From Campylobacterales bacterium (GTDB lineage: Bacteria > Campylobacterota > Campylobacteria > Campylobacterales > Sulfurovaceae), in contig JACXUM010000012.1 in NCBI GenBank assembly GCA_014763895.1, positions 1 to 53,481 of the forward strand: a stretch of DNA of 53,481 nucleotides. Direction: 5' to 3'. The notes under the pieces are model-generated. The model made no database searches. It saw only the letters and a list, made by a program, of their open reading frames with translations, and had not been told where the DNA came from. Made by a program: the position numbers and the translations under genes. Numbering within the stretch: the first letter of the stretch is position 1; every line of letters starts with the position of its first letter. Of this stretch, positions 1 to 53,481 are shown piece after piece.

Positions 1-98
1 AAGGGTCGGGGAATTATTCCCAAGAGGATTAAAACAATTAGAGTTTAATTTTGAATTTTCAAGAGGATTCTAATAGGTTACTGAACACTGCTTGTATA

Positions 99-122
99 GT
101 TGTTTTGCAATTGCAAAACAAC
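99..122. repeat. Perfect 24-bp palindrome
   Basis: The 24 bases centred on caattg are identical to their reverse complement (arms gttgttttgcaa / ttgcaaaacaac, no spacer). A palindrome without a loop is more typical of a protein-binding site or a repeat-element core than of a terminator, but a short T-run follows on the plus strand. Confidence 0.7.
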
Positions 123-132
123 GCTTTTTTGC

Positions 133-155
133 GCTACTTTTTTAAAAAAAGTAGC
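133..155. terminator. Candidate bidirectional terminator hairpin
   Basis: Arms gctactttttt and aaaaaagtagc are separated by one extra A. The hairpin lies about 35 bases beyond the hsrA stop codon, so it may end the hsrA transcript. It also has the look of an interspersed palindrome. The tail is not a clean T-run on the minus strand. Confidence 0.35.
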
Positions 156-189
156 AAAGGAAAATTCAAATTTACTACTCAACTAAGAT

Positions 190-849
190 TTAGTAAGAGA
201 ATTTATATCCTCTGCGACGTACTGTATGAATGACCTGGAATCCCAAGATCTGCTTCAAACGTTTTCTGATCTGATTGATCGCTACTTCCACCGTATTATC
301 GCTGACGTATTCTGGCTCTTCCCACAATGCATTAATGATCTCATCTTTTGAAAAGACCCTTTGCTTTCGAAGCGCCAGATAAGCCAGGATATCAAATGTC
401 TTGCCATTAAGCGATACAATCTTCTCATCGTACTCTATCTTCTTGTTTGCAATATCAATCACCAGTTTGCCAACATCGACTTTTGTGCCAAAAAGATGTC
501 TCATATTCGCAAGTACCCTTGCTGCCACAAGATCAGCATGTTCAGTGTGCTGATAGATCACATCGTCCACACCTAACGCAAAAAATCCGGCTTGTTGACG
601 ATAATTGTTCGTCAGGATGATGATCTTTGTTTCGCTCTTTTTCTTTTTCACTTCATTAACATAACGTTCAAGCGAAAACTTCACACCTTCATCTACGATG
701 ACAACCAACTCATAATGCCTAAAATCTGTAAAATTCGTTGCATCATACATATCTTTTGCATTGTCAACGATACAAATAAAATATTTGTCTAATTCCATTT
801 CAAGGTGTTTGACATACTCTTCATCAAACCCTACTGTTAGTATTCTCAT
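190..849 (-). CDS. hsrA: HsrA-like orphan response regulator, OmpR family
   Basis: DNA-binding response regulator of 219 residues, with a receiver-like domain (about 1-115) and an OmpR-type winged helix (about 122-219). The C-terminal part (ALWEEPEYV, NTVEVAINQIRKRL, HTVRRRGYKF) closely matches, from memory, Helicobacter pylori HP1043/HsrA, an essential regulator that works without phosphorylation. The receiver is degenerate in the same way. The usual Asp-Asp pair is Gly7-Phe8, the phosphoacceptor slot is Val52 with Asp53 next to it, and the conserved Lys slot is Gln100, while Thr80 is kept. No histidine kinase gene is adjacent, which fits an orphan. In Helicobacter and Campylobacter this family controls redox, oxidative-stress and housekeeping genes. 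A TTTAAG-type repeat lies in its own upstream region. Confidence 0.88.
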   Translation of the reverse strand: MRILTVGFDEEYVKHLEMELDKYFICIVDNAKDMYDATNFTDFRHYELVVIVDEGVKFSLERYVNEVKKKKSETKIIILTNNYRQQAGFFALGVDDVIYQHTEHADLVAARVLANMRHLFGTKVDVGKLVIDIANKKIEYDEKIVSLNGKTFDILAYLALRKQRVFSKDEIINALWEEPEYVSDNTVEVAINQIRKRLKQILGFQVIHTVRRRGYKFSY

Positions 850-883
850 ATACTATCCTACATACCAAAGAAAAATATTTAAA

Positions 884-897
884 CCTTAAACTTAAGG
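884..897 (-). promoter_or_regulatory. Candidate autoregulatory operator of hsrA
   Basis: Upstream of hsrA lies a 14-base inverted repeat, CCTTAA-AC-TTAAGG. Read on the minus strand it gives TTAAG, TTTAAG and TTTAAA motifs in close succession. From memory, H. pylori HP1043 binds paired TTTAAG-like hexamers near the -35 region, including at its own promoter, so autoregulation is plausible. A possible extended -10 (TGC-TATAAA) lies at 921-926, which would place the repeat in the leader. A second possible -10 (TATGTA) nearer the start codon would place it at -35. Confidence 0.4.
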
Positions 898-983
898 CGG
901 ATCCCTTTTTTAAATGCATATTTATAGCAGAATCTACCTTATTTAAAAATAAAACTAAATTTCAGCTTATTTTAGTTATTTTA

Positions 984-1883
984 TTATTTTGTTGCCTTGA
1001 TGTATACTCTCTTGGGTGCTGGGTATCCCTCAACGGTCTTATTTGGATCATTAGGATCGAGAAAATCCTCAAGACTTTGTGTATCGATCCATTCAGTTTT
1101 GCGTTGTTCATGTGGCTCTGTTTTCATGATCGAAAGCACTTCTATCTCCTCAAAACCTGCCCGATAACACCAGTTTTTAAGAGCATTGACCGTCGGTATA
1201 AAATAGATATTAGGTATTTTTGAGTATCTTTCCTTCGGCGTTAGGCAAATTTCATCCTCTCCGTCGATCATAAATGTATCAAGTATCAACTCTCCGCCTT
1301 TGTTCAAGCCTTTATATAGAGATTTGAGCATAGCGATAGGATCGCTCCTATGATAGAGTACGCCCAGGCAGAACAACACATCAAATTTGTGTTCATAATA
1401 CTCTACATGTTCCACGCCCAATAGCTCATATACAATATCACTCTTGACAAAATGGTTGATAAATTCAAATTGTGTATAATAGAGTGCAGAAGGATCAAAA
1501 CCGATCAGTTTTTGAGGCTTTTGTGAAAGCATACGGAAAAGGTAATACCCATTATTGCAACCGATATCACCCACTATCTTTCCATCAAGATCAAAATGCG
1601 GTTCCAAAAGATTATACTTGATAAAGCTCTGCCATTCCGTATCGATAAACAAAGAACCGATCTCAAACGGGCCTTTGCGCCACGGTTTCATCATAAGAGC
1701 CGTCTCTTTGATCTGCTCTTCCTGCTGTGGGGTGATTGAATCGAATGTAACTTTGATACGGTCGCCTAATGTCACCTTCCCTTCCAATGAAGGGAGATGA
1801 TGGATTGCCTCTTGAAGCGGTGCTATATTTTTCCACGTCAGCCATTTGCGACGCTCTTGACGTATTAAATTAATATCCATCAA
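984..1883 (-). CDS. cmoB: tRNA U34 carboxymethyltransferase CmoB
   Basis: CmoB transfers a carboxymethyl group from carboxy-S-adenosylmethionine to 5-hydroxyuridine at tRNA position 34, giving cmo5U. The 299 residues are slightly shorter than E. coli CmoB (about 323). Recognisable family blocks are WRKGPFEI at 68-75, DTEW at 81-84, the SAM-binding glycine loop [10 protein letters not shown] at 104-113, and [12 protein letters not shown] further on. It is the last gene of the run 5-FCL, rny, small unknown, cyclophilin, cmoB, and begins one base after the cyclophilin stop. The partner enzyme CmoA is not in the window. Confidence 0.9.
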
Positions 1884-1884
1884 T

Positions 1885-2433
1885 TTATTTGAGATAGGCT
1901 TTTTTGATCACTTGATCGAATAGAGGCTTGTTATTTCCAGAAGATACCGAAACATTTTCGATCTTTTGAACAACATCCTGACCTTTGATCACCTCTCCAA
2001 AGATCGTATACCCGCCATTGAGCCAATCTGTCGGTGCTACCGTGATAAAGAACTGGCTGCCATTGGTATTTGGTCCTCTATTGGCCATTGCAAGCAAAAA
2101 CGGTCTGTCAAAAACCACATTTGGAGCATACTCGTTCTTGAACTCTTTTTTCCAGATCGACTCTCCCCCCATACCTGTACCGGTAGGATCTCCTCCCTGG
2201 ATCATAAACCCTTTGATGACCCTATGAAAGATAATACCGTTATAATAACCGTTTTTCACATGTGTCGTAAAATTTTCAACTGCCAACGGCGCAATCTTAG
2301 GATAGAGTTTTAATTCGATATTTCCCACATTTGTTTCAAGAACCACAACAGGTGTTTTTTGTGGTTCTTCAGCGCTATAACCAAATATCGACAAAAATGC
2401 TATGGTTAAAAAAACTTGTAATAACTTTTTCAT
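1885..2433 (-). CDS. Secreted cyclophilin-type peptidyl-prolyl isomerase
   Basis: Cyclophilin-family prolyl cis-trans isomerase of 182 residues. An N-terminal hydrophobic signal peptide (about 1-20, ending near GYSA) predicts export to the periplasm. The catalytic core is clear: [15 protein letters not shown] at 69-83, with the catalytic Arg71, and NTNGSQFF at 122-129. Its ATG shares one base with the TAA of the preceding 97-residue gene (TAATG), so translation is probably coupled. It likely helps fold exported proteins; substrates cannot be read from sequence. Confidence 0.88.
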
Positions 2434-2726
2434 TATACGCCCGTCTCACATTTATCGATATTCAATTTTTTCAGAACCCTGTTGAAAAAATCCCCGCCTT
2501 CTCTATGTACATCATCATGGAACTCCACACAAATGGACTGAATTTCAGGAGTTTCTGTTGCTACCCTGTCATAGATAAGAGGTGAATGGCCCGTCTCTTG
2601 TTTGGCTTCTTCAATAGCCTCTAAAATCTCTTTTTTTAAACCGGCATTATCTCCAAACACAAGACTGAGAAACCCATAACGCTCCTCCATTTTGACGTGT
2701 GCCTTGATTTCTTTACATCGATCCAT
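2433..2726 (-). CDS. Conserved-looking small protein of unknown function
   Basis: A 97-residue cytoplasmic protein with no signal peptide or membrane helix. It has a charged helical centre (LKKEILEAIEEAKQETGH) and three scattered cysteines (Cys4, one near residue 66 in the segment SICVEF, and one near the C-terminus in DKCETGV). I do not recognise a family. It sits in the operon between rny and the cyclophilin, 48 bases after rny, and overlaps the cyclophilin start by one base, which argues that it is a real translated gene. Confidence 0.7.
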   Translation of the reverse strand: MDRCKEIKAHVKMEERYGFLSLVFGDNAGLKKEILEAIEEAKQETGHSPLIYDRVATETPEIQSICVEFHDDVHREGGDFFNRVLKKLNIDKCETGV

Positions 2727-2774
2727 TTAACTACCTTTTTTTCTTGATTTCACGCCATCCCAAGCCACTTCCTT

Positions 2775-4301
2775 TTATTTTGCATATTCTGTAGCTCTTG
2801 TTTCTCTGATAACATTGACTTTGATCTCTCCGGGATATTGTACCCTATCTTCTATCTCTTTTGCAATCTCTTTACTGAGCAATACCGCTTCATTGTCGCC
2901 CATCTTTTGTGCATTCACAAAAACACGTATCTCTCTACCGGCATTGATCGCATAGGCATTTTCAACAAACTCTTTGCTCAAAGCGATCTGTTCTATCTCT
3001 TTAACCCTTTTGGTAAAATTCTCCAAAACTTCCCTTCTTGCTCCCGGCCTAGCAGCTGAAAGGGCATCAGCTGCACAGACAACAGCACTTTCGATACTAT
3101 CGGGTTCTTCATGCCCATGGTGCGCATAGATCGCATTGATCACAGTTGGATGTTCATTATGTTTTCGGCACAATTCCACACCGATCTCTACATGCGATCC
3201 GCCCATATCCTGAGTCAATGCCTTCCCGATATCATGAAGCAGTCCCGCACGCATCGCCAATTTTTCATCTCCTCCCAGTTCTGCGGCCATAATACGTGCA
3301 AGTTTTACCACTTCCAGGGTATGCGCCAGTGCATTCTGACCGTAACTGGCACGGTATTTCAACTTTCCGATCAAACGGATAAGCTCCTCATGCATCGGAA
3401 AGAGTCCCAGATCGATCAGGATGTTCTCACCCTCTTCATAAGTTTTTTGTTCAAACTCTTTTTCTACTTTTTCATGGACCTCTTCGATGCGCCCCGGATG
3501 GATACGCCCGTCTTCAATAAGGATATCGATCACCCTGGTTGCGATCGCTCTTCGATAAAGATTGAAACTGCTGACAATGATCACGCCCGGCGTTTCATCT
3601 ATGATAATATCAACACCCAAAAGCATTTCAAGTGTCTTGATATTACGCCCTTCTTTACCGATAATACGCCCCTTATGTTCATCGCTTGGAAGTGTGATGA
3701 TATTGATCAACCTCTCCCCGGCGAAATCACCGGCATACCTCGTTGCAGCCTGAGCCAAAATATAGTTGGCTTTACGCTCACCCTCTTCTTTTGCCATTTG
3801 TTCATATTTTCTCACAATCTGCGCAACCTCTGAACGGCTCTGCTCTTCTACTTTATCTAGTATATATGCCTTTGCCTCTTCCTTAGTAAATGAGGCAGCA
3901 TGTTCCATTTTTTCAACGGCTTCTGTGATCTGAACCTGTTTTTTTGTTTCGAGTTTGTCCAGATAGGTCTCTTTTTTTCGTATACTCTGCTCCATCTTGT
4001 CGAGCTTTTCTTCTTTGGAGAGAAGTTCCTTTCTTTGCAGGATAAGATCACGCTCCCGTTCATCAAGTTCACCAAGCCGTTTTTGAAACAGACGTTCTTG
4101 TTCTATCTCGTTTTCTTTGATCTTGACTCTTGCTTCCTGCAACAAAAGTTCCGCTTCATTCTCTATCGCTTTTGCTTTTGCCTTGACCTCCAGCCCAATA
4201 TGGGAAAAACTCTCCTTCATACTGTTTCTAAGCCAGAGGTAACATCCACCAACCCCAACTGCTGCACCGATAATACCTGATGCTCCAATTACTCCTAACA
4301 T
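2775..4301 (-). CDS. rny: Ribonuclease Y
   Basis: Membrane-anchored endoribonuclease that starts mRNA decay. The 508 residues show the standard order: one N-terminal membrane helix (about 3-24), a long Lys/Glu-rich coiled coil (about 30-180), a KH RNA-binding domain with the GRIIGKEGRN loop at 211-220, and an HD phosphodiesterase domain with the metal-binding His356-Asp357 in RAGLLHDIGKA. Length and order are usual for the family. It lies in the minus-strand operon between the 5-FCL gene (33-base gap) and the small unknown gene. The same neighbourhood (rny next to 5-FCL, thioredoxin-like and ftsY) is known in Campylobacter. Confidence 0.95.
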   Translation of the reverse strand: MLGVIGASGIIGAAVGVGGCYLWLRNSMKESFSHIGLEVKAKAKAIENEAELLLQEARVKIKENEIEQERLFQKRLGELDERERDLILQRKELLSKEEKLDKMEQSIRKKETYLDKLETKKQVQITEAVEKMEHAASFTKEEAKAYILDKVEEQSRSEVAQIVRKYEQMAKEEGERKANYILAQAATRYAGDFAGERLINIITLPSDEHKGRIIGKEGRNIKTLEMLLGVDIIIDETPGVIIVSSFNLYRRAIATRVIDILIEDGRIHPGRIEEVHEKVEKEFEQKTYEEGENILIDLGLFPMHEELIRLIGKLKYRASYGQNALAHTLEVVKLARIMAAELGGDEKLAMRAGLLHDIGKALTQDMGGSHVEIGVELCRKHNEHPTVINAIYAHHGHEEPDSIESAVVCAADALSAARPGARREVLENFTKRVKEIEQIALSKEFVENAYAINAGREIRVFVNAQKMGDNEAVLLSKEIAKEIEDRVQYPGEIKVNVIRETRATEYAK

Positions 4302-4334
4302 TGTTTTTTTCCTTTATTCTCAAGAAAGAAAAAG

Positions 4335-4883
4335 CTAAAAATCCATATATTGCGGCGTGACAATGTAGTCAGCCTTTACGTCATAATCATCTGTAATTGT
4401 CGTTTTGCTGTAACACCATTCGCGTGCCACAAATACGGTTTTATTAATATTTTTAATCTCTTTTTCGTAAAATCTATCGTACATACCTTTTCCAAATCCC
4501 ACGCGTCTGCGTGTACTGTCAGTCCCCACTATCGGTACGATAGCCAAATCTATTTGCTTCTTTTTAAACTGTTTTGAATCCTTGGGTTCTTTGATCCCAA
4601 AGCATTTCTTTTCGAGGGGTAATCTATATTTTACCAACCTAAAACTTTTACCTTCCATAAACGGTGCATAAAGCTCTTTTTTTTCACGTCGAAGACGTTT
4701 GATAAGAGGGTTAAGATCAACTTCCGTTCCCAAAGGGATGTAGAGCATAATCCTCTGCGCTTTGGTTTGGAAGATCAATCGATACAAAGCATTCAATACC
4801 ATCTTATCTTTTTTATATGCTCCGTTTTTACTTGCTTCTCTCAACCGTTTCAAACATACGCTTCTAAATCTCTGTTTGTCCAT
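4335..4883 (-). CDS. 5-formyltetrahydrofolate cyclo-ligase
   Basis: Converts 5-formyl-THF to 5,10-methenyl-THF with ATP, recovering a storage or inhibitory folate. The signature VGFGKGMYDRFYE (Gly-rich loop plus Tyr-Asp) near the C-terminus and the upstream PLGTEVDLNPL segment identify the family. The open frame extends to 5018, but that would run through the divergent gene's start. I chose the ATG at 4883 because AGGG precedes it by five bases; an ATG at 4886 is directly in front. This gives 182 residues, near the family norm. It is the first gene of the operon running to cmoB and diverges from the thioredoxin lipoprotein gene. Confidence 0.85.
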   Translation of the reverse strand: MDKQRFRSVCLKRLREASKNGAYKKDKMVLNALYRLIFQTKAQRIMLYIPLGTEVDLNPLIKRLRREKKELYAPFMEGKSFRLVKYRLPLEKKCFGIKEPKDSKQFKKKQIDLAIVPIVGTDSTRRRVGFGKGMYDRFYEKEIKNINKTVFVAREWCYSKTTITDDYDVKADYIVTPQYMDF

Positions 4884-4906
4884 CATATCCCTAAGTGCTC
4901 TTTCGT

Positions 4907-4925
4907 TATAATTTATCCTATTATA
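4907..4925. promoter_or_regulatory. Face-to-face -10 elements of two divergent operons
   Basis: Only 55 bases separate the two start codons. A TATAAT reads rightward at 4907-4912 (for the thioredoxin lipoprotein and ftsY) and another TATAAT reads leftward at 4920-4925 (for 5-FCL, rny and downstream genes). No good -35 is visible, which is common in Campylobacterota. The two polymerases would compete for the same DNA. Confidence 0.45.
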
Positions 4926-4938
4926 CCAAAGGAAGATT

Positions 4939-5550
4939 TTGAAAAAATTAGTTACATTGGTCTGTATGGTCACTATCCTTTTGTTGAACGGATGCAATGA
5001 CAAAGAAAAAGAAGGCAAGGGAACCGAAGATGAACTGATGATGCAGGGTGATAAAACATCTGGAGTACATAATGATGAGCCAAGCTACCATTTTTCGTTA
5101 AAGGATCTCAACCAAAAAAGTTATGTTGCTACCCTGAAAGGCAAAGATTTTATGCTTGAGGATACCAATGCGTCTTTGGTCATGATCCATTTTTTTGCGA
5201 CATGGTGTCCGCCTTGTACAGGAGAGATCGCCTACCTGAATGACTTGCAGGAAAAATATCCCCAAGAGCTTTTCATCACAGGTATCCTGATCAACGATAC
5301 ATCAACAACCCGGGCTTTAGAGCAATATATACAAAAAAATGGGATCAGGTACTATGTTTCAGCCGTCAAAGACAACAACATCCTTGCAAAAAAACTGGTG
5401 CAAAATTTAAATATGGATGAAAACTTTTCTCTTCCATTGACCGTTCTTTACCAAAACGGCAAATATCTGGTACACTATGAAGGGGCCGTACCGATAGAAA
5501 TGCTTGATCACGATATACAAGAAGCCCTGAAAAACAATACCTACGAATAA
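4939..5550 (+). CDS. TlpA-like thioredoxin-fold lipoprotein
   Basis: Predicted membrane-anchored periplasmic thiol-disulfide protein of 203 residues. The signal peptide ends in a lipobox, LLNGC, with Cys19 as the lipidation site. A thioredoxin fold follows, with FFATWCPPC (Cys90 and Cys93), the motif of TlpA/ResA-type reductants used in cytochrome c maturation or protein repair. The start codon is TTG, supported by AAAGGAAG just upstream; no suitable ATG precedes it. The gene is followed 13 bases later by ftsY and shares a bidirectional promoter region with 5-FCL. The specific redox partner is unknown. Confidence 0.85.
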   Translation: MKKLVTLVCMVTILLLNGCNDKEKEGKGTEDELMMQGDKTSGVHNDEPSYHFSLKDLNQKSYVATLKGKDFMLEDTNASLVMIHFFATWCPPCTGEIAYLNDLQEKYPQELFITGILINDTSTTRALEQYIQKNGIRYYVSAVKDNNILAKKLVQNLNMDENFSLPLTVLYQNGKYLVHYEGAVPIEMLDHDIQEALKNNTYE

Positions 5551-5563
5551 AGGATTCGCTTAT

Positions 5564-6430
5564 ATGTTCAATCTATTTAAAAAGGTGCTCGGGAAAACAA
5601 ACGAGGCCATCAAAGAAGTTGCACCAATAAAAAAGAAAGAGATTTCCAAAGAGGAGTTTGAAGAGATTCTGCTTGAAGCCGATGTCAACTATGAACTGAT
5701 TGACAGGCTTCTGGAGTCTCTGCCATCTACCATTAACAGGATCCAGGCATTTAACTCTCTGATTTCTGTTTTTCAGTATAAAGCCGATTTTAAAGAGAAC
5801 GATGCCAAACCGTATGTCGAGATGATCATCGGCGTAAACGGGGCAGGGAAAACAACCACTATATCCAAACTTGCTTATCGTTATAAAGAAGCTGGCAAAA
5901 GCGTTATTCTGGGCGCCGGTGATACATTCAGGGCAGCGGCAATCGAGCAGTTAAGCAGATGGGCTGCAAAACTGGATATTCCTATCGTTGCGACCAAACA
6001 GGGCCATGATCCTTCAGCAGTAGTCTATGACACGATCGAATCGGCCAAAGCCAAAGGAATTGATCATGTGATTATCGACACAGCCGGAAGATTGCATACT
6101 CAGACTAATCTTGCCGAAGAGCTTAAAAAAATGATAAGAGTTGCCCAAAAAGCCTTACCGGGAGCACCGCATCGCAAAATGCTTATTTTGGATGGAACAC
6201 AGGGAAGTTCTTCTATCAACCAGGCCAAAGCATTCAATGAAATGATCGGTATTGACGGTATCATCATAACAAAACTTGACGGAACGGCAAAAGGAGGATC
6301 AGTTCTTTCGATAGCCGATGAACTTCAGATGCCTATCTTTTATATAGGAACTGGTGAACAGCCAAAAGATCTTATCCGGTTTAAAGCGAATGATTATGTC
6401 AATACGATTTTGGACGGTATATTCAGTTAA
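5564..6430 (+). CDS. ftsY: Signal recognition particle receptor FtsY
   Basis: SRP receptor GTPase that docks ribosome-SRP complexes at the inner membrane for co-translational insertion. The 288 residues contain a short N domain (about 25-75) and the G domain: P-loop GVNGAGKTTT at 90-99, DTFRAAAIEQL, IIDTAGR and TKLDGTAKGG. The long acidic A domain of E. coli FtsY is absent, as in many bacteria outside the enterics. It follows the thioredoxin lipoprotein gene and is followed 10 bases later by a membrane protein gene, so the three are probably one transcript. Confidence 0.95.
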   Translation: MFNLFKKVLGKTNEAIKEVAPIKKKEISKEEFEEILLEADVNYELIDRLLESLPSTINRIQAFNSLISVFQYKADFKENDAKPYVEMIIGVNGAGKTTTISKLAYRYKEAGKSVILGAGDTFRAAAIEQLSRWAAKLDIPIVATKQGHDPSAVVYDTIESAKAKGIDHVIIDTAGRLHTQTNLAEELKKMIRVAQKALPGAPHRKMLILDGTQGSSSINQAKAFNEMIGIDGIIITKLDGTAKGGSVLSIADELQMPIFYIGTGEQPKDLIRFKANDYVNTILDGIFS

Positions 6431-6440
6431 AGGATCATCA

Positions 6441-7007
6441 ATGAATCTCAAATCCTCTATCAATCTCTTTTTCTTATTGTTGGTTCCTACGGCAGTGCTT
6501 GTGGCTATTTGTACCTTGGTCTATTTTATGGTTACAAACGATTTTGAATTTTCAAAATCCCTGAAACTCAGTATTCTTTTAGGAACTATCTTTGGAATCG
6601 GACTTTCTCTTTTGGTCACATTGGTTTTATTTATAATCGATCAGATTAAAACAGTGTTTTTAATCAAAGGCCACACAAAATCATCTGAATTTCATGAGAA
6701 CAGTTCTTTAGTTAAGAACAAATCTCTAGATCATAAATTCTTGCTAACGATGGATCCTGATCTTGCATTTGAAGTTTGTTTATATGCAATCACTGATCAG
6801 AAGATTGGGAAGATCAAAAAACATACTAAAACAACCAAAGAGAGAAATATCGAAATTCAATCGGAAGATGAAGATATCAGGATCACTATTGCTCCATTGA
6901 CAAAACACACATCACGGCTAACTCTTCATACATATATAAACAGTCTCAATGCAAAACGAATTATCTCCTATGTCAAACAACAAGAATATTCTCTTATGCA
7001 ATATTAA
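6441..7007 (+). CDS. Two-helix membrane protein of unknown function
   Basis: A 188-residue protein with two predicted membrane helices near the N-terminus (about 8-30 and 44-67) and a soluble domain of about 110 residues that ends VKQQEYSLMQY. I do not recognise a family. The frame is open from 6354, inside ftsY, but the ATG at 6441 with AAAGGA upstream is the sensible start. It lies 10 bases after ftsY. Its 3' end overlaps the convergent plsC-like gene by 14 bases. Co-transcription with ftsY might suggest a membrane-related role, but this is only inference. Confidence 0.7.
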   Translation: MNLKSSINLFFLLLVPTAVLVAICTLVYFMVTNDFEFSKSLKLSILLGTIFGIGLSLLVTLVLFIIDQIKTVFLIKGHTKSSEFHENSSLVKNKSLDHKFLLTMDPDLAFEVCLYAITDQKIGKIKKHTKTTKERNIEIQSEDEDIRITIAPLTKHTSRLTLHTYINSLNAKRIISYVKQQEYSLMQY

Positions 7008-7680
7008 ATCGCTGCTTATAAAGTGTCTCCAAATCTGTCTTATCCTTATAGTCGATCAAATCGCCTATCACGATCGTGATTTGGCGTTTTTTCGTATTGT
7101 CATCAAGTGCCTCACTCAGGACTTCTCTTGCATTGTCTTTAATGTAAACAGGCAAAATGGGCAACCTGTTTTTCAAAGCGATAAGCCTGGAGCCCTCTTT
7201 AAAGGTTGAAACAGGTTTATCGGTTGTATTGCGCGTCCCTTCCGGAAAGATAAAAACAGAATCACCCTCTTTTATCCCGGCTTTCACATCAGCAAAAAAG
7301 CCGCTCATCTGACTTTTTTTTCTATCGATAAGTATCGATCCGGCATTGCGGACAAAAAGTCCAAAAAACGCAGAATTATAAAGCTCTTTTTTGGCGATCC
7401 AAAGTCCAAACAGTTTGGTATGTTCCAATGCTACTTCAATGATCGGTGGATCGATAATCGTTCTATGGTTACTAACGAGAAGATATTGCCCTTCATAAGG
7501 CAATTTTTCAGGATGTTCGACCTTGATATCAATGTTCAGTGAGGAAAGCTGTGCTTTGGAATAGGCAAGTCTCAGTTTTTTCTTTTCCTGCGGGTCCTGT
7601 GTTCTTTTCAGTTTCCAACCGTACTTATTGGTTAGATAAAGCGCATGTGCCAACTGTTTGAGTCTTGTGAAAAATCGCAA
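6994..7680 (-). CDS. plsC: 1-acyl-sn-glycerol-3-phosphate acyltransferase (PlsC family)
   Basis: Membrane-associated acyltransferase of phospholipid synthesis, making phosphatidate from lysophosphatidate and acyl-ACP or acyl-CoA. The HX4D catalytic motif is NHRTIID, and the substrate-binding motif is FPEGTRN; both are in the right order in 228 residues. The start codon is TTG (MRFFTRL), with GAAGGA seven bases upstream. It converges on the preceding membrane protein gene with a 14-base overlap and diverges from radA. Other PlsC-fold enzymes, such as those acylating ornithine lipids, cannot be excluded. Confidence 0.87.
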   Translation of the reverse strand: MRFFTRLKQLAHALYLTNKYGWKLKRTQDPQEKKKLRLAYSKAQLSSLNIDIKVEHPEKLPYEGQYLLVSNHRTIIDPPIIEVALEHTKLFGLWIAKKELYNSAFFGLFVRNAGSILIDRKKSQMSGFFADVKAGIKEGDSVFIFPEGTRNTTDKPVSTFKEGSRLIALKNRLPILPVYIKDNAREVLSEALDDNTKKRQITIVIGDLIDYKDKTDLETLYKQRFNIA

Positions 7681-7705
7681 ATTCTATCCTTCAAAAATAT
7701 TTGTA

Positions 7706-7711
7706 ATTATA
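7706..7711 (-). promoter_or_regulatory. -10 element for the plsC-like gene
   Basis: TATAAT on the minus strand, 26 bases before the TTG start codon. No clear -35 is seen. Confidence 0.4.
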
Positions 7712-7790
7712 ACCAAAACCATTACGAAATAACTCCTGTTCAAAAAATTACAATTTGACATATTTTATTTCTACCGATTATTTTATAGAT

Positions 7791-7796
7791 TATAAT
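7791..7796 (+). promoter_or_regulatory. -10 element for radA
   Basis: TATAAT lies 32 bases before the radA ATG. A TTGACA at 7755-7760 is too far away to be its -35. The AT-rich stretch in front fits the T-rich periodic promoters described in Campylobacterota. Confidence 0.45.
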
Positions 7797-7828
7797 ACCT
7801 TCAAATAAAAAGAGTACAAGGTTATGTA

Positions 7829-9178
7829 ATGGCAAAGAAAAAAACTCTGTTTGAGTGTCAGGCATGCGGATTTCAATCTCCAAGATGGATGGGGAAATGC
7901 ACCTCCTGTGATCAATGGGATACCATGATCGAGCTCAGTACCGATCAGATCAAATTTTTACAAGAGACCTCTAAAGCTATCTCTTCAAGTCCGATAGGCA
8001 AAGCCAAACCTATAACACAGATCGAGGAAGATAATATTGTTCGATTTTCTTCCGGAAGCACAGAACTTGATCTCGTGCTTGGCGGAGGTATCGTACCTGC
8101 TTCATTGACCCTCATCGGAGGAAGCCCCGGTATTGGCAAATCCACACTCTTGCTGAAAATTGCAGGAAACCTAGCCAGAGAGGGGCAAAAAGTACTTTAT
8201 GTATCGGGTGAAGAGTCTGCCGGGCAGATCAAACTAAGAGCAAACCGCCTCAAAGCCAATCATGAAAACCTTTTTTTATTGCCTGAGATTAGTCTATCCT
8301 CTGTCCTATCTGAAATAACTCATAAAGACTTCTCCTTTATCGTGATTGATTCTATTCAAACGCTTTACAGTGATGATACACCTTCTGCTCCCGGATCTGT
8401 CACGCAGGTGCGTACTATCACATTCGAACTGATGCGTATCGCCAAGAGTATGCATATTCCGGTCTTCATTATTGGACATATCACCAAAGATGGCTCCATT
8501 GCGGGACCCCGCGTGCTCGAACACATGGTCGATACAGTACTCTATTTTGAAGGAGACAGCAATTCGGAACTCAGATTGCTTAGAGGATTTAAAAACCGTT
8601 TTGGATCAACCAATGAAGTGGGTATCTTTGAGATGAACAAAGAAGGGCTCAATGACGCCAAAAGCATGGCAGGCAAATTCTTTAATAAAAAAAAGCTCCA
8701 GTCCGGCTCGGCACTGACCGTTATCATGGAAGGAAGCCGCCCTATCATCATCGAAGTTCAAGCCCTTGTCAGTGAAGCCTACGGCCATCCCAAAAGAAGC
8801 TCAACAGGGTTTGACAATAACCGTCTAACCATGCTTTTAGCACTTTTAGAAAAAAAACTGGATCTTCCGCTGGGAACCTACGATGTATTCATCAATATCA
8901 GCGGCGGGATCAAAATCAATGAACCTTCAGCCGACCTGGCGATCATTGCAGCGATCTTGAGCAGTTACCGGGACCGGGAGCTCAGTACTGAAACACTTTT
9001 CCTAGGTGAAGTAAGTCTGACCGGAGAGATCAGAGAAGTATCCTCCCTAACGCAGCGCCTCAAAGAGATGCATACCCAAGGGTTTAAAAAAGCAATTATT
9101 CCCAATAAGCCTTTGGAAGAGACACCCATCAAATGTTTTATCGCCGACGAAGTTTCCAAAGTCGTGGAATGGATGTGA
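7829..9178 (+). CDS. radA: DNA repair protein RadA
   Basis: RecA-like, DnaB-type helicase that promotes branch migration in recombinational repair. The 449 residues have the full family layout: an N-terminal C4 zinc finger (Cys10, Cys13, Cys24, Cys27), a RecA core with Walker A GGSPGIGKST at 97-106, the RadA-specific KNRFG motif, and a C-terminal Lon-protease-like domain (LPLGTYDVFINISGG onward). It has its own promoter and is divergent from plsC. The position after ftsY recalls the Campylobacter order ftsY-radA, here with plsC and a membrane protein in between. Confidence 0.96.
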   Translation: MAKKKTLFECQACGFQSPRWMGKCTSCDQWDTMIELSTDQIKFLQETSKAISSSPIGKAKPITQIEEDNIVRFSSGSTELDLVLGGGIVPASLTLIGGSPGIGKSTLLLKIAGNLAREGQKVLYVSGEESAGQIKLRANRLKANHENLFLLPEISLSSVLSEITHKDFSFIVIDSIQTLYSDDTPSAPGSVTQVRTITFELMRIAKSMHIPVFIIGHITKDGSIAGPRVLEHMVDTVLYFEGDSNSELRLLRGFKNRFGSTNEVGIFEMNKEGLNDAKSMAGKFFNKKKLQSGSALTVIMEGSRPIIIEVQALVSEAYGHPKRSSTGFDNNRLTMLLALLEKKLDLPLGTYDVFINISGGIKINEPSADLAIIAAILSSYRDRELSTETLFLGEVSLTGEIREVSSLTQRLKEMHTQGFKKAIIPNKPLEETPIKCFIADEVSKVVEWM

Positions 9179-9401
9179 GACTCGTTAAGCACACATGAAC
9201 AATGATGGCCGTTTACAACCATTTGGGGATTGGCAAACTTGTCTACAGATGAGTGCTTCATCTTGTTTGATGTTTTAAGAATAGCATGGAAGATGGGTAG
9301 GTAAATCGTGATTGTTTATGTAGATTACATAGTGGCAAATGATGGCTAAAAGTTTTTTCTTAGGGTAAAATCTGCTACAATCCCCAAAATGGAGCGTTAA
9401 A
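9179..9401. other. Intergenic region without a recognisable gene
   Basis: About 220 bases between radA and the SlyD-type gene. I see no coding frame with a ribosome binding site, no tRNA-like fold and no strong terminator. Short complementary arms (aagcac near 9187 and gtgctt near 9252) are far apart. The last 30 bases hold the promoter of the next gene. Confidence 0.5.
9373..9381 (+). promoter_or_regulatory. Extended -10 for the SlyD-type gene
   Basis: TGC-TACAAT is an extended -10 lying 20 bases before the ATG. A GGAG follows at 9391-9394 as the ribosome binding site. Confidence 0.5.
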
Positions 9402-9875
9402 ATGAAAATTACCAAAGACATACTCGTCTGTATCGAGTATCGCATAACCGATGAAGAGGGCACACTCCTCAATGAGGACGATAGTGAACTAATCTATCTG
9501 CACGGTGGCTATAACCATGTATTTGCGGCGTTGGAAGAATGCCTGGAGGGCAAAAAGGAAGGGGATTTTTTCAAGGCTACTTTTGCGCCCCATGAAGCAT
9601 TTGGCATTTATCGGGATGAGTTAGCCATTCAAGAGTCTTTAAGCGAACTGCCTGAAGATATTTTTGTGGGTATGGAACTTGAAGGCGAAGACGAAGAAAA
9701 CCAAAAACATCTCTATGTGGTAACGCAGATTCAAGAGGATTATGCCATCTTGGATGCAAACCACCCGTATGCAGGCCTAACGCTTACTTTCGAAGGAGAA
9801 ATTACTGAACTTCAAGTACTGAACGCTGAAGCGATCAAAGAAATTCTCGCACATGACCATGACCATGACCATTAA
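9402..9875 (+). CDS. slyD: SlyD-type FKBP peptidyl-prolyl isomerase
   Basis: Cytoplasmic FKBP-family prolyl isomerase and chaperone of 157 residues. The order is FKBP half-domain (about 1-65), inserted flap domain (about 66-125) and the returning FKBP strand, as in SlyD. The C-terminus ends in a short His-Asp repeat (HDHDHDH), a much reduced version of the metal-binding tail of E. coli SlyD, which delivers nickel to hydrogenase. Nickel handling is therefore possible but not shown. It precedes acpS by 30 bases. The symbol names the family. Confidence 0.8.
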   Translation: MKITKDILVCIEYRITDEEGTLLNEDDSELIYLHGGYNHVFAALEECLEGKKEGDFFKATFAPHEAFGIYRDELAIQESLSELPEDIFVGMELEGEDEENQKHLYVVTQIQEDYAILDANHPYAGLTLTFEGEITELQVLNAEAIKEILAHDHDHDH

Positions 9876-9905
9876 ACCAAACCATACTTATGTTAAACTT
9901 TTCTC

Positions 9906-10259
9906 ATGAAAATAGGTACAGATATTATTCAGATACAACGTATCAAGATCCTTGTGGAAAAATACGGAATGAAATTCCAAGAGCGCTTTCTTTCACCAGA
10001 CGAGATAGCAATAGTACGCAGGGTCGAAACCCTTGCAGGATTTTGGGCAGCCAAAGAAGCGATAGCCAAAGCCCTTGGATCCGGTATCGGTAGCCAATTG
10101 TCTTTTCACGATATTATTATCGCAAAAGACCCCAAAGGTGCTCCTTACTTCACACTCTCTCATGAGGCCCAAAAAGTACATAGAGTTAAATCAAGCTCCC
10201 TCTCCATCAGCCATGACGGAGGATTTGCTATCGCAGTGGTAGCCATCTTCCAAGAATAA
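9906..10259 (+). CDS. acpS: Holo-[acyl-carrier-protein] synthase
   Basis: Transfers 4'-phosphopantetheine from CoA to apo-ACP, activating it for fatty acid synthesis. The 117 residues are of standard length. Asp6 in MKIGTDII and Glu51 in FWAAKEAIAKALG (46-58) are the magnesium-binding residues of the family. It lies 30 bases after the SlyD-type gene, probably in the same transcript, and converges on thiS with only 6 bases between stop codons. The ribosome binding site is weak. Confidence 0.93.
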   Translation: MKIGTDIIQIQRIKILVEKYGMKFQERFLSPDEIAIVRRVETLAGFWAAKEAIAKALGSGIGSQLSFHDIIIAKDPKGAPYFTLSHEAQKVHRVKSSSLSISHDGGFAIAVVAIFQE

Positions 10260-10265
10260 ATTTTC

Positions 10266-10466
10266 TCATCCTCCGCCGACAAAATGGAGCAGTTCCAATT
10301 TATCGCCTTCTTTGATCTGGTGAGTATCCCACGCTTCTTTTTTTACAATCTCCATATTAACAGCAGCCGCCATCACCTTTACTTTAATTCCCAGCGTCTC
10401 TATCAGTTCTGAGATCGTACAATGATCGGCTACATTTCTTGTCTCGCCGTTAATGATGATCTGCAT
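10266..10466 (-). CDS. thiS: Sulfur carrier protein ThiS
   Basis: A 66-residue ubiquitin-like sulfur carrier for thiazole synthesis in thiamine biosynthesis. It begins with the typical MQIIINGE strand and ends in Gly-Gly-Gly; the terminal Gly-Gly is the thiocarboxylate site. No thiF, thiG or thiH lies next to it. It is convergent with acpS and divergent from a lipoprotein gene. No TPP riboswitch is visible in the 98-base upstream region. A MoaD-type carrier is an alternative, but the size and start favour ThiS. Confidence 0.82.
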   Translation of the reverse strand: MQIIINGETRNVADHCTISELIETLGIKVKVMAAAVNMEIVKKEAWDTHQIKEGDKLELLHFVGGG

Positions 10467-10505
10467 TTACACTCCTTTATCCTGACCTTTGTTGGTCATA
10501 GCATA

Positions 10506-10534
10506 TTGAATTTTGTCTTAGTTTGTATTACAAT
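10506..10534 (+). promoter_or_regulatory. Promoter of the lipoprotein gene
   Basis: TTGAAT at 10506-10511 and TACAAT at 10529-10534 are separated by 17 bases. The predicted start lies about 24 bases before the ATG, with AAAAGGA as the ribosome binding site. Confidence 0.5.
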
Positions 10535-10564
10535 AGCGTAGAAAGATAAAAAAAAGGACAAAAA

Positions 10565-10996
10565 ATGAAATATACGATTATTTTTTTAACTGCGTCACTT
10601 TTTATAGCAGGATGTGCAACCCAAAATACTGTCCAACCTCAAATAAAAACGATGCAGACCACTTATGCTGTCTCACCCCAAACCCATACAACTCAAGAAA
10701 AAATTGCCAAAAAAGTTCCACAAAGACCCAAGAGAGTCTTTCAACCCAAAAAAGTAGAAGATGATAATTTCAGTCCAGAATATATGTATCCGGACAATAA
10801 ACCAAATCAAAAAGTCGCTGTAACAGCAAGCCCTGAAGAAGAAAAACCAAAACCTGAAGCCCCTGGACCGATCATTACCAAAGAAGAGTGTATTGCTATG
10901 ATCAGTCAAGAGAAGTTTGATAAATACACTGAAATGTTCGGGAATGAAGAAGCTTCCATCAAACGCTGTGCTATGATCAGACAGGTTCAGCAGTAA
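10565..10996 (+). CDS. Putative lipoprotein of unknown function
   Basis: A 143-residue protein with a lipoprotein signal peptide ending in FIAGC (Cys17). The middle is low-complexity and rich in Pro, Lys and Gln, as expected for a flexible periplasmic linker. A conserved-looking end follows (about 100-143: EECIAMISQEKFDKYTEMFG and IKRCAMIRQVQQ) with two cysteines that could form a disulfide. I do not recognise a family. Its stop codon abuts that of the convergent MidA-type gene. Confidence 0.72.
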   Translation: MKYTIIFLTASLFIAGCATQNTVQPQIKTMQTTYAVSPQTHTTQEKIAKKVPQRPKRVFQPKKVEDDNFSPEYMYPDNKPNQKVAVTASPEEEKPKPEAPGPIITKEECIAMISQEKFDKYTEMFGNEEASIKRCAMIRQVQQ

Positions 10997-11983
10997 CTAT
11001 TTTTGAAAATGGATCATTTTAAATCTATCCCCCATCATGGTCGGGGATAGCAATGTTTTGATCTTGTCTGCCTCTCTTGCATACACAGATTGTGTTGTAT
11101 TTTTTACGAACCGTTCCAAGATTTCTATGATGCCAAAACGAACAAGTGCCCTAGCCTGTGTTTCATAACCGGCCTCTTTGAAACCTGCTGCTTTGAAGGC
11201 ATCAGAAACATGTGCGAAATTGACATCATAAGTAATATCATCTTTTTGAAAACTATCAGCTAAATTCAAACTCTGATCAAACAGCGGAAAGGTCTCATGT
11301 TTTTTATAAACACGGATGGAAAAATCATTTCTTACATATTTTTCTCCATAATCAAACGAAACAAAATCACAATGCTCTATCCCCTCAGCCATCGCTTTTG
11401 CAAAAGCTTCATATCCTACCGCAATCTCACCCTGTGTTAGATAATGCTTTTTTGCCCATTTTAGTGTCTCTTTTGGCGCTTCTTCCCAAGAGATGTGATG
11501 ATCTTCAATAACCGCTATTTTCTCACCCTTAAGCAGTTCGCATGGGAATGCATCAAATATCTCATTGGCTACGACAAACGCATACGGTACTTTGACCTCA
11601 TCGATATCGTTAAAATGAGTGATTGTCACATCGTCCCCGAAACGTTCTTTGATATAAACGTTTTGTGCATCTCTTAGGGTCGGCTGTCGTTCAACGATAC
11701 CAAAATGCAAGGTCTCTATCAATGTCGGATCACAAGTATAGAGCCATTGGATCATATCGCAGATCAGGTATCCCTGGTGAGCGCCAACTTCGATGAGCCA
11801 ACCGTTACGATCCGCTTTACCCTCAGTGATCAATCTATAAAAATAATTTGCAACGCTTGCACCAAAAAAACGGCTGGTACTCACAGCCGTATAAAAATCG
11901 CCGCTTTTCCCTATGGCCTTGAAGTTTTTATAATATCCATTTTCTCCATAAAGCCACTCATTCATATAGCTGCTAAAGAGCAT
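10997..11983 (-). CDS. MidA/NDUFAF7-type SAM-dependent methyltransferase
   Basis: A 328-residue member of the DUF185/COG1565 methyltransferase family. Family features are the N-terminal ENGYYKN...GKSGDFYTAV segment, the SAM-binding LIEVGAHQGYL, and VVANEIFDAFPCE. In eukaryotes the relative NDUFAF7 methylates an arginine of complex I; the bacterial substrate is generally unknown. It overlaps the 3' end of the TolC-like gene by 11 bases, so it is translated at the end of the adaptor, oxidoreductase, argD, TolC operon. Confidence 0.82.
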   Translation of the reverse strand: MLFSSYMNEWLYGENGYYKNFKAIGKSGDFYTAVSTSRFFGASVANYFYRLITEGKADRNGWLIEVGAHQGYLICDMIQWLYTCDPTLIETLHFGIVERQPTLRDAQNVYIKERFGDDVTITHFNDIDEVKVPYAFVVANEIFDAFPCELLKGEKIAVIEDHHISWEEAPKETLKWAKKHYLTQGEIAVGYEAFAKAMAEGIEHCDFVSFDYGEKYVRNDFSIRVYKKHETFPLFDQSLNLADSFQKDDITYDVNFAHVSDAFKAAGFKEAGYETQARALVRFGIIEILERFVKNTTQSVYAREADKIKTLLSPTMMGDRFKMIHFQK

Positions 11984-13196
11984 CCGCCACCTTTGTGTAC
12001 AGCTTTAACAGCTCAATCTGCTTATCAATCATATAGATCTTTTGATCAAGCCTTTTGATCTCCAGGGAATTCTGCATCATTGCCGTATCATACGTTGTTT
12101 TCTCACCGGCTTTTTGCAAATTTTTTGTCACACGATAAAGATTTTGATAGAGTTTTTCATCTTTTTGCGCCAGCTGTATCTTTTTATCGATAATGTTAAG
12201 GTTTTGATTCACAAGCCTATACTCTTCATCGACCGTATCCTGGCGATCGATCACCTCGGTAGCAGCTTTAAGATGCGCCACCTTGCTTGCTTCGATATCA
12301 CTGAGAGAATTGATATCGATCGGCATCGAGATGGTAAATCCATAGGTAGAATACTGCTCTTTAAGCAAAGGATTTTGAAAAAGAGGATTGAGATCGCCAT
12401 CGGTATATCGCCCCTGTAAAGAAACTGTAGGAAGGTATTTTGTCCATGTCATTTTGGCATTATAATTGGCTTCCTTCGCACGCAATCTTTCTCTTGCCAG
12501 TTCAAGATTCGATCCTTGGTACTCTTTTGCAGAAATCAGTCTCAGTGTAGGAAGCTTCAAAGTTTCAGGGTCCTTGTCACTAAGTAGAGTAAAGTTCTGT
12601 CTGGCTTGGGCTAAAGAGACCTCCATTTCCAAAAGAGAGGTCTCGTCTAAGTTCTTTTGTAGCAAAGCCTGATCTAAAAAGCTGCTATCCAAAAGACCCG
12701 CATCATAACTCTCCTGCTTAAGTTTGATATCGATCGCATCGTTTTTGATCAGATACTTTAACTTCTGCTGTTGAAGTTTAAGTTTTTTCATCGTAAAAAG
12801 CAGATTCACCGCATTGCCTATCATCTGGCGTTTTTGCAGCAGTATATCGGCTTCGTTAGCATCGTGAAAGGCTTTGGCATACTTGATCGCAAAATAGATA
12901 CCGCCGGATTTAAAGATAGGCTGGTCGATCCCGATCGTGAAACTGCCTGTCCCTATCCGCCCGCTTTTAAATTGTTCCGTATAGGTCTTGCTATATTGAA
13001 CCGTGACCGGATTGATCCAGCTTTTACTCAGCTTATCATACTCCAGGTCATTGCTCTGAAACTGATAGTCAAATATGGCTGTTTTGTTATTGGAGAGAAT
13101 ATCGCTCAACTCATCTGCAAACAGCCATGACGCTGCTGATAGACTACAAAGAAGCAAGAACTTTTTCAAAACGTTTAAACCCTTCATCGATTTCAT
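11973..13196 (-). CDS. TolC-family outer membrane channel protein
   Basis: A 407-residue outer membrane efflux protein with a signal peptide (ending near LFADE) and the long helical repeats of TolC proteins; heptad-rich stretches lie at about 110-190 and 300-390. No inner-membrane pump gene is adjacent, but a HlyD-like adaptor starts the same operon (16912). The start is uncertain. ATGs at 13196 and 13187 lack a ribosome binding site, whereas a TTG at 13169 (giving MKKFLLLCSL) has GAAGGG 10 bases upstream and may be the true start. The 5' end overlaps argD. Confidence 0.82.
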   Translation of the reverse strand: MKSMKGLNVLKKFLLLCSLSAASWLFADELSDILSNNKTAIFDYQFQSNDLEYDKLSKSWINPVTVQYSKTYTEQFKSGRIGTGSFTIGIDQPIFKSGGIYFAIKYAKAFHDANEADILLQKRQMIGNAVNLLFTMKKLKLQQQKLKYLIKNDAIDIKLKQESYDAGLLDSSFLDQALLQKNLDETSLLEMEVSLAQARQNFTLLSDKDPETLKLPTLRLISAKEYQGSNLELARERLRAKEANYNAKMTWTKYLPTVSLQGRYTDGDLNPLFQNPLLKEQYSTYGFTISMPIDINSLSDIEASKVAHLKAATEVIDRQDTVDEEYRLVNQNLNIIDKKIQLAQKDEKLYQNLYRVTKNLQKAGEKTTYDTAMMQNSLEIKRLDQKIYMIDKQIELLKLYTKVADAL

Positions 13197-14328
13197 CTTT
13201 TGTTATAGTAAGGCTTGGTAAAAAGCGTACCGTATTCCTTCCTGCTTTTAATACTACTAAACCTTCTTTCATACTTTGCTTAATAACTTGGGATTGCACC
13301 TCTGCACTTTTTGCACGAAGACCCCTCATCAATCCCAAACCGACCTCTTTTTCAAAAAGAACCCCATAACGCCCAACTACATCCTGCAGTTTTTGTTCAA
13401 AATAAATCAATGTTTCGGCAAGCTGGCCTTTATCATAGATCTCTTCAAGTATCTCAAGCACGGCCAAACCTGCCGTAGTACTCAGATAATTACCCCCGAA
13501 TGTACTTCCATGGTCACCGGCTTTGAGCACATCTTTATGTTTAGTCATCACAGCACCGATTGGTACACCACCTCCAAGTCCTTTTGCCAGTGTCACAATA
13601 TCCGGTTCGATCTCATAAAGATTTGAAGCTAAAAACTCTCCTGTACGGTAAACACCAGTCTGTACTTCATCCACGATCAGCAAGATACCCTCTTTTTTGA
13701 GATGTGCGGCAAGCTGCTGGATTTCTGCCTTCTCAAAAGGCTGTACCCCGCCTTCACCCTGTACCAGTTCGATCAAAACCGCAACAGTTTCATCATCGAT
13801 CGCATTGTAGACATCGGCAATAGACTTTTCATAAGAGAACCCTTCCGGATACGGAGAAAAACAAGGTACATGGAAATGCTCCTGACCCGTTGCCTTTACT
13901 GTCGTGATCGTACGGCCATGGAAAGAGTGCTCAAGCGTGATCACCTTATAACGTTTTTTCTCAAACTTCGTCTCTCCGTACTTACGTGCAATCTTGATCG
14001 CACCTTCATTGGCTTCTGCTCCGGAGTTCGCAAAAAAGACCCCCATATCATACCCGCTGAGCTTCACCATCTTCTCGGCAAGTTTAGCCTGAGGCTCTAT
14101 CACTTGCAGATTGGAGATATGGATGATATTGCGAGCCTGTTCACAGATCGCATTGACCAGTTTTTCATTGCCATACCCCACTGAGTTGACCGCAATACCC
14201 GAACCAAAATCTATATACTCTTTTCCATTCTCATCATAAAGTTTTGACCCAACCCCTTTGACAAAATTAGTATAGTCTCTTGCATAGGTTTGCAGTACGT
14301 ATTGTTTATCCAACGCTTCCAAATTCAT
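13144..14328 (-). CDS. argD: Acetylornithine aminotransferase
   Basis: PLP enzyme of arginine biosynthesis that converts N-acetylglutamate 5-semialdehyde and glutamate to N-acetylornithine; many homologues also serve lysine synthesis as DapC. The 394 residues are standard. Family blocks seen are FANSGAEANEGAIKIAR, HSFHGRT, LIVDEVQTGVYRTG and the PLP-lysine segment LAKGLGGGVPIGA. Its ATG overlaps the TGA of the upstream molybdopterin oxidoreductase (ATGA), so translation is probably coupled. Its end overlaps the TolC-like gene start by up to 53 bases. No other arg genes are nearby. Confidence 0.94.
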   Translation of the reverse strand: MNLEALDKQYVLQTYARDYTNFVKGVGSKLYDENGKEYIDFGSGIAVNSVGYGNEKLVNAICEQARNIIHISNLQVIEPQAKLAEKMVKLSGYDMGVFFANSGAEANEGAIKIARKYGETKFEKKRYKVITLEHSFHGRTITTVKATGQEHFHVPCFSPYPEGFSYEKSIADVYNAIDDETVAVLIELVQGEGGVQPFEKAEIQQLAAHLKKEGILLIVDEVQTGVYRTGEFLASNLYEIEPDIVTLAKGLGGGVPIGAVMTKHKDVLKAGDHGSTFGGNYLSTTAGLAVLEILEEIYDKGQLAETLIYFEQKLQDVVGRYGVLFEKEVGLGLMRGLRAKSAEVQSQVIKQSMKEGLVVLKAGRNTVRFLPSLTITKDEIDEGFKRFEKVLASL

Positions 14329-16121
14329 TCTTCATCCTTGTTAATTATTACTTTTACTTCCTGGTAACAGGCGTTCTCTCCCTCTTCACTGACGATTGAA
14401 GGGGTCAGTTTATTCAAACCGAATGTGTTATTGGTGATCAGGACACAGTCACTGCGCACATCTTCATTCAAAGAGACAATGAACTCATGTGATCCGTATT
14501 CTGAAGAGAGTATCACCTTTTGGCCTTCTATATATCCAAGTTCAGGATGCAATTCTACCTTATTGCTTCTTGCAAATTGGGTATTGAGCGCTTTGGATGA
14601 TTTGGGGCTAAGTAGCCAAAATGTCTCATCCTTTGGTTTATTCTTGCTCTCTTTGCGATACTTTCTAAATCTCTTCGTATTGATAAAGTCATCATCATAC
14701 TCATCAATAAAAACAAACTCTTCACCACCTTCTTCGCCAAATCCTTCCTCATAAGGCAGTTCCTCATAAGCAGGACTTAGCAGATTGCCCTCTTCATCTT
14801 TTTTGCATTGGTCTAGCCAAAACTCCAGATAATGTTCTTTGCTGTGTAAGCCCTCAAATCCAAATGCTTCAAAAAGCCTCTGTGTCAACTCATATTCGCT
14901 GATCCCGATCGACGACTCCTGAATCTTATGCATCTCCTCCACATACTGATGCCCGTAACTCAGCCTTACATCCTCTTTCTCAAAGAAGTTTTTAGCCGGG
15001 ATAACGATCTTGGCTCTTTTGGATGTTTCGTTTTCATAGAGTCCAAAATAGATCAGATTTTCAACTCTTTCAAGCTCTTCGCAGACATGCAGACTATCCG
15101 GCATCGATTCAGCTGGATTGCCTCCCTGAACCAAAACGGTATCAAACTTGGAAAACGGCGTGGTCACTTTGGAAACACGCGGGCATTTCACGGCAAAAGG
15201 ATTGTCAAATCCTCCTTTTGAGTTCCCAAGATAGCTTACACCGCACCCTTCTTTTCCAAACAATCCAAGCGTTGCGGCCAATGAATCGATCGCATGAAGC
15301 ACCGACGATCCTATCGAATATTTCTGCACTCCCGTTCCTACAATAAATACGACCTTCTGATCTCGCAGATAATCAAGCATACGGCCCATATCCCCGAGGC
15401 CAACTCCCATATACTCCAAAATCGCCTTGATGCGATGCTCCCTCGTATAATCGTAGAAATCAGCAAAATCCGGTGCAAACTCTTCCATCCATTCAATGTC
15501 TTCACTGCTCTCCATAAAAATGAATCTTGCAAGCATAATAGCCATGTAATAATCTGTCCGCGGCTTGATCTGTAAATGAAAGTCTGCTTTTTTGGCTATG
15601 GCTGTCCTGACAGGATCGATCACGACGATCTTCTTGCCTTCCAGATAAGGCATAAGATGGGCATTAGTGACCGTTATATTTCTCCCCCAGATCACAACGG
15701 TGTCGGCTTTTTTGATCTGTTCAAGCGGCAATGTCCTGTTGATCCCGCGACCCGCAAGGATACCTGCTTCCCCGGCACCGTCGCATAAGCTCCCTTTGGT
15801 AAGCGTACCACCGATCTTTTCAATAAAAAGATCGGTCACACTTTGCATCACGCCAACATTACCAGAACCTCTCCACAGTAAAGAACGTTCACATTTGAAA
15901 GCTTCAACCACCGCTGCAATGGCTTCATCCATACTGACTTCTTGCCCATTTATCCGTGGGGTTTCTATCCGAGTCGCTTCATGGATTGCTTTGTTAAGCA
16001 AAGCACACAAGGCTCCGTTTCCGGCAGGATGGCTTTTATCCCCATGGATTTTAAAAGGCGAAGTACTTTCTGCCACAATGCGACATGCATCATAACAGTC
16101 TAAACCGCAAGCGCTATGCAT
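14325..16121 (-). CDS. Molybdopterin oxidoreductase, cytoplasmic, unknown substrate
   Basis: A 598-residue member of the DMSO reductase (Mo/W-bisMGD) superfamily. The N-terminus carries a 4Fe-4S motif with Cys5, Cys9, Cys13 and Cys39. There is no Tat signal peptide, so it should act in the cytoplasm. The segment KGSLCDGAGEAG lies near where the metal-ligating residue is expected, so a Cys ligand is possible. A strongly acidic linker (LPYEEGFGEEGGEEF, then DEYDDDF) precedes the C-terminal cofactor-binding domain. It starts in a TAATG overlap with the adaptor gene and ends in an ATGA overlap with argD. No electron-transfer or membrane subunit is adjacent. The substrate is unknown. Confidence 0.83.
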   Translation of the reverse strand: MHSACGLDCYDACRIVAESTSPFKIHGDKSHPAGNGALCALLNKAIHEATRIETPRINGQEVSMDEAIAAVVEAFKCERSLLWRGSGNVGVMQSVTDLFIEKIGGTLTKGSLCDGAGEAGILAGRGINRTLPLEQIKKADTVVIWGRNITVTNAHLMPYLEGKKIVVIDPVRTAIAKKADFHLQIKPRTDYYMAIMLARFIFMESSEDIEWMEEFAPDFADFYDYTREHRIKAILEYMGVGLGDMGRMLDYLRDQKVVFIVGTGVQKYSIGSSVLHAIDSLAATLGLFGKEGCGVSYLGNSKGGFDNPFAVKCPRVSKVTTPFSKFDTVLVQGGNPAESMPDSLHVCEELERVENLIYFGLYENETSKRAKIVIPAKNFFEKEDVRLSYGHQYVEEMHKIQESSIGISEYELTQRLFEAFGFEGLHSKEHYLEFWLDQCKKDEEGNLLSPAYEELPYEEGFGEEGGEEFVFIDEYDDDFINTKRFRKYRKESKNKPKDETFWLLSPKSSKALNTQFARSNKVELHPELGYIEGQKVILSSEYGSHEFIVSLNEDVRSDCVLITNNTFGLNKLTPSIVSEEGENACYQEVKVIINKDEE

Positions 16122-16912
16122 TATTTGATCTCAACTTTCATCAGTTTTGAGAAGATCGTTTGAGGCGCCTTAATATAGATCTCTGCACGATAGGAAGAGA
16201 TAAATTTCTCATCTGCCACTTTCCAAACCTTATCAAGCTTATAATCGGTTTTTTGATCATCCAAATAGATATTTTTTTGTTCAATACCTTCTATCTCTTC
16301 TGGTTCCAAGAAGATCACCAGTTTCGCTTTGCTTGCATTCTCTATCTGAGCCAATGGCGTTCCGGGTGAGACAAAATCACCTTTTCTAACTGACAGTTTA
16401 TAAAGATATTGATTTTTCAATATGATCGATTTTTTGGCTATGCTGTCTCCAAGCTGCACTATTTTATACTGCATTTCAAGAATCTGTGCCTCAAGGCTTG
16501 CAACCTTCTCTTTGGTCCCAAGATACTGGGAATTCGCTGAAGCATAAGCACTATACGCATTGTCTTTTTGTACTTTTGAAGCAGTCGTGAGTACCCTGAT
16601 TCGGTCATAGTACTCTTTTTGCCGCTTTACCGTACCGCCCAGGCTTTGTTCGATCTCTTTGTTGATTTCAAGCATTCTTTGAAGCAATACAAGATTCTCT
16701 TTGGAATTTTTAAGATTGATTTTATCGAGTGCATCATCCAGATGAATGACCCTTTCATTTTCCACCATCGTACCTTCAGCATCCAGATTGACTTCTGTGA
16801 CCAAGGCACTAACAGCCGATTTCAATACAACACTGTCATACGGTTCTACTTTGGCATAATGTACTTTAGCAAAGATAAATAACGGTATTAAAAATAATAA
16901 AACAATTCTCAT
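16121..16912 (-). CDS. HlyD-like periplasmic adaptor protein
   Basis: A 263-residue membrane-fusion-type protein with a signal peptide (about 1-15, FIFA-KVHY), a coiled-coil hairpin (about 55-165) and split lipoyl/barrel halves (YKLSVRKGDFVSPGTPLAQIE after the hairpin). It would bridge an inner-membrane transporter and an outer-membrane channel. It is shorter than typical adaptors, and the first lipoyl half is weak. It heads the operon that includes a TolC-like channel, but no pump gene is present. Confidence 0.75.
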   Translation of the reverse strand: MRIVLLFLIPLFIFAKVHYAKVEPYDSVVLKSAVSALVTEVNLDAEGTMVENERVIHLDDALDKINLKNSKENLVLLQRMLEINKEIEQSLGGTVKRQKEYYDRIRVLTTASKVQKDNAYSAYASANSQYLGTKEKVASLEAQILEMQYKIVQLGDSIAKKSIILKNQYLYKLSVRKGDFVSPGTPLAQIENASKAKLVIFLEPEEIEGIEQKNIYLDDQKTDYKLDKVWKVADEKFISSYRAEIYIKAPQTIFSKLMKVEIK

Positions 16913-16932
16913 CAGCTATCTCTTTTTGGTTG

Positions 16933-16941
16933 ATTATAGCA
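16933..16941 (-). promoter_or_regulatory. Extended -10 of the adaptor-to-MidA operon
   Basis: On the minus strand TGC-TATAAT lies about 21 bases before the adaptor ATG. The leader would be about 14 bases with AGAGAT as a weak ribosome binding site. Confidence 0.5.
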
Positions 16942-17023
16942 AAATAGCGTTAAGGCTGAAGTGTGTTAAGAAAATAAATAAGAAGATGTAGATTTAATGT
17001 AAATATTTTACATATAAAATTAT

Positions 17024-17363
17024 AGGTGCAACGATAAGCCGGGTTCTGTCGTGGATAGTTATTTATCTAGGCGCATTGTTGCCAATACGCTCGAGCGAAG
17101 TATAAATGCCAATTCAATGGCTTGTGAGACTCATACCATATACTTCTTGCTACGAACAGGGTTTACCTGGCTACCCATGTTACCACAGGTACCGGTGGGC
17201 TCTTACCCCACCCTTTCACCTTCACCGATTGCTCGGCTGACTACTCTCTGTTGCACTTGCCCTCAGATTACTCTGGCCATCCGTTAGATGGAGTTCTGTC
17301 TCACTTGTAGCCCGGACTTTCCTCTCGCAGTAATACTACTGCCAGCAACTACCTGTCACACCT
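17024..17363 (-). ncRNA. rnpB: RNase P RNA, bacterial type A-like
   Basis: Catalytic RNA of ribonuclease P, which matures tRNA 5' ends; about 340 nt. The ends are set by a complete P1 helix: AGGTGTGAC at the 5' end (17363-17355) pairs, with two GU pairs, to GTTGCACCT at the 3' end (17032-17024). Conserved core sequences on the minus strand include gaggaaagtccgggc near the 5' end, agagcccaccg with the following ggtaa repeats, and acagaacccggctta near the 3' end. It follows the oor operon but has its own strong promoter. The protein subunit rnpA is not in the window. Confidence 0.95.
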
Positions 17364-17370
17364 AAAAAGA

Positions 17371-17399
17371 ATTATAGTGCAATTATAGATAAAAAGCAA
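17371..17399 (-). promoter_or_regulatory. Promoter of rnpB
   Basis: On the minus strand TTGCTT (17399-17394), a 17-base spacer and TATAAT (17376-17371) are followed seven bases later by the predicted 5' end of RNase P RNA at 17363. This is the best sigma-70 promoter in the window. Confidence 0.75.
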
Positions 17400-17440
17400 T
17401 GATAAGATAAGTTGATGGGAAAATATAGAATAAAAGAAGA

Positions 17441-17465
17441 AGGCAAATGGAATATCCATTTGCCT
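17441..17465 (-). terminator. Terminator of the oor operon
   Basis: A 10-bp perfect stem (aggcaaatgg / ccatttgcct) with a 5-base loop begins 12 bases past the oorC stop. It is followed on the minus strand by the T-rich tail cttcttttattc. Confidence 0.82.
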
Positions 17466-17476
17466 CAAAAACACAA

Positions 17477-18043
17477 TTATGCGCTCATTTTTGCTTTTGC
17501 TTCGTCAGAATATTTATATCCCAACTCATAAGCTTTTAGATTCGCTTCATGAACTTTCTTAGGTACTTTGGAAAGCATGACCTCTTTAAGAACCTCTTTA
17601 TCGATTGCGCTCATGAAGTTATTAGCGATAGCCAATGCAACAACTGATTGAGTAATTACATTTCCAACTTCTTCTTTAGCGATAGTAATGATAGGAATCT
17701 CAACGATGTTCCATTTTTTTCTATCTTCTTCAGTCGGGTGAACAAGGTTTGGATCTACAACGATCGTTCCACCTTCAGCCACACCGTTTTTGAAAAGGTT
17801 GTAGCTCACATTTGCAACAGAAAGCATAAAGTCGATCTGGCCATCGATTGCGTACGGATAGAAGATCTCATTATCGTCAAGCTGGATGTCAACCACAGTT
17901 GGCCCCCCTCTTACTTGAGAGGTATAGGTAGCTGTTTTTACCCCGTATCCACCAAGTTTGATTTTCGCTTCAGCAAAGATTTCTCCCGCGAGCAAAACAC
18001 CCTGACCACCAACACCCGTAAATCGCATTACAATTCTACTCAT
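17477..18043 (-). CDS. oorC: 2-Oxoglutarate:acceptor oxidoreductase gamma subunit
   Basis: The 188-residue gamma subunit of the four-subunit OOR enzyme, which joins 2-oxoglutarate oxidative decarboxylation (or the reverse carboxylation) to ferredoxin- or flavodoxin-like carriers. The family start MRFTGVGGQGVLLAGEIFAEA is present, followed by SQVRGGPTVVDIQ. It is last in oorDABC, 11 bases after oorB, and is followed by a strong terminator. In Campylobacterota this enzyme replaces 2-oxoglutarate dehydrogenase. Confidence 0.95.
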   Translation of the reverse strand: MSRIVMRFTGVGGQGVLLAGEIFAEAKIKLGGYGVKTATYTSQVRGGPTVVDIQLDDNEIFYPYAIDGQIDFMLSVANVSYNLFKNGVAEGGTIVVDPNLVHPTEEDRKKWNIVEIPIITIAKEEVGNVITQSVVALAIANNFMSAIDKEVLKEVMLSKVPKKVHEANLKAYELGYKYSDEAKAKMSA

Positions 18044-18054
18044 GGTCGTACTCC

Positions 18055-18912
18055 TTATATCTTTTTCTTAAAGTCATCTTGCGTGATTACACCACGTTTA
18101 CCTTGATGCACAGCTTTGATTTCCTCATACATATCACAGTACTCACGCACTTCAGTATCCTGCTTCAAGATCCCTGTAGGCAATAGGTTCAATTGCTCTT
18201 CAGGACTTAGTTTGTCATATTTTGCTTTTGAAATGGTAATACTGTCGATCCAGTCAAGGTTTTCCATCGCATTTGCCATTTTGTTTTTTCTACCGAGGTT
18301 GATATGGCAGTTTGATAACGCTTCCACATAAGAGAAACCTTTATGAGACATCGCTTCCACCAAAAGTTTTTCCAATTTCTTAGGAGCTGTAACATTCTCT
18401 CTACCAACGAATGAAGCACCTGCAGCGATAGCAAGCGCACACCCGTCAAATGTCGGGTCAATGTTTCCGGCTTTTTGGGAAACAGTCCACATACCTTGAG
18501 GTGTTGTCGGTGAAGTTTGAGAGTTTGTCAAACCATAGATAAAGTTTTGGACAACGATCAATGTCATATCGATGTTTCTTCTACAACCATGGATTGTATG
18601 GTTACCGCCGATTGCCAATGCATCACCATCACCCGCAACACAGATAACATGCTTATCCGGGTTGGCAAGTTTGATACCGGTTGCAAATGCTACCGTTCTA
18701 CCGTGTGTAGTGTGTACCGTGTTGAAATCTACATAAGAAGAGAATCTTCCTGAACATCCGATCCCAGAAACGACACAGACATCATCTTTAGCCCATCCGA
18801 GCTTTTCAACAGCACGGATAAACGCTTTAAGGATGATACCATCCCCACATCCCCAACACCATAGTGTCGGCATCTTCTCCAATCTCAAATAACTATCGTA
18901 ATTAAATGCCAT
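18055..18912 (-). CDS. oorB: 2-Oxoglutarate:acceptor oxidoreductase beta subunit
   Basis: Thiamine-diphosphate-binding subunit of OOR, 285 residues. The segment LWCWGCGDGIILKA near the N-terminus gives cluster- or TPP-site cysteines, and VAGDGDALAIGGNH carries the TPP/Mg motif (GDGDxxxIGxxH). It lies between oorA (one base apart) and oorC (11 bases). Confidence 0.95.
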   Translation of the reverse strand: MAFNYDSYLRLEKMPTLWCWGCGDGIILKAFIRAVEKLGWAKDDVCVVSGIGCSGRFSSYVDFNTVHTTHGRTVAFATGIKLANPDKHVICVAGDGDALAIGGNHTIHGCRRNIDMTLIVVQNFIYGLTNSQTSPTTPQGMWTVSQKAGNIDPTFDGCALAIAAGASFVGRENVTAPKKLEKLLVEAMSHKGFSYVEALSNCHINLGRKNKMANAMENLDWIDSITISKAKYDKLSPEEQLNLLPTGILKQDTEVREYCDMYEEIKAVHQGKRGVITQDDFKKKI

Positions 18913-18913
18913 C

Positions 18914-20047
18914 TTATAGCTCCTTCACTTTTTGAATAATGTCTGTAGGTGAGAACGGACGACCATTTGTTTTGGTCAATTTATGAATATCTTTCCTTCC
19001 CATTGCTCTTTGGATCTCTTCAAGGTATTGTCCCTGGTTAAGCTCAACTGATAGTACCTTGTCAAATTTCTGTCCAAGCTCATACATTCTCTTCTCAGGA
19101 CTCGGCCAAAGTGTGATCGGTCTAAACATACCTACTTTGACACCTTCGGCTCTGAGCACATCTACAGCTTCTTTGATAGCGAGTGATGCTGAACCGTATC
19201 CGATCAAAAGGATCTCTGCGTCCTCAAGCTTATACTCTTCATTGTGTTCAAGTTCATCTGTGTGCTCTTCTACTTTTCTGAAAAGTCTGTCGATAAGTTT
19301 TCTACATGTTTCGATCTCTTCAGTCGGGAAACCTTTTGCATCATGGTGCAGACCTGTAAAGTGGTATCTATACCCTTTGAACATCTTGTTCAATACCGCC
19401 GGTTGATCCTGTGGTACATCATATGGTCTATAATCTTCAGGTGCTCCATCAAACGTTTTTCTAGGTACGATACCTTTTTTAACTTCTTCAGGAGTTGGAA
19501 TGATCGCTTTTCCGTGCATGTGACCGATAGTCTCATCCAGAAGAACAAATACAGGCTGCATAAATCTATCCGCAAGGTTGAACGCTCTTACTGTTTCCGT
19601 ATAACACTCAGCCAAGTTTCCAGCACAAAGCGTAATAGACTTATAATCACCGTGGCTTGGGTTTTTTGCCTGGGCAACATCCCCTTGTGCAACACGTGTC
19701 GGAAGACCAGTCGAAGGTCCACCACGCATAACGTTCACAACAACCAACGGAACTTCAGCCATTTGTGCCAATCCAAGGTTTTCAGCCTTAAGTGAGATAC
19801 CAGGTCCTGAAGTTGCAGTCAAAGTTCTAACACCTGACATCCCTGCACCAATTGCTGCTGCAACACCTGCAATCTCATCTTCCATCTGGATCGCTGTACC
19901 GCCAACTGCCGGCAACAGGTCAGAAATAGTATGCATTATTTCACTCGAAGGGGTGATAGGATATCCCCCAAAAAATCTACATCCTGCATCAACTGCCGCG
20001 ATAGCAGCCAAATCATTACCCGTAGATATAATCTCTCTCATTTCCAT
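18914..20047 (-). CDS. oorA: 2-Oxoglutarate:acceptor oxidoreductase alpha subunit
   Basis: Alpha subunit of OOR, 377 residues, covering the pyrimidine-binding and transketolase C-terminal-like domains. Family blocks are GNDLAAIAAVDAGCRFFGGYPITPSSEI near the start and the TSGPGISLKAENLG segment. Its ATG shares one base with the oorD TAA (TAATG). An in-frame ATG two codons later is an alternative start. Confidence 0.95.
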   Translation of the reverse strand: MEMREIISTGNDLAAIAAVDAGCRFFGGYPITPSSEIMHTISDLLPAVGGTAIQMEDEIAGVAAAIGAGMSGVRTLTATSGPGISLKAENLGLAQMAEVPLVVVNVMRGGPSTGLPTRVAQGDVAQAKNPSHGDYKSITLCAGNLAECYTETVRAFNLADRFMQPVFVLLDETIGHMHGKAIIPTPEEVKKGIVPRKTFDGAPEDYRPYDVPQDQPAVLNKMFKGYRYHFTGLHHDAKGFPTEEIETCRKLIDRLFRKVEEHTDELEHNEEYKLEDAEILLIGYGSASLAIKEAVDVLRAEGVKVGMFRPITLWPSPEKRMYELGQKFDKVLSVELNQGQYLEEIQRAMGRKDIHKLTKTNGRPFSPTDIIQKVKEL

Positions 20048-20379
20048 TAGTTAACCTCCTTGTAATCTGCAGGCAATCTAAATCCATTGTTTGCGATAGC
20101 CTCTTGTCTTGCTTTTGCACTGTCAGTCAATTTGGCAAATTTAAACTCATTTTTCTCTGCCACATAAATTGCGAAATCCGGGCATGAAAGTTCACACTCG
20201 TTACATCCTATACATGATTCAGGAGCAATAACGTCGATCATCGCACCCAATGTTGAACTTGCATCTGCTTTCATAGAAAGTACACCAGCCGGACATGCAT
20301 CCACACAGATATCACATGCTTTGCATCTTGCTGTGTTTACCCATACCGGAGTATTTTCCGGAGCTTTCATCACTGCCAT
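20047..20379 (-). CDS. oorD: 2-Oxoglutarate:acceptor oxidoreductase ferredoxin-like delta subunit
   Basis: A ferredoxin-like subunit of 110 residues with two 4Fe-4S motifs, CKACDICVDACP and CIGCNECELSCP. It passes electrons between the TPP site and external ferredoxin or flavodoxin. The open frame starts at 20427, but the ATG at 20379 (MAVMKAPENT) has AAAAGGGGAAA directly upstream and matches the usual OorD start. It is first in oorDABC and follows the sucD terminator, so the oor genes may have their own promoter. Confidence 0.93.
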   Translation of the reverse strand: MAVMKAPENTPVWVNTARCKACDICVDACPAGVLSMKADASSTLGAMIDVIAPESCIGCNECELSCPDFAIYVAEKNEFKFAKLTDSAKARQEAIANNGFRLPADYKEVN

Positions 20380-20613
20380 GGTTTCCCCTTTTAATTTTAT
20401 AATTATTAAGTGAGATTTACTATTCACTAGAATTAGGATAGCTTACTTTTATTAAGGGTGATATGAATAAGATTGAATTATTGATACCATAAGTGCTGTT
20501 GTTACCTTTTGAAGCAAAAAAAACAAACAGCCTTTTGAAAATTTTTGAAGATGTAGTCAATTGAAACGAATCGAAAGAAAGAGAGGCAAGAAATCATCTT
20601 GCCCGCCCAAAAA
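20380..20613. other. Intergenic region between sucD and oorD
   Basis: It contains the sucD terminator at its left end and AT-rich DNA that should hold the oorD promoter. I could not single out a convincing -35/-10 pair, and I see no RNA gene or coding frame. Confidence 0.5.
20585..20603 (-). terminator. Terminator after sucD
   Basis: Stem ggcaag / cttgcc with a 7-base loop lies 11 bases past the sucD stop. On the minus strand it is followed by ctctctttcttt. Confidence 0.68.
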
Positions 20614-21486
20614 TTATTTAGATAAAACCTCTTTGACAGCTTTACCGATCTCAGCTGGAGAAACAACAACCTTAACACCCGCTGCTTGTAATGCTTCCAT
20701 TTTCTCTTTTGCTGTACCGGCACCACCACTTACGATTGCACCCGCGTGACCCATTCTCTTGCCTTTTGGCGCTGTTTGGCCAGCAATGAACGCAACGACC
20801 GGCTTGGTAATATTCTCTTTAATGAAAGCAGCAGCCTGGATCTCAAGATCACCACCGATCTCACCGATCATAACGATCGCTTCAGTTTCAGGATCTGCTT
20901 CGAACATCGGGAGCAATTGCTTATAAGAAAGACCGATGATCGGATCTCCACCGATACCTACTGCCGTAGAGATACCAAAGCCTTCTTTACATACCTGGTT
21001 TGCACCTTCGTAAGTCAAAGTTCCAGATTTTGAGATAAGACCGACTTTCCCTTTTTTGAATATCATCCCAGGCATGATACCGATCTTACATTCTTCAGCC
21101 GTGATAATACCAGGACAGTTTGGGCCGATAGTTTTCATGCCATGCTTAACTGCATAAGCTTTAGCTGCTTGCATATCTCTAACCGGTGCACCTTCAGTAA
21201 TGATAACGGCAAGTTCGATTCCTGCATCCGCTGCTTCCATCACTGCATCTGCAACAAATGCAGGCGGAACAAATACCATAGAAACGGTTGCACCAGTTGC
21301 TGCTACAGCTTCCTTAACCGTATTGAATACCGGTTTGCCAAGATGTTCTTGACCTCCTTTGTTTGGCGTCACACCACCTACGATGTTTGTACCGTAAGCC
21401 ATACACTGCTCAGCATGGAATGTTCCCTCTCCACCTGTAAAACCTTGAACGATAACTTTTGTGTCTTTGTTTACTAGAATACTCAT
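20614..21486 (-). CDS. sucD: Succinyl-CoA synthetase alpha subunit
   Basis: CoA-binding and phosphohistidine subunit of succinyl-CoA ligase, 290 residues. [12 protein letters not shown] near the N-terminus is the CoA-binding loop, and [15 protein letters not shown] contains the phosphorylated active-site histidine. It starts three bases after the sucC stop. It links OOR to succinate in the same gene block. Confidence 0.96.
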
Positions 21487-21489
21487 CTC

Positions 21490-22662
21490 TTACTCTCCTT
21501 TTGCCGCTGCTACTGCTTTTGCCGCACCATCTGCCAAATCCGTTGCCGCGATAACGTTTGCAATATTTGCATTTTTTAAAATCTCTGCTGCTTCAAGCGC
21601 ATTCGTTCCATCAAGCCTTACAATGACGGGTACATGTACATCCACCATCTTTGTCGCTTCAAGAATACCGTTTGCAATACGGTCACATCGTACGATACCG
21701 CCAAAAATATTGACAAAGATCGCTTTTACTTTTGGATTTTTCAAGATGATCTCAAACCCTTTTGCAACTGTTTCAGCATTTGCTTTACCACCAACGTCAA
21801 GGAAGTTTGCAGGAGTTCCACCCATATAGTTGATCGTATCCATCGTACCCATAGCAAGACCTGCTCCATTAACCATACATCCGATCTCACCATCCAGCGC
21901 AACATAACTCAGTCCATATTGGCTAGCTTCTCTCTCATCTGGATCTTCTTCAGAGATATCTCTCATTTCTTCGATATCAGGATGTCTGTAAAGTGCAGAA
22001 TCATCGAATCCCATTTTACCGTCAAGCGCAATGAAGTCACCGGCACCGGTCTTGATCAATGGGTTGATCTCGATAAGTTCAGCATCGTTTTCCATGTAAA
22101 GTTTGAAAAGTTTTGATGCAAAACTGATAAATTTCTTCTGCTCAGCCGGATCAGTGATGCCAAGACCGAAAACCAGCTCTCTTCCGTGAAAACCTTGGAA
22201 TCCGATCGCAGGATCTACCGCTACTTTGATGATCTTTTCAGGAGTCTCTTCCGCTACCTTTTCAATCTCCATACCACCTTCGGTTGAAGCCATGATTACC
22301 GGCATCTCTTTTGCTCTATCCAAAACAACCCCCAGATAAAGCTCATCTTTGATATCTGCACCTTCTTCGATATAGACTTTTTGTACAAGCTTACCTTCAG
22401 GCCCCGTTTGGTGAGTTACCAACGTCATACCCAGGATCTGACCTGCGAGTTCTCTTACTTCTTCTGTAGATTTGGCAAGTTTAACACCACCGCCAAGACC
22501 TCTACCCCCTGCATGGATCTGTGCTTTTACAACCCAAATATTACCACCCAACTCTTGAGCAGCCTTCACCGCCTCAGCCGGTGTATTTGCCACAATACCT
22601 CTTGGTGTAGGTACGCCATATTTTTTGAATATTTGCTTCGCTTGATACTCATGAATATTCAC
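21490..22662 (-). CDS. sucC: Succinyl-CoA synthetase beta subunit
   Basis: ATP-grasp beta subunit of succinyl-CoA ligase, 390 residues, beginning MNIHEYQAKQIFKKYGVP, with VVKAQIHAGGRGLGGGVKLAK as the nucleotide-binding segment. The start codon is GTG at 22662, supported by AAAGGAG six bases upstream. Nucleotide specificity (ATP or GTP) cannot be fixed from inspection. It forms a unit with sucD and has its own promoter after the fumC terminator. Confidence 0.96.
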   Translation of the reverse strand: MNIHEYQAKQIFKKYGVPTPRGIVANTPAEAVKAAQELGGNIWVVKAQIHAGGRGLGGGVKLAKSTEEVRELAGQILGMTLVTHQTGPEGKLVQKVYIEEGADIKDELYLGVVLDRAKEMPVIMASTEGGMEIEKVAEETPEKIIKVAVDPAIGFQGFHGRELVFGLGITDPAEQKKFISFASKLFKLYMENDAELIEINPLIKTGAGDFIALDGKMGFDDSALYRHPDIEEMRDISEEDPDEREASQYGLSYVALDGEIGCMVNGAGLAMGTMDTINYMGGTPANFLDVGGKANAETVAKGFEIILKNPKVKAIFVNIFGGIVRCDRIANGILEATKMVDVHVPVIVRLDGTNALEAAEILKNANIANVIAATDLADGAAKAVAAAKGE

Positions 22663-22693
22663 GTGTACTCCTTTAAATTACAATAAGTAAAAT

Positions 22694-22699
22694 ATTATA
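22694..22699 (-). promoter_or_regulatory. -10 element of sucCD
   Basis: TATAAT on the minus strand, 31 bases before the sucC GTG, in an AT-rich region between the fumC terminator and sucC. The -35 is weak. Confidence 0.5.
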
Positions 22700-22797
22700 C
22701 GTCTAACTGAGATAATATTGCATTAATTCAATTATTAAGATGCATAATTTTAATAAAGTGGTAATTTTTTACACATGTTTGGATAATAAGAGACGAA

Positions 22798-22824
22798 GAA
22801 AGCAGAAAAAGTACTCCTGCTTTC
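22798..22824 (-). terminator. Terminator after fumC
   Basis: Stem gaaagcag / ctgctttc (8 bp) begins 19 bases after the fumC stop and is followed on the minus strand by ttcgtctctta, a T-rich tail. Confidence 0.68.
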
Positions 22825-22842
22825 CGGATAGTAATGAAGGGG

Positions 22843-24240
22843 TTAGGCTTTGGGGTGGATCATATCTTCGGCTCTGACATATTTGTCAAATTCTTCTGCC
22901 GTCAATAAACCTAAATTGATCGCTTCTTCTTTAAGTGTTGTTCCGTTTTTATGTGCTGTTTTAGCAATTTTTGCGGCATTTTCATAACCGATATATGGAT
23001 TAAGGGCTGTTACCAACATCAACGAATCATTGAGGAATTTCGTAATATTTTCTCTGATCGGTTCGATCCCTACCGCACAATTTGTATCAAAACTTCTCAT
23101 AGCATCTGCCAGTAATCTAGTTGATTGCAAGATATTGTAAGCAATAACCGGCTTGAATACGTTCAATTCAAAATTCCCCTGAGATGCCGCGATACCAACC
23201 GTTGCATCATTACCCATTACCTGTACTGCAACCATTGTCATGGCTTCAGATTGTGTTGGATTCACTTTACCAGGCATGATAGAAGAACCCGGCTCATTTT
23301 CTGGAATAGAAATTTCACCTATTCCGCATCGTGGACCGGAAGCCAACCATCTTACATCGTTTGCAATCTTCATCAGGTTGGCAGCCAATGCTTTGAGTGC
23401 ACCGCTCAGTACCACTTCCGCATCATGACCGGTCAATGCATGGAATTTATTTGGCTGAGAAACAAATCCATAATCCTGACTCATAAATTTATTAAGCTGC
23501 GCTGCAACCCTTTGTGAAAATTCCGGATGGGAGTTAAGACCTGTCCCAACAGCGGTTCCACCTATAGCCAACTGTCGGCAATATACCAGTGCATCATTGA
23601 TCTGTTGCAAATTGGTCTCAAGCATCGCCACATATCCGCTTAGCTCCTGTCCCAATGTCAACGGTGTAGCATCCTGCAAATGTGTTCTACCGATCTTTAC
23701 GATATCTTCAAAAGCTTCAGACTTGTTTTGCAAGGTTGCTTTGAGCTGATTCAAGGCAGGGATGAGATTATCAGTCACTGCAACAACTTCAGCAATACGC
23801 ATTGCTGTAGGATACGTGTCATTTGAACTTTGACCTTTGTTGACATCATCATTTGGGTGAACCAGTTTGTCTTTTGTAAAATCTCCACCCAAAAGCTCTG
23901 TTGCTTTATTGGCTACAACTTCATTGATATTCATGTTGGATTGTGTCCCTGAACCTGTCTGCCAAACTACCAAAGGGAAATTGTCATCCAACTCTCCGGC
24001 CGATACGGCATCACATGCCTTTGTAATCGCATCTGTTTTTTCATCATTCAGTCTTCCAAGTTCATGATTCACCAGTGCACACGCTTTTTTAAGGTTGGCA
24101 AAACCGTATACAACCTCCCTTGGCATCTTTTCTGTACCGATCTCAAAGTTCTGTACAGATCTTTGGGTTTGTGCTGCCCAATACTTATCTGCAGGAACCT
24201 GCATCTCACCCATTGTGTCTTTTTCTATTCTAAATTCCAT
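22843..24240 (-). CDS. fumC: Class II fumarate hydratase
   Basis: Iron-independent fumarase interconverting fumarate and malate, 465 residues from the chosen start. The superfamily signature [11 protein letters not shown] and the segments [14 protein letters not shown] and [16 protein letters not shown] are present. The open frame extends to 24276, but the ATG at 24240 ([12 protein letters not shown]) has GGAGAGAAA upstream and matches the usual FumC N-terminus. It sits between mdh and sucC; the Campylobacter jejuni version of this block lacks fumC at this position, as I recall. Confidence 0.95.
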
Positions 24241-24318
24241 TTTCTCTCCTTCGCTCATACACTTCAAATTCCCCAAAGAAGTGCATATAGATATATTTTT
24301 AATATAATTTAAAATTTT

Positions 24319-25272
24319 TTATTTATCAAAAAATTTTTTCTCTTTTAAAACGTCGATCATTGTTCTTACGGATTTCACACTCTTTGCAAATCTTTTTTTC
24401 TGCTCCTGTGTCAATGTCATTTCAAACAATTTTTCAACACCGCCTGCTCCCAATGCTACCGGTACGCCAGAGACAACATCGGTATACCCATAGTGTCCAT
24501 CCAGATAAACAGCACACGGATGGATCTGTTTTGTATCTTTCAGCATCGCTTCAACCATGATGGCAGTCGATTTTGCAGGCGCATAATATGCTGAACCTGT
24601 TTTCAAATATCCAACGATCTCTGCTCCACCGTGTTTCGTACGTTCAACCACTTCATGGATCTCATCTTCTGTCAAAATGTCGGACAACGGAACCCCTGCC
24701 ACAGTAGAAAATTTAGGAAGCGGAACCATGTCATCACCATGCCCGCCCATTACTGAAGCACGGATCTGTCCTGCTCCATATCCAAGCTTCTCATAAATAA
24801 AGTGGGCCATCCGTGCACTGTCCAAAACACCGGCCATCCCGACAACACGCTCTTTTGGGAAACCTGATTCTTTCAACGCTACATATGTCATAACATCCAA
24901 TGGATTGGAAACCATAACAATGATCGAATCCGGCGCATATTTTTTTACATCCTGAACGACTTCTTTGGTAATCTCCGCATTGATCATCAATAGATCATCC
25001 CTGCTCATTCCCGGAAGTCTTGGGCTACCGGCGGTGATAACAACGATATCCGATCCAGCCATATCCTCAGGATTTTCTGCTACAGATACGATAGTGTGCA
25101 TTCTAGCGGCATTGGCGGCTTGAGACATATCCAAAGCTTTTCCTTTGGCAACTTCATTGTTTCTGTCTCTCAGTACGACCTCATGACAGACACCATTCAT
25201 TGCCAAAATATAAGCTACGGTCGCTCCAACGTTTCCCGCACCAATGATGGTTACTTTTTTACCTTTTTTCAT
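24319..25272 (-). CDS. mdh: Malate dehydrogenase
   Basis: NAD-dependent malate dehydrogenase of the LDH-like type, 317 residues. The Rossmann loop GAGNVGATVAYILA is near the N-terminus, MAGVLDSARMAHF carries the substrate-binding Arg and Asp, and SVMGGHGDDMVPL contains the catalytic His. It interconverts malate and oxaloacetate and stands between icd and fumC. The ribosome binding site is AAAGGAT. Confidence 0.94.
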   Translation of the reverse strand: MKKGKKVTIIGAGNVGATVAYILAMNGVCHEVVLRDRNNEVAKGKALDMSQAANAARMHTIVSVAENPEDMAGSDIVVITAGSPRLPGMSRDDLLMINAEITKEVVQDVKKYAPDSIIVMVSNPLDVMTYVALKESGFPKERVVGMAGVLDSARMAHFIYEKLGYGAGQIRASVMGGHGDDMVPLPKFSTVAGVPLSDILTEDEIHEVVERTKHGGAEIVGYLKTGSAYYAPAKSTAIMVEAMLKDTKQIHPCAVYLDGHYGYTDVVSGVPVALGAGGVEKLFEMTLTQEQKKRFAKSVKSVRTMIDVLKEKKFFDK

Positions 25273-25291
25273 TACAATCCTTTAAATTAGA

Positions 25292-25297
25292 ATTATA
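25292..25297 (-). promoter_or_regulatory. -10 element of mdh
   Basis: TATAAT on the minus strand, 20 bases before the mdh ATG. No strong -35 is visible. Confidence 0.45.
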
Positions 25298-25411
25298 GGG
25301 CGACTCTCCAGCAAAACATGAATCATAACGGACATTCTCATCCGTCATCAGCCATATTCTGCAATGCTATACGAAGTCATACTACCCTATATAAGAAGCT
25401 GTATCTTTAAG

Positions 25412-25450
25412 ACTTGATACCAAGTGTGCACAGAGCCACAGCCCTGTGCA
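25412..25450 (-). terminator. Two tandem hairpins after icd
   Basis: The hairpin at 25427-25450 pairs gcacag with ctgtgc and continues inward through a GU pair to a 4-base loop. A smaller one at 25412-25425 pairs acttg with caagt. They start 19 bases past the icd stop. There is no T-run, so termination efficiency is uncertain; they could instead process or stabilise the icd mRNA end. Confidence 0.45.
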
Positions 25451-25468
25451 ATTATATAACGCCAAAAC

Positions 25469-27640
25469 TTAGATAGCGTCTATAATGCTGTTCAATGTTT
25501 GAGAAGGTCTCATTGCAGCTTCTGCTTTCGCATTATTTGGATGATAGTACCCACCGATATCTTGCGGTTTACCTTCTACTGCCATCAACTCTTCCATGAT
25601 CTTCGCTTCGTTCTCTTCAAGTGCTTTGGCTACCGCTGCAAATTTAGCTGCAAGCTCTGCATTATCAGAAGCTGCAAGTGCTCTCGCCCAGTACTGTGCT
25701 ACATAGAAGTGAGATGCTTTGTTGTCCGGTTCACCAGCGGCTCTTCCCGGTGCTTTGTTGTTATCGAGGTAAGCCTGATTGGCAACGTCAAGAGCAGCAG
25801 TTACAGCAGCAAGGTTTGCATTCGGATGTTTTTGCTCGATATATCTTAGTGATTCCGCTAGCGCCAAGAACTCACCTAGTGAATCCCATCTAAGATGACC
25901 CTCTGCAAGGAATTGATCTACGTGCTTAGGCGCTGATCCACCTGCACCTGTTTCGAACAATCCGCCGCCAGCAAGCAATGGAACGATAGAGAGCATTTTT
26001 GCTGATGTTCCAAGTTCAAGGATTGGGAAGAGGTCAGTGAGGTAATCTCTAAGAACGTTACCCGTTACAGAAATCGTATCTTCTCCAGCTCTTATTCTTT
26101 TGAGTGAGTATGCCATCGCATCTTCTGGCGCAAGGATCTCGATAGTTAAACCAGTTGTATCATGATCTTGTAGGTAAGTGTTTACTTTTTTGATCATCTG
26201 TGCATCGTGTGCTCTGTTTGCATCCAACCAGAATACTGCTGGAGTACCTGCAAGTCTAGCTCTTTCAACCGCAAGTCTAACCCAGTCTTTGATCGGAGTA
26301 TCTTTTGTGCGAGACATTCTCCAGATATCACCTGCTTCAACATCAAAACTCATAAGCTCTGTACCATCTTGCGCTGTTACAGTTACTTTACCTGCTTCAC
26401 TCATCTCAAATGTAGTTGGGTGTGAGCCGTATTCTTCTGCTTTTTGTGCCATAAGTCCAACGTTTGATACTGACCCCATAGTTGTCACATCAAATTGACC
26501 ATTTTTAACACAGTCCTCAACGATCTCTTTATACATCGTTGCATAACATCTATCAGGAATAACAGAAACACACTCTTCTGCTTTTCCATCTTTGTTCCAC
26601 ATCTTACCACCATCTCTTACCACAACTGGCATAGAAGCATCGATGATAACATCATTTGAAGCGTGAAGGTTGGTAATACCTTTGTCTGAATCAACCATAG
26701 CGATATTTGGGTGACCGGCATCTACTACTGCTTTGATCGCTGCAAGGATCTCCTCTTTTTTGTCAGAGTTAGCAAGTTTTTTCTCAAGATCACTTAGACC
26801 CAAGTTAGGGTTCACGCCAAGTGCTTTAAACTCCTCTGCATATTTGTTAAATACATCTGCAAAGAATACTTCAACTGCGTGACCAAACATAATTGGATCA
26901 GAGACTTTCATCATCGTTGCCTTCAGGTGAATCGACCACAATACACCGTTTGCTTTTGCATCTTCGATTGATTTTTTAAGGAATGCTCTGAGTGCTTTAA
27001 CAGACATAAATGTACCGTCAAGCACCTCTTTATCTTTTGCATCAATCTCTTTAAGTGTCTTACCATTAAGTGCGATTGTTACTTTTTGGTCGCCATTTAC
27101 AACTACTGCTTGCTCATGTCCATAGAAGTCGCCATGATCCATGTGTGCAACATACGCTTTTGAGTTTTCATTAAATGCTCTAAGTTTATGCGGATGGGCT
27201 TTAGCAAAGTTTTTGACCGCAACTGCTGCCCTTCTATCTGAGTTACCCTCTCTAAGCACCGGGTTAACCGCTGAACCAAGACAAGTATTGTACTTCTCTC
27301 TGATCGCTTTTTCTTCATCAGTCTGCGGGTTTTCAGGAAAGTTAGGGATATCGTATCCTTGACCTTGAAGTTCTGCGATACACTCTTTAAGCTGACCAAC
27401 AGATGCTGAAATATTTGGAAGTTTGATAATGTTGCCTTCAGGCTGAAGTACAACCTCTCCCAATTTAGCTAGTTCATCCTCAGCTTTGCCCATAGCTGCA
27501 AGTACACGTCCAGCCAGCGAGATGTCACTTTGTTCAAGTTCTACACCGCCGGCAGCACAGAATTTTGCTGCGATTGGAAAGAAAGAGTAAGTTGCCAAAG
27601 CTGGGGCTTCGTCAATTTTTGACCAAATAATTTTTGACAT
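25469..27640 (-). CDS. icd: Monomeric NADP-dependent isocitrate dehydrogenase
   Basis: Large monomeric IDH of 723 residues, the type in which one chain replaces the usual homodimer. It begins MSKIIWSKIDEAPALATYSFFPI, typical of the family. Internal blocks include SDRRAAVAVKNFAKAHPH and FWLDANRAHDAQMI. It converts isocitrate and 2-oxoglutarate; NADP is the usual cofactor for this type. It is the first gene of the icd-mdh-fumC-sucCD-oorDABC block, and Campylobacter jejuni also uses the monomeric form next to mdh. An AAGGA lies in front of the ATG. Confidence 0.96.
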   Translation of the reverse strand: MSKIIWSKIDEAPALATYSFFPIAAKFCAAGGVELEQSDISLAGRVLAAMGKAEDELAKLGEVVLQPEGNIIKLPNISASVGQLKECIAELQGQGYDIPNFPENPQTDEEKAIREKYNTCLGSAVNPVLREGNSDRRAAVAVKNFAKAHPHKLRAFNENSKAYVAHMDHGDFYGHEQAVVVNGDQKVTIALNGKTLKEIDAKDKEVLDGTFMSVKALRAFLKKSIEDAKANGVLWSIHLKATMMKVSDPIMFGHAVEVFFADVFNKYAEEFKALGVNPNLGLSDLEKKLANSDKKEEILAAIKAVVDAGHPNIAMVDSDKGITNLHASNDVIIDASMPVVVRDGGKMWNKDGKAEECVSVIPDRCYATMYKEIVEDCVKNGQFDVTTMGSVSNVGLMAQKAEEYGSHPTTFEMSEAGKVTVTAQDGTELMSFDVEAGDIWRMSRTKDTPIKDWVRLAVERARLAGTPAVFWLDANRAHDAQMIKKVNTYLQDHDTTGLTIEILAPEDAMAYSLKRIRAGEDTISVTGNVLRDYLTDLFPILELGTSAKMLSIVPLLAGGGLFETGAGGSAPKHVDQFLAEGHLRWDSLGEFLALAESLRYIEQKHPNANLAAVTAALDVANQAYLDNNKAPGRAAGEPDNKASHFYVAQYWARALAASDNAELAAKFAAVAKALEENEAKIMEELMAVEGKPQDIGGYYHPNNAKAEAAMRPSQTLNSIIDAI

Positions 27641-27669
27641 TTGAATTCCTTAGATTTTTTAATGCACAT

Positions 27670-27678
27670 AGTGTAACA
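27670..27678 (-). promoter_or_regulatory. Possible extended -10 of icd
   Basis: TGT-TACACT on the minus strand lies about 30 bases before the icd ATG. The surrounding 155 bases (27641-27796) are AT-rich and hold nothing else recognisable. Confidence 0.35.
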
Positions 27679-27796
27679 TGCTTTCTGTATTTATGAAGCA
27701 AAAGTAGGAGTTATCAAAAAGTTATATTTTTTATTTGTTTCTTTATTACACAAAATCCTTTACGAAATATATCTAATTCGTGAATAAATGAATCAA

Positions 27797-28714
27797 TTAC
27801 TCATATGCCCGTTCAATATCTTGTTGGATTGCATCAGGAGTTGTAGCGATCTTCATAAAGTCTGTCATTTGCAATAACGGCAATGAAAGTGCCAGATAAT
27901 ATTTTGGAGCAAGAATATAGGCTTTATTCTCTTTGATAATTGATCCATAAGGCAGAATAAGCGCTTTATTCTCTACATGAATCGATGTTAGAAATTTGTT
28001 GGTTTCTTCGCTTAATCTATGCCCTACCAAGATCGAACCGTTAGGCAAACTCAATGTATAACTAATATATTTGGATGCTTTGTTTGATTTTATTTTTTCG
28101 AACAGATCCTTTCCTCTGGCAACATCGATCGTATTGTCAACATGAGGCATACCAAGCATAAAATGATACCCTGAAAGTTCATTCAAGTTCATCTTATCCT
28201 CAGTTTCATACATATCACCCAAACTTGCATGCAAAGCCATCAATGTGCCTTTAAATTGCCCATAACGATACTTTTCCTGCAAAAAAGCCGCACCAAAATA
28301 GGAAGGATTTTGTACCCGTATCTCCTTTGTCCCGTCTACCAAAATATGAAGTGCGGCAATAAAACTGTTGCTCTGTTTGAGTTCAGCATTGGTGACTGTG
28401 ACAACCGTTTTATCTTTCAAAATCTCTTCAGTAGACAAAATTTCAAATCCATTTGCCTGTAATTTTATCTTTAAAATATCAATATTCTGGGGATTTGCAA
28501 CATAATAAGCTGCCAAAGTTTTTGGTATGGCATCACTCATCACCATTTTTATGCCGTTAAACTCTTTTTTCATAAAAATCGATTGGTTTTCCTTCTCTGA
28601 CATACCGGTAACATTATCTTTACCACTTTGGAACTCGGCTATCAATTCGGCATGAAGAAATGAAAAAGCCCACAAAAAAATCACAATAGCTGTAATCAAA
28701 TTTCGTAGTTTCAT
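27797..28714 (-). CDS. Secreted protein of unknown function
   Basis: A 305-residue protein with a clear signal peptide (about 1-22, FSFLHA-ELIAEF), so probably periplasmic or surface-exposed. No lipobox, no further membrane helix and no catalytic motif are obvious. Mixed alpha/beta character with the distinct segments GFEILSTEEILKDKTVV and KYYLALSLPLLQM. The segment at about 100-185 and the last 90 residues look loosely similar, suggesting a possible duplicated domain. I do not recognise the family; a resemblance to DUF302-like proteins is too weak to claim. It stands alone, with its own promoter, between icd and dnaE. Confidence 0.72.
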   Translation of the reverse strand: MKLRNLITAIVIFLWAFSFLHAELIAEFQSGKDNVTGMSEKENQSIFMKKEFNGIKMVMSDAIPKTLAAYYVANPQNIDILKIKLQANGFEILSTEEILKDKTVVTVTNAELKQSNSFIAALHILVDGTKEIRVQNPSYFGAAFLQEKYRYGQFKGTLMALHASLGDMYETEDKMNLNELSGYHFMLGMPHVDNTIDVARGKDLFEKIKSNKASKYISYTLSLPNGSILVGHRLSEETNKFLTSIHVENKALILPYGSIIKENKAYILAPKYYLALSLPLLQMTDFMKIATTPDAIQQDIERAYE

Positions 28715-28746
28715 TTTTTATCCTTCCAAAGCAATAAACTTGAGAC

Positions 28747-28775
28747 ATTCTAACAAATATTTTTACATTTGTAAA
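28747..28775 (-). promoter_or_regulatory. Promoter of the secreted unknown protein
   Basis: On the minus strand TTTACA (28775-28770), a 17-base spacer and an extended -10 (TGT-TAGAAT, 28752-28747) precede the ATG by 32 bases. GAAGGA is the ribosome binding site. Confidence 0.55.
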
Positions 28776-28844
28776 ATTTATATTTATCTATCTGCAATCA
28801 AGCAAATTGTAAAAGAATCAAGAGAAGGAGAAGGAAGTACGATG

Positions 28845-31800
28845 TTACTGTGCTACAACCAACCTCTCTTCAACATAGACTCCTAATTCTCTGGCTTCTT
28901 CGATGATATTTTCACTCACTTTGATCTTCGATTCGATGATCACATCTGCAAGTTTGGATTTGATATGCAGCTCCAAAGGCCGTTTCCCAGGATATTTTTC
29001 AGCCAAACACATTAGCTCTTCTGCGATCTTTGGATCAGGCATCAGATTAATGGAAAGGATCAAAGGAGGCTGATCAGGTTCTTCCATATGCTTCTCCTCT
29101 TTTTTGACCTTGATCTTCTCTTTTTTAGCATCTTTAAGCGACTCTATCTTCAAAATGTTCAATCGCGTAAAATCACCGTCTTTGGTCACTCGCACTTTGA
29201 AAGCGATCGGTTTGGTGATGTCAAAATCCTCTTCCAGCTCCTTGAGCATCTTATCAAAAAGCGTCAATTCGATATTGCCGTGAAGGTCCATTACGTTGGC
29301 TATTCCGAACTTATGGCCTTTTTTACTGATCTTTTCTGTGATACCTTCGATCCTTCCTATCAGCAGTGCCTGTGAACCGTCTGCGAGGTCATTGATCTCT
29401 GAGCTAAGGGTATAATTGATCTCGTCCAATGTTTCACGGTATTTATCCAATGGATGTCCTGATACATAGAATCCCAACGACTCTTTTTCAAATGCCAGGA
29501 TCTGCATCGCTTCGAACTCTTCCATCGGAGCGATCTCAAAGGATATGGATGTCATCTCTTCGGCTTCACCAAATAATGATCCTGTTGCCATCTTCTTGGC
29601 ATGTGCAGCCTGCTGGGCAGCTGCTATAATATCTTCAACCTGGGTAAGCAATGCATTTCTTGAATGTCCAAAACTGTCAAATGCCCCTGCTTTTATCAGG
29701 GATTCGATGACCTTTTTGTTGACTTTTGTCGAGTCAATGCGAGAAATAAAATCGCTCAGATCCTTAAATTCTCCCTCTTCCCTGGCTTTTAGGATAGAAT
29801 TGATCGCGATGTCACCGGCCCCTTTGATCGCACCCATACCGAACATAACAACCTCTTCGCCGTCAATGTTATCTGCCACAAATACAAGATCCGAACGGTT
29901 AATATCAGGAGGAAGCAGTTTGATGCCCATGCGTTTGAGCTCATCAACATACTTGACAACCTTGTCAGTATTGTTCTTTTCCAAGGTCAGGATAGCCGCC
30001 ATAAATTCGGTCGGATAGTAGCGTTTGAGGAAAGCCGTATAAAAGGTCACCATTGCATAGGCAGCCGAATGTGACTTGTTAAACCCGTAACCGGCAAATT
30101 TTACGATCAAATCGAACAGCTCAGCGGATTTGGCACGGTCAAACCCTTTTTTCTGGGCTCCGTCTGCAAACTCCTCTTTGAGCTTGTCCATCTCCTCTTT
30201 GATCTTTTTCCCCATCGCTCTACGGACAAGGTCGGCACCCCCAAGGCTGAACCCGCCAATCGTCTGTACGATCTGCATAACCTGTTCCTGATAAACAATA
30301 ACTCCATAGGTTGGCTTCAGGATCGATTCGAGTTCTGGGAACATATAGGTGATCTCTGCCCGACCGTGCTTACGTTCGACAAAGTCATCCAACATTCCCG
30401 ATTCCATCGGTCCGGGACGATACAATGCCAGCATCGCGATAACATCTTCAAAACCGCTTGGTTTGAGCTTTTTGGCAAGATCCTGCATACCCGCCGATTC
30501 GATCTGGAAAAGCCCTAATGTCTCTCCGGTACTGATATACTCATAAACCCCTTTATCGTTGATGTCTTCTTCGATAAAATCGATCCGTTTGCCGTGACGT
30601 TTTTCAACGAGCTTGTTGGCCTCTTCGATCACTGTCAGCGTTTTAAGCCCCAGAAAGTCAAATTTGATCAGATCCACATCTTCAACATACTTCCCGTTAT
30701 ACTGCGTTGCCAATGCTTCCTGTCCGGATGGTTTGAAAAGCGGTGTTTTCAGCCAAAGCGGTTCGTTGGATATAACGACCCCTGCAGCATGCGTACCGGC
30801 ATTACGGTTCAATCCTTCCAAAGCCAAGGCAAAATCCCACGTACGTTTAGCCAACGAATCACTCTCAAGCAATGCTTTGATCTTGGGCTCTTTTTCATAA
30901 GCGTTTTTTAGATCGATTCCCAACTCGTCAGGGATCAGTTTTGCCATTGCATCAGCTTTGGCATAAGGCATATCCAAAACCCTTGCAACATCCCGGATCA
31001 CCCCTTTGGCAAGCAATTTACCAAAGGTAATGATCTGGGCTACGTTCACACGTCCGTACTTTTCAACCACATAATCGAGAATCTCCTGCCGTCTTGCCTG
31101 GCAAAAGTCCATATCAATATCGGGCATACTGACACGTTCCGGGTTCAAGAAACGCTCAAAGAGCAGCCCGTAAGGCATCGGATCGATATCGGTGATCCTA
31201 AGCGCATACGCCACCAGTGAACCAGCAGCCGATCCACGGCCGGGTCCTACCGGGATACCCATCTGTTTTGCCGCATCCACAAAATCCCAAACGATCAGCA
31301 TATAACCCGGGAATTTCATCGTATTGATAATCTCGATCTCCACTTCCAGCCGGTCACGGTACTCCTGATGTTTATCCTCAGGAACGATCTTCAACCTCTC
31401 CTCAAGCCCTTTGCGCGACTCGTGGATAAAAAGAACCTTATCGTTTTCCAAAGAGTACTCGATGTCAGGCTCAGGCAAACTCAAACCGGCATCCTGTGCC
31501 CTTTGGCGTGTAAATTTGAAATTTGGAGGCGTGGGATTCCCCAGCTTGATCTCGAGATTGCATTTGTTCGCGATCTCCTGCGTATTCTCAAGAGATTCAG
31601 GGATATCGGCAAAAAGTTCTGCCATTTCCTCTGGCGACTTTACATAGAACTCATGTACCGAATGGCGCAGACGGTTAGGATCATCATAGAGTTTGTTCAT
31701 CGCGATACACATAAACGCTTCATGGGCATCTGCATCTTTTTGTTCGGTATAATGGGTATCGTTTGTTGCGATGATCTTGATACCTGTCTCTTTGGAAAGT

Positions 31801-32414
31801 CGGATGATCTGTTTATCGATAGTGTATTGATCCCCGATCCCATGACGCATCATCTCAAGATAAAAATCTTCGGCAAAAAGCGCTTTGTATTTGAGTGCGA
31901 CTTTTTTTGCTTCTTCATATCCCTTTGCACCGAACTTCACATTTCTATCTGAAAGATTGAGATGCCAGTTCACTTCCCCCTGAAGACAGGCACTCGAACA
32001 GATCAACCCTTCGCTATGCTCTTTAAGAAGATCCCAATTGATTCGAGGATAGTAGTAAAATCCATCGATATAGGCTTTGGAACTTAAAAACATCAGGTTT
32101 TTATACCCGACTTCATTCTTCGCATAAAGACAGAGATGGAAACGCTGTCTGATGCTTTTATCATCGATCTCTTTTTGATTGTGCAGATAGGCTTCCATAC
32201 CAATAATCGGCTTGATGCCTTCAGATTTCATCGCTTTATAGAATTCGATCGCCCCGAACATATTGCCGTGATCGGTCATCGCGACAGAATTCATCCCCAG
32301 AGTCTTGACTTTTTGGGCCAATTTCTTGATCTTGTTAGCCCCATCCAGCAATGAATATTCTGTATGAAGATGCAAATGGGTAAATTGCGGATTTTTTCTA
32401 GGTTCTTCTGACAT
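28845..32414 (-). CDS. dnaE: DNA polymerase III alpha subunit
   Basis: Replicative polymerase catalytic subunit, 1189 residues. The N-terminal PHP domain opens with FTHLHLHTEYSLLDG and has AMTDHGNMFGA. The polymerase core contains PGRGSAAGSLVAYAL and the catalytic acidic run PDIDMDFCQARRQEILDY. A helix-hairpin-helix region (FGMGAIKGAGDIAI) and a C-terminal OB fold (LLIGRIEGITEKISKKG) follow. Length is normal for DnaE1. It is a single-gene unit between the secreted unknown and the DJ-1 gene. Confidence 0.97.
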   Translation of the reverse strand: MSEEPRKNPQFTHLHLHTEYSLLDGANKIKKLAQKVKTLGMNSVAMTDHGNMFGAIEFYKAMKSEGIKPIIGMEAYLHNQKEIDDKSIRQRFHLCLYAKNEVGYKNLMFLSSKAYIDGFYYYPRINWDLLKEHSEGLICSSACLQGEVNWHLNLSDRNVKFGAKGYEEAKKVALKYKALFAEDFYLEMMRHGIGDQYTIDKQIIRLSKETGIKIIATNDTHYTEQKDADAHEAFMCIAMNKLYDDPNRLRHSVHEFYVKSPEEMAELFADIPESLENTQEIANKCNLEIKLGNPTPPNFKFTRQRAQDAGLSLPEPDIEYSLENDKVLFIHESRKGLEERLKIVPEDKHQEYRDRLEVEIEIINTMKFPGYMLIVWDFVDAAKQMGIPVGPGRGSAAGSLVAYALRITDIDPMPYGLLFERFLNPERVSMPDIDMDFCQARRQEILDYVVEKYGRVNVAQIITFGKLLAKGVIRDVARVLDMPYAKADAMAKLIPDELGIDLKNAYEKEPKIKALLESDSLAKRTWDFALALEGLNRNAGTHAAGVVISNEPLWLKTPLFKPSGQEALATQYNGKYVEDVDLIKFDFLGLKTLTVIEEANKLVEKRHGKRIDFIEEDINDKGVYEYISTGETLGLFQIESAGMQDLAKKLKPSGFEDVIAMLALYRPGPMESGMLDDFVERKHGRAEITYMFPELESILKPTYGVIVYQEQVMQIVQTIGGFSLGGADLVRRAMGKKIKEEMDKLKEEFADGAQKKGFDRAKSAELFDLIVKFAGYGFNKSHSAAYAMVTFYTAFLKRYYPTEFMAAILTLEKNNTDKVVKYVDELKRMGIKLLPPDINRSDLVFVADNIDGEEVVMFGMGAIKGAGDIAINSILKAREEGEFKDLSDFISRIDSTKVNKKVIESLIKAGAFDSFGHSRNALLTQVEDIIAAAQQAAHAKKMATGSLFGEAEEMTSISFEIAPMEEFEAMQILAFEKESLGFYVSGHPLDKYRETLDEINYTLSSEINDLADGSQALLIGRIEGITEKISKKGHKFGIANVMDLHGNIELTLFDKMLKELEEDFDITKPIAFKVRVTKDGDFTRLNILKIESLKDAKKEKIKVKKEEKHMEEPDQPPLILSINLMPDPKIAEELMCLAEKYPGKRPLELHIKSKLADVIIESKIKVSENIIEEARELGVYVEERLVVAQ

Positions 32415-32551
32415 AAAGAGCTTACCTTACTTACTATATATTTGGTTTTTGATGATGATATAGTTTCTATTTTAATATAGCCAACTTTTGGTAAGAAATG
32501 ATTGAAAGGCATCTTTAAAAGACCAAAAGATACCCTCCAAAAAGAGGAAGA

Positions 32552-33115
32552 CTAACAAAATCCCAAAAGCATACCGTTTTTGATCGCCTGATAAGATTCG
32601 ACACCAACTAGGCGCTTAACGATCTCAAGCCCAAAACAGAGCGCTGTCCCTGGCCCTTGTGAGGTAAGGATCTTACCGTCCTCCACTACTTTAAGATCAC
32701 TCCTATAGCCAGGATGGTTGACCTCATCTTTTGAACCCGGATAACAGGTATAGTTATTTCCAAGCACACCTGCTTTCTTGAGTGCAAAAGGAGCGGCACA
32801 GATGGCACCTATACGTTTATCTTTTGCGTTAAACTCTTTAAGCAGTGTCTGCACCCGCTCATTTTCAGCCAAGGCATGAGTTCCTCCCCAACCGCCCGGT
32901 AGCACGATCATATCAAAATCATCAGTGATCACCTCATAAACAGAGTTATCTGCTTTAAGGGTAATACCGTTGGCACCCGTTACCAGATCATCGGCAGAAT
33001 CCACATTTAGATGTCCCAATGTGACTTCTATCCCTCCTCTTCGCATGACATCGACCATTGCTACGGCTTCTACTTCTTCAAATCCTTCTGCCAAAGGAAC
33101 CAATACGCTTGCCAT
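32552..33115 (-). CDS. DJ-1/PfpI (YajL-like) family protein
   Basis: A 187-residue protein of the DJ-1 superfamily. The nucleophile-elbow cysteine lies in IGAICAAPFALKKAGV, and VLVPLAEGFEEVEAV is the typical start with its Glu. YajL/DJ-1 relatives protect against oxidative and carbonyl stress as chaperones or proposed deglycases; older annotations link them to thiazole synthesis. It is 35 bases downstream of a FAD reductase gene, which fits a redox-stress role, but the substrate is not known. Confidence 0.87.
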   Translation of the reverse strand: MASVLVPLAEGFEEVEAVAMVDVMRRGGIEVTLGHLNVDSADDLVTGANGITLKADNSVYEVITDDFDMIVLPGGWGGTHALAENERVQTLLKEFNAKDKRIGAICAAPFALKKAGVLGNNYTCYPGSKDEVNHPGYRSDLKVVEDGKILTSQGPGTALCFGLEIVKRLVGVESYQAIKNGMLLGFC

Positions 33116-33150
33116 TTTGTTCTCCTTTTAAACTGTTTTTTATCGTTGGA

Positions 33151-34104
33151 TTATACCCTGTTTTCAAGAATGTGTTTGACTATCCTATAGCCGTGATTGA
33201 GCGCAATAGCGATACTTCCTCCGCTTTGAAACACGATATCGCCGGCAACATAAAGCCCTTTGGTATCGGTTTCATAGTATTCGTCAAAAATAGGTTCCCC
33301 CTTCTCATCCAAAGTAATACCGCAGCTTTTTAAAAAATCTTTCGGTGTGGTCCCGCCTATAGCATAGATGACCCTGTCGTACACCTCGCTGCCGTCTTCA
33401 AAATCTACCTTTACACTACCATGTTCAGCCTCGATTTCTTTGATATCCACACCAAGCTTCACTATAACATCACCATTCTGGGCATAAGATGCGATCATAG
33501 CCTGATTGGTCGGATTGGGCCTTGTCAAGGTCTCTTTGCGATAATTAAGCGTTACCTGATTGGTTTTACTTAGTTCACAGGCATATTCGACTGCACTGTC
33601 ACCGCCGCCGACTACGAGTATCTTTTCATCGTTACCGCATTTATCAAGGTTAAAATTTACCTTTTGTTTCAAAGAAGGAGGAATTTTATAGGAAGGTTTA
33701 TTGGGTTTTCCCATTCTTCCGATACTCACGATCACATTTTTGGCCTTATCGATCCCGCAAGAAGTAGTGACATGAAAGATATCCTCTATTTTTTCCACTT
33801 TATCTACCGTACAGTTGAACCTGGTATCAATCAGCTCATCATCCAGCAAACTGTCAAAATAATCCAGGGTACTCTCTTTAGTACCATCGATAAAAGCAAT
33901 ATTGCCTTCCAGTTCTACTGCCTGCCCCTGCCAGTCCTTATCGACACGTTTATTGTCTTTGTAGAATTTACGAATGGTATGGGAGTGGTTTTCGCTCTTT
34001 TCTATCATAAGAATCTTTGAAAGCCCGAGCATCTTTGCTTCTACGGCTGCTCCTATTCCTCCGGGCCCGCCGCCTACAATGATCAGATCATACAGTGTTT
34101 CCAT
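33151..34104 (-). CDS. FAD/NAD(P)-dependent reductase (YpdA/thioredoxin reductase-like)
   Basis: A 317-residue flavoprotein with two dinucleotide-binding loops, GGGPGGIGAAVEAKM near the start and VVGGGDSAVEYACEL in the middle, and a C-terminal FAD motif ending GLYVAGDIV. It lacks the CxxC pair of true thioredoxin reductases, so it is closer to YpdA-type or ferredoxin/flavodoxin-NADP reductase-like enzymes. The physiological partner is unknown. It precedes the DJ-1 gene by 35 bases, probably as one transcript. Confidence 0.82.
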   Translation of the reverse strand: METLYDLIIVGGGPGGIGAAVEAKMLGLSKILMIEKSENHSHTIRKFYKDNKRVDKDWQGQAVELEGNIAFIDGTKESTLDYFDSLLDDELIDTRFNCTVDKVEKIEDIFHVTTSCGIDKAKNVIVSIGRMGKPNKPSYKIPPSLKQKVNFNLDKCGNDEKILVVGGGDSAVEYACELSKTNQVTLNYRKETLTRPNPTNQAMIASYAQNGDVIVKLGVDIKEIEAEHGSVKVDFEDGSEVYDRVIYAIGGTTPKDFLKSCGITLDEKGEPIFDEYYETDTKGLYVAGDIVFQSGGSIAIALNHGYRIVKHILENRV

Positions 34105-34368
34105 CTATATCCTCCCTTTTTGCTATTCTTACACCTATTTTACTCTATTCTATACCAAATAACGAAGGATCTATCCTATTTTTATCATCAAATGCTATTT
34201 GTAATCGTTACTTTTTCAGACAATTACATCATTGATTCAATCAATTGATTAGCTTTTCTAAACACTTCGATGAATCAAATTGCTACAAATTGCGGCAAAA
34301 CACCTAGTTATCGTATTGTATATAAATGAGAAGAAGACCCTCCCTGAGAGGGAGAGCTAAAAAGAAGA
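34105..34368. other. Intergenic region between efp and the reductase gene
   Basis: Contains the efp terminator near 34340-34354, then AT-rich DNA with short overlapping palindromes (for example aatcaattgatt near 34240) and the undefined promoter of the reductase gene. No coding frame or RNA gene is evident. Confidence 0.45.
34340..34354 (-). terminator. Terminator after efp
   Basis: Stem ctccct / agggag with a 3-base loop lies 15 bases beyond the efp stop, followed on the minus strand by ggtcttcttctc. Confidence 0.6.
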
Positions 34369-34935
34369 TTATTTTGCTTTTTCGAGGTATTTACCTTCAA
34401 CGGTATCCACTTTGATCAACTCGCCTTCCAAGATATGGAACGGTACTTGAACCACTGCGCCACTCTCAAGCGTTGCAGGTTTTTTACCACCTTGGGAATC
34501 CCCTTTAAAATTCGGCGGTGTTTCAACGACTTTCAGTACAACCGTTTGAGGAATCTCTACAGAGATAGCCTGTCCGTTATAAAAAAGCACATCTGCTTCC
34601 ATACCGTCGATCATAAAATCAAATGTATCTTTCCCTACTTGTTCATGTGTAAGACCGATCTGCTCATACGTTTCCGTATCCATGAACTGAAGCATTTCGC
34701 CGTCATCATAAAGATACTGCATTGTCTTTTGCTCCAGTGCCGGTACCTCAAATTTGTCACCTGCATGCACTGTCTTTTCGATTACTTTACCTGTACCGAG
34801 ATTTTTAATCTTCATACGCACAAATGCCGCACCTTTTCCCGGTTTTACGTGCTGAAATTCGATTACTTTGTACGGATTGCCGTCCATTTCAAGTCTGACA
34901 CCTTTTTTGATGTCACCCATGCCGATTGTAGCCAT
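34369..34935 (-). CDS. efp: Translation elongation factor P
   Basis: Relieves ribosome stalling at proline runs. The 188 residues form the usual three barrel domains. The modification-site loop is [10 protein letters not shown], with Lys34 at the tip as in E. coli EF-P; whether and how it is modified cannot be read here, and no epmA or epmB gene is in the window. It is a single-gene unit with its own extended -10 promoter and terminator. Confidence 0.96.
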
Positions 34936-34963
34936 CGTAGCTCCTCATATAAAATTATGCGTA

Positions 34964-34972
34964 ATTATAGCA
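34964..34972 (-). promoter_or_regulatory. Extended -10 of efp
   Basis: TGC-TATAAT on the minus strand, 28 bases before the ATG, with GAGGAG as the ribosome binding site. Confidence 0.58.
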
Positions 34973-35023
34973 AATGGTTGATTAAAGCTTGAAAGCCAAC
35001 ATAGATACACACTTGAAACATGC

Positions 35024-35899
35024 CTAAAATCTGATAGAAACATAAAAACTCAGATTAAATTCATTATCTTCTGAAAGAAAGTTGTTTTTACGATAGATCG
35101 CATAGGAAGGCTTTGTCGTTGTTTCATACTCGCTTTGGGGAAGCCATTCATGATAGACCCAGTGGATGAATTTAAGTAAATCACCCTGCTTTCCTTTAAG
35201 GTCGAATTTGGCATAAACCCCGTCGGATATCTCAAATTTCGGCAGCCTATCGCTGGTTATCATCTCATTCTCCCCCGTAACCACGCAGGCGATATACTGA
35301 CAGTCATCCAACGGTGTGATCGTCGGATTGTCATGAAACAAAGCGATCTGCTGATACTCGGTGATATCATTATTGAGTATCCATGCCTGGATCTTTTGCC
35401 ATGTCTGTTTGATCGAAGCATTGTAACCTCGATGGCGCATATAGTAACTTTTGAATCTCGGCATTTTTACAATACTCGGTGCCATACCGCTAAAATCAGC
35501 GGTCGATTCCATCGCTTTAGGTGATTGCTGCAGAATTTTGCCGGAATACTCTTTATACCCGCCGCTCCTCCACTCTTTAGGCGTCATCTCAAATCGTTCT
35601 TTAAAGGCTTTGATAAAAGAGGAGTGGGAACTGTACCCGCACATATTGGCCACATTTGAGATCGTTGAGTATTTATTGGTCAAGAGCAGATTGGATGCTT
35701 TTTGGAGCCTGATCGATTTGATACTCTCATAGATATTCGTATCAAATGCCTCTTTAAATATCCTGTGCATATGAAATTTACTCACACCAAGATCATGGCT
35801 CAGTTCATCCAGATCGATATGGGTTTCAATATGTGTATAGATATAATACATGATATTATTGGCAATTTTGGTTCGTTTCTGCAAGGTCTCTTTTTTCAT
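35024..35899 (-). CDS. AraC-family regulator with GyrI-like domain
   Basis: A transcription regulator of 291 residues with an N-terminal AraC-type double helix-turn-helix (about 10-115: SKFHMHRIFKEAF, then MCGYSSHSSFIKAFKERFEMTPKEWR) and a C-terminal GyrI-like effector-binding domain (about 135-291). This SoxS/Rob-like layout often senses hydrophobic compounds or drugs. The frame is open to 35959, but the ATG at 35899 (MKKETLQKRTKIAN) gives the usual short N-terminus. AAGGG lies only one base before it, so the start is not firm. It is divergent from the biotin carboxylase gene, with no obvious target gene alongside. Confidence 0.87.
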   Translation of the reverse strand: MKKETLQKRTKIANNIMYYIYTHIETHIDLDELSHDLGVSKFHMHRIFKEAFDTNIYESIKSIRLQKASNLLLTNKYSTISNVANMCGYSSHSSFIKAFKERFEMTPKEWRSGGYKEYSGKILQQSPKAMESTADFSGMAPSIVKMPRFKSYYMRHRGYNASIKQTWQKIQAWILNNDITEYQQIALFHDNPTITPLDDCQYIACVVTGENEMITSDRLPKFEISDGVYAKFDLKGKQGDLLKFIHWVYHEWLPQSEYETTTKPSYAIYRKNNFLSEDNEFNLSFYVSIRF

Positions 35900-36034
35900 G
35901 CCCTTATTATAGCACCAATTAATCATAAATAAAACAATTTTAAAACAAATATTTAACAAAAATGAAATATTAAATAAGCACTAAATAACAATAATTTTAG
36001 CAAAAAATAAGAAGAATGATTTTTTAAAAAATTC

Positions 36035-36040
36035 TACAAT
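36035..36040 (+). promoter_or_regulatory. Possible -10 of the biotin carboxylase gene
   Basis: TACAAT lies 29 bases before the ATG in a very AT-rich region that also contains the palindrome attttttaaaaaat just upstream. AAAGGAAAA is the ribosome binding site. Confidence 0.35.
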
Positions 36041-36069
36041 TACGTTATCTTTAAAAAAGGAAAACTAAA

Positions 36070-37521
36070 ATGAAAAAAATTTCAAAAATTCTGGTTGCAA
36101 ACAGAGGTGAGATCGCCCTTCGGATCATCCGGGCCTGCAAAGAGCTTGGTATCAAAAGTGTTGCAATGTTCTCAGAAGTGGATGTGGAAGGAATCTGGGT
36201 GAGAAAAGCCGATGAGTGTTACCCTATCCTCGGAAACCCAATCGAAGCCTACCTTAACTATGATAAGATCATCTCTTTGGCACTCAAAGCCGGTTGTGAT
36301 GCGATCCATCCCGGATACGGATTTTTGTCTGAAAATGCTGAATTTGCCGAGGCTTGTGAACAAAAAGGCATTATCTTCATCGGTCCAAAAGCAGAACACA
36401 TTGCGCTATTTGGTGACAAAATGGCATCCAAAGTTGCGATGAAAAAGGTTGGCGTACCTGTATTGGAAGGTACGGATGAGCCGATCACCGATCTCAAAGA
36501 GGGTGCAAAAATAGCTAAAGAGATCGGATTCCCTGTCATTATCAAAGCAGCCTTCGGTGGAGGCGGTAGAGGTATGAGGATTGTCAGAAAAGAGAGTGAA
36601 TTCAATGAACTCTTTGAAGCAGCTACAGCTGAAGCCAAAAAATATTTTGGAAAAGGCGATGCCTTTATAGAAAAATATGTCGAGAATCCAAGACATATCG
36701 AGATTCAGATCGTTGCAGACAAATACGGTAACGTTGTACATTTGGGAGAAAGAGACTGCTCTATCCAAAGACGCCACCAAAAAGTTATCGAGATCGCACC
36801 TTCGCCAAGACTCAATGAAGCTGTCAGAAGAGAGCTTTACAGGATCTCCACAAAAGCAATGTTCAGGCTTGGATATGAAAGTGTCGGTACAATTGAATTT
36901 TTGGTTGATGAAGACGACAACATCTATTTTATCGAAATGAACACCAGGGTTCAGGTAGAACATCCCGTAACAGAATTGGTTTCAGGTATCGATATCATCC
37001 AGAGAATGATCGAGATCGCAGCCGGTGATAAACTCAAATTCCTCCAGGAAGAGATCAAAATTAAAGGTTATGCAATCGAGTTCAGGATCAATGCCGAAGA
37101 TCCGAAGAAAAACTTCTTCCCATCAGCCGGAAAGATCACCAACTATCTGACTCCTGGAGGACCGGGAGTACGTCTTGATACCAGCTTATATGCAGGTTAT
37201 ACTATTCCGTCAAACTATGATTCCATGATCGGAAAACTGATCGTCTGGGCATTGGATTGGGAAGGGGTAGTAAGAAGGGCCCGAAGAGCACTGGATGAAT
37301 TCTATATTGAGGGTGTACCGACAAACATTCCGCTTCACAGACAGATCGTAAGAGACCAGGATTTTATAGACGGTATCTTCAATACCAGTTATCTGGATAA
37401 AAAACTGGAAGGATTCAACCTTGATGCGATCCATGATATCGAAGAAGAAGAAAAACGTATGGAACAAATTACCAAACTGATCAAGATGATCAAAAACAAC
37501 AACATCGCCGTAAGACACTAA
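36070..37521 (+). CDS. Biotin carboxylase (acetyl-CoA carboxylase AccC or pyruvate carboxylase subunit A)
   Basis: ATP-grasp enzyme that carboxylates biotin on a carrier protein; 483 residues. The N-terminus ILVANRGEIALRIIRACKELG, the ATP-binding glycine loop AAFGGGGRGMRIV, HLGERDCSIQRRHQKVIEIAPSP (split here by family variation) and FIEMNTRVQVEHPVTE are all present. It is about 35 residues longer than E. coli AccC, with a charged C-terminal extension (EEEEKRMEQITKLIKMIKN). That length is nearer to the separate A subunit of two-subunit pyruvate or 2-oxoglutarate carboxylases. No accB or carboxyltransferase gene is adjacent, so the substrate is undecided. Confidence 0.9.
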   Translation: MKKISKILVANRGEIALRIIRACKELGIKSVAMFSEVDVEGIWVRKADECYPILGNPIEAYLNYDKIISLALKAGCDAIHPGYGFLSENAEFAEACEQKGIIFIGPKAEHIALFGDKMASKVAMKKVGVPVLEGTDEPITDLKEGAKIAKEIGFPVIIKAAFGGGGRGMRIVRKESEFNELFEAATAEAKKYFGKGDAFIEKYVENPRHIEIQIVADKYGNVVHLGERDCSIQRRHQKVIEIAPSPRLNEAVRRELYRISTKAMFRLGYESVGTIEFLVDEDDNIYFIEMNTRVQVEHPVTELVSGIDIIQRMIEIAAGDKLKFLQEEIKIKGYAIEFRINAEDPKKNFFPSAGKITNYLTPGGPGVRLDTSLYAGYTIPSNYDSMIGKLIVWALDWEGVVRRARRALDEFYIEGVPTNIPLHRQIVRDQDFIDGIFNTSYLDKKLEGFNLDAIHDIEEEEKRMEQITKLIKMIKNNNIAVRH

Positions 37522-37545
37522 TCGTCTCATAACTTCCTATTTACA

Positions 37546-37567
37546 CTCCCGTCGGAACCGACGGGAG
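37546..37567. terminator. Perfect hairpin after the biotin carboxylase gene
   Basis: Arms ctcccgtcgg and ccgacgggag are separated by aa, starting 24 bases past the stop. The GC-rich stem is strong, but no T-run follows on either strand. It lies between convergent transcripts and probably ends the plus-strand one. Confidence 0.55.
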
Positions 37568-37616
37568 ATATCAACAGATCACTATAAACTTTCAATACTT
37601 TTTCAAAAAGATCCAT

Positions 37617-37640
37617 ATCCCACCTTTTCTGGAGTGGGAT
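37617..37640 (-). terminator. Candidate terminator of the RND efflux operon
   Basis: Stem atcccac / gtgggat with a 10-base loop lies 18 bases past the stop of the last RND gene. On the minus strand it is followed by atggatcttttt, so the T-run is slightly displaced. Confidence 0.45.
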
Positions 37641-37658
37641 AAGATTAAAAATGTAGAT

Positions 37659-39383
37659 TTATTTGGTAATTGAAATATTATTGATATTGCAATGATCGGA
37701 CGGTTTGAAATCCATTGCTTTTGCATTGTCCATCAAAACAGGTACAAAAAGCAATGAAACGAACACTGCAGCCACTGTTCCTGAGATCAACGCTACTCCC
37801 AGCCCCCCAAAAACAGGGTCGCTTGCAAGCAAAGCCGAGCCAAGGATGATCGCTACAGCTGTCAATGCGATCGGTTTAGCCCTTGTCGCTGTCGCCACTG
37901 CGATCGCCCGTCGTTTTGGCAAGCCGTGACACTCCATCAAGGCTTTGGCAAAATCAATCAAAAGAAGTGAGTTTCTCGAACTGATACCCATCAAGGCAAT
38001 GAAACCGATCAAGGACGTTGCTGTCAGGAAAAATGTCTCCGAAGTAAACCAGTTGGCTACCCAGTGCCCGACAATAACCCCGATCAATGAGAGGAACGAT
38101 CCCAAAAGAATGATCCCGCTAAGTACAAAGCTCTTATAGTACACAACCAAAAGCAGGAAGATGAGAAGCAACGCCGCAATGAAAGCACCACCAAGATCCC
38201 TAAAGGTATCCAACGTTACTTTCATCTCTCCATCCCATCTTAGAAGGAATTTCTCGCCCGTTTTTTTATCACTTAAATGCAGATCAAACATATAGGTTGA
38301 CATTCCCGGTTCTTTTTCTACTTCATACTCTTTGGAGAAATACTCAATGATTTGGCTTCTTGCATCAAGCAGAGGATAGACTTGGGAAACCATATCCGTT
38401 TCTGCGATTACGTTAGCCATACGGCTAAGATCTTTATGCATAATCATCGGGCTGGAATCTGTTTTTCTGATCGTCACTACTTCACTTAGCGGCACAAGCA
38501 TCCCCTCCATATTCATCAAGTTTAAAGAGGAAAGTTTGCTTTGAAGGACCTCTTGTTCACTTGATTTTAACTGTTTGCTCTCTTTATCTAAAGTCAAATA
38601 TATAGGTATCTGATCAGGGAAATCTTTTGAATTTTTATGTGCAACGACCATCCCTTCGAATGCCAGATACAGGATATTATTCACCTGTTCCACACTCAAA
38701 CCGCTTCTGGCGATTTTCTCTTTGTCCGGTACCAGTTCATATTTGCTGTAGATTTCATCCTGCATCACATCAACATCCACCAATCCCTCTGTTTTCGACA
38801 AAATGGCAGCTACTGCATTGGATAGCTCTCTGATCTTTGCAGAATCATTGCCATGCACTTCGACCACGATCGATGCCATTGTAGGAGGACCTGCAGGCTG
38901 CTCGATAAACTTGATACTCGTCCCGGACACAATATTGCTACAAGATTTTTGAACAATAGGTCTAAGACGCTTTGTCATCAAGAATGAGGGTTCATCCCTT
39001 TCATGTTTATCGGTCAAATTCACTGCGATCTCTGCAACATCTTCGGTACGTTTCATACTCGCACCTTTCACAAGCCCGGCATAGTCAAGCGGTATTCCCT
39101 GCCCTAAGAAAAGCTCGAGATTCATCACCTCTCTCTCTTTTTCAAGGAAACCGATCACACAATCACTGACTTGCTTGGTTTGTTCAATGGAACTGCCTGT
39201 CGGAGTATCGATATAGATAGAAAAGGTATTGTCACTTTTCCCGGGAAGCATTTTTGCCAAAACAAGCTGTGTTGGGAACATGAGCAATGAACCAAAAAAT
39301 GCCAAAGCTGTCAGTAAAATCACCTTTTTCTTCTTAGCTTTGTTATCTAATATCTTATAGATAAATTCTTCCAGTCGTTTCAT
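37659..39383 (-). CDS. RND efflux pump, C-terminal half (separate polypeptide)
   Basis: A 574-residue protein equal to the second half of an AcrB-like RND pump: TM7 near 20-43, a large periplasmic porter part (about 45-390) and TM8-TM12 (about 395-555). The TM10 region reads SSRNSLLLIDFAK, so Arg470 stands where AcrB has the proton-relay Lys940. Its ATG overlaps the stop of the N-terminal half by one base (TGATG), and AAAAGGGG lies seven bases upstream, so it has its own good ribosome binding site. It would assemble with the preceding protein into one transporter. Confidence 0.88.
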   Translation of the reverse strand: MKRLEEFIYKILDNKAKKKKVILLTALAFFGSLLMFPTQLVLAKMLPGKSDNTFSIYIDTPTGSSIEQTKQVSDCVIGFLEKEREVMNLELFLGQGIPLDYAGLVKGASMKRTEDVAEIAVNLTDKHERDEPSFLMTKRLRPIVQKSCSNIVSGTSIKFIEQPAGPPTMASIVVEVHGNDSAKIRELSNAVAAILSKTEGLVDVDVMQDEIYSKYELVPDKEKIARSGLSVEQVNNILYLAFEGMVVAHKNSKDFPDQIPIYLTLDKESKQLKSSEQEVLQSKLSSLNLMNMEGMLVPLSEVVTIRKTDSSPMIMHKDLSRMANVIAETDMVSQVYPLLDARSQIIEYFSKEYEVEKEPGMSTYMFDLHLSDKKTGEKFLLRWDGEMKVTLDTFRDLGGAFIAALLLIFLLLVVYYKSFVLSGIILLGSFLSLIGVIVGHWVANWFTSETFFLTATSLIGFIALMGISSRNSLLLIDFAKALMECHGLPKRRAIAVATATRAKPIALTAVAIILGSALLASDPVFGGLGVALISGTVAAVFVSLLFVPVLMDNAKAMDFKPSDHCNINNISITK

Positions 39384-41008
39384 CAGTATTCCCCTTTTTG
39401 AACATCATGATGGTGATGATGTGGATGCTTCGGTTTTTTAAGGAGTTTCAAACTCAGATACGGTGTAAAGATATAGGCAACGACAAGAGATGCCAACAAT
39501 GCAACCGGGACATTATACGGAATCGGCTGCATGAATGATCCCATCATCCCACCAACGAACGCCATAGGTACCATTGTCATGATGATCGCCAATGTTGCAA
39601 CGTTTGTCGGCGCACCGATCTCATCGGTTGCTTCGACAAGCAGTTCATCCATCTCTTTGTTTTCCCCTCCATGGCTATGGAGATGCCTATGGATGTTTTC
39701 GATCACAATGATCGCCGCATCCACCAATAGACCTAAAGAGAGAAGAAAAGCAAAGAGCGTGATCCTATTGATCGTCTGGCCTGATAGATATGCCACAAAA
39801 AGCGTAATCGCCAAAATCGCCGGAACGGTAAAAGTAACAATGATAGACTCCCTCCAGCCCAGTGCAAACACAAGCATAAAGGCTATGATAAAGATCGTAA
39901 TGATCAAGTGGCTCATCAGCTCATTAACCGCTTCGTTCGCACGATGTCCATAGTTCCTTGTCACCAGATACCCGATCCCTGCATCGGCAAACTCTTTTTC
40001 ATGCGCTTTAAGCACTTTCATGACATCATCTGCAACAAAAACCGCATTCGTTCCTGCAAGTTTTGCCACCGTCAGCGTGATCTGTTTTGTCAGCGGAGAC
40101 ATTTTTGTCTGCTCTACATCGTTTTTATACTGGATCTGAGCATCCTGGAAATTTTGAATATCAATGCCATTGGTGACGGTTGCAACATCTTTGAGATAGA
40201 TCGGTGATCCCATATATTGTGCCACGATCACATTGCCAACATCTTTAACACTTTCGATGGCATTCTCAACACCAAAGATAACCAATTTCTTATCCTGTGT
40301 TCTTCCTTTGACATCAGGAACATCCACCGCAACAGATTGTACCGCTTTCATAATCTGTCCCAAAGAGAGATTATACGCAGCAAGTTTTCCCATATCGACT
40401 TCTACATTATACTGAGCTTTATGGGCACCCTTGAGTGTAGTTTTCGCCACGTTGTCTATGGCATTGAGCTTTTGCTGGATTTCTCTAACTTTATTAAAGA
40501 GCATAACATCATTAACACTGGATCCCTCTTTTGGATAAAAAGCAACCGTAACGATAGGAATATCGATATCGATATCAAACGGCTTGATCAGAGGCTGCAT
40601 CACACCTTTTGGCATCTCATCCATATTCTGCATCACTTTGTCATAGAGTTTGAGGTTCGAATCTTCCCTATTTTCACCAATATAGTACATCACATTGACA
40701 ATCCCTACGTTATCCATTGCCATACCGTAAATATGCTCGATCCCTCTGACTTCTCTTAGTTTTCTTTCCAAAGGATTGATAATGATATTTTCGATCTCTT
40801 TGGGGGAAGCGCCGGGCATAGCGATAATCACAGCTCCTCCTGAAATTGCGATCTGCGGGTCTTCTTCTCTTGGCATCACATTCAGTGCCAGATACCCCAT
40901 CATGAGTAAAAAAACACCCAATACCGCAGTTAAAGGATTACGTAAAAATCCTTTTGCCAATTTACCTGCCACATCGGTGACTTGATATTCGTTTTTTTTC
41001 TCCATCAT
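39383..41008 (-). CDS. RND efflux pump, N-terminal half (separate polypeptide)
   Basis: A 541-residue protein equal to the first half of an RND pump: TM1 near 26-44, the periplasmic porter part (about 45-360) and TM2-TM6 (about 365-522). TM4 reads GLLVDAAIIVIEN, a single Asp430 followed by Ala431. Drug pumps such as AcrB have two Asp; metal pumps such as CusA have the VDAA form. A His-rich loop (HRHLHSHG, 440-447) follows TM4, and the C-terminus carries His528 and His530-534. It ends exactly in the cytoplasmic loop before TM7. It follows the adaptor gene by five bases. The substrate is unknown; metal is a guess. Confidence 0.88.
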   Translation of the reverse strand: MMEKKNEYQVTDVAGKLAKGFLRNPLTAVLGVFLLMMGYLALNVMPREEDPQIAISGGAVIIAMPGASPKEIENIIINPLERKLREVRGIEHIYGMAMDNVGIVNVMYYIGENREDSNLKLYDKVMQNMDEMPKGVMQPLIKPFDIDIDIPIVTVAFYPKEGSSVNDVMLFNKVREIQQKLNAIDNVAKTTLKGAHKAQYNVEVDMGKLAAYNLSLGQIMKAVQSVAVDVPDVKGRTQDKKLVIFGVENAIESVKDVGNVIVAQYMGSPIYLKDVATVTNGIDIQNFQDAQIQYKNDVEQTKMSPLTKQITLTVAKLAGTNAVFVADDVMKVLKAHEKEFADAGIGYLVTRNYGHRANEAVNELMSHLIITIFIIAFMLVFALGWRESIIVTFTVPAILAITLFVAYLSGQTINRITLFAFLLSLGLLVDAAIIVIENIHRHLHSHGGENKEMDELLVEATDEIGAPTNVATLAIIMTMVPMAFVGGMMGSFMQPIPYNVPVALLASLVVAYIFTPYLSLKLLKKPKHPHHHHHDVQKGEY

Positions 41009-41013
41009 TTATC

Positions 41014-41814
41014 CTAACTGTTGATGATCACTTTCGCATACATTCCTGGATAAACAGGTATATCCTGGTTGTCAAATGTCATCTTGATCGTAAATTTATG
41101 TGTCATCGGATTTGAACTTGGAATGATTGAACTGATCTTTCCTGTGGTTTTCAATCCTATCGAAGGAATTTCTATCGAAACTTCTTTGCCAATTTCTATG
41201 TTTTTCAGATCCGACTCACTGATCTCTGCAAGGATCTTCAGCCTGCTAAGATCGGTCAGTACCACTGCCGGCATACCCGGGATTGCCATTTCACCTTCAT
41301 TGACTTTCTTTGCTACGATAACACCATCATTAGGCGCCTTAACTTTTAAGTAGTTGTATTGGTTCAGCACTTCTTCTTTTTTTGCCAATGCCTGATTGAC
41401 CTGCTCTTTTGCGATATCGACCATGTCTTTGAGATTTTTTGCAGCAAGCTGCAGTGTTTCAAGCTCATATTTTGAAACCATTTTCTTTTGATAAAGACGT
41501 TCATGTCTTTGCAGATTGATCAGTACATTGTTGTATTGATTCATATTCATCTGCAAAGCCAATCGTGCCTGAGATATAGCAAGTTCTACCTGTCTTTCTG
41601 CCGCTTCTATCTCTTTAGAGTCGATCTCATAAAGCAGCTGGTCCTTATGAACGATATCTCCTTCTGCTACAGCCATGGTCTTAACATAACCCATATACCG
41701 GCTAGTGATCATTTTTTGATTGTCAGAGATCACACTCCCGCTTAGATTGATCTCCACTGCCCCTAAAGCTGTTGCCGCCAAGGCAAACGTTATTGCTACA
41801 ATGCTTTTTTTCAT
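41014..41814 (-). CDS. RND-type periplasmic adaptor (membrane fusion protein)
   Basis: A 266-residue adaptor with a signal peptide (about 1-18, ending LGAVE), a lipoyl half (YVKTMAVAEGDIVHKDQLLYEID), an alpha-helical hairpin (about 75-145), the second lipoyl half (YLKVKAPNDGVIVAKKVNEGE) and a beta-barrel (about 185-266). It lacks a lipobox. Its ATG overlaps the TolC-family gene stop (ATGA), and the split RND pump follows, giving a complete tripartite efflux operon. Confidence 0.9.
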   Translation of the reverse strand: MKKSIVAITFALAATALGAVEINLSGSVISDNQKMITSRYMGYVKTMAVAEGDIVHKDQLLYEIDSKEIEAAERQVELAISQARLALQMNMNQYNNVLINLQRHERLYQKKMVSKYELETLQLAAKNLKDMVDIAKEQVNQALAKKEEVLNQYNYLKVKAPNDGVIVAKKVNEGEMAIPGMPAVVLTDLSRLKILAEISESDLKNIEIGKEVSIEIPSIGLKTTGKISSIIPSSNPMTHKFTIKMTFDNQDIPVYPGMYAKVIINS

Positions 41815-43190
41815 ACATTCCCTCCGTTATTTAAAATACTGTTCAACTCAAAGATTTTGGTATTTCGCTCATTTTCTACCGTCAAAAGTTTTAACAGCAT
41901 TTCAAGCTCTTTTGACTGTTTGATCAAAAGATCCGAAATTGAAACCAATCCTTCCTTATAACGTTCATGGTAGTTTTCATATACTTTTTTTGCAAAAATC
42001 AATTGCTTTTTATAATTGTCAATATCGGCTGATTTGCTCAGAACTTCGGTTTGAAGTTTTTTCACCTGCAACGCAATCCCGTTTTTAGCAAGATCTACCT
42101 GATCATGCACTTTGAGGTAATTGACCTTTGCTCTTTCAAGATTTGCCGCATCAATACCGCCGTTAAAGATATTCCACTTAAACTGGATACCAAAAGTATA
42201 GGCATCTTTGTCCATGAACTCATTCCAAAGAACATTATCAGCACTTCCATACTCAGCAAACGCTCCGATAGTAGGCAGAAAATTTGCTTTTTCCACATTC
42301 ACAGCCATTTCACTGATCTGAAGACCCAAAAGTGCTTTTTGGATATCAATGCTGTTAGCCATCAGCTCCTCTTTGTTCATTTGCGGCATCGGTGCCATCT
42401 CATCTACTTTTTGTATCGAGCTTACTTCTGTATTGAGCAGAAACGAAAGGAATTGATAGGCAAGTTCCCTGTTGAGTTTTGCCTGGTTGAGCATACTGTC
42501 AGCCTCAGCTTTACGCGCCTGGACTTCCAGCACATCGATATTTTGCGCATACCCTTCTTTTTTCATCGATTTAACGACTGATTCCAAACGATTGATGTTT
42601 TGCATAATCTTAGAAAGATTTGTGATATAGTTTTCCACCAAAGAGATATCATAGAATGCTTTTTTGGTTTGGAAAATCTTTTCATTCAAAAGTTTTTGTG
42701 TATCGTACTGGCTCATTTTATATAATGAATCAGTGATGTGCCCGTACTCGGTCAGCTTCCCTCCGGTATAGATAGGGAGCACATAGGATAATTTGGTGAC
42801 ATAATGATTTCTGGCTTCGGGATAATTAAGATCGCCAGGCTGTTTATTTAATAGTGTTCCATCTGTACAATATGAAGGCGGAGTTGGACTTTGACAAGCT
42901 AGGAAATCACTGAAACCAAAATCACCGAAGTCTGCTTCACGGCTTTGCAGTTTGAAACCAAATACATTCCCCGCATCATTGGAACGCATCCCGGTTACCG
43001 TCACGTCAAGCGACCCGAAATTGTGCCCTTTAGCCGCTTTGGCTTCATACATTTTCATCTGTTCTTCAAACTTTGCAATCTTGAGTTCAAGATTGTCTTT
43101 TTTCAGCATATCCAAGGCCTGCTGAAGACTCAAATGTTCCATTCCGGCAAAGAGCGGCAAGGCTATCAGAAACAATAAATATCTTTTCAT
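41811..43190 (-). CDS. TolC-family outer membrane channel of the RND operon
   Basis: A 459-residue outer membrane efflux protein with a signal peptide (about 1-16, LPLFAGMEHL) and two structural repeats typical of TolC. An insert with two cysteines (SDFLACQSPTPPSYC, about 96-110) could be disulfide-bonded in the outer-membrane loops. It heads the efflux operon and has its own promoter. No regulator gene is adjacent. Confidence 0.9.
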   Translation of the reverse strand: MKRYLLFLIALPLFAGMEHLSLQQALDMLKKDNLELKIAKFEEQMKMYEAKAAKGHNFGSLDVTVTGMRSNDAGNVFGFKLQSREADFGDFGFSDFLACQSPTPPSYCTDGTLLNKQPGDLNYPEARNHYVTKLSYVLPIYTGGKLTEYGHITDSLYKMSQYDTQKLLNEKIFQTKKAFYDISLVENYITNLSKIMQNINRLESVVKSMKKEGYAQNIDVLEVQARKAEADSMLNQAKLNRELAYQFLSFLLNTEVSSIQKVDEMAPMPQMNKEELMANSIDIQKALLGLQISEMAVNVEKANFLPTIGAFAEYGSADNVLWNEFMDKDAYTFGIQFKWNIFNGGIDAANLERAKVNYLKVHDQVDLAKNGIALQVKKLQTEVLSKSADIDNYKKQLIFAKKVYENYHERYKEGLVSISDLLIKQSKELEMLLKLLTVENERNTKIFELNSILNNGGNV

Positions 43191-43218
43191 CCGATACTCC
43201 CATCATTGATTAATTTTT

Positions 43219-43224
43219 ATTATA
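43219..43224 (-). promoter_or_regulatory. -10 of the RND efflux operon
   Basis: TATAAT on the minus strand, 29 bases before the TolC-family ATG. The 190-base region between this gene and serA also contains a short hairpin near its serA end and is otherwise featureless AT-rich DNA. Confidence 0.42.
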
Positions 43225-43360
43225 GCTAAACAAAACTATTTTTTCACAAACATATTAAAAACACTGTTGTTAGATTAAGAGAGGAGATTATAGCGAAGAA
43301 TATCTATTTTGTTAATTAAAAGTACTGATAATTATAAGTATAGTATATAGATGCAAGATA

Positions 43361-43376
43361 AACGGTTCATACCGTT
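43361..43376 (-). terminator. Small hairpin after serA
   Basis: Stem aacggt / accgtt with a 4-base loop lies six bases past the serA stop, followed by tatctt on the minus strand. It is the only terminator-like structure at the end of the pheS-to-serA operon. Confidence 0.42.
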
Positions 43377-43381
43377 CATCC

Positions 43382-44971
43382 TTACAGTGTTGCATGACTC
43401 ACACTGATACACGCTTTGAGAGCTGCGAGTTCTTCCAAAACTTTTTTGCTGATCTTGCCATCAACTTTTACAACGGCAAGTGCCTGCTTCCTGGTATCAC
43501 GGCCCAGTCTGAAGTCAGCGATGTTCAAATCATTTTCAGCCATGATCCTGCCTACATCACCGATCACGCCCGGAGTATCGGTATTTCTAAAGAAGATCAT
43601 GGTACCTTTTGGCTCTACATCCAGATCGTACTCATCGATCTCTACGATACGCTGAACAGTCCCGTCAAATACAGTACCAGAGATACTGATCGTACTTTTA
43701 TCTGTTGTCAGTTTGATCATGACAAGGTTCGTAAATCCGCTTGTATTCGGTTTAGCCTCTTTAGAGATAGTGATCCCTCTTTCAGCTGCAACGAATTCTG
43801 CATTCACATAATTGACCTGATCAGCCAACGATTCAGTCATCACTCCGACGGTAGCGAATGTACCAAGGGATTCAATGTATTCAGAGATTTCGCCCTTGGC
43901 GATCACCTTGATCGATTTAACTGCACTTTTCGTTACCTGCGCAGAAAGATGACCCATTTTTTGGATCAACTCAAGATACGGTCTGACATATTCAGGAAGC
44001 TCATTTTCTCTGATCGGCAGGTTCAAGGCATTTGGATAGGCGACCCCTTTTGCCGATGCAATGGCATTTTCTGCTGCCTGAATAGCAATATTCTCTTGAG
44101 ATTCTTTCGTATTGGCACCCAAGTGAGGCGTAACCGTTACATTGTTCAGATCCAACAACGGATGATCGATGGCCGGTTCTTTGTTAAATACATCGATCCC
44201 CGCCATAGCGATCTTACCTGACTTGAGACCTTCCAGCAATGCAGTTTCATCATAGAGACCACCTCTTGCACAGTTGATCAGGATCACACCGTCTCTCATT
44301 TTAGCAATCTCATCTTTACCGATCATTCCAATCGTCTCTTCTGTTTTTGGAGTATGGATGGTAATGATATCGCAGGCAAGTATATCATTGAAATTTGTAG
44401 TATAGGCGATATCTTCATTCGTTGCTTTTGACGGATCGATATAAGGATCGTATGTAATGACATCCATCTCAAAAGCTTTTGCTCTTTTACCTACACGTGA
44501 GCCGATATTACCAAATCCGATAATACCAAGCTTCTTTCCTTTGAGTTCAGTTCCGTACCAATCTTGTCTTCGCCATACACGGTCAAGTTTTAGATTGTTA
44601 TGGGCATACGGGAAAGTTCTTACACATGAAAGCATATGTGTCATAGTCAGCTCTACTGCAGCGATCGTGTTCGCCGTAGGAACGTTCATCACAACGATCC
44701 CTCTTTTACTGCATCCGTCAATGTCAACGTTATCTACACCGACACCTGCTCTCACTACTGCTTTTAGTTTCGTTGCATGAGTAAGGAAAAACTCATCTAC
44801 ATCCGTTGAAGAACGGGTGATCGCTACATCGGCATTTGGCAGGATATCTGTTACCAGTTTGTCTTTGGGCTCATCAGCCGCATTGATCATCACAATGTCG
44901 GCATCCGAGTTCAAAATATCCAATCCTTTTTGATGGATATGGTCACAAACAACTATAGTAATCTTTGACAT
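43382..44971 (-). CDS. serA: D-3-phosphoglycerate dehydrogenase
   Basis: First enzyme of serine biosynthesis, oxidising 3-phosphoglycerate with NAD. The 529 residues are of the long type: catalytic and nucleotide-binding domains (LGIIGFGNIGSRVGKRAKAF; RGGLYDETALLEGLKSG; HLGANTKESQ), an intervening domain (about 320-450) and a C-terminal ACT domain (MIFFRNTDTPGVIGDVGRIMAEN) for serine feedback. It follows rpsA by 11 bases, as the last gene of the pheS operon. Confidence 0.95.
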   Translation of the reverse strand: MSKITIVVCDHIHQKGLDILNSDADIVMINAADEPKDKLVTDILPNADVAITRSSTDVDEFFLTHATKLKAVVRAGVGVDNVDIDGCSKRGIVVMNVPTANTIAAVELTMTHMLSCVRTFPYAHNNLKLDRVWRRQDWYGTELKGKKLGIIGFGNIGSRVGKRAKAFEMDVITYDPYIDPSKATNEDIAYTTNFNDILACDIITIHTPKTEETIGMIGKDEIAKMRDGVILINCARGGLYDETALLEGLKSGKIAMAGIDVFNKEPAIDHPLLDLNNVTVTPHLGANTKESQENIAIQAAENAIASAKGVAYPNALNLPIRENELPEYVRPYLELIQKMGHLSAQVTKSAVKSIKVIAKGEISEYIESLGTFATVGVMTESLADQVNYVNAEFVAAERGITISKEAKPNTSGFTNLVMIKLTTDKSTISISGTVFDGTVQRIVEIDEYDLDVEPKGTMIFFRNTDTPGVIGDVGRIMAENDLNIADFRLGRDTRKQALAVVKVDGKISKKVLEELAALKACISVSHATL

Positions 44972-44982
44972 TCTACCGCCTC

Positions 44983-46635
44983 TTATTTATTTAATTGATC
45001 TTTCAGTGCATCACCCAAAGTCATGCTGTCATCCTGGTCCATATTGAGTTGCTCTAATGCTTCTCTCTCTTGCTGACGCTCCAATCTTTTTACAGAAACT
45101 CTGATCTTGTCATTGTTCACATCGATAAAGCTGACCACACCCTTGATCTCCTGACCTTTTTCGATCTCCTCAAATTTAAGCGGAGCTAGATCTTCTGTTC
45201 TGATCAAAGCATCCACATTATCTCCGAGAGAAATGAAAACACCGAAATCTTTTTTATCTTTTACAATACCAGTTACAATTGATCCGTTTTTATGCGTTTC
45301 TGCAAATGCTTTAACCGGAGATGATTGCAATGCTTTTTTACTCAATGAGATCTTTCCGTTATCTTTGTCGATCTTAATGATCTTGACTTCGACTTCATCA
45401 CCAACTTTAAGCGCCGATTTTGCGGTTTCCGCTTTATCCCAAGAGATCTCTTGGTTATGAAGCAGCCCTTCTACACTTCCGATCTTAACGAAAGCACCAA
45501 AATCTGTGACGGAAGTCACTTTACCTTTTACTACATCACCTACTTTATGCTCTGATGCGAATGTATCCATTGGCTTAGGAAGAAGGTTTTTCAAACTTAC
45601 TCTCAGTCTTCTTCCCTCTTTATCGATCTCGATCACTTCAACATTGATCTCTTGACCATTGATCAGATAATCTTTAGGGTGTTTCACGTTTTTATCCCAT
45701 GATATCTCTGAAACATGCAAGAATGCTTCAAGGTCTTCTCCAAGGTCAACAAATACTCCATACGGCTCAATATTGCTAACGGTAGCAGTTACCGTATCAC
45801 CTACACCGATAATTGAATCAATATCTGCCCATGGATCAGGATTTGCGTCTTTGATAGAAAGTGAAAGATGTTTTTTCTTTTTATCATAATCCAATGCGAT
45901 AACATGGACTTCATCACCCTCTTGGTAATATTTTGAAGGGTTTACCGGACCTTTATGAGAGATCTGTGAATAGTGTACAAGACCGTCCATTCCACCTACA
46001 TCTACGAACATTCCGTAGCTTGTGATCTTTTTGATGGTTCCTACAACAGGCTCTTTACTTTCAAGTAAGGCAGCAACGATCTCGTCATTTTTGTTCTTGT
46101 CACGCTCGATCAACTCTTTTCTTGAAACAACGACAGAGCCTTTGTCTTTGTCCACTTTTACGATCATCGCTTTAATTTTTTTACCGATAGGATCAGTTTT
46201 TGAAGAAAGGTAAGAAAGTGTGCGGGGCATAAAGAATTCCAAACCATCACAATCTACAACATAGCCGCCTTTATTCTTCTTAGTTACCACACCCTCAATA
46301 ATGTACTCTTTCGAATCATCGTATTCAGAGATAAATTCATTCAAAGCCAATCTGTTCTGCGCCATTGTATGAGAAACTTTACCTCTTCCCAATGTCACAA
46401 CATCGATACTATCACCCTCTTTGAAGATAAGATTACCAGCTTTATCTTTCAATTCGTCAAGCGGAAGTGTTGCATCTCTTCCACCGCCGATATCTACGAT
46501 AGCCTGCTCATCTTTTTCGTCTATTCTTACGATAGTACCTTTTACCAAATCACTTTTTGACTCTGACTTTTTAAACGACTCCTCAAGCATCGCTTCAAAA
46601 TCAACATCTTCTATTTCGATATCTTCGAACTTCAT
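44983..46635 (-). CDS. rpsA: 30S ribosomal protein S1
   Basis: Ribosomal protein S1, 550 residues with about six S1 OB-fold repeats. The clearest begin at GTIKKITSYGMFVDVGGMDGLVH, ATVSNIEPYGVFVDLGEDLEAFLH, KVTSVTDFGAFVKIGSVEGLLH and IVKDKKDFGVFISLGDNVDALI. It binds mRNA and promotes initiation. It lies 57 bases after ispH in the operon; the pairing ispH-rpsA is common in Campylobacterota. Confidence 0.95.
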   Translation of the reverse strand: MKFEDIEIEDVDFEAMLEESFKKSESKSDLVKGTIVRIDEKDEQAIVDIGGGRDATLPLDELKDKAGNLIFKEGDSIDVVTLGRGKVSHTMAQNRLALNEFISEYDDSKEYIIEGVVTKKNKGGYVVDCDGLEFFMPRTLSYLSSKTDPIGKKIKAMIVKVDKDKGSVVVSRKELIERDKNKNDEIVAALLESKEPVVGTIKKITSYGMFVDVGGMDGLVHYSQISHKGPVNPSKYYQEGDEVHVIALDYDKKKKHLSLSIKDANPDPWADIDSIIGVGDTVTATVSNIEPYGVFVDLGEDLEAFLHVSEISWDKNVKHPKDYLINGQEINVEVIEIDKEGRRLRVSLKNLLPKPMDTFASEHKVGDVVKGKVTSVTDFGAFVKIGSVEGLLHNQEISWDKAETAKSALKVGDEVEVKIIKIDKDNGKISLSKKALQSSPVKAFAETHKNGSIVTGIVKDKKDFGVFISLGDNVDALIRTEDLAPLKFEEIEKGQEIKGVVSFIDVNNDKIRVSVKRLERQQEREALEQLNMDQDDSMTLGDALKDQLNK

Positions 46636-46692
46636 ACCTATCCTTATATATGCCTAATTTTGCGTTATTATACTATTTTTTATTTAAATTAC

Positions 46693-47538
46693 TTAATTTT
46701 CTATTTTTTTCAGTGTTTTGATCTTATCAATGACATTCTGCACAATCCAGTCTGGTGTCGAAGCGCCCGCTGAAATGCCGCAGAGCTTTTTATTTTCAAA
46801 CCATTTTGGGTCCAATTCTTTTTCATTTTCGATCAGATAACTATCCATACAGTAGGTCTTGCAGATAGAATGCAACTGCTTGGTGTTGGAAGAGTGTTTA
46901 CCGCCGATTACGATCATGATATCTGCTTTTTTGGCAAGGTCTGCTGCTGCATCCTGGTTTTCAAATGTCGCATTGCATATCGTGTTAAATACCCTCACTT
47001 CCTTATGGTTAAGGATCAACGCATTGACGATCTTTAGAAAATCTTCCGGTTTTCTTGTTGTCTGTGAAACAACCGCGACTTTGCTCAATAAAGGCAGTTC
47101 TTCCAGTTCTTTTTCATCCAGTACGATGAAAGCCTGCTTTTGATCATGGGCATAACTGACAACCCCCTTGATCTCAGGATGGTTTTTATCCCCAAAGATT
47201 ACAATGCTGTACCCCTCTTCACTCATCTTCTCTACGATATGCTGTGGTGTGGTCACATACGGACAGGTCGCATCGATGATGGTATTGTTCTGCTCTTTGA
47301 GCTGTGCCAGTTCATTTTTCGGGATTCCGTGTGTTCGTATGACCACGGCATCATCAGGGGCAATCTCGCTAAAATTTTCAGCAAGTCCGATATCAAACCC
47401 TTTTTTAAGACGGTCGATCTCATCTTTATTGTGGATCAGCGGTCCATAGGTTTTGCTTCCTACATGCTCTTCGGCGATCTTGATCGCCCTCTTGACCCCG
47501 AAACAAAAACCGTAACTGGAAGCCAACTGTATCTTCAT
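46693..47538 (-). CDS. ispH: 4-Hydroxy-3-methylbut-2-enyl diphosphate reductase
   Basis: Iron-sulfur enzyme making IPP and DMAPP in the MEP isoprenoid pathway. The 281 residues contain the three cluster cysteines in [19 protein letters not shown] and [12 protein letters not shown], and the substrate-binding His residues in VIRTHG and [10 protein letters not shown]. Its ATG overlaps the aroA TGA (ATGA). Other MEP genes are not in the window. Confidence 0.96.
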
Positions 47539-48824
47539 AACTCTACCTTCGTAATCTGAGAAAGAATCTCAAAGAAATTCGGGAACGAGGTGTCTATACA
47601 TGCAATGTCTTCGATCTTCATACCGTCTATCAACCCAGCGATCGCAAAACTCATCGCGATACGATGGTCTCCGTGCGAATCGATGACTGCTTGATGTATC
47701 ATTCCGCCGATGATCTCATAGCCGTCTTCATGCTCAACCGTTTTGATGCTGCAGGCATTCAACCCATTCAGTACCGATGTGATACGGTCGCTCTCTTTAA
47801 CCCTAAGCTCTGCGGCGTTTCTCACACTACTGGTACCCTCTGCCACCGCCATTGCGATGGAAAGTGCCGGAAGCTCGTCTATCAGCCAGGCGATACGGCT
47901 ATCCACATCGACCGCTTTTAATTTCCCGTTGTAACTGATCTGGATATCCCCGATAGGTTCATAGACATCCTCTTTGAGCCTATACTCGATCTTTGCCCCC
48001 ATTCTCTCTAACGCCTTATATGCTTCGATACGGGTAGGATTGAGCGTAACGTTCTTGATAATGACCGATGAGCCCGGAACAATGGCGGCGGCAACCGCAA
48101 AAAAGAATCCGCTGGAGGGATCTGCCGGTACGGTGATATCCAAAGGCTTAAGTGGTGCACCAAGCGGCGTGATCTCGATCCATCCATCCTCCAGCAATCT
48201 TACCTCTGCTCCCATTCCCTGAAGCATCCGCTCGGTATGGTCACGGCTGAGAAGCTCTTCTTTATAATAGCTCTTCCCATCTGCCTGCAGTGCTGCCAGG
48301 ATCAAAGCCGATTTGACCTGCGCAGAATCGATCGGGGATTCATAACGGAACGCTTTGAGCATTCCACCACGTATACACAACGGTGCAAGGTTGCCGTTCT
48401 GCCTTCCATCTATTTTCGCACCGATCTCGCGTAATGGCTTAACAACCCGGTTCATCGGGCGATGGCGCAGATACTTGTCACCGGTGAGCACAAAACTTCC
48501 ATCGATCCCTGCAAGCAATCCACAGTAAAGACGCATACCTGTTCCTGCATTTCCACAGTCAAGCACATCATCGGGTTCAGTAAGTTTGGCAGGAGGAGTG
48601 ATCCAAACCTCGCTTCCTTCCCTTTTCACCTCAGCCCCCAGTTGTGATGCGATCTTCAAGGAGTTGAGCGTGTCTTCACCCAACAGAAAATTACGGATAT
48701 GTGAAGGGTGGTCACTCAAAAGTGAGAACATGGCACATCGATGGGAGATCGATTTGTCCGCTGCGATATCCCCACAAATAAGGTCAAATTCTTTTGCTGC
48801 CGGGGCTATCTGTGCTGTTTTCAT
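47535..48824 (-). CDS. aroA: 3-Phosphoshikimate 1-carboxyvinyltransferase (EPSP synthase)
   Basis: Sixth step of the shikimate pathway, joining shikimate 3-phosphate with PEP. The family blocks [43 protein letters not shown] and [14 protein letters not shown] are present. I chose the ATG at 48824 (MKTAQIAP), which overlaps the pheT TGA in an ATGA; an in-frame ATG at 48842 lies inside pheT. This gives 429 residues, the usual length. It is coupled on both sides, to pheT and ispH. Confidence 0.95.
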
Positions 48825-51154
48825 CTCAGTTCTGCCTTGCATGCAACTTTCAGCGTTTCCAATATCTCGCTCATCACCGTTTCGATATCGCCCTCTTCAA
48901 GCGTTTTTTCCATCGACTGGATAAAGAAACGGATCGTCAGACTTTTTTTATCTCCCAGCTTCTCGTCAACATAAATATCAACAGGATAGCTGTCTTTGAG
49001 CATCGGCAGATCCAATGTCCCAAGTGCTTTTGCCACTTCATAGTACGATATATTCTGATCAATCACGATACTAAGGTCTTTATAGACCCCCTGGTATCTG
49101 GAGATCGCTCTGGCATTGGTATGTTTTGGAAGCAGCGCATCCAGATCGACTTCCGCTACAAACGTATCGGGAATCCCGTAGCTTTGTTGAACTGTAGGAT
49201 GCAATTTGCTTACAAAACCACAAACCTTTCCATCTACAAGGATGTCCGCTGACTGATACGGATGAAGCAGGCCGTTGTGAAATGTACAAGGAACCAACTC
49301 AAAAGCACCAACGACTGATCCTATCTTTTGTATGAATGCAGCAAAATCGATCAATTTGGGTTTTCCGCTGTTACTGACGTTTTCACTACCTGTATATCCA
49401 GTGAAAACAAACGAAATCACCTCTTTTTGCTGACGCTGGGCGTCAAATACCGCACCTATCTCAAAAAGCGGGATCAATTTTTTGGTATAGCTGACATTTC
49501 GTTTGACCGCTGCTAAAAGATTGACTAAAATGGTACTTCTGAGCGTATTGAGCTCTTCAACGATCGGGTTGGTCAGTTCGAGGCTTTCCTCAACGGTTAT
49601 GAATCCGTAACGCTCCAACACAGACTTCTCAGAGAAGACATAAGAGACATTTTCAAAAAATCCAACACCCACTGCACGGTTTTTAAGCGTCTTCTTGTAT
49701 TTGTAACGGTTTGTCGTATCATTCAAACGGTTTTTTTCAACAAATGCCAACGGTTTGGCTTTGATATGATTAATCCCGACAATACGGACGATCTCTTCGG
49801 CAATATCCTGGATATTGACGATATCATGTCTGAACATCGGGACGGCTGCAGTGATGACATGATCTCCGATTGCATTGATATCAAAACCAAGATGTTTTAA
49901 GATAGAGACTATTCTGTTGATCTCGATCTCCTGTCCTATGATGTCATTGATCTCATGAACATTGACACGAAGAATGTTCTTCTCTCTTTGAACATGCACA
50001 TCCAAAGAACCCTCATAACAGTTGATCTGGGTATTTTTGTCCATTAGACAAGCCAGATATACAAGCCCAAAACTAAGGTCAGGGCTGCTACCTCTTGATG
50101 TTTTATAGTAAAGTTCATCTTTGTTCATATCACTTTGGTAAACCGCATCAACCAATCTCTCAGGATTGATATAGCTTGCCTCAAAGAGCACTTGTTTCGT
50201 ATCATCATTCGCGATGGTTTCTTTTAGCTGGTTGACCCCCACGATACCGTATGAACTCTTATCGCCTCGCACCTCGATAATCCCTTTTCTTATTGCTGTA
50301 GGCCGTACGACGATCTTTCCTTCTTCATTGCGAAAACATTCACTATCGTATGCACGAAGTATCACACCGGTTGCATGGATCGCATAGGAGAGCATGCTTG
50401 AAAGGAGACCCTCAGTTTGGATATCCACCAAAGCCAGGCGCAGCGCAACGATAAAGCTGCTCTGCATTTCTTCAATGCTTGCCAGTTTGTATCTTAGGTC
50501 GGCCTCCATCTCGCCTGAAGTATGGATCTCAGCCTCCCTTGCGATACCCAGTTTCATCCTTTCTTCCTGCTTATAGTCAAAAGGTTTAATATCTTTTTCC
50601 AAAGCAACGCTCAGATCTCTGGCAATACCATAAATACTCAGACAGTCTCCTCTGTTGGCGGTCAGTTCGATCTCTATGATCGTATCGGCGATCTTTTCAT
50701 ACTCACCGAACTCTTTCCCGACTACCAATTCACCGATACTCTCATCAAGGATCATGATCCCTTCGCCCAACGGCGGCAATCCAAGCTCAGTTGCCGAACA
50801 TACCATCCCCTCGCTCTCTACACCTCTGAGTTTGGCATGTTTAATCTCAAAATCACCCGGAAGTACTGCTCCTATCGTTGCCACGGCAACATACTCTGCA
50901 TTCACAACATTTGCCGCACCGCACACGATCTGTCTTGTACCCGATCCCACATCGATCTGACAAACGTTCAGTTTGTCCGCATCGGGATGTTTTTCACAAG
51001 AGAGGATCTTCCCGATAACAACCTTTTGGGGAATCTCTATCGTTTTGATGCTGTCCACTTCCAACCCGATGGAGTTAAAGGTTTCATACAGCTTTTCGTT
51101 TGAGACATCGCTCAGATCGATAAATTCATTCAACCAACTTCTTGTTACTATCAT
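48821..51154 (-). CDS. pheT: Phenylalanyl-tRNA synthetase beta subunit
   Basis: Beta subunit of the heterotetrameric PheRS, 777 residues. An N-terminal tRNA-binding OB domain ([24 protein letters not shown]), the B3/B4 editing region (about 200-390), B5 DNA-binding-like domain (about 395-470), a degenerate synthetase core, and a C-terminal anticodon-binding domain starting near [12 protein letters not shown] are present. It overlaps both pheS (ATGA) and aroA (ATGA). Confidence 0.96.
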
Positions 51155-52143
51155 CTAAACTGCTCCAACAAACGAATATCACCTTCAAAGAGGCTTCTTA
51201 GATCCGGTATTTTATGCATCAGCATCGCAAAACGCTCGACCCCGAGACCGAATGCATAGCCACTGACCTCTTCATATCCTACTGCCTTAAAGACGTTTGG
51301 ATCGACGATACCGCAGCCAAGCACCTCGAGCCATCCTGTCCCGGAACACACACGGCACCCGTTACCTGCACAAAAGATACAGGAGATATCCACTTCCGCA
51401 GATGGTTCAGTGAAAGGAAAGAAACTCGGTCTGAAACGTACATCCACATTACCGAACATATATTGCAAAAAATCCGTTAGGATCGCCTTGAGATTGGCAA
51501 AGCTCACCTTGCCTTTCTCTTCTACGACAAGACCTTCTACCTGGTGGAACATCGGCGTATGTGTCAGGTCATAGTCTCTTCTAAATACTGTCCCGGGAGC
51601 AATCATACGAATTGGCGGTTTGGTCGTCATCATCGTCCTGATCTGTACCGGTGAAGTATGGGTACGAAGCAGGCTTCCGTCGTTAAAATAGAAGGTGTCC
51701 TGCATATCCCTTGCCGGGTGTGACTTTGGAAGATTCAGCGCTTCGAAGTTATGGAAGTCATCTTCCACCATCGGTCCGCTCTCCACTGCAAAATTCAATG
51801 CGACGAAATAATCAATGATCTTATCCATCGTCTCCATCACAGGATGCAGCGCACCTTTGGCAGCCAAAGTGCTGTAAAGCGACACATCGATCGCTTCGCT
51901 TTTGAGCATACTCTCGATCTCATTTGCCTTCAAGGCTTCATAACGCTCATCAAACGCCGCCTGAAGTTTCGCTTTGGTCTCATTCAAACCTTCAGCAAAT
52001 GCTTTCTTCTCTGGGCCTGGTACATCTTTGAGCTTTGCAAACTCTACAGCCAGTAGCCCTTTCTTACCGAACAATTCAACCCGGACTTTTTCCAGTGCTT
52101 CAAGCGAATCAGCCTGAAGTATCTTCTCTTGTAAATTTTCCAT
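51151..52143 (-). CDS. pheS: Phenylalanyl-tRNA synthetase alpha subunit
   Basis: Catalytic alpha subunit of PheRS, 330 residues. An N-terminal coiled coil (about 1-85) is followed by the class II core with motif 2 ([22 protein letters not shown]) and motif 3 ([22 protein letters not shown]). A Cys cluster ([17 protein letters not shown]) is seen in many PheS proteins and may bind zinc. It is the first gene of the operon, divergent from the HIT gene. Confidence 0.97.
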
Positions 52144-52311
52144 TGAACCTCTGTCTTATCCCGAATTTGGGCTTATGTATTATCGTGATTTTATCGAAAA
52201 CTAACTAATAATGGGATTTAAACACCCTATCTTAGATGCCATCGCAAACTATATAAACGGTTTTTGTGTTATAATCTAACCCGTATTAAAAGAAGATAAA
52301 AGGATTTTTGA
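52144..52311. other. Divergent promoter region of pheS and the HIT gene
   Basis: A 168-base AT-rich region. A rightward extended -10 lies at 52267-52275. A leftward -10 is less clear (GATAAT near 52180). No leader peptide rich in Phe codons or attenuator hairpin for pheS was seen. Confidence 0.45.
52267..52275 (+). promoter_or_regulatory. Extended -10 of the HIT gene
   Basis: TGT-TATAAT with TATAAT at 52270-52275, 36 bases before the ATG. AAAAGGA is the ribosome binding site. Confidence 0.5.
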
Positions 52312-52665
52312 ATGTGTATATTTTGCAAGATCGTCAACAAAGAGATACAGGGTAACATCGTCCATGAAAGTGAACATTTTTTAGCATTTAACGACCTCTA
52401 TCCCAAAGCACCGATCCATATCCTGATCATTCCAAAACAGCATGTAGACTGTTTCCAGGAGGTCGGCGCGGAGACGATGTCTGGTATGACGACATTCATC
52501 CAGGAAGTCGCTTCCAAGGTCGGCATCGACAATACCGGTTACCGTCTTGTTACCAATAACGGTGAAGACGGGGGACAGGAAGTTCGGCACCTTCATTTCC
52601 ATCTGCTTGGGGGCGGAAAACTCATATGGGATCACTCCCATGAGGACGCACACAACTTTATCTAA
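52312..52665 (+). CDS. HIT family (HinT-like) purine nucleoside phosphoramidase
   Basis: A 117-residue histidine-triad protein. It starts CIFCKIVNKEI and ends with the triad EVRHLHFHLLGG (HxHxH), plus GYRLVTNNGEDGGQ, as in HinT. Family members hydrolyse AMP-lysine-type phosphoramidates. It lies divergent from pheS, an arrangement also present in Campylobacter as I recall. It converges on the OsmC gene with 26 bases between stops. Confidence 0.92.
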   Translation: MCIFCKIVNKEIQGNIVHESEHFLAFNDLYPKAPIHILIIPKQHVDCFQEVGAETMSGMTTFIQEVASKVGIDNTGYRLVTNNGEDGGQEVRHLHFHLLGGGKLIWDHSHEDAHNFI

Positions 52666-52691
52666 AAGCTGCGGGCGCATTCGTTCTGCTC

Positions 52692-53162
52692 CTAAGAACA
52701 ACAAGCCCCGCCAAAGCCGTCATCAAATCCCATAGCACTGCCTCCACCTGATGCAATGCTCTCTTTATCTGCGATCTTTTGACTGTTATGAATGATCGTA
52801 TAGCTTACCTTTACCGAATCACGGATCGAATTGATCGTCGTACAGTAGCTCTCCAAAGAAGCCAAGATATAACGTCTTGCCTTCTGCGCATCAAAAGGAC
52901 CTTCAAAATCATAAGTGATATGGATCGAGTTGAACTTCATCGGCGCAGAAGTGGTTCGCTCAATCTGGGCGCTCACCTTATAGTTGTTCACCGCATACCC
53001 GTCCTTTTCTGCCATCACCACGAGATCAATCCCAGTACATCCGATGATACCCGTCGCAAAATACTCCACCGGTGTGATCACTTTACAGTCCATAATGTAG
53101 GAAGATTTATTGGTTGTCGCTTCAAATTTTTTATCTCCAAGATACGCTAAAGACACGTTCAT
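52692..53162 (-). CDS. OsmC/Ohr family protein
   Basis: A 156-residue OsmC-fold protein; relatives reduce organic hydroperoxides with a pair of cysteines. One is in the segment VEYFATGIIGCTGIDLVVMAEK and the other in LESYCTTINSI, both at typical positions. The C-terminus has an extra Gly/Asp tail ending GACCS. The frame is open to 53207, but the ATG at 53162 (MNVSLAYLGDKKFEA) has AAGGA six bases upstream. Confidence 0.87.
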   Translation of the reverse strand: MNVSLAYLGDKKFEATTNKSSYIMDCKVITPVEYFATGIIGCTGIDLVVMAEKDGYAVNNYKVSAQIERTTSAPMKFNSIHITYDFEGPFDAQKARRYILASLESYCTTINSIRDSVKVSYTIIHNSQKIADKESIASGGGSAMGFDDGFGGACCS

Positions 53163-53197
53163 ATTTATTCCTTTAGATAACATTTTTTTATGGATGG

Positions 53198-53206
53198 ATG
53201 ATAGCA
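53198..53206 (-). promoter_or_regulatory. Extended -10 of the OsmC gene
   Basis: TGC-TATCAT on the minus strand, 36 bases before the ATG. An inverted repeat (actttt-aaagt-aaaagt) lies just upstream near 53227-53244 and could be an operator. Confidence 0.42.
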
Positions 53207-53283
53207 TAAAAGGGATAAACTTTTTACACTTTTAAAGTAAAAGTATAAAAAACAACCCCGTCCAAAATTACTTAGATACCTTT

Positions 53284-53370
53284 GTTGTTTCACACTTCAT
53301 GTGCAGTTATGAAAGCGTGCATATTGCGAAGCATACGCTGAAAGTAACGTCCGCACAATTGTGAAACAAC
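53284..53370. repeat. Long imperfect hairpin
   Basis: Outer arms of 11 bases, gttgtttcaca at 53284-53294 and tgtgaaacaac at 53360-53370, enclose about 65 bases with further short complementary segments, including agcgt near 53314 and acgct near 53335. The 3' arm contains a caattg motif and an aaacaacg run, echoing the left-edge palindrome. It may be an interspersed repeat. Confidence 0.5.
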
Positions 53371-53481
53371 GTTTTTCTTTTTGGGGCTTGACTAGTTTAG
53401 AGATATTAAAGTGCTTTAGGAGTACGATAATACCGATGAAAAACAAGTATATAAAAGTTGCCCACATTTCAGAGACCAAAT
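53297..53481 (-). CDS. Possible 3' end of a membrane protein gene (partial)
   Basis: The frame is open from the right edge of the window to a stop at 53297. It encodes one hydrophobic segment (MWATFIYLFFIGIIVLL) followed by a basic tail (KLVKPQKEKR) and about 25 residues that are encoded by the long hairpin. It could be the end of a gene extending beyond the window, with the hairpin element supplying its C-terminus. It may also be a chance frame. Confidence 0.3.
   Translation of the reverse strand, partial: LVSEMWATFIYLFFIGIIVLLKHFNISKLVKPQKEKRCFTIVRTLLSAYASQYARFHNCT

Follow-up and report, generated by a model that had tools for sequence, protein, structure and literature searches.

In textbooks, pumps of the AcrB type consist of a single chain, and it is in this form that their conformational cycle is studied. 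In the window, by which we mean the whole analysed stretch of 53,481 nucleotides from a Campylobacterales bacterium, the residues expected of one such chain are encoded by two adjacent genes. Is this arrangement the remnant of a broken gene, or does it encode a pump made of two polypeptides? The two genes close a series of four consecutive genes on the minus strand (tolC, adaptor, N-half, C-half), with the following features:

43287..43315, minus strand: promoter-like site ahead of tolC, TTAACA-17-TATAAT, agreeing with the consensus at 11 of 12 bases
41811..43190, minus strand: tolC, TolC-type outer membrane channel (459 aa), first gene of the putative operon
41014..41814, minus strand: gene for the periplasmic adaptor, a membrane fusion protein of 266 aa; 4 nt are shared with tolC
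39383..41008, minus strand: N-terminal half of the RND permease (541 aa), predicted TM1–TM6 and first periplasmic domain
39386..39436, minus strand: cytoplasmic tail of the N-half, rich in His (HPHHHHHD region) and predicted to be disordered (pLDDT about 44–51 over residues 531–541)
39384..39399, minus strand: Shine-Dalgarno site AAAAAGGGG with 7-nt spacer, inside the end of the N-half gene and serving the C-half
39381..39385, minus strand: TGATG stop/start overlap, read from the sequence
37659..39383, minus strand: C-terminal half of the RND permease (574 aa), predicted amphipathic helix, TM7–TM12 and second periplasmic domain
37616..37641, minus strand: terminator-like hairpin with T-run directly 3' of the C-half, suggestive by its position only

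The product of tolC matched the OEP profile (PF02321, E 8.5e-40), and the adaptor matched both HlyD_D23 (PF16576, E 1.2e-30) and RND_mfp (TIGR01730, 119.7 bits against a cut-off of 94.9). The N-half gene begins 5 nt after the end of the adaptor gene, and the permease genes have an adaptor and an outer membrane channel gene alongside, as in tripartite RND systems. Around split loci, the order tolC-mfp-N-C recurred 60 times and the order serA-tolC-mfp-N-C 68 times. The promoter-like site upstream of tolC is at most suggestive, because 23 such sites were found in the region against 19.1 expected; terminator-like hairpins were likewise near chance level (7 found, 5.3 expected). Upstream of the putative operon lie serA (43382–44971) and an rpsA-like gene with S1 domains (44983–46635). 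The order aroA-rpsA-serA-tolC was also seen in Sulfurovum mangrovi, on a linear record of 395 kb labelled 'plasmid' (L164), which carries housekeeping genes and may therefore be a piece of chromosome. Elsewhere in the window, a second OEP gene (11973–13196) stands between genes for a class-III aminotransferase and a putative methyltransferase, and a near full-length gene for a monomeric isocitrate dehydrogenase (PF03971) occupies 25469–27640.

Both halves matched the ACR_tran profile (PF00873) far above its cut-off of 28 bits, the N-half with 256 bits over profile positions 5–499 and the C-half with 161 bits over positions 526–820 and a second stretch (846–1016 in the genome search). Together, the predicted halves display the RND fold, with 12 TM helices in two repeats and a periplasmic loop after the first TM of each repeat. 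The charged proton-relay residues are present as well: the Asp of TM4 (GLLVDAAII in the N-half of the window) was found in 167 of 167 split loci, while the SRN pattern of TM10 and the R..P pattern of TM11 in the C-half were found in 145 and 103 of these, respectively, many loci ending before these positions. A single polypeptide of about 1000 residues is lacking; as its place is taken by two genes, we filed the permease as a two-chain variant related to the PF00873 family and not as an ordinary single-chain member. With at best 224.5 and 119.1 bits, the halves stayed below the cut-offs of the NCBIfam HAE-1 subfamilies TIGR00915, NF033617 and NF000282 (940–1250 bits), which apply to full-length chains. 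Assignment to the heavy-metal RND permeases (CusA/CzcA, TIGR00914) was rejected at 135.6 and 70.3 bits against a cut-off of 701, and an identity with SecDF at 20.6 bits against 500.

To locate the break, each half was modelled as a single chain with AlphaFold2 from 58 N-half and 57 C-half sequences, and structure neighbours of both models were retrieved by VIA-align and also by Foldseek. The N-half model (pLDDT 85.2, pTM 0.74) consisted of six long helices and a periplasmic domain; that of the C-half (pLDDT 80.7, pTM 0.66) began with a short helix, followed by six membrane segments and a periplasmic domain. The best VIA-align rows, MdtF and MexY, aligned 461 residues of the N-half (Z 27.2, rmsd 6.0) and 493 residues of the C-half (Z 24.3, rmsd 4.5), respectively. 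Residues 17–526 of the N-half model fell on AcrB 1–500; in the C-half model, the stretch from residue 1 to about residue 558 fell on AcrB 524–1034. With helices named as in AcrB, the models thus put the break after AcrB residue 500 and before residue 524, in the cytoplasmic loop that links TM6 to the amphipathic helix preceding TM7. Alignment and open reading frames agree with the original prediction of an AcrB-like chain split in the TM6–TM7 loop.

At the junction, the two permease genes share the single base 39383, and the DNA reads AAAAAGGGG-AATACTG-ATG. The strong ribosome binding site seven bases from the ATG and the TGATG overlap, both part of the original prediction, could be read directly. 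Past the junction, both frames are closed by several stops so that no single frame runs through. Comparison with relatives yielded 140 distinct junctions, 135 of which showed a Shine-Dalgarno match (at least 4 nt, 3–13 nt before the C-half start), compared with 14.8% of 6085 internal Met codons. The gap between the halves was –1 nt in 65 and –4 nt in 39 of the 140 junctions (together 104), and the remaining gaps ranged from –38 to +20 nt. The C-half is thus probably initiated separately, with its translation coupled to termination of the N-half. Alternatively, ribosomal frameshifting or stop readthrough might yield a single joined chain in vivo. Readthrough is formally possible in 23 genomes (including G079, locus L178), in which the halves lie in register with a stop codon between them. 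However, the stop at in-frame junctions is TAG in some cases and TAA in others, the frame of one half relative to the other falls into three classes that differ between species (111, 17 and 12 of the 140 junctions), and nearly all junctions carry the Shine-Dalgarno site mentioned above. As the frame relation is variable, programmed frameshifting was dismissed as a general mechanism, and no obvious slippery run was seen at the stop codon of the window when the junction was read by eye. We therefore regard recoding of either kind as very unlikely and retain separate initiation of the C-half.

The single chain being the usual state in the family, a sequencing error or a recent pseudogene, with one frame broken by an indel or a stop, also had to be considered. 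In fact, one relative does carry a broken N-half: in the metagenome locus L112, about 700 nt separate the end of the N frame from the C-half, reflecting decay or an assembly error. For the window, this explanation is contradicted by the multiple closure of both frames past the junction and by the recurrence of the split, with its ribosome binding site, across the junctions compared. Moreover, RefSeq contains split pairs from Sulfurovum mangrovi and from a plasmid of Sulfuricurvum kujiense, each of the two genes being annotated 'efflux RND transporter permease subunit'. Conservation across relatives rules out a pseudogene or sequencing error for practical purposes, and we assign this reading a negligible probability.

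How widespread the split is was assessed at several levels. All 60 relatives searched gave an RND match of some kind, and the close ones had frames of about 520–610 aa. Both halves were present in 125 of the 126 loci first fetched (L009–L134), many of which stem from the same or related organisms and are hence not independent; L020 had the N-half only. Close relatives that all carry a fused gene, which would have spoken against the original prediction, were looked for and not found (0 of the 125 loci fused). Among L009–L210, 197 loci were classified, 167 as split, 29 as fused and one as broken. Of 398 genomes belonging to the order, 275 were matched by the N-half query and 277 by the C-half query, and a comparison of the two match lists by eye placed both halves in 272. 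Three genomes had only the N-half (G208, G391, G415) and five only the C-half (G201, G212, G217, G238, G243); seven of these eight are less than 90% complete, and the eighth, G415 (96% complete), has a partial N match. No uninterrupted frame above 600 aa occurred among the stronger N-half query matches, those listed for the 398 genomes. A fused homologue used as query matched 55 of these 398 genomes; by the rows read, 32 of them have the fused form (31 long frames of 1012–1238 aa and one contig fragment, G243), and the others are the 23 split genomes with halves in register. Both forms coexist in two genomes (G040, G059). Subtraction of the fused-only genomes leaves a split copy in about 246 of the 275 genomes, a derived figure for which not all weak matches were opened. 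In the contig scan of genomes, the 80 loci kept bear titles of Campylobacterota groups, and one record among them is titled just 'bacterium'.

Several genomes (loci L135–L208) contain two or three split paralogues that are about 57–60% or about 49% identical to the copy in the window, and a second split type in Sulfurovum (L205, L207, L208) adjoins an adaptor gene in opposite orientation. Seven plasmid records were opened out of at least 5000 listed: two from Campylobacterota were split and five from Cyanobacteria or Pseudomonadota fused. On the Sulfuricurvum kujiense plasmid pSULKU01 (L165), the split pair lies beside a TetR regulator gene, with divergent adaptor and TolC genes, and may represent a mobile, regulated version.

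Substitution rates against ten relatives were low at nonsynonymous sites, with dN of 0.080–0.143 for the N-half and 0.101–0.173 for the C-half, where the locus ends inside the gene in 9 of the 10 comparisons. Finite dS values (2.31–3.49) were obtained in 6 of 10 comparisons for the N-half and 2 of 10 for the C-half, the rest being saturated. These values point to strong purifying selection on both halves. Together with the occurrence in hundreds of genomes, the retained proton-relay residues and the parallel divergence described below, this bears out the expectation that the split is stable and no frameshift wreck.

To trace the origin of the split, trees were calculated from rows chosen among the 197 classified loci; L140, L149 and L179 were excluded for being short or duplicate. 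L175 did not conform to the start-codon rule applied and stayed outside the tree rows, although its halves occupy separate frames. The first tree comprised 83 rows, 62 of them split and 21 fused, and all split rows fell on one side of a single branch (SH-aLRT 100). After removal of two distant outgroups from the own genome (L001, L003), the remaining 81 rows (62 split, 19 fused) gave the split clade with 100/100 support and in 200 of 200 bootstrap trees, with one change. The split rows span at least a dozen family codes; the fused rows come from other Campylobacterota families and from plasmid records of Cyanobacteria and Pseudomonadota (L170 being unannotated), and some form long branches, so the order among them is unsure. 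No re-fusion was found among the split-clade sequences examined. Because all split sequences form one clade next to fused relatives, the simplest account that fits these trees would be that a fused gene underwent one old fission in Campylobacterota and that the split form was then duplicated into several paralogues and retained. The branch between split and fused rows is unrooted and does not itself give the direction, so the split state could in principle be ancestral and the fused state the product of one fusion event. However, the outgroup RND permeases (L001 and L003 as well as the plasmid homologues of other phyla) are all fused, which puts the root on the fused side and makes such a fusion highly improbable. 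Some fused copies (L198, L203) adjoin serA, as many split loci do, in keeping with an old shared locus.

Do the two halves form one pump? Across 62 rows (1891 pairs), the pairwise distances of the N-halves were correlated with those of the C-halves (r = 0.953), although the pairs lack independence and common ancestry adds to the value. The conserved charged membrane residues are divided, with the TM4 Asp in the N-half and the TM10 and TM11 Arg in the C-half. BLASTP revealed no meaningful similarity between the halves of the window (E = 5.2 over 22 aa), suggesting that they are specialised and not interchangeable. Each half, predicted to comprise six TM helices along with a periplasmic domain, would by itself have the build of the supposed ancestral half-size RND proteins and might form an oligomer of its own. 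That the halves act as such separate half-pumps is nevertheless improbable to a high degree, given that the proton-relay positions are distributed over both and that these dissimilar proteins are adjacent in the loci compared and diverge in parallel. The claim of the original prediction that the split recreates an ancestral half-pump layout holds for the topology (6 + 6 TM) only: according to the trees, the fission is derived and struck a fused gene, and its products are specialised. Instead, the two genes very probably encode an obligate two-subunit RND permease, with three copies of each half, that would act with the adaptor and TolC from one operon, as judged from sequence comparison and predicted folds. 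According to this model, a gene for a fused AcrB-type permease was divided by fission within the part that encodes the cytoplasmic loop from TM6 to the helix preceding TM7. Both halves would be produced from one tolC-adaptor-N-half-C-half mRNA, the C-half being translated from its own ribosome binding site and coupled through the overlapping stop and start codons. The separately inserted halves would then pair in the membrane to a 12-TM protomer, and three such pairs would assemble into a trimer exporting substrates through the adaptor and TolC. That the trimer is proton-driven is suggested by the TM4 Asp in one half and the TM10/TM11 Arg in the other.

The fission would have left the N-half with a free cytoplasmic tail. 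In 161 split loci, His accounts for 23% of the tail residues after TM6, compared with 1.9% in the rest of the N-half; at least four His stand at the junction in 88 of 167 split loci and fewer in 79. The tail is only partly an invention of the split clade, as fused relatives already contain His after TM6 (12.7% of the 16 residues examined, 29 rows) and many split loci are His-poor. As a hypothesis only, the His-rich tail might bind metal. It is a rather unlikely extension that the fission created a new regulatory layer, in which the freed tail (in some families, a His-rich beginning of the C-half) would bind metal and govern how the halves pair, and that multi-copy genomes pair halves in new combinations. 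If true, combinatorial pairing where two or three split copies coexist would give pumps impossible for a single chain.

The genes are already in databases such as RefSeq, while no description of a split AcrB-type permease was found in the open-licence PMC literature; this is weak evidence of absence. A large RND survey dropped hits shorter than 852 aa, according to the part of its text available (PMC10872679), and such a filter would lose half-proteins like these. Length filters in RND surveys should thus be viewed with caution, as split pumps will be missed. If a dozen or more families run the pump as two chains, covalent linkage of the two repeats would prove dispensable, at a site that the split marks exactly, and such a pump would offer a natural tool for separate labelling or swapping of halves.

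Pumps of the AcrB/AcrD/MexB type (PF00873; HAE-1) share with the permease of the window the fold of each half, the 6 + 6 TM plan, the TM4 Asp, the TM11 Arg and the adaptor and TolC partners, but their known members are one chain of about 1000–1050 residues, whereas the pump described here would consist of two. In contrast to AcrB, its TM4 has a single Asp (VDAAI) and its TM10 an Arg in place of Lys. The nearest homologues are fused relatives from Campylobacterota, Proteobacteria and Cyanobacteria (for example L192 and the plasmid copies of Polaromonas, L167, and Pseudanabaena, L166) with 31–51% identity per half. They share the adaptor, often TolC, and His residues after TM6, but differ by their uninterrupted frames of 1076–1238 aa, and most fused copies in Campylobacterota contain an EPFDIKKTKTY-type linker that the split clade lacks. 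SecD and SecF are half-size proteins of the RND superfamily that are encoded by neighbouring genes and act as a pair, but their role is that of a protein translocation accessory and not efflux. MdtBC and MuxBC are likewise RND pumps built from two different polypeptides; there, however, each polypeptide is a full-length permease that arose by gene duplication and not a half, as stated in the available part of that survey (PMC10872679).
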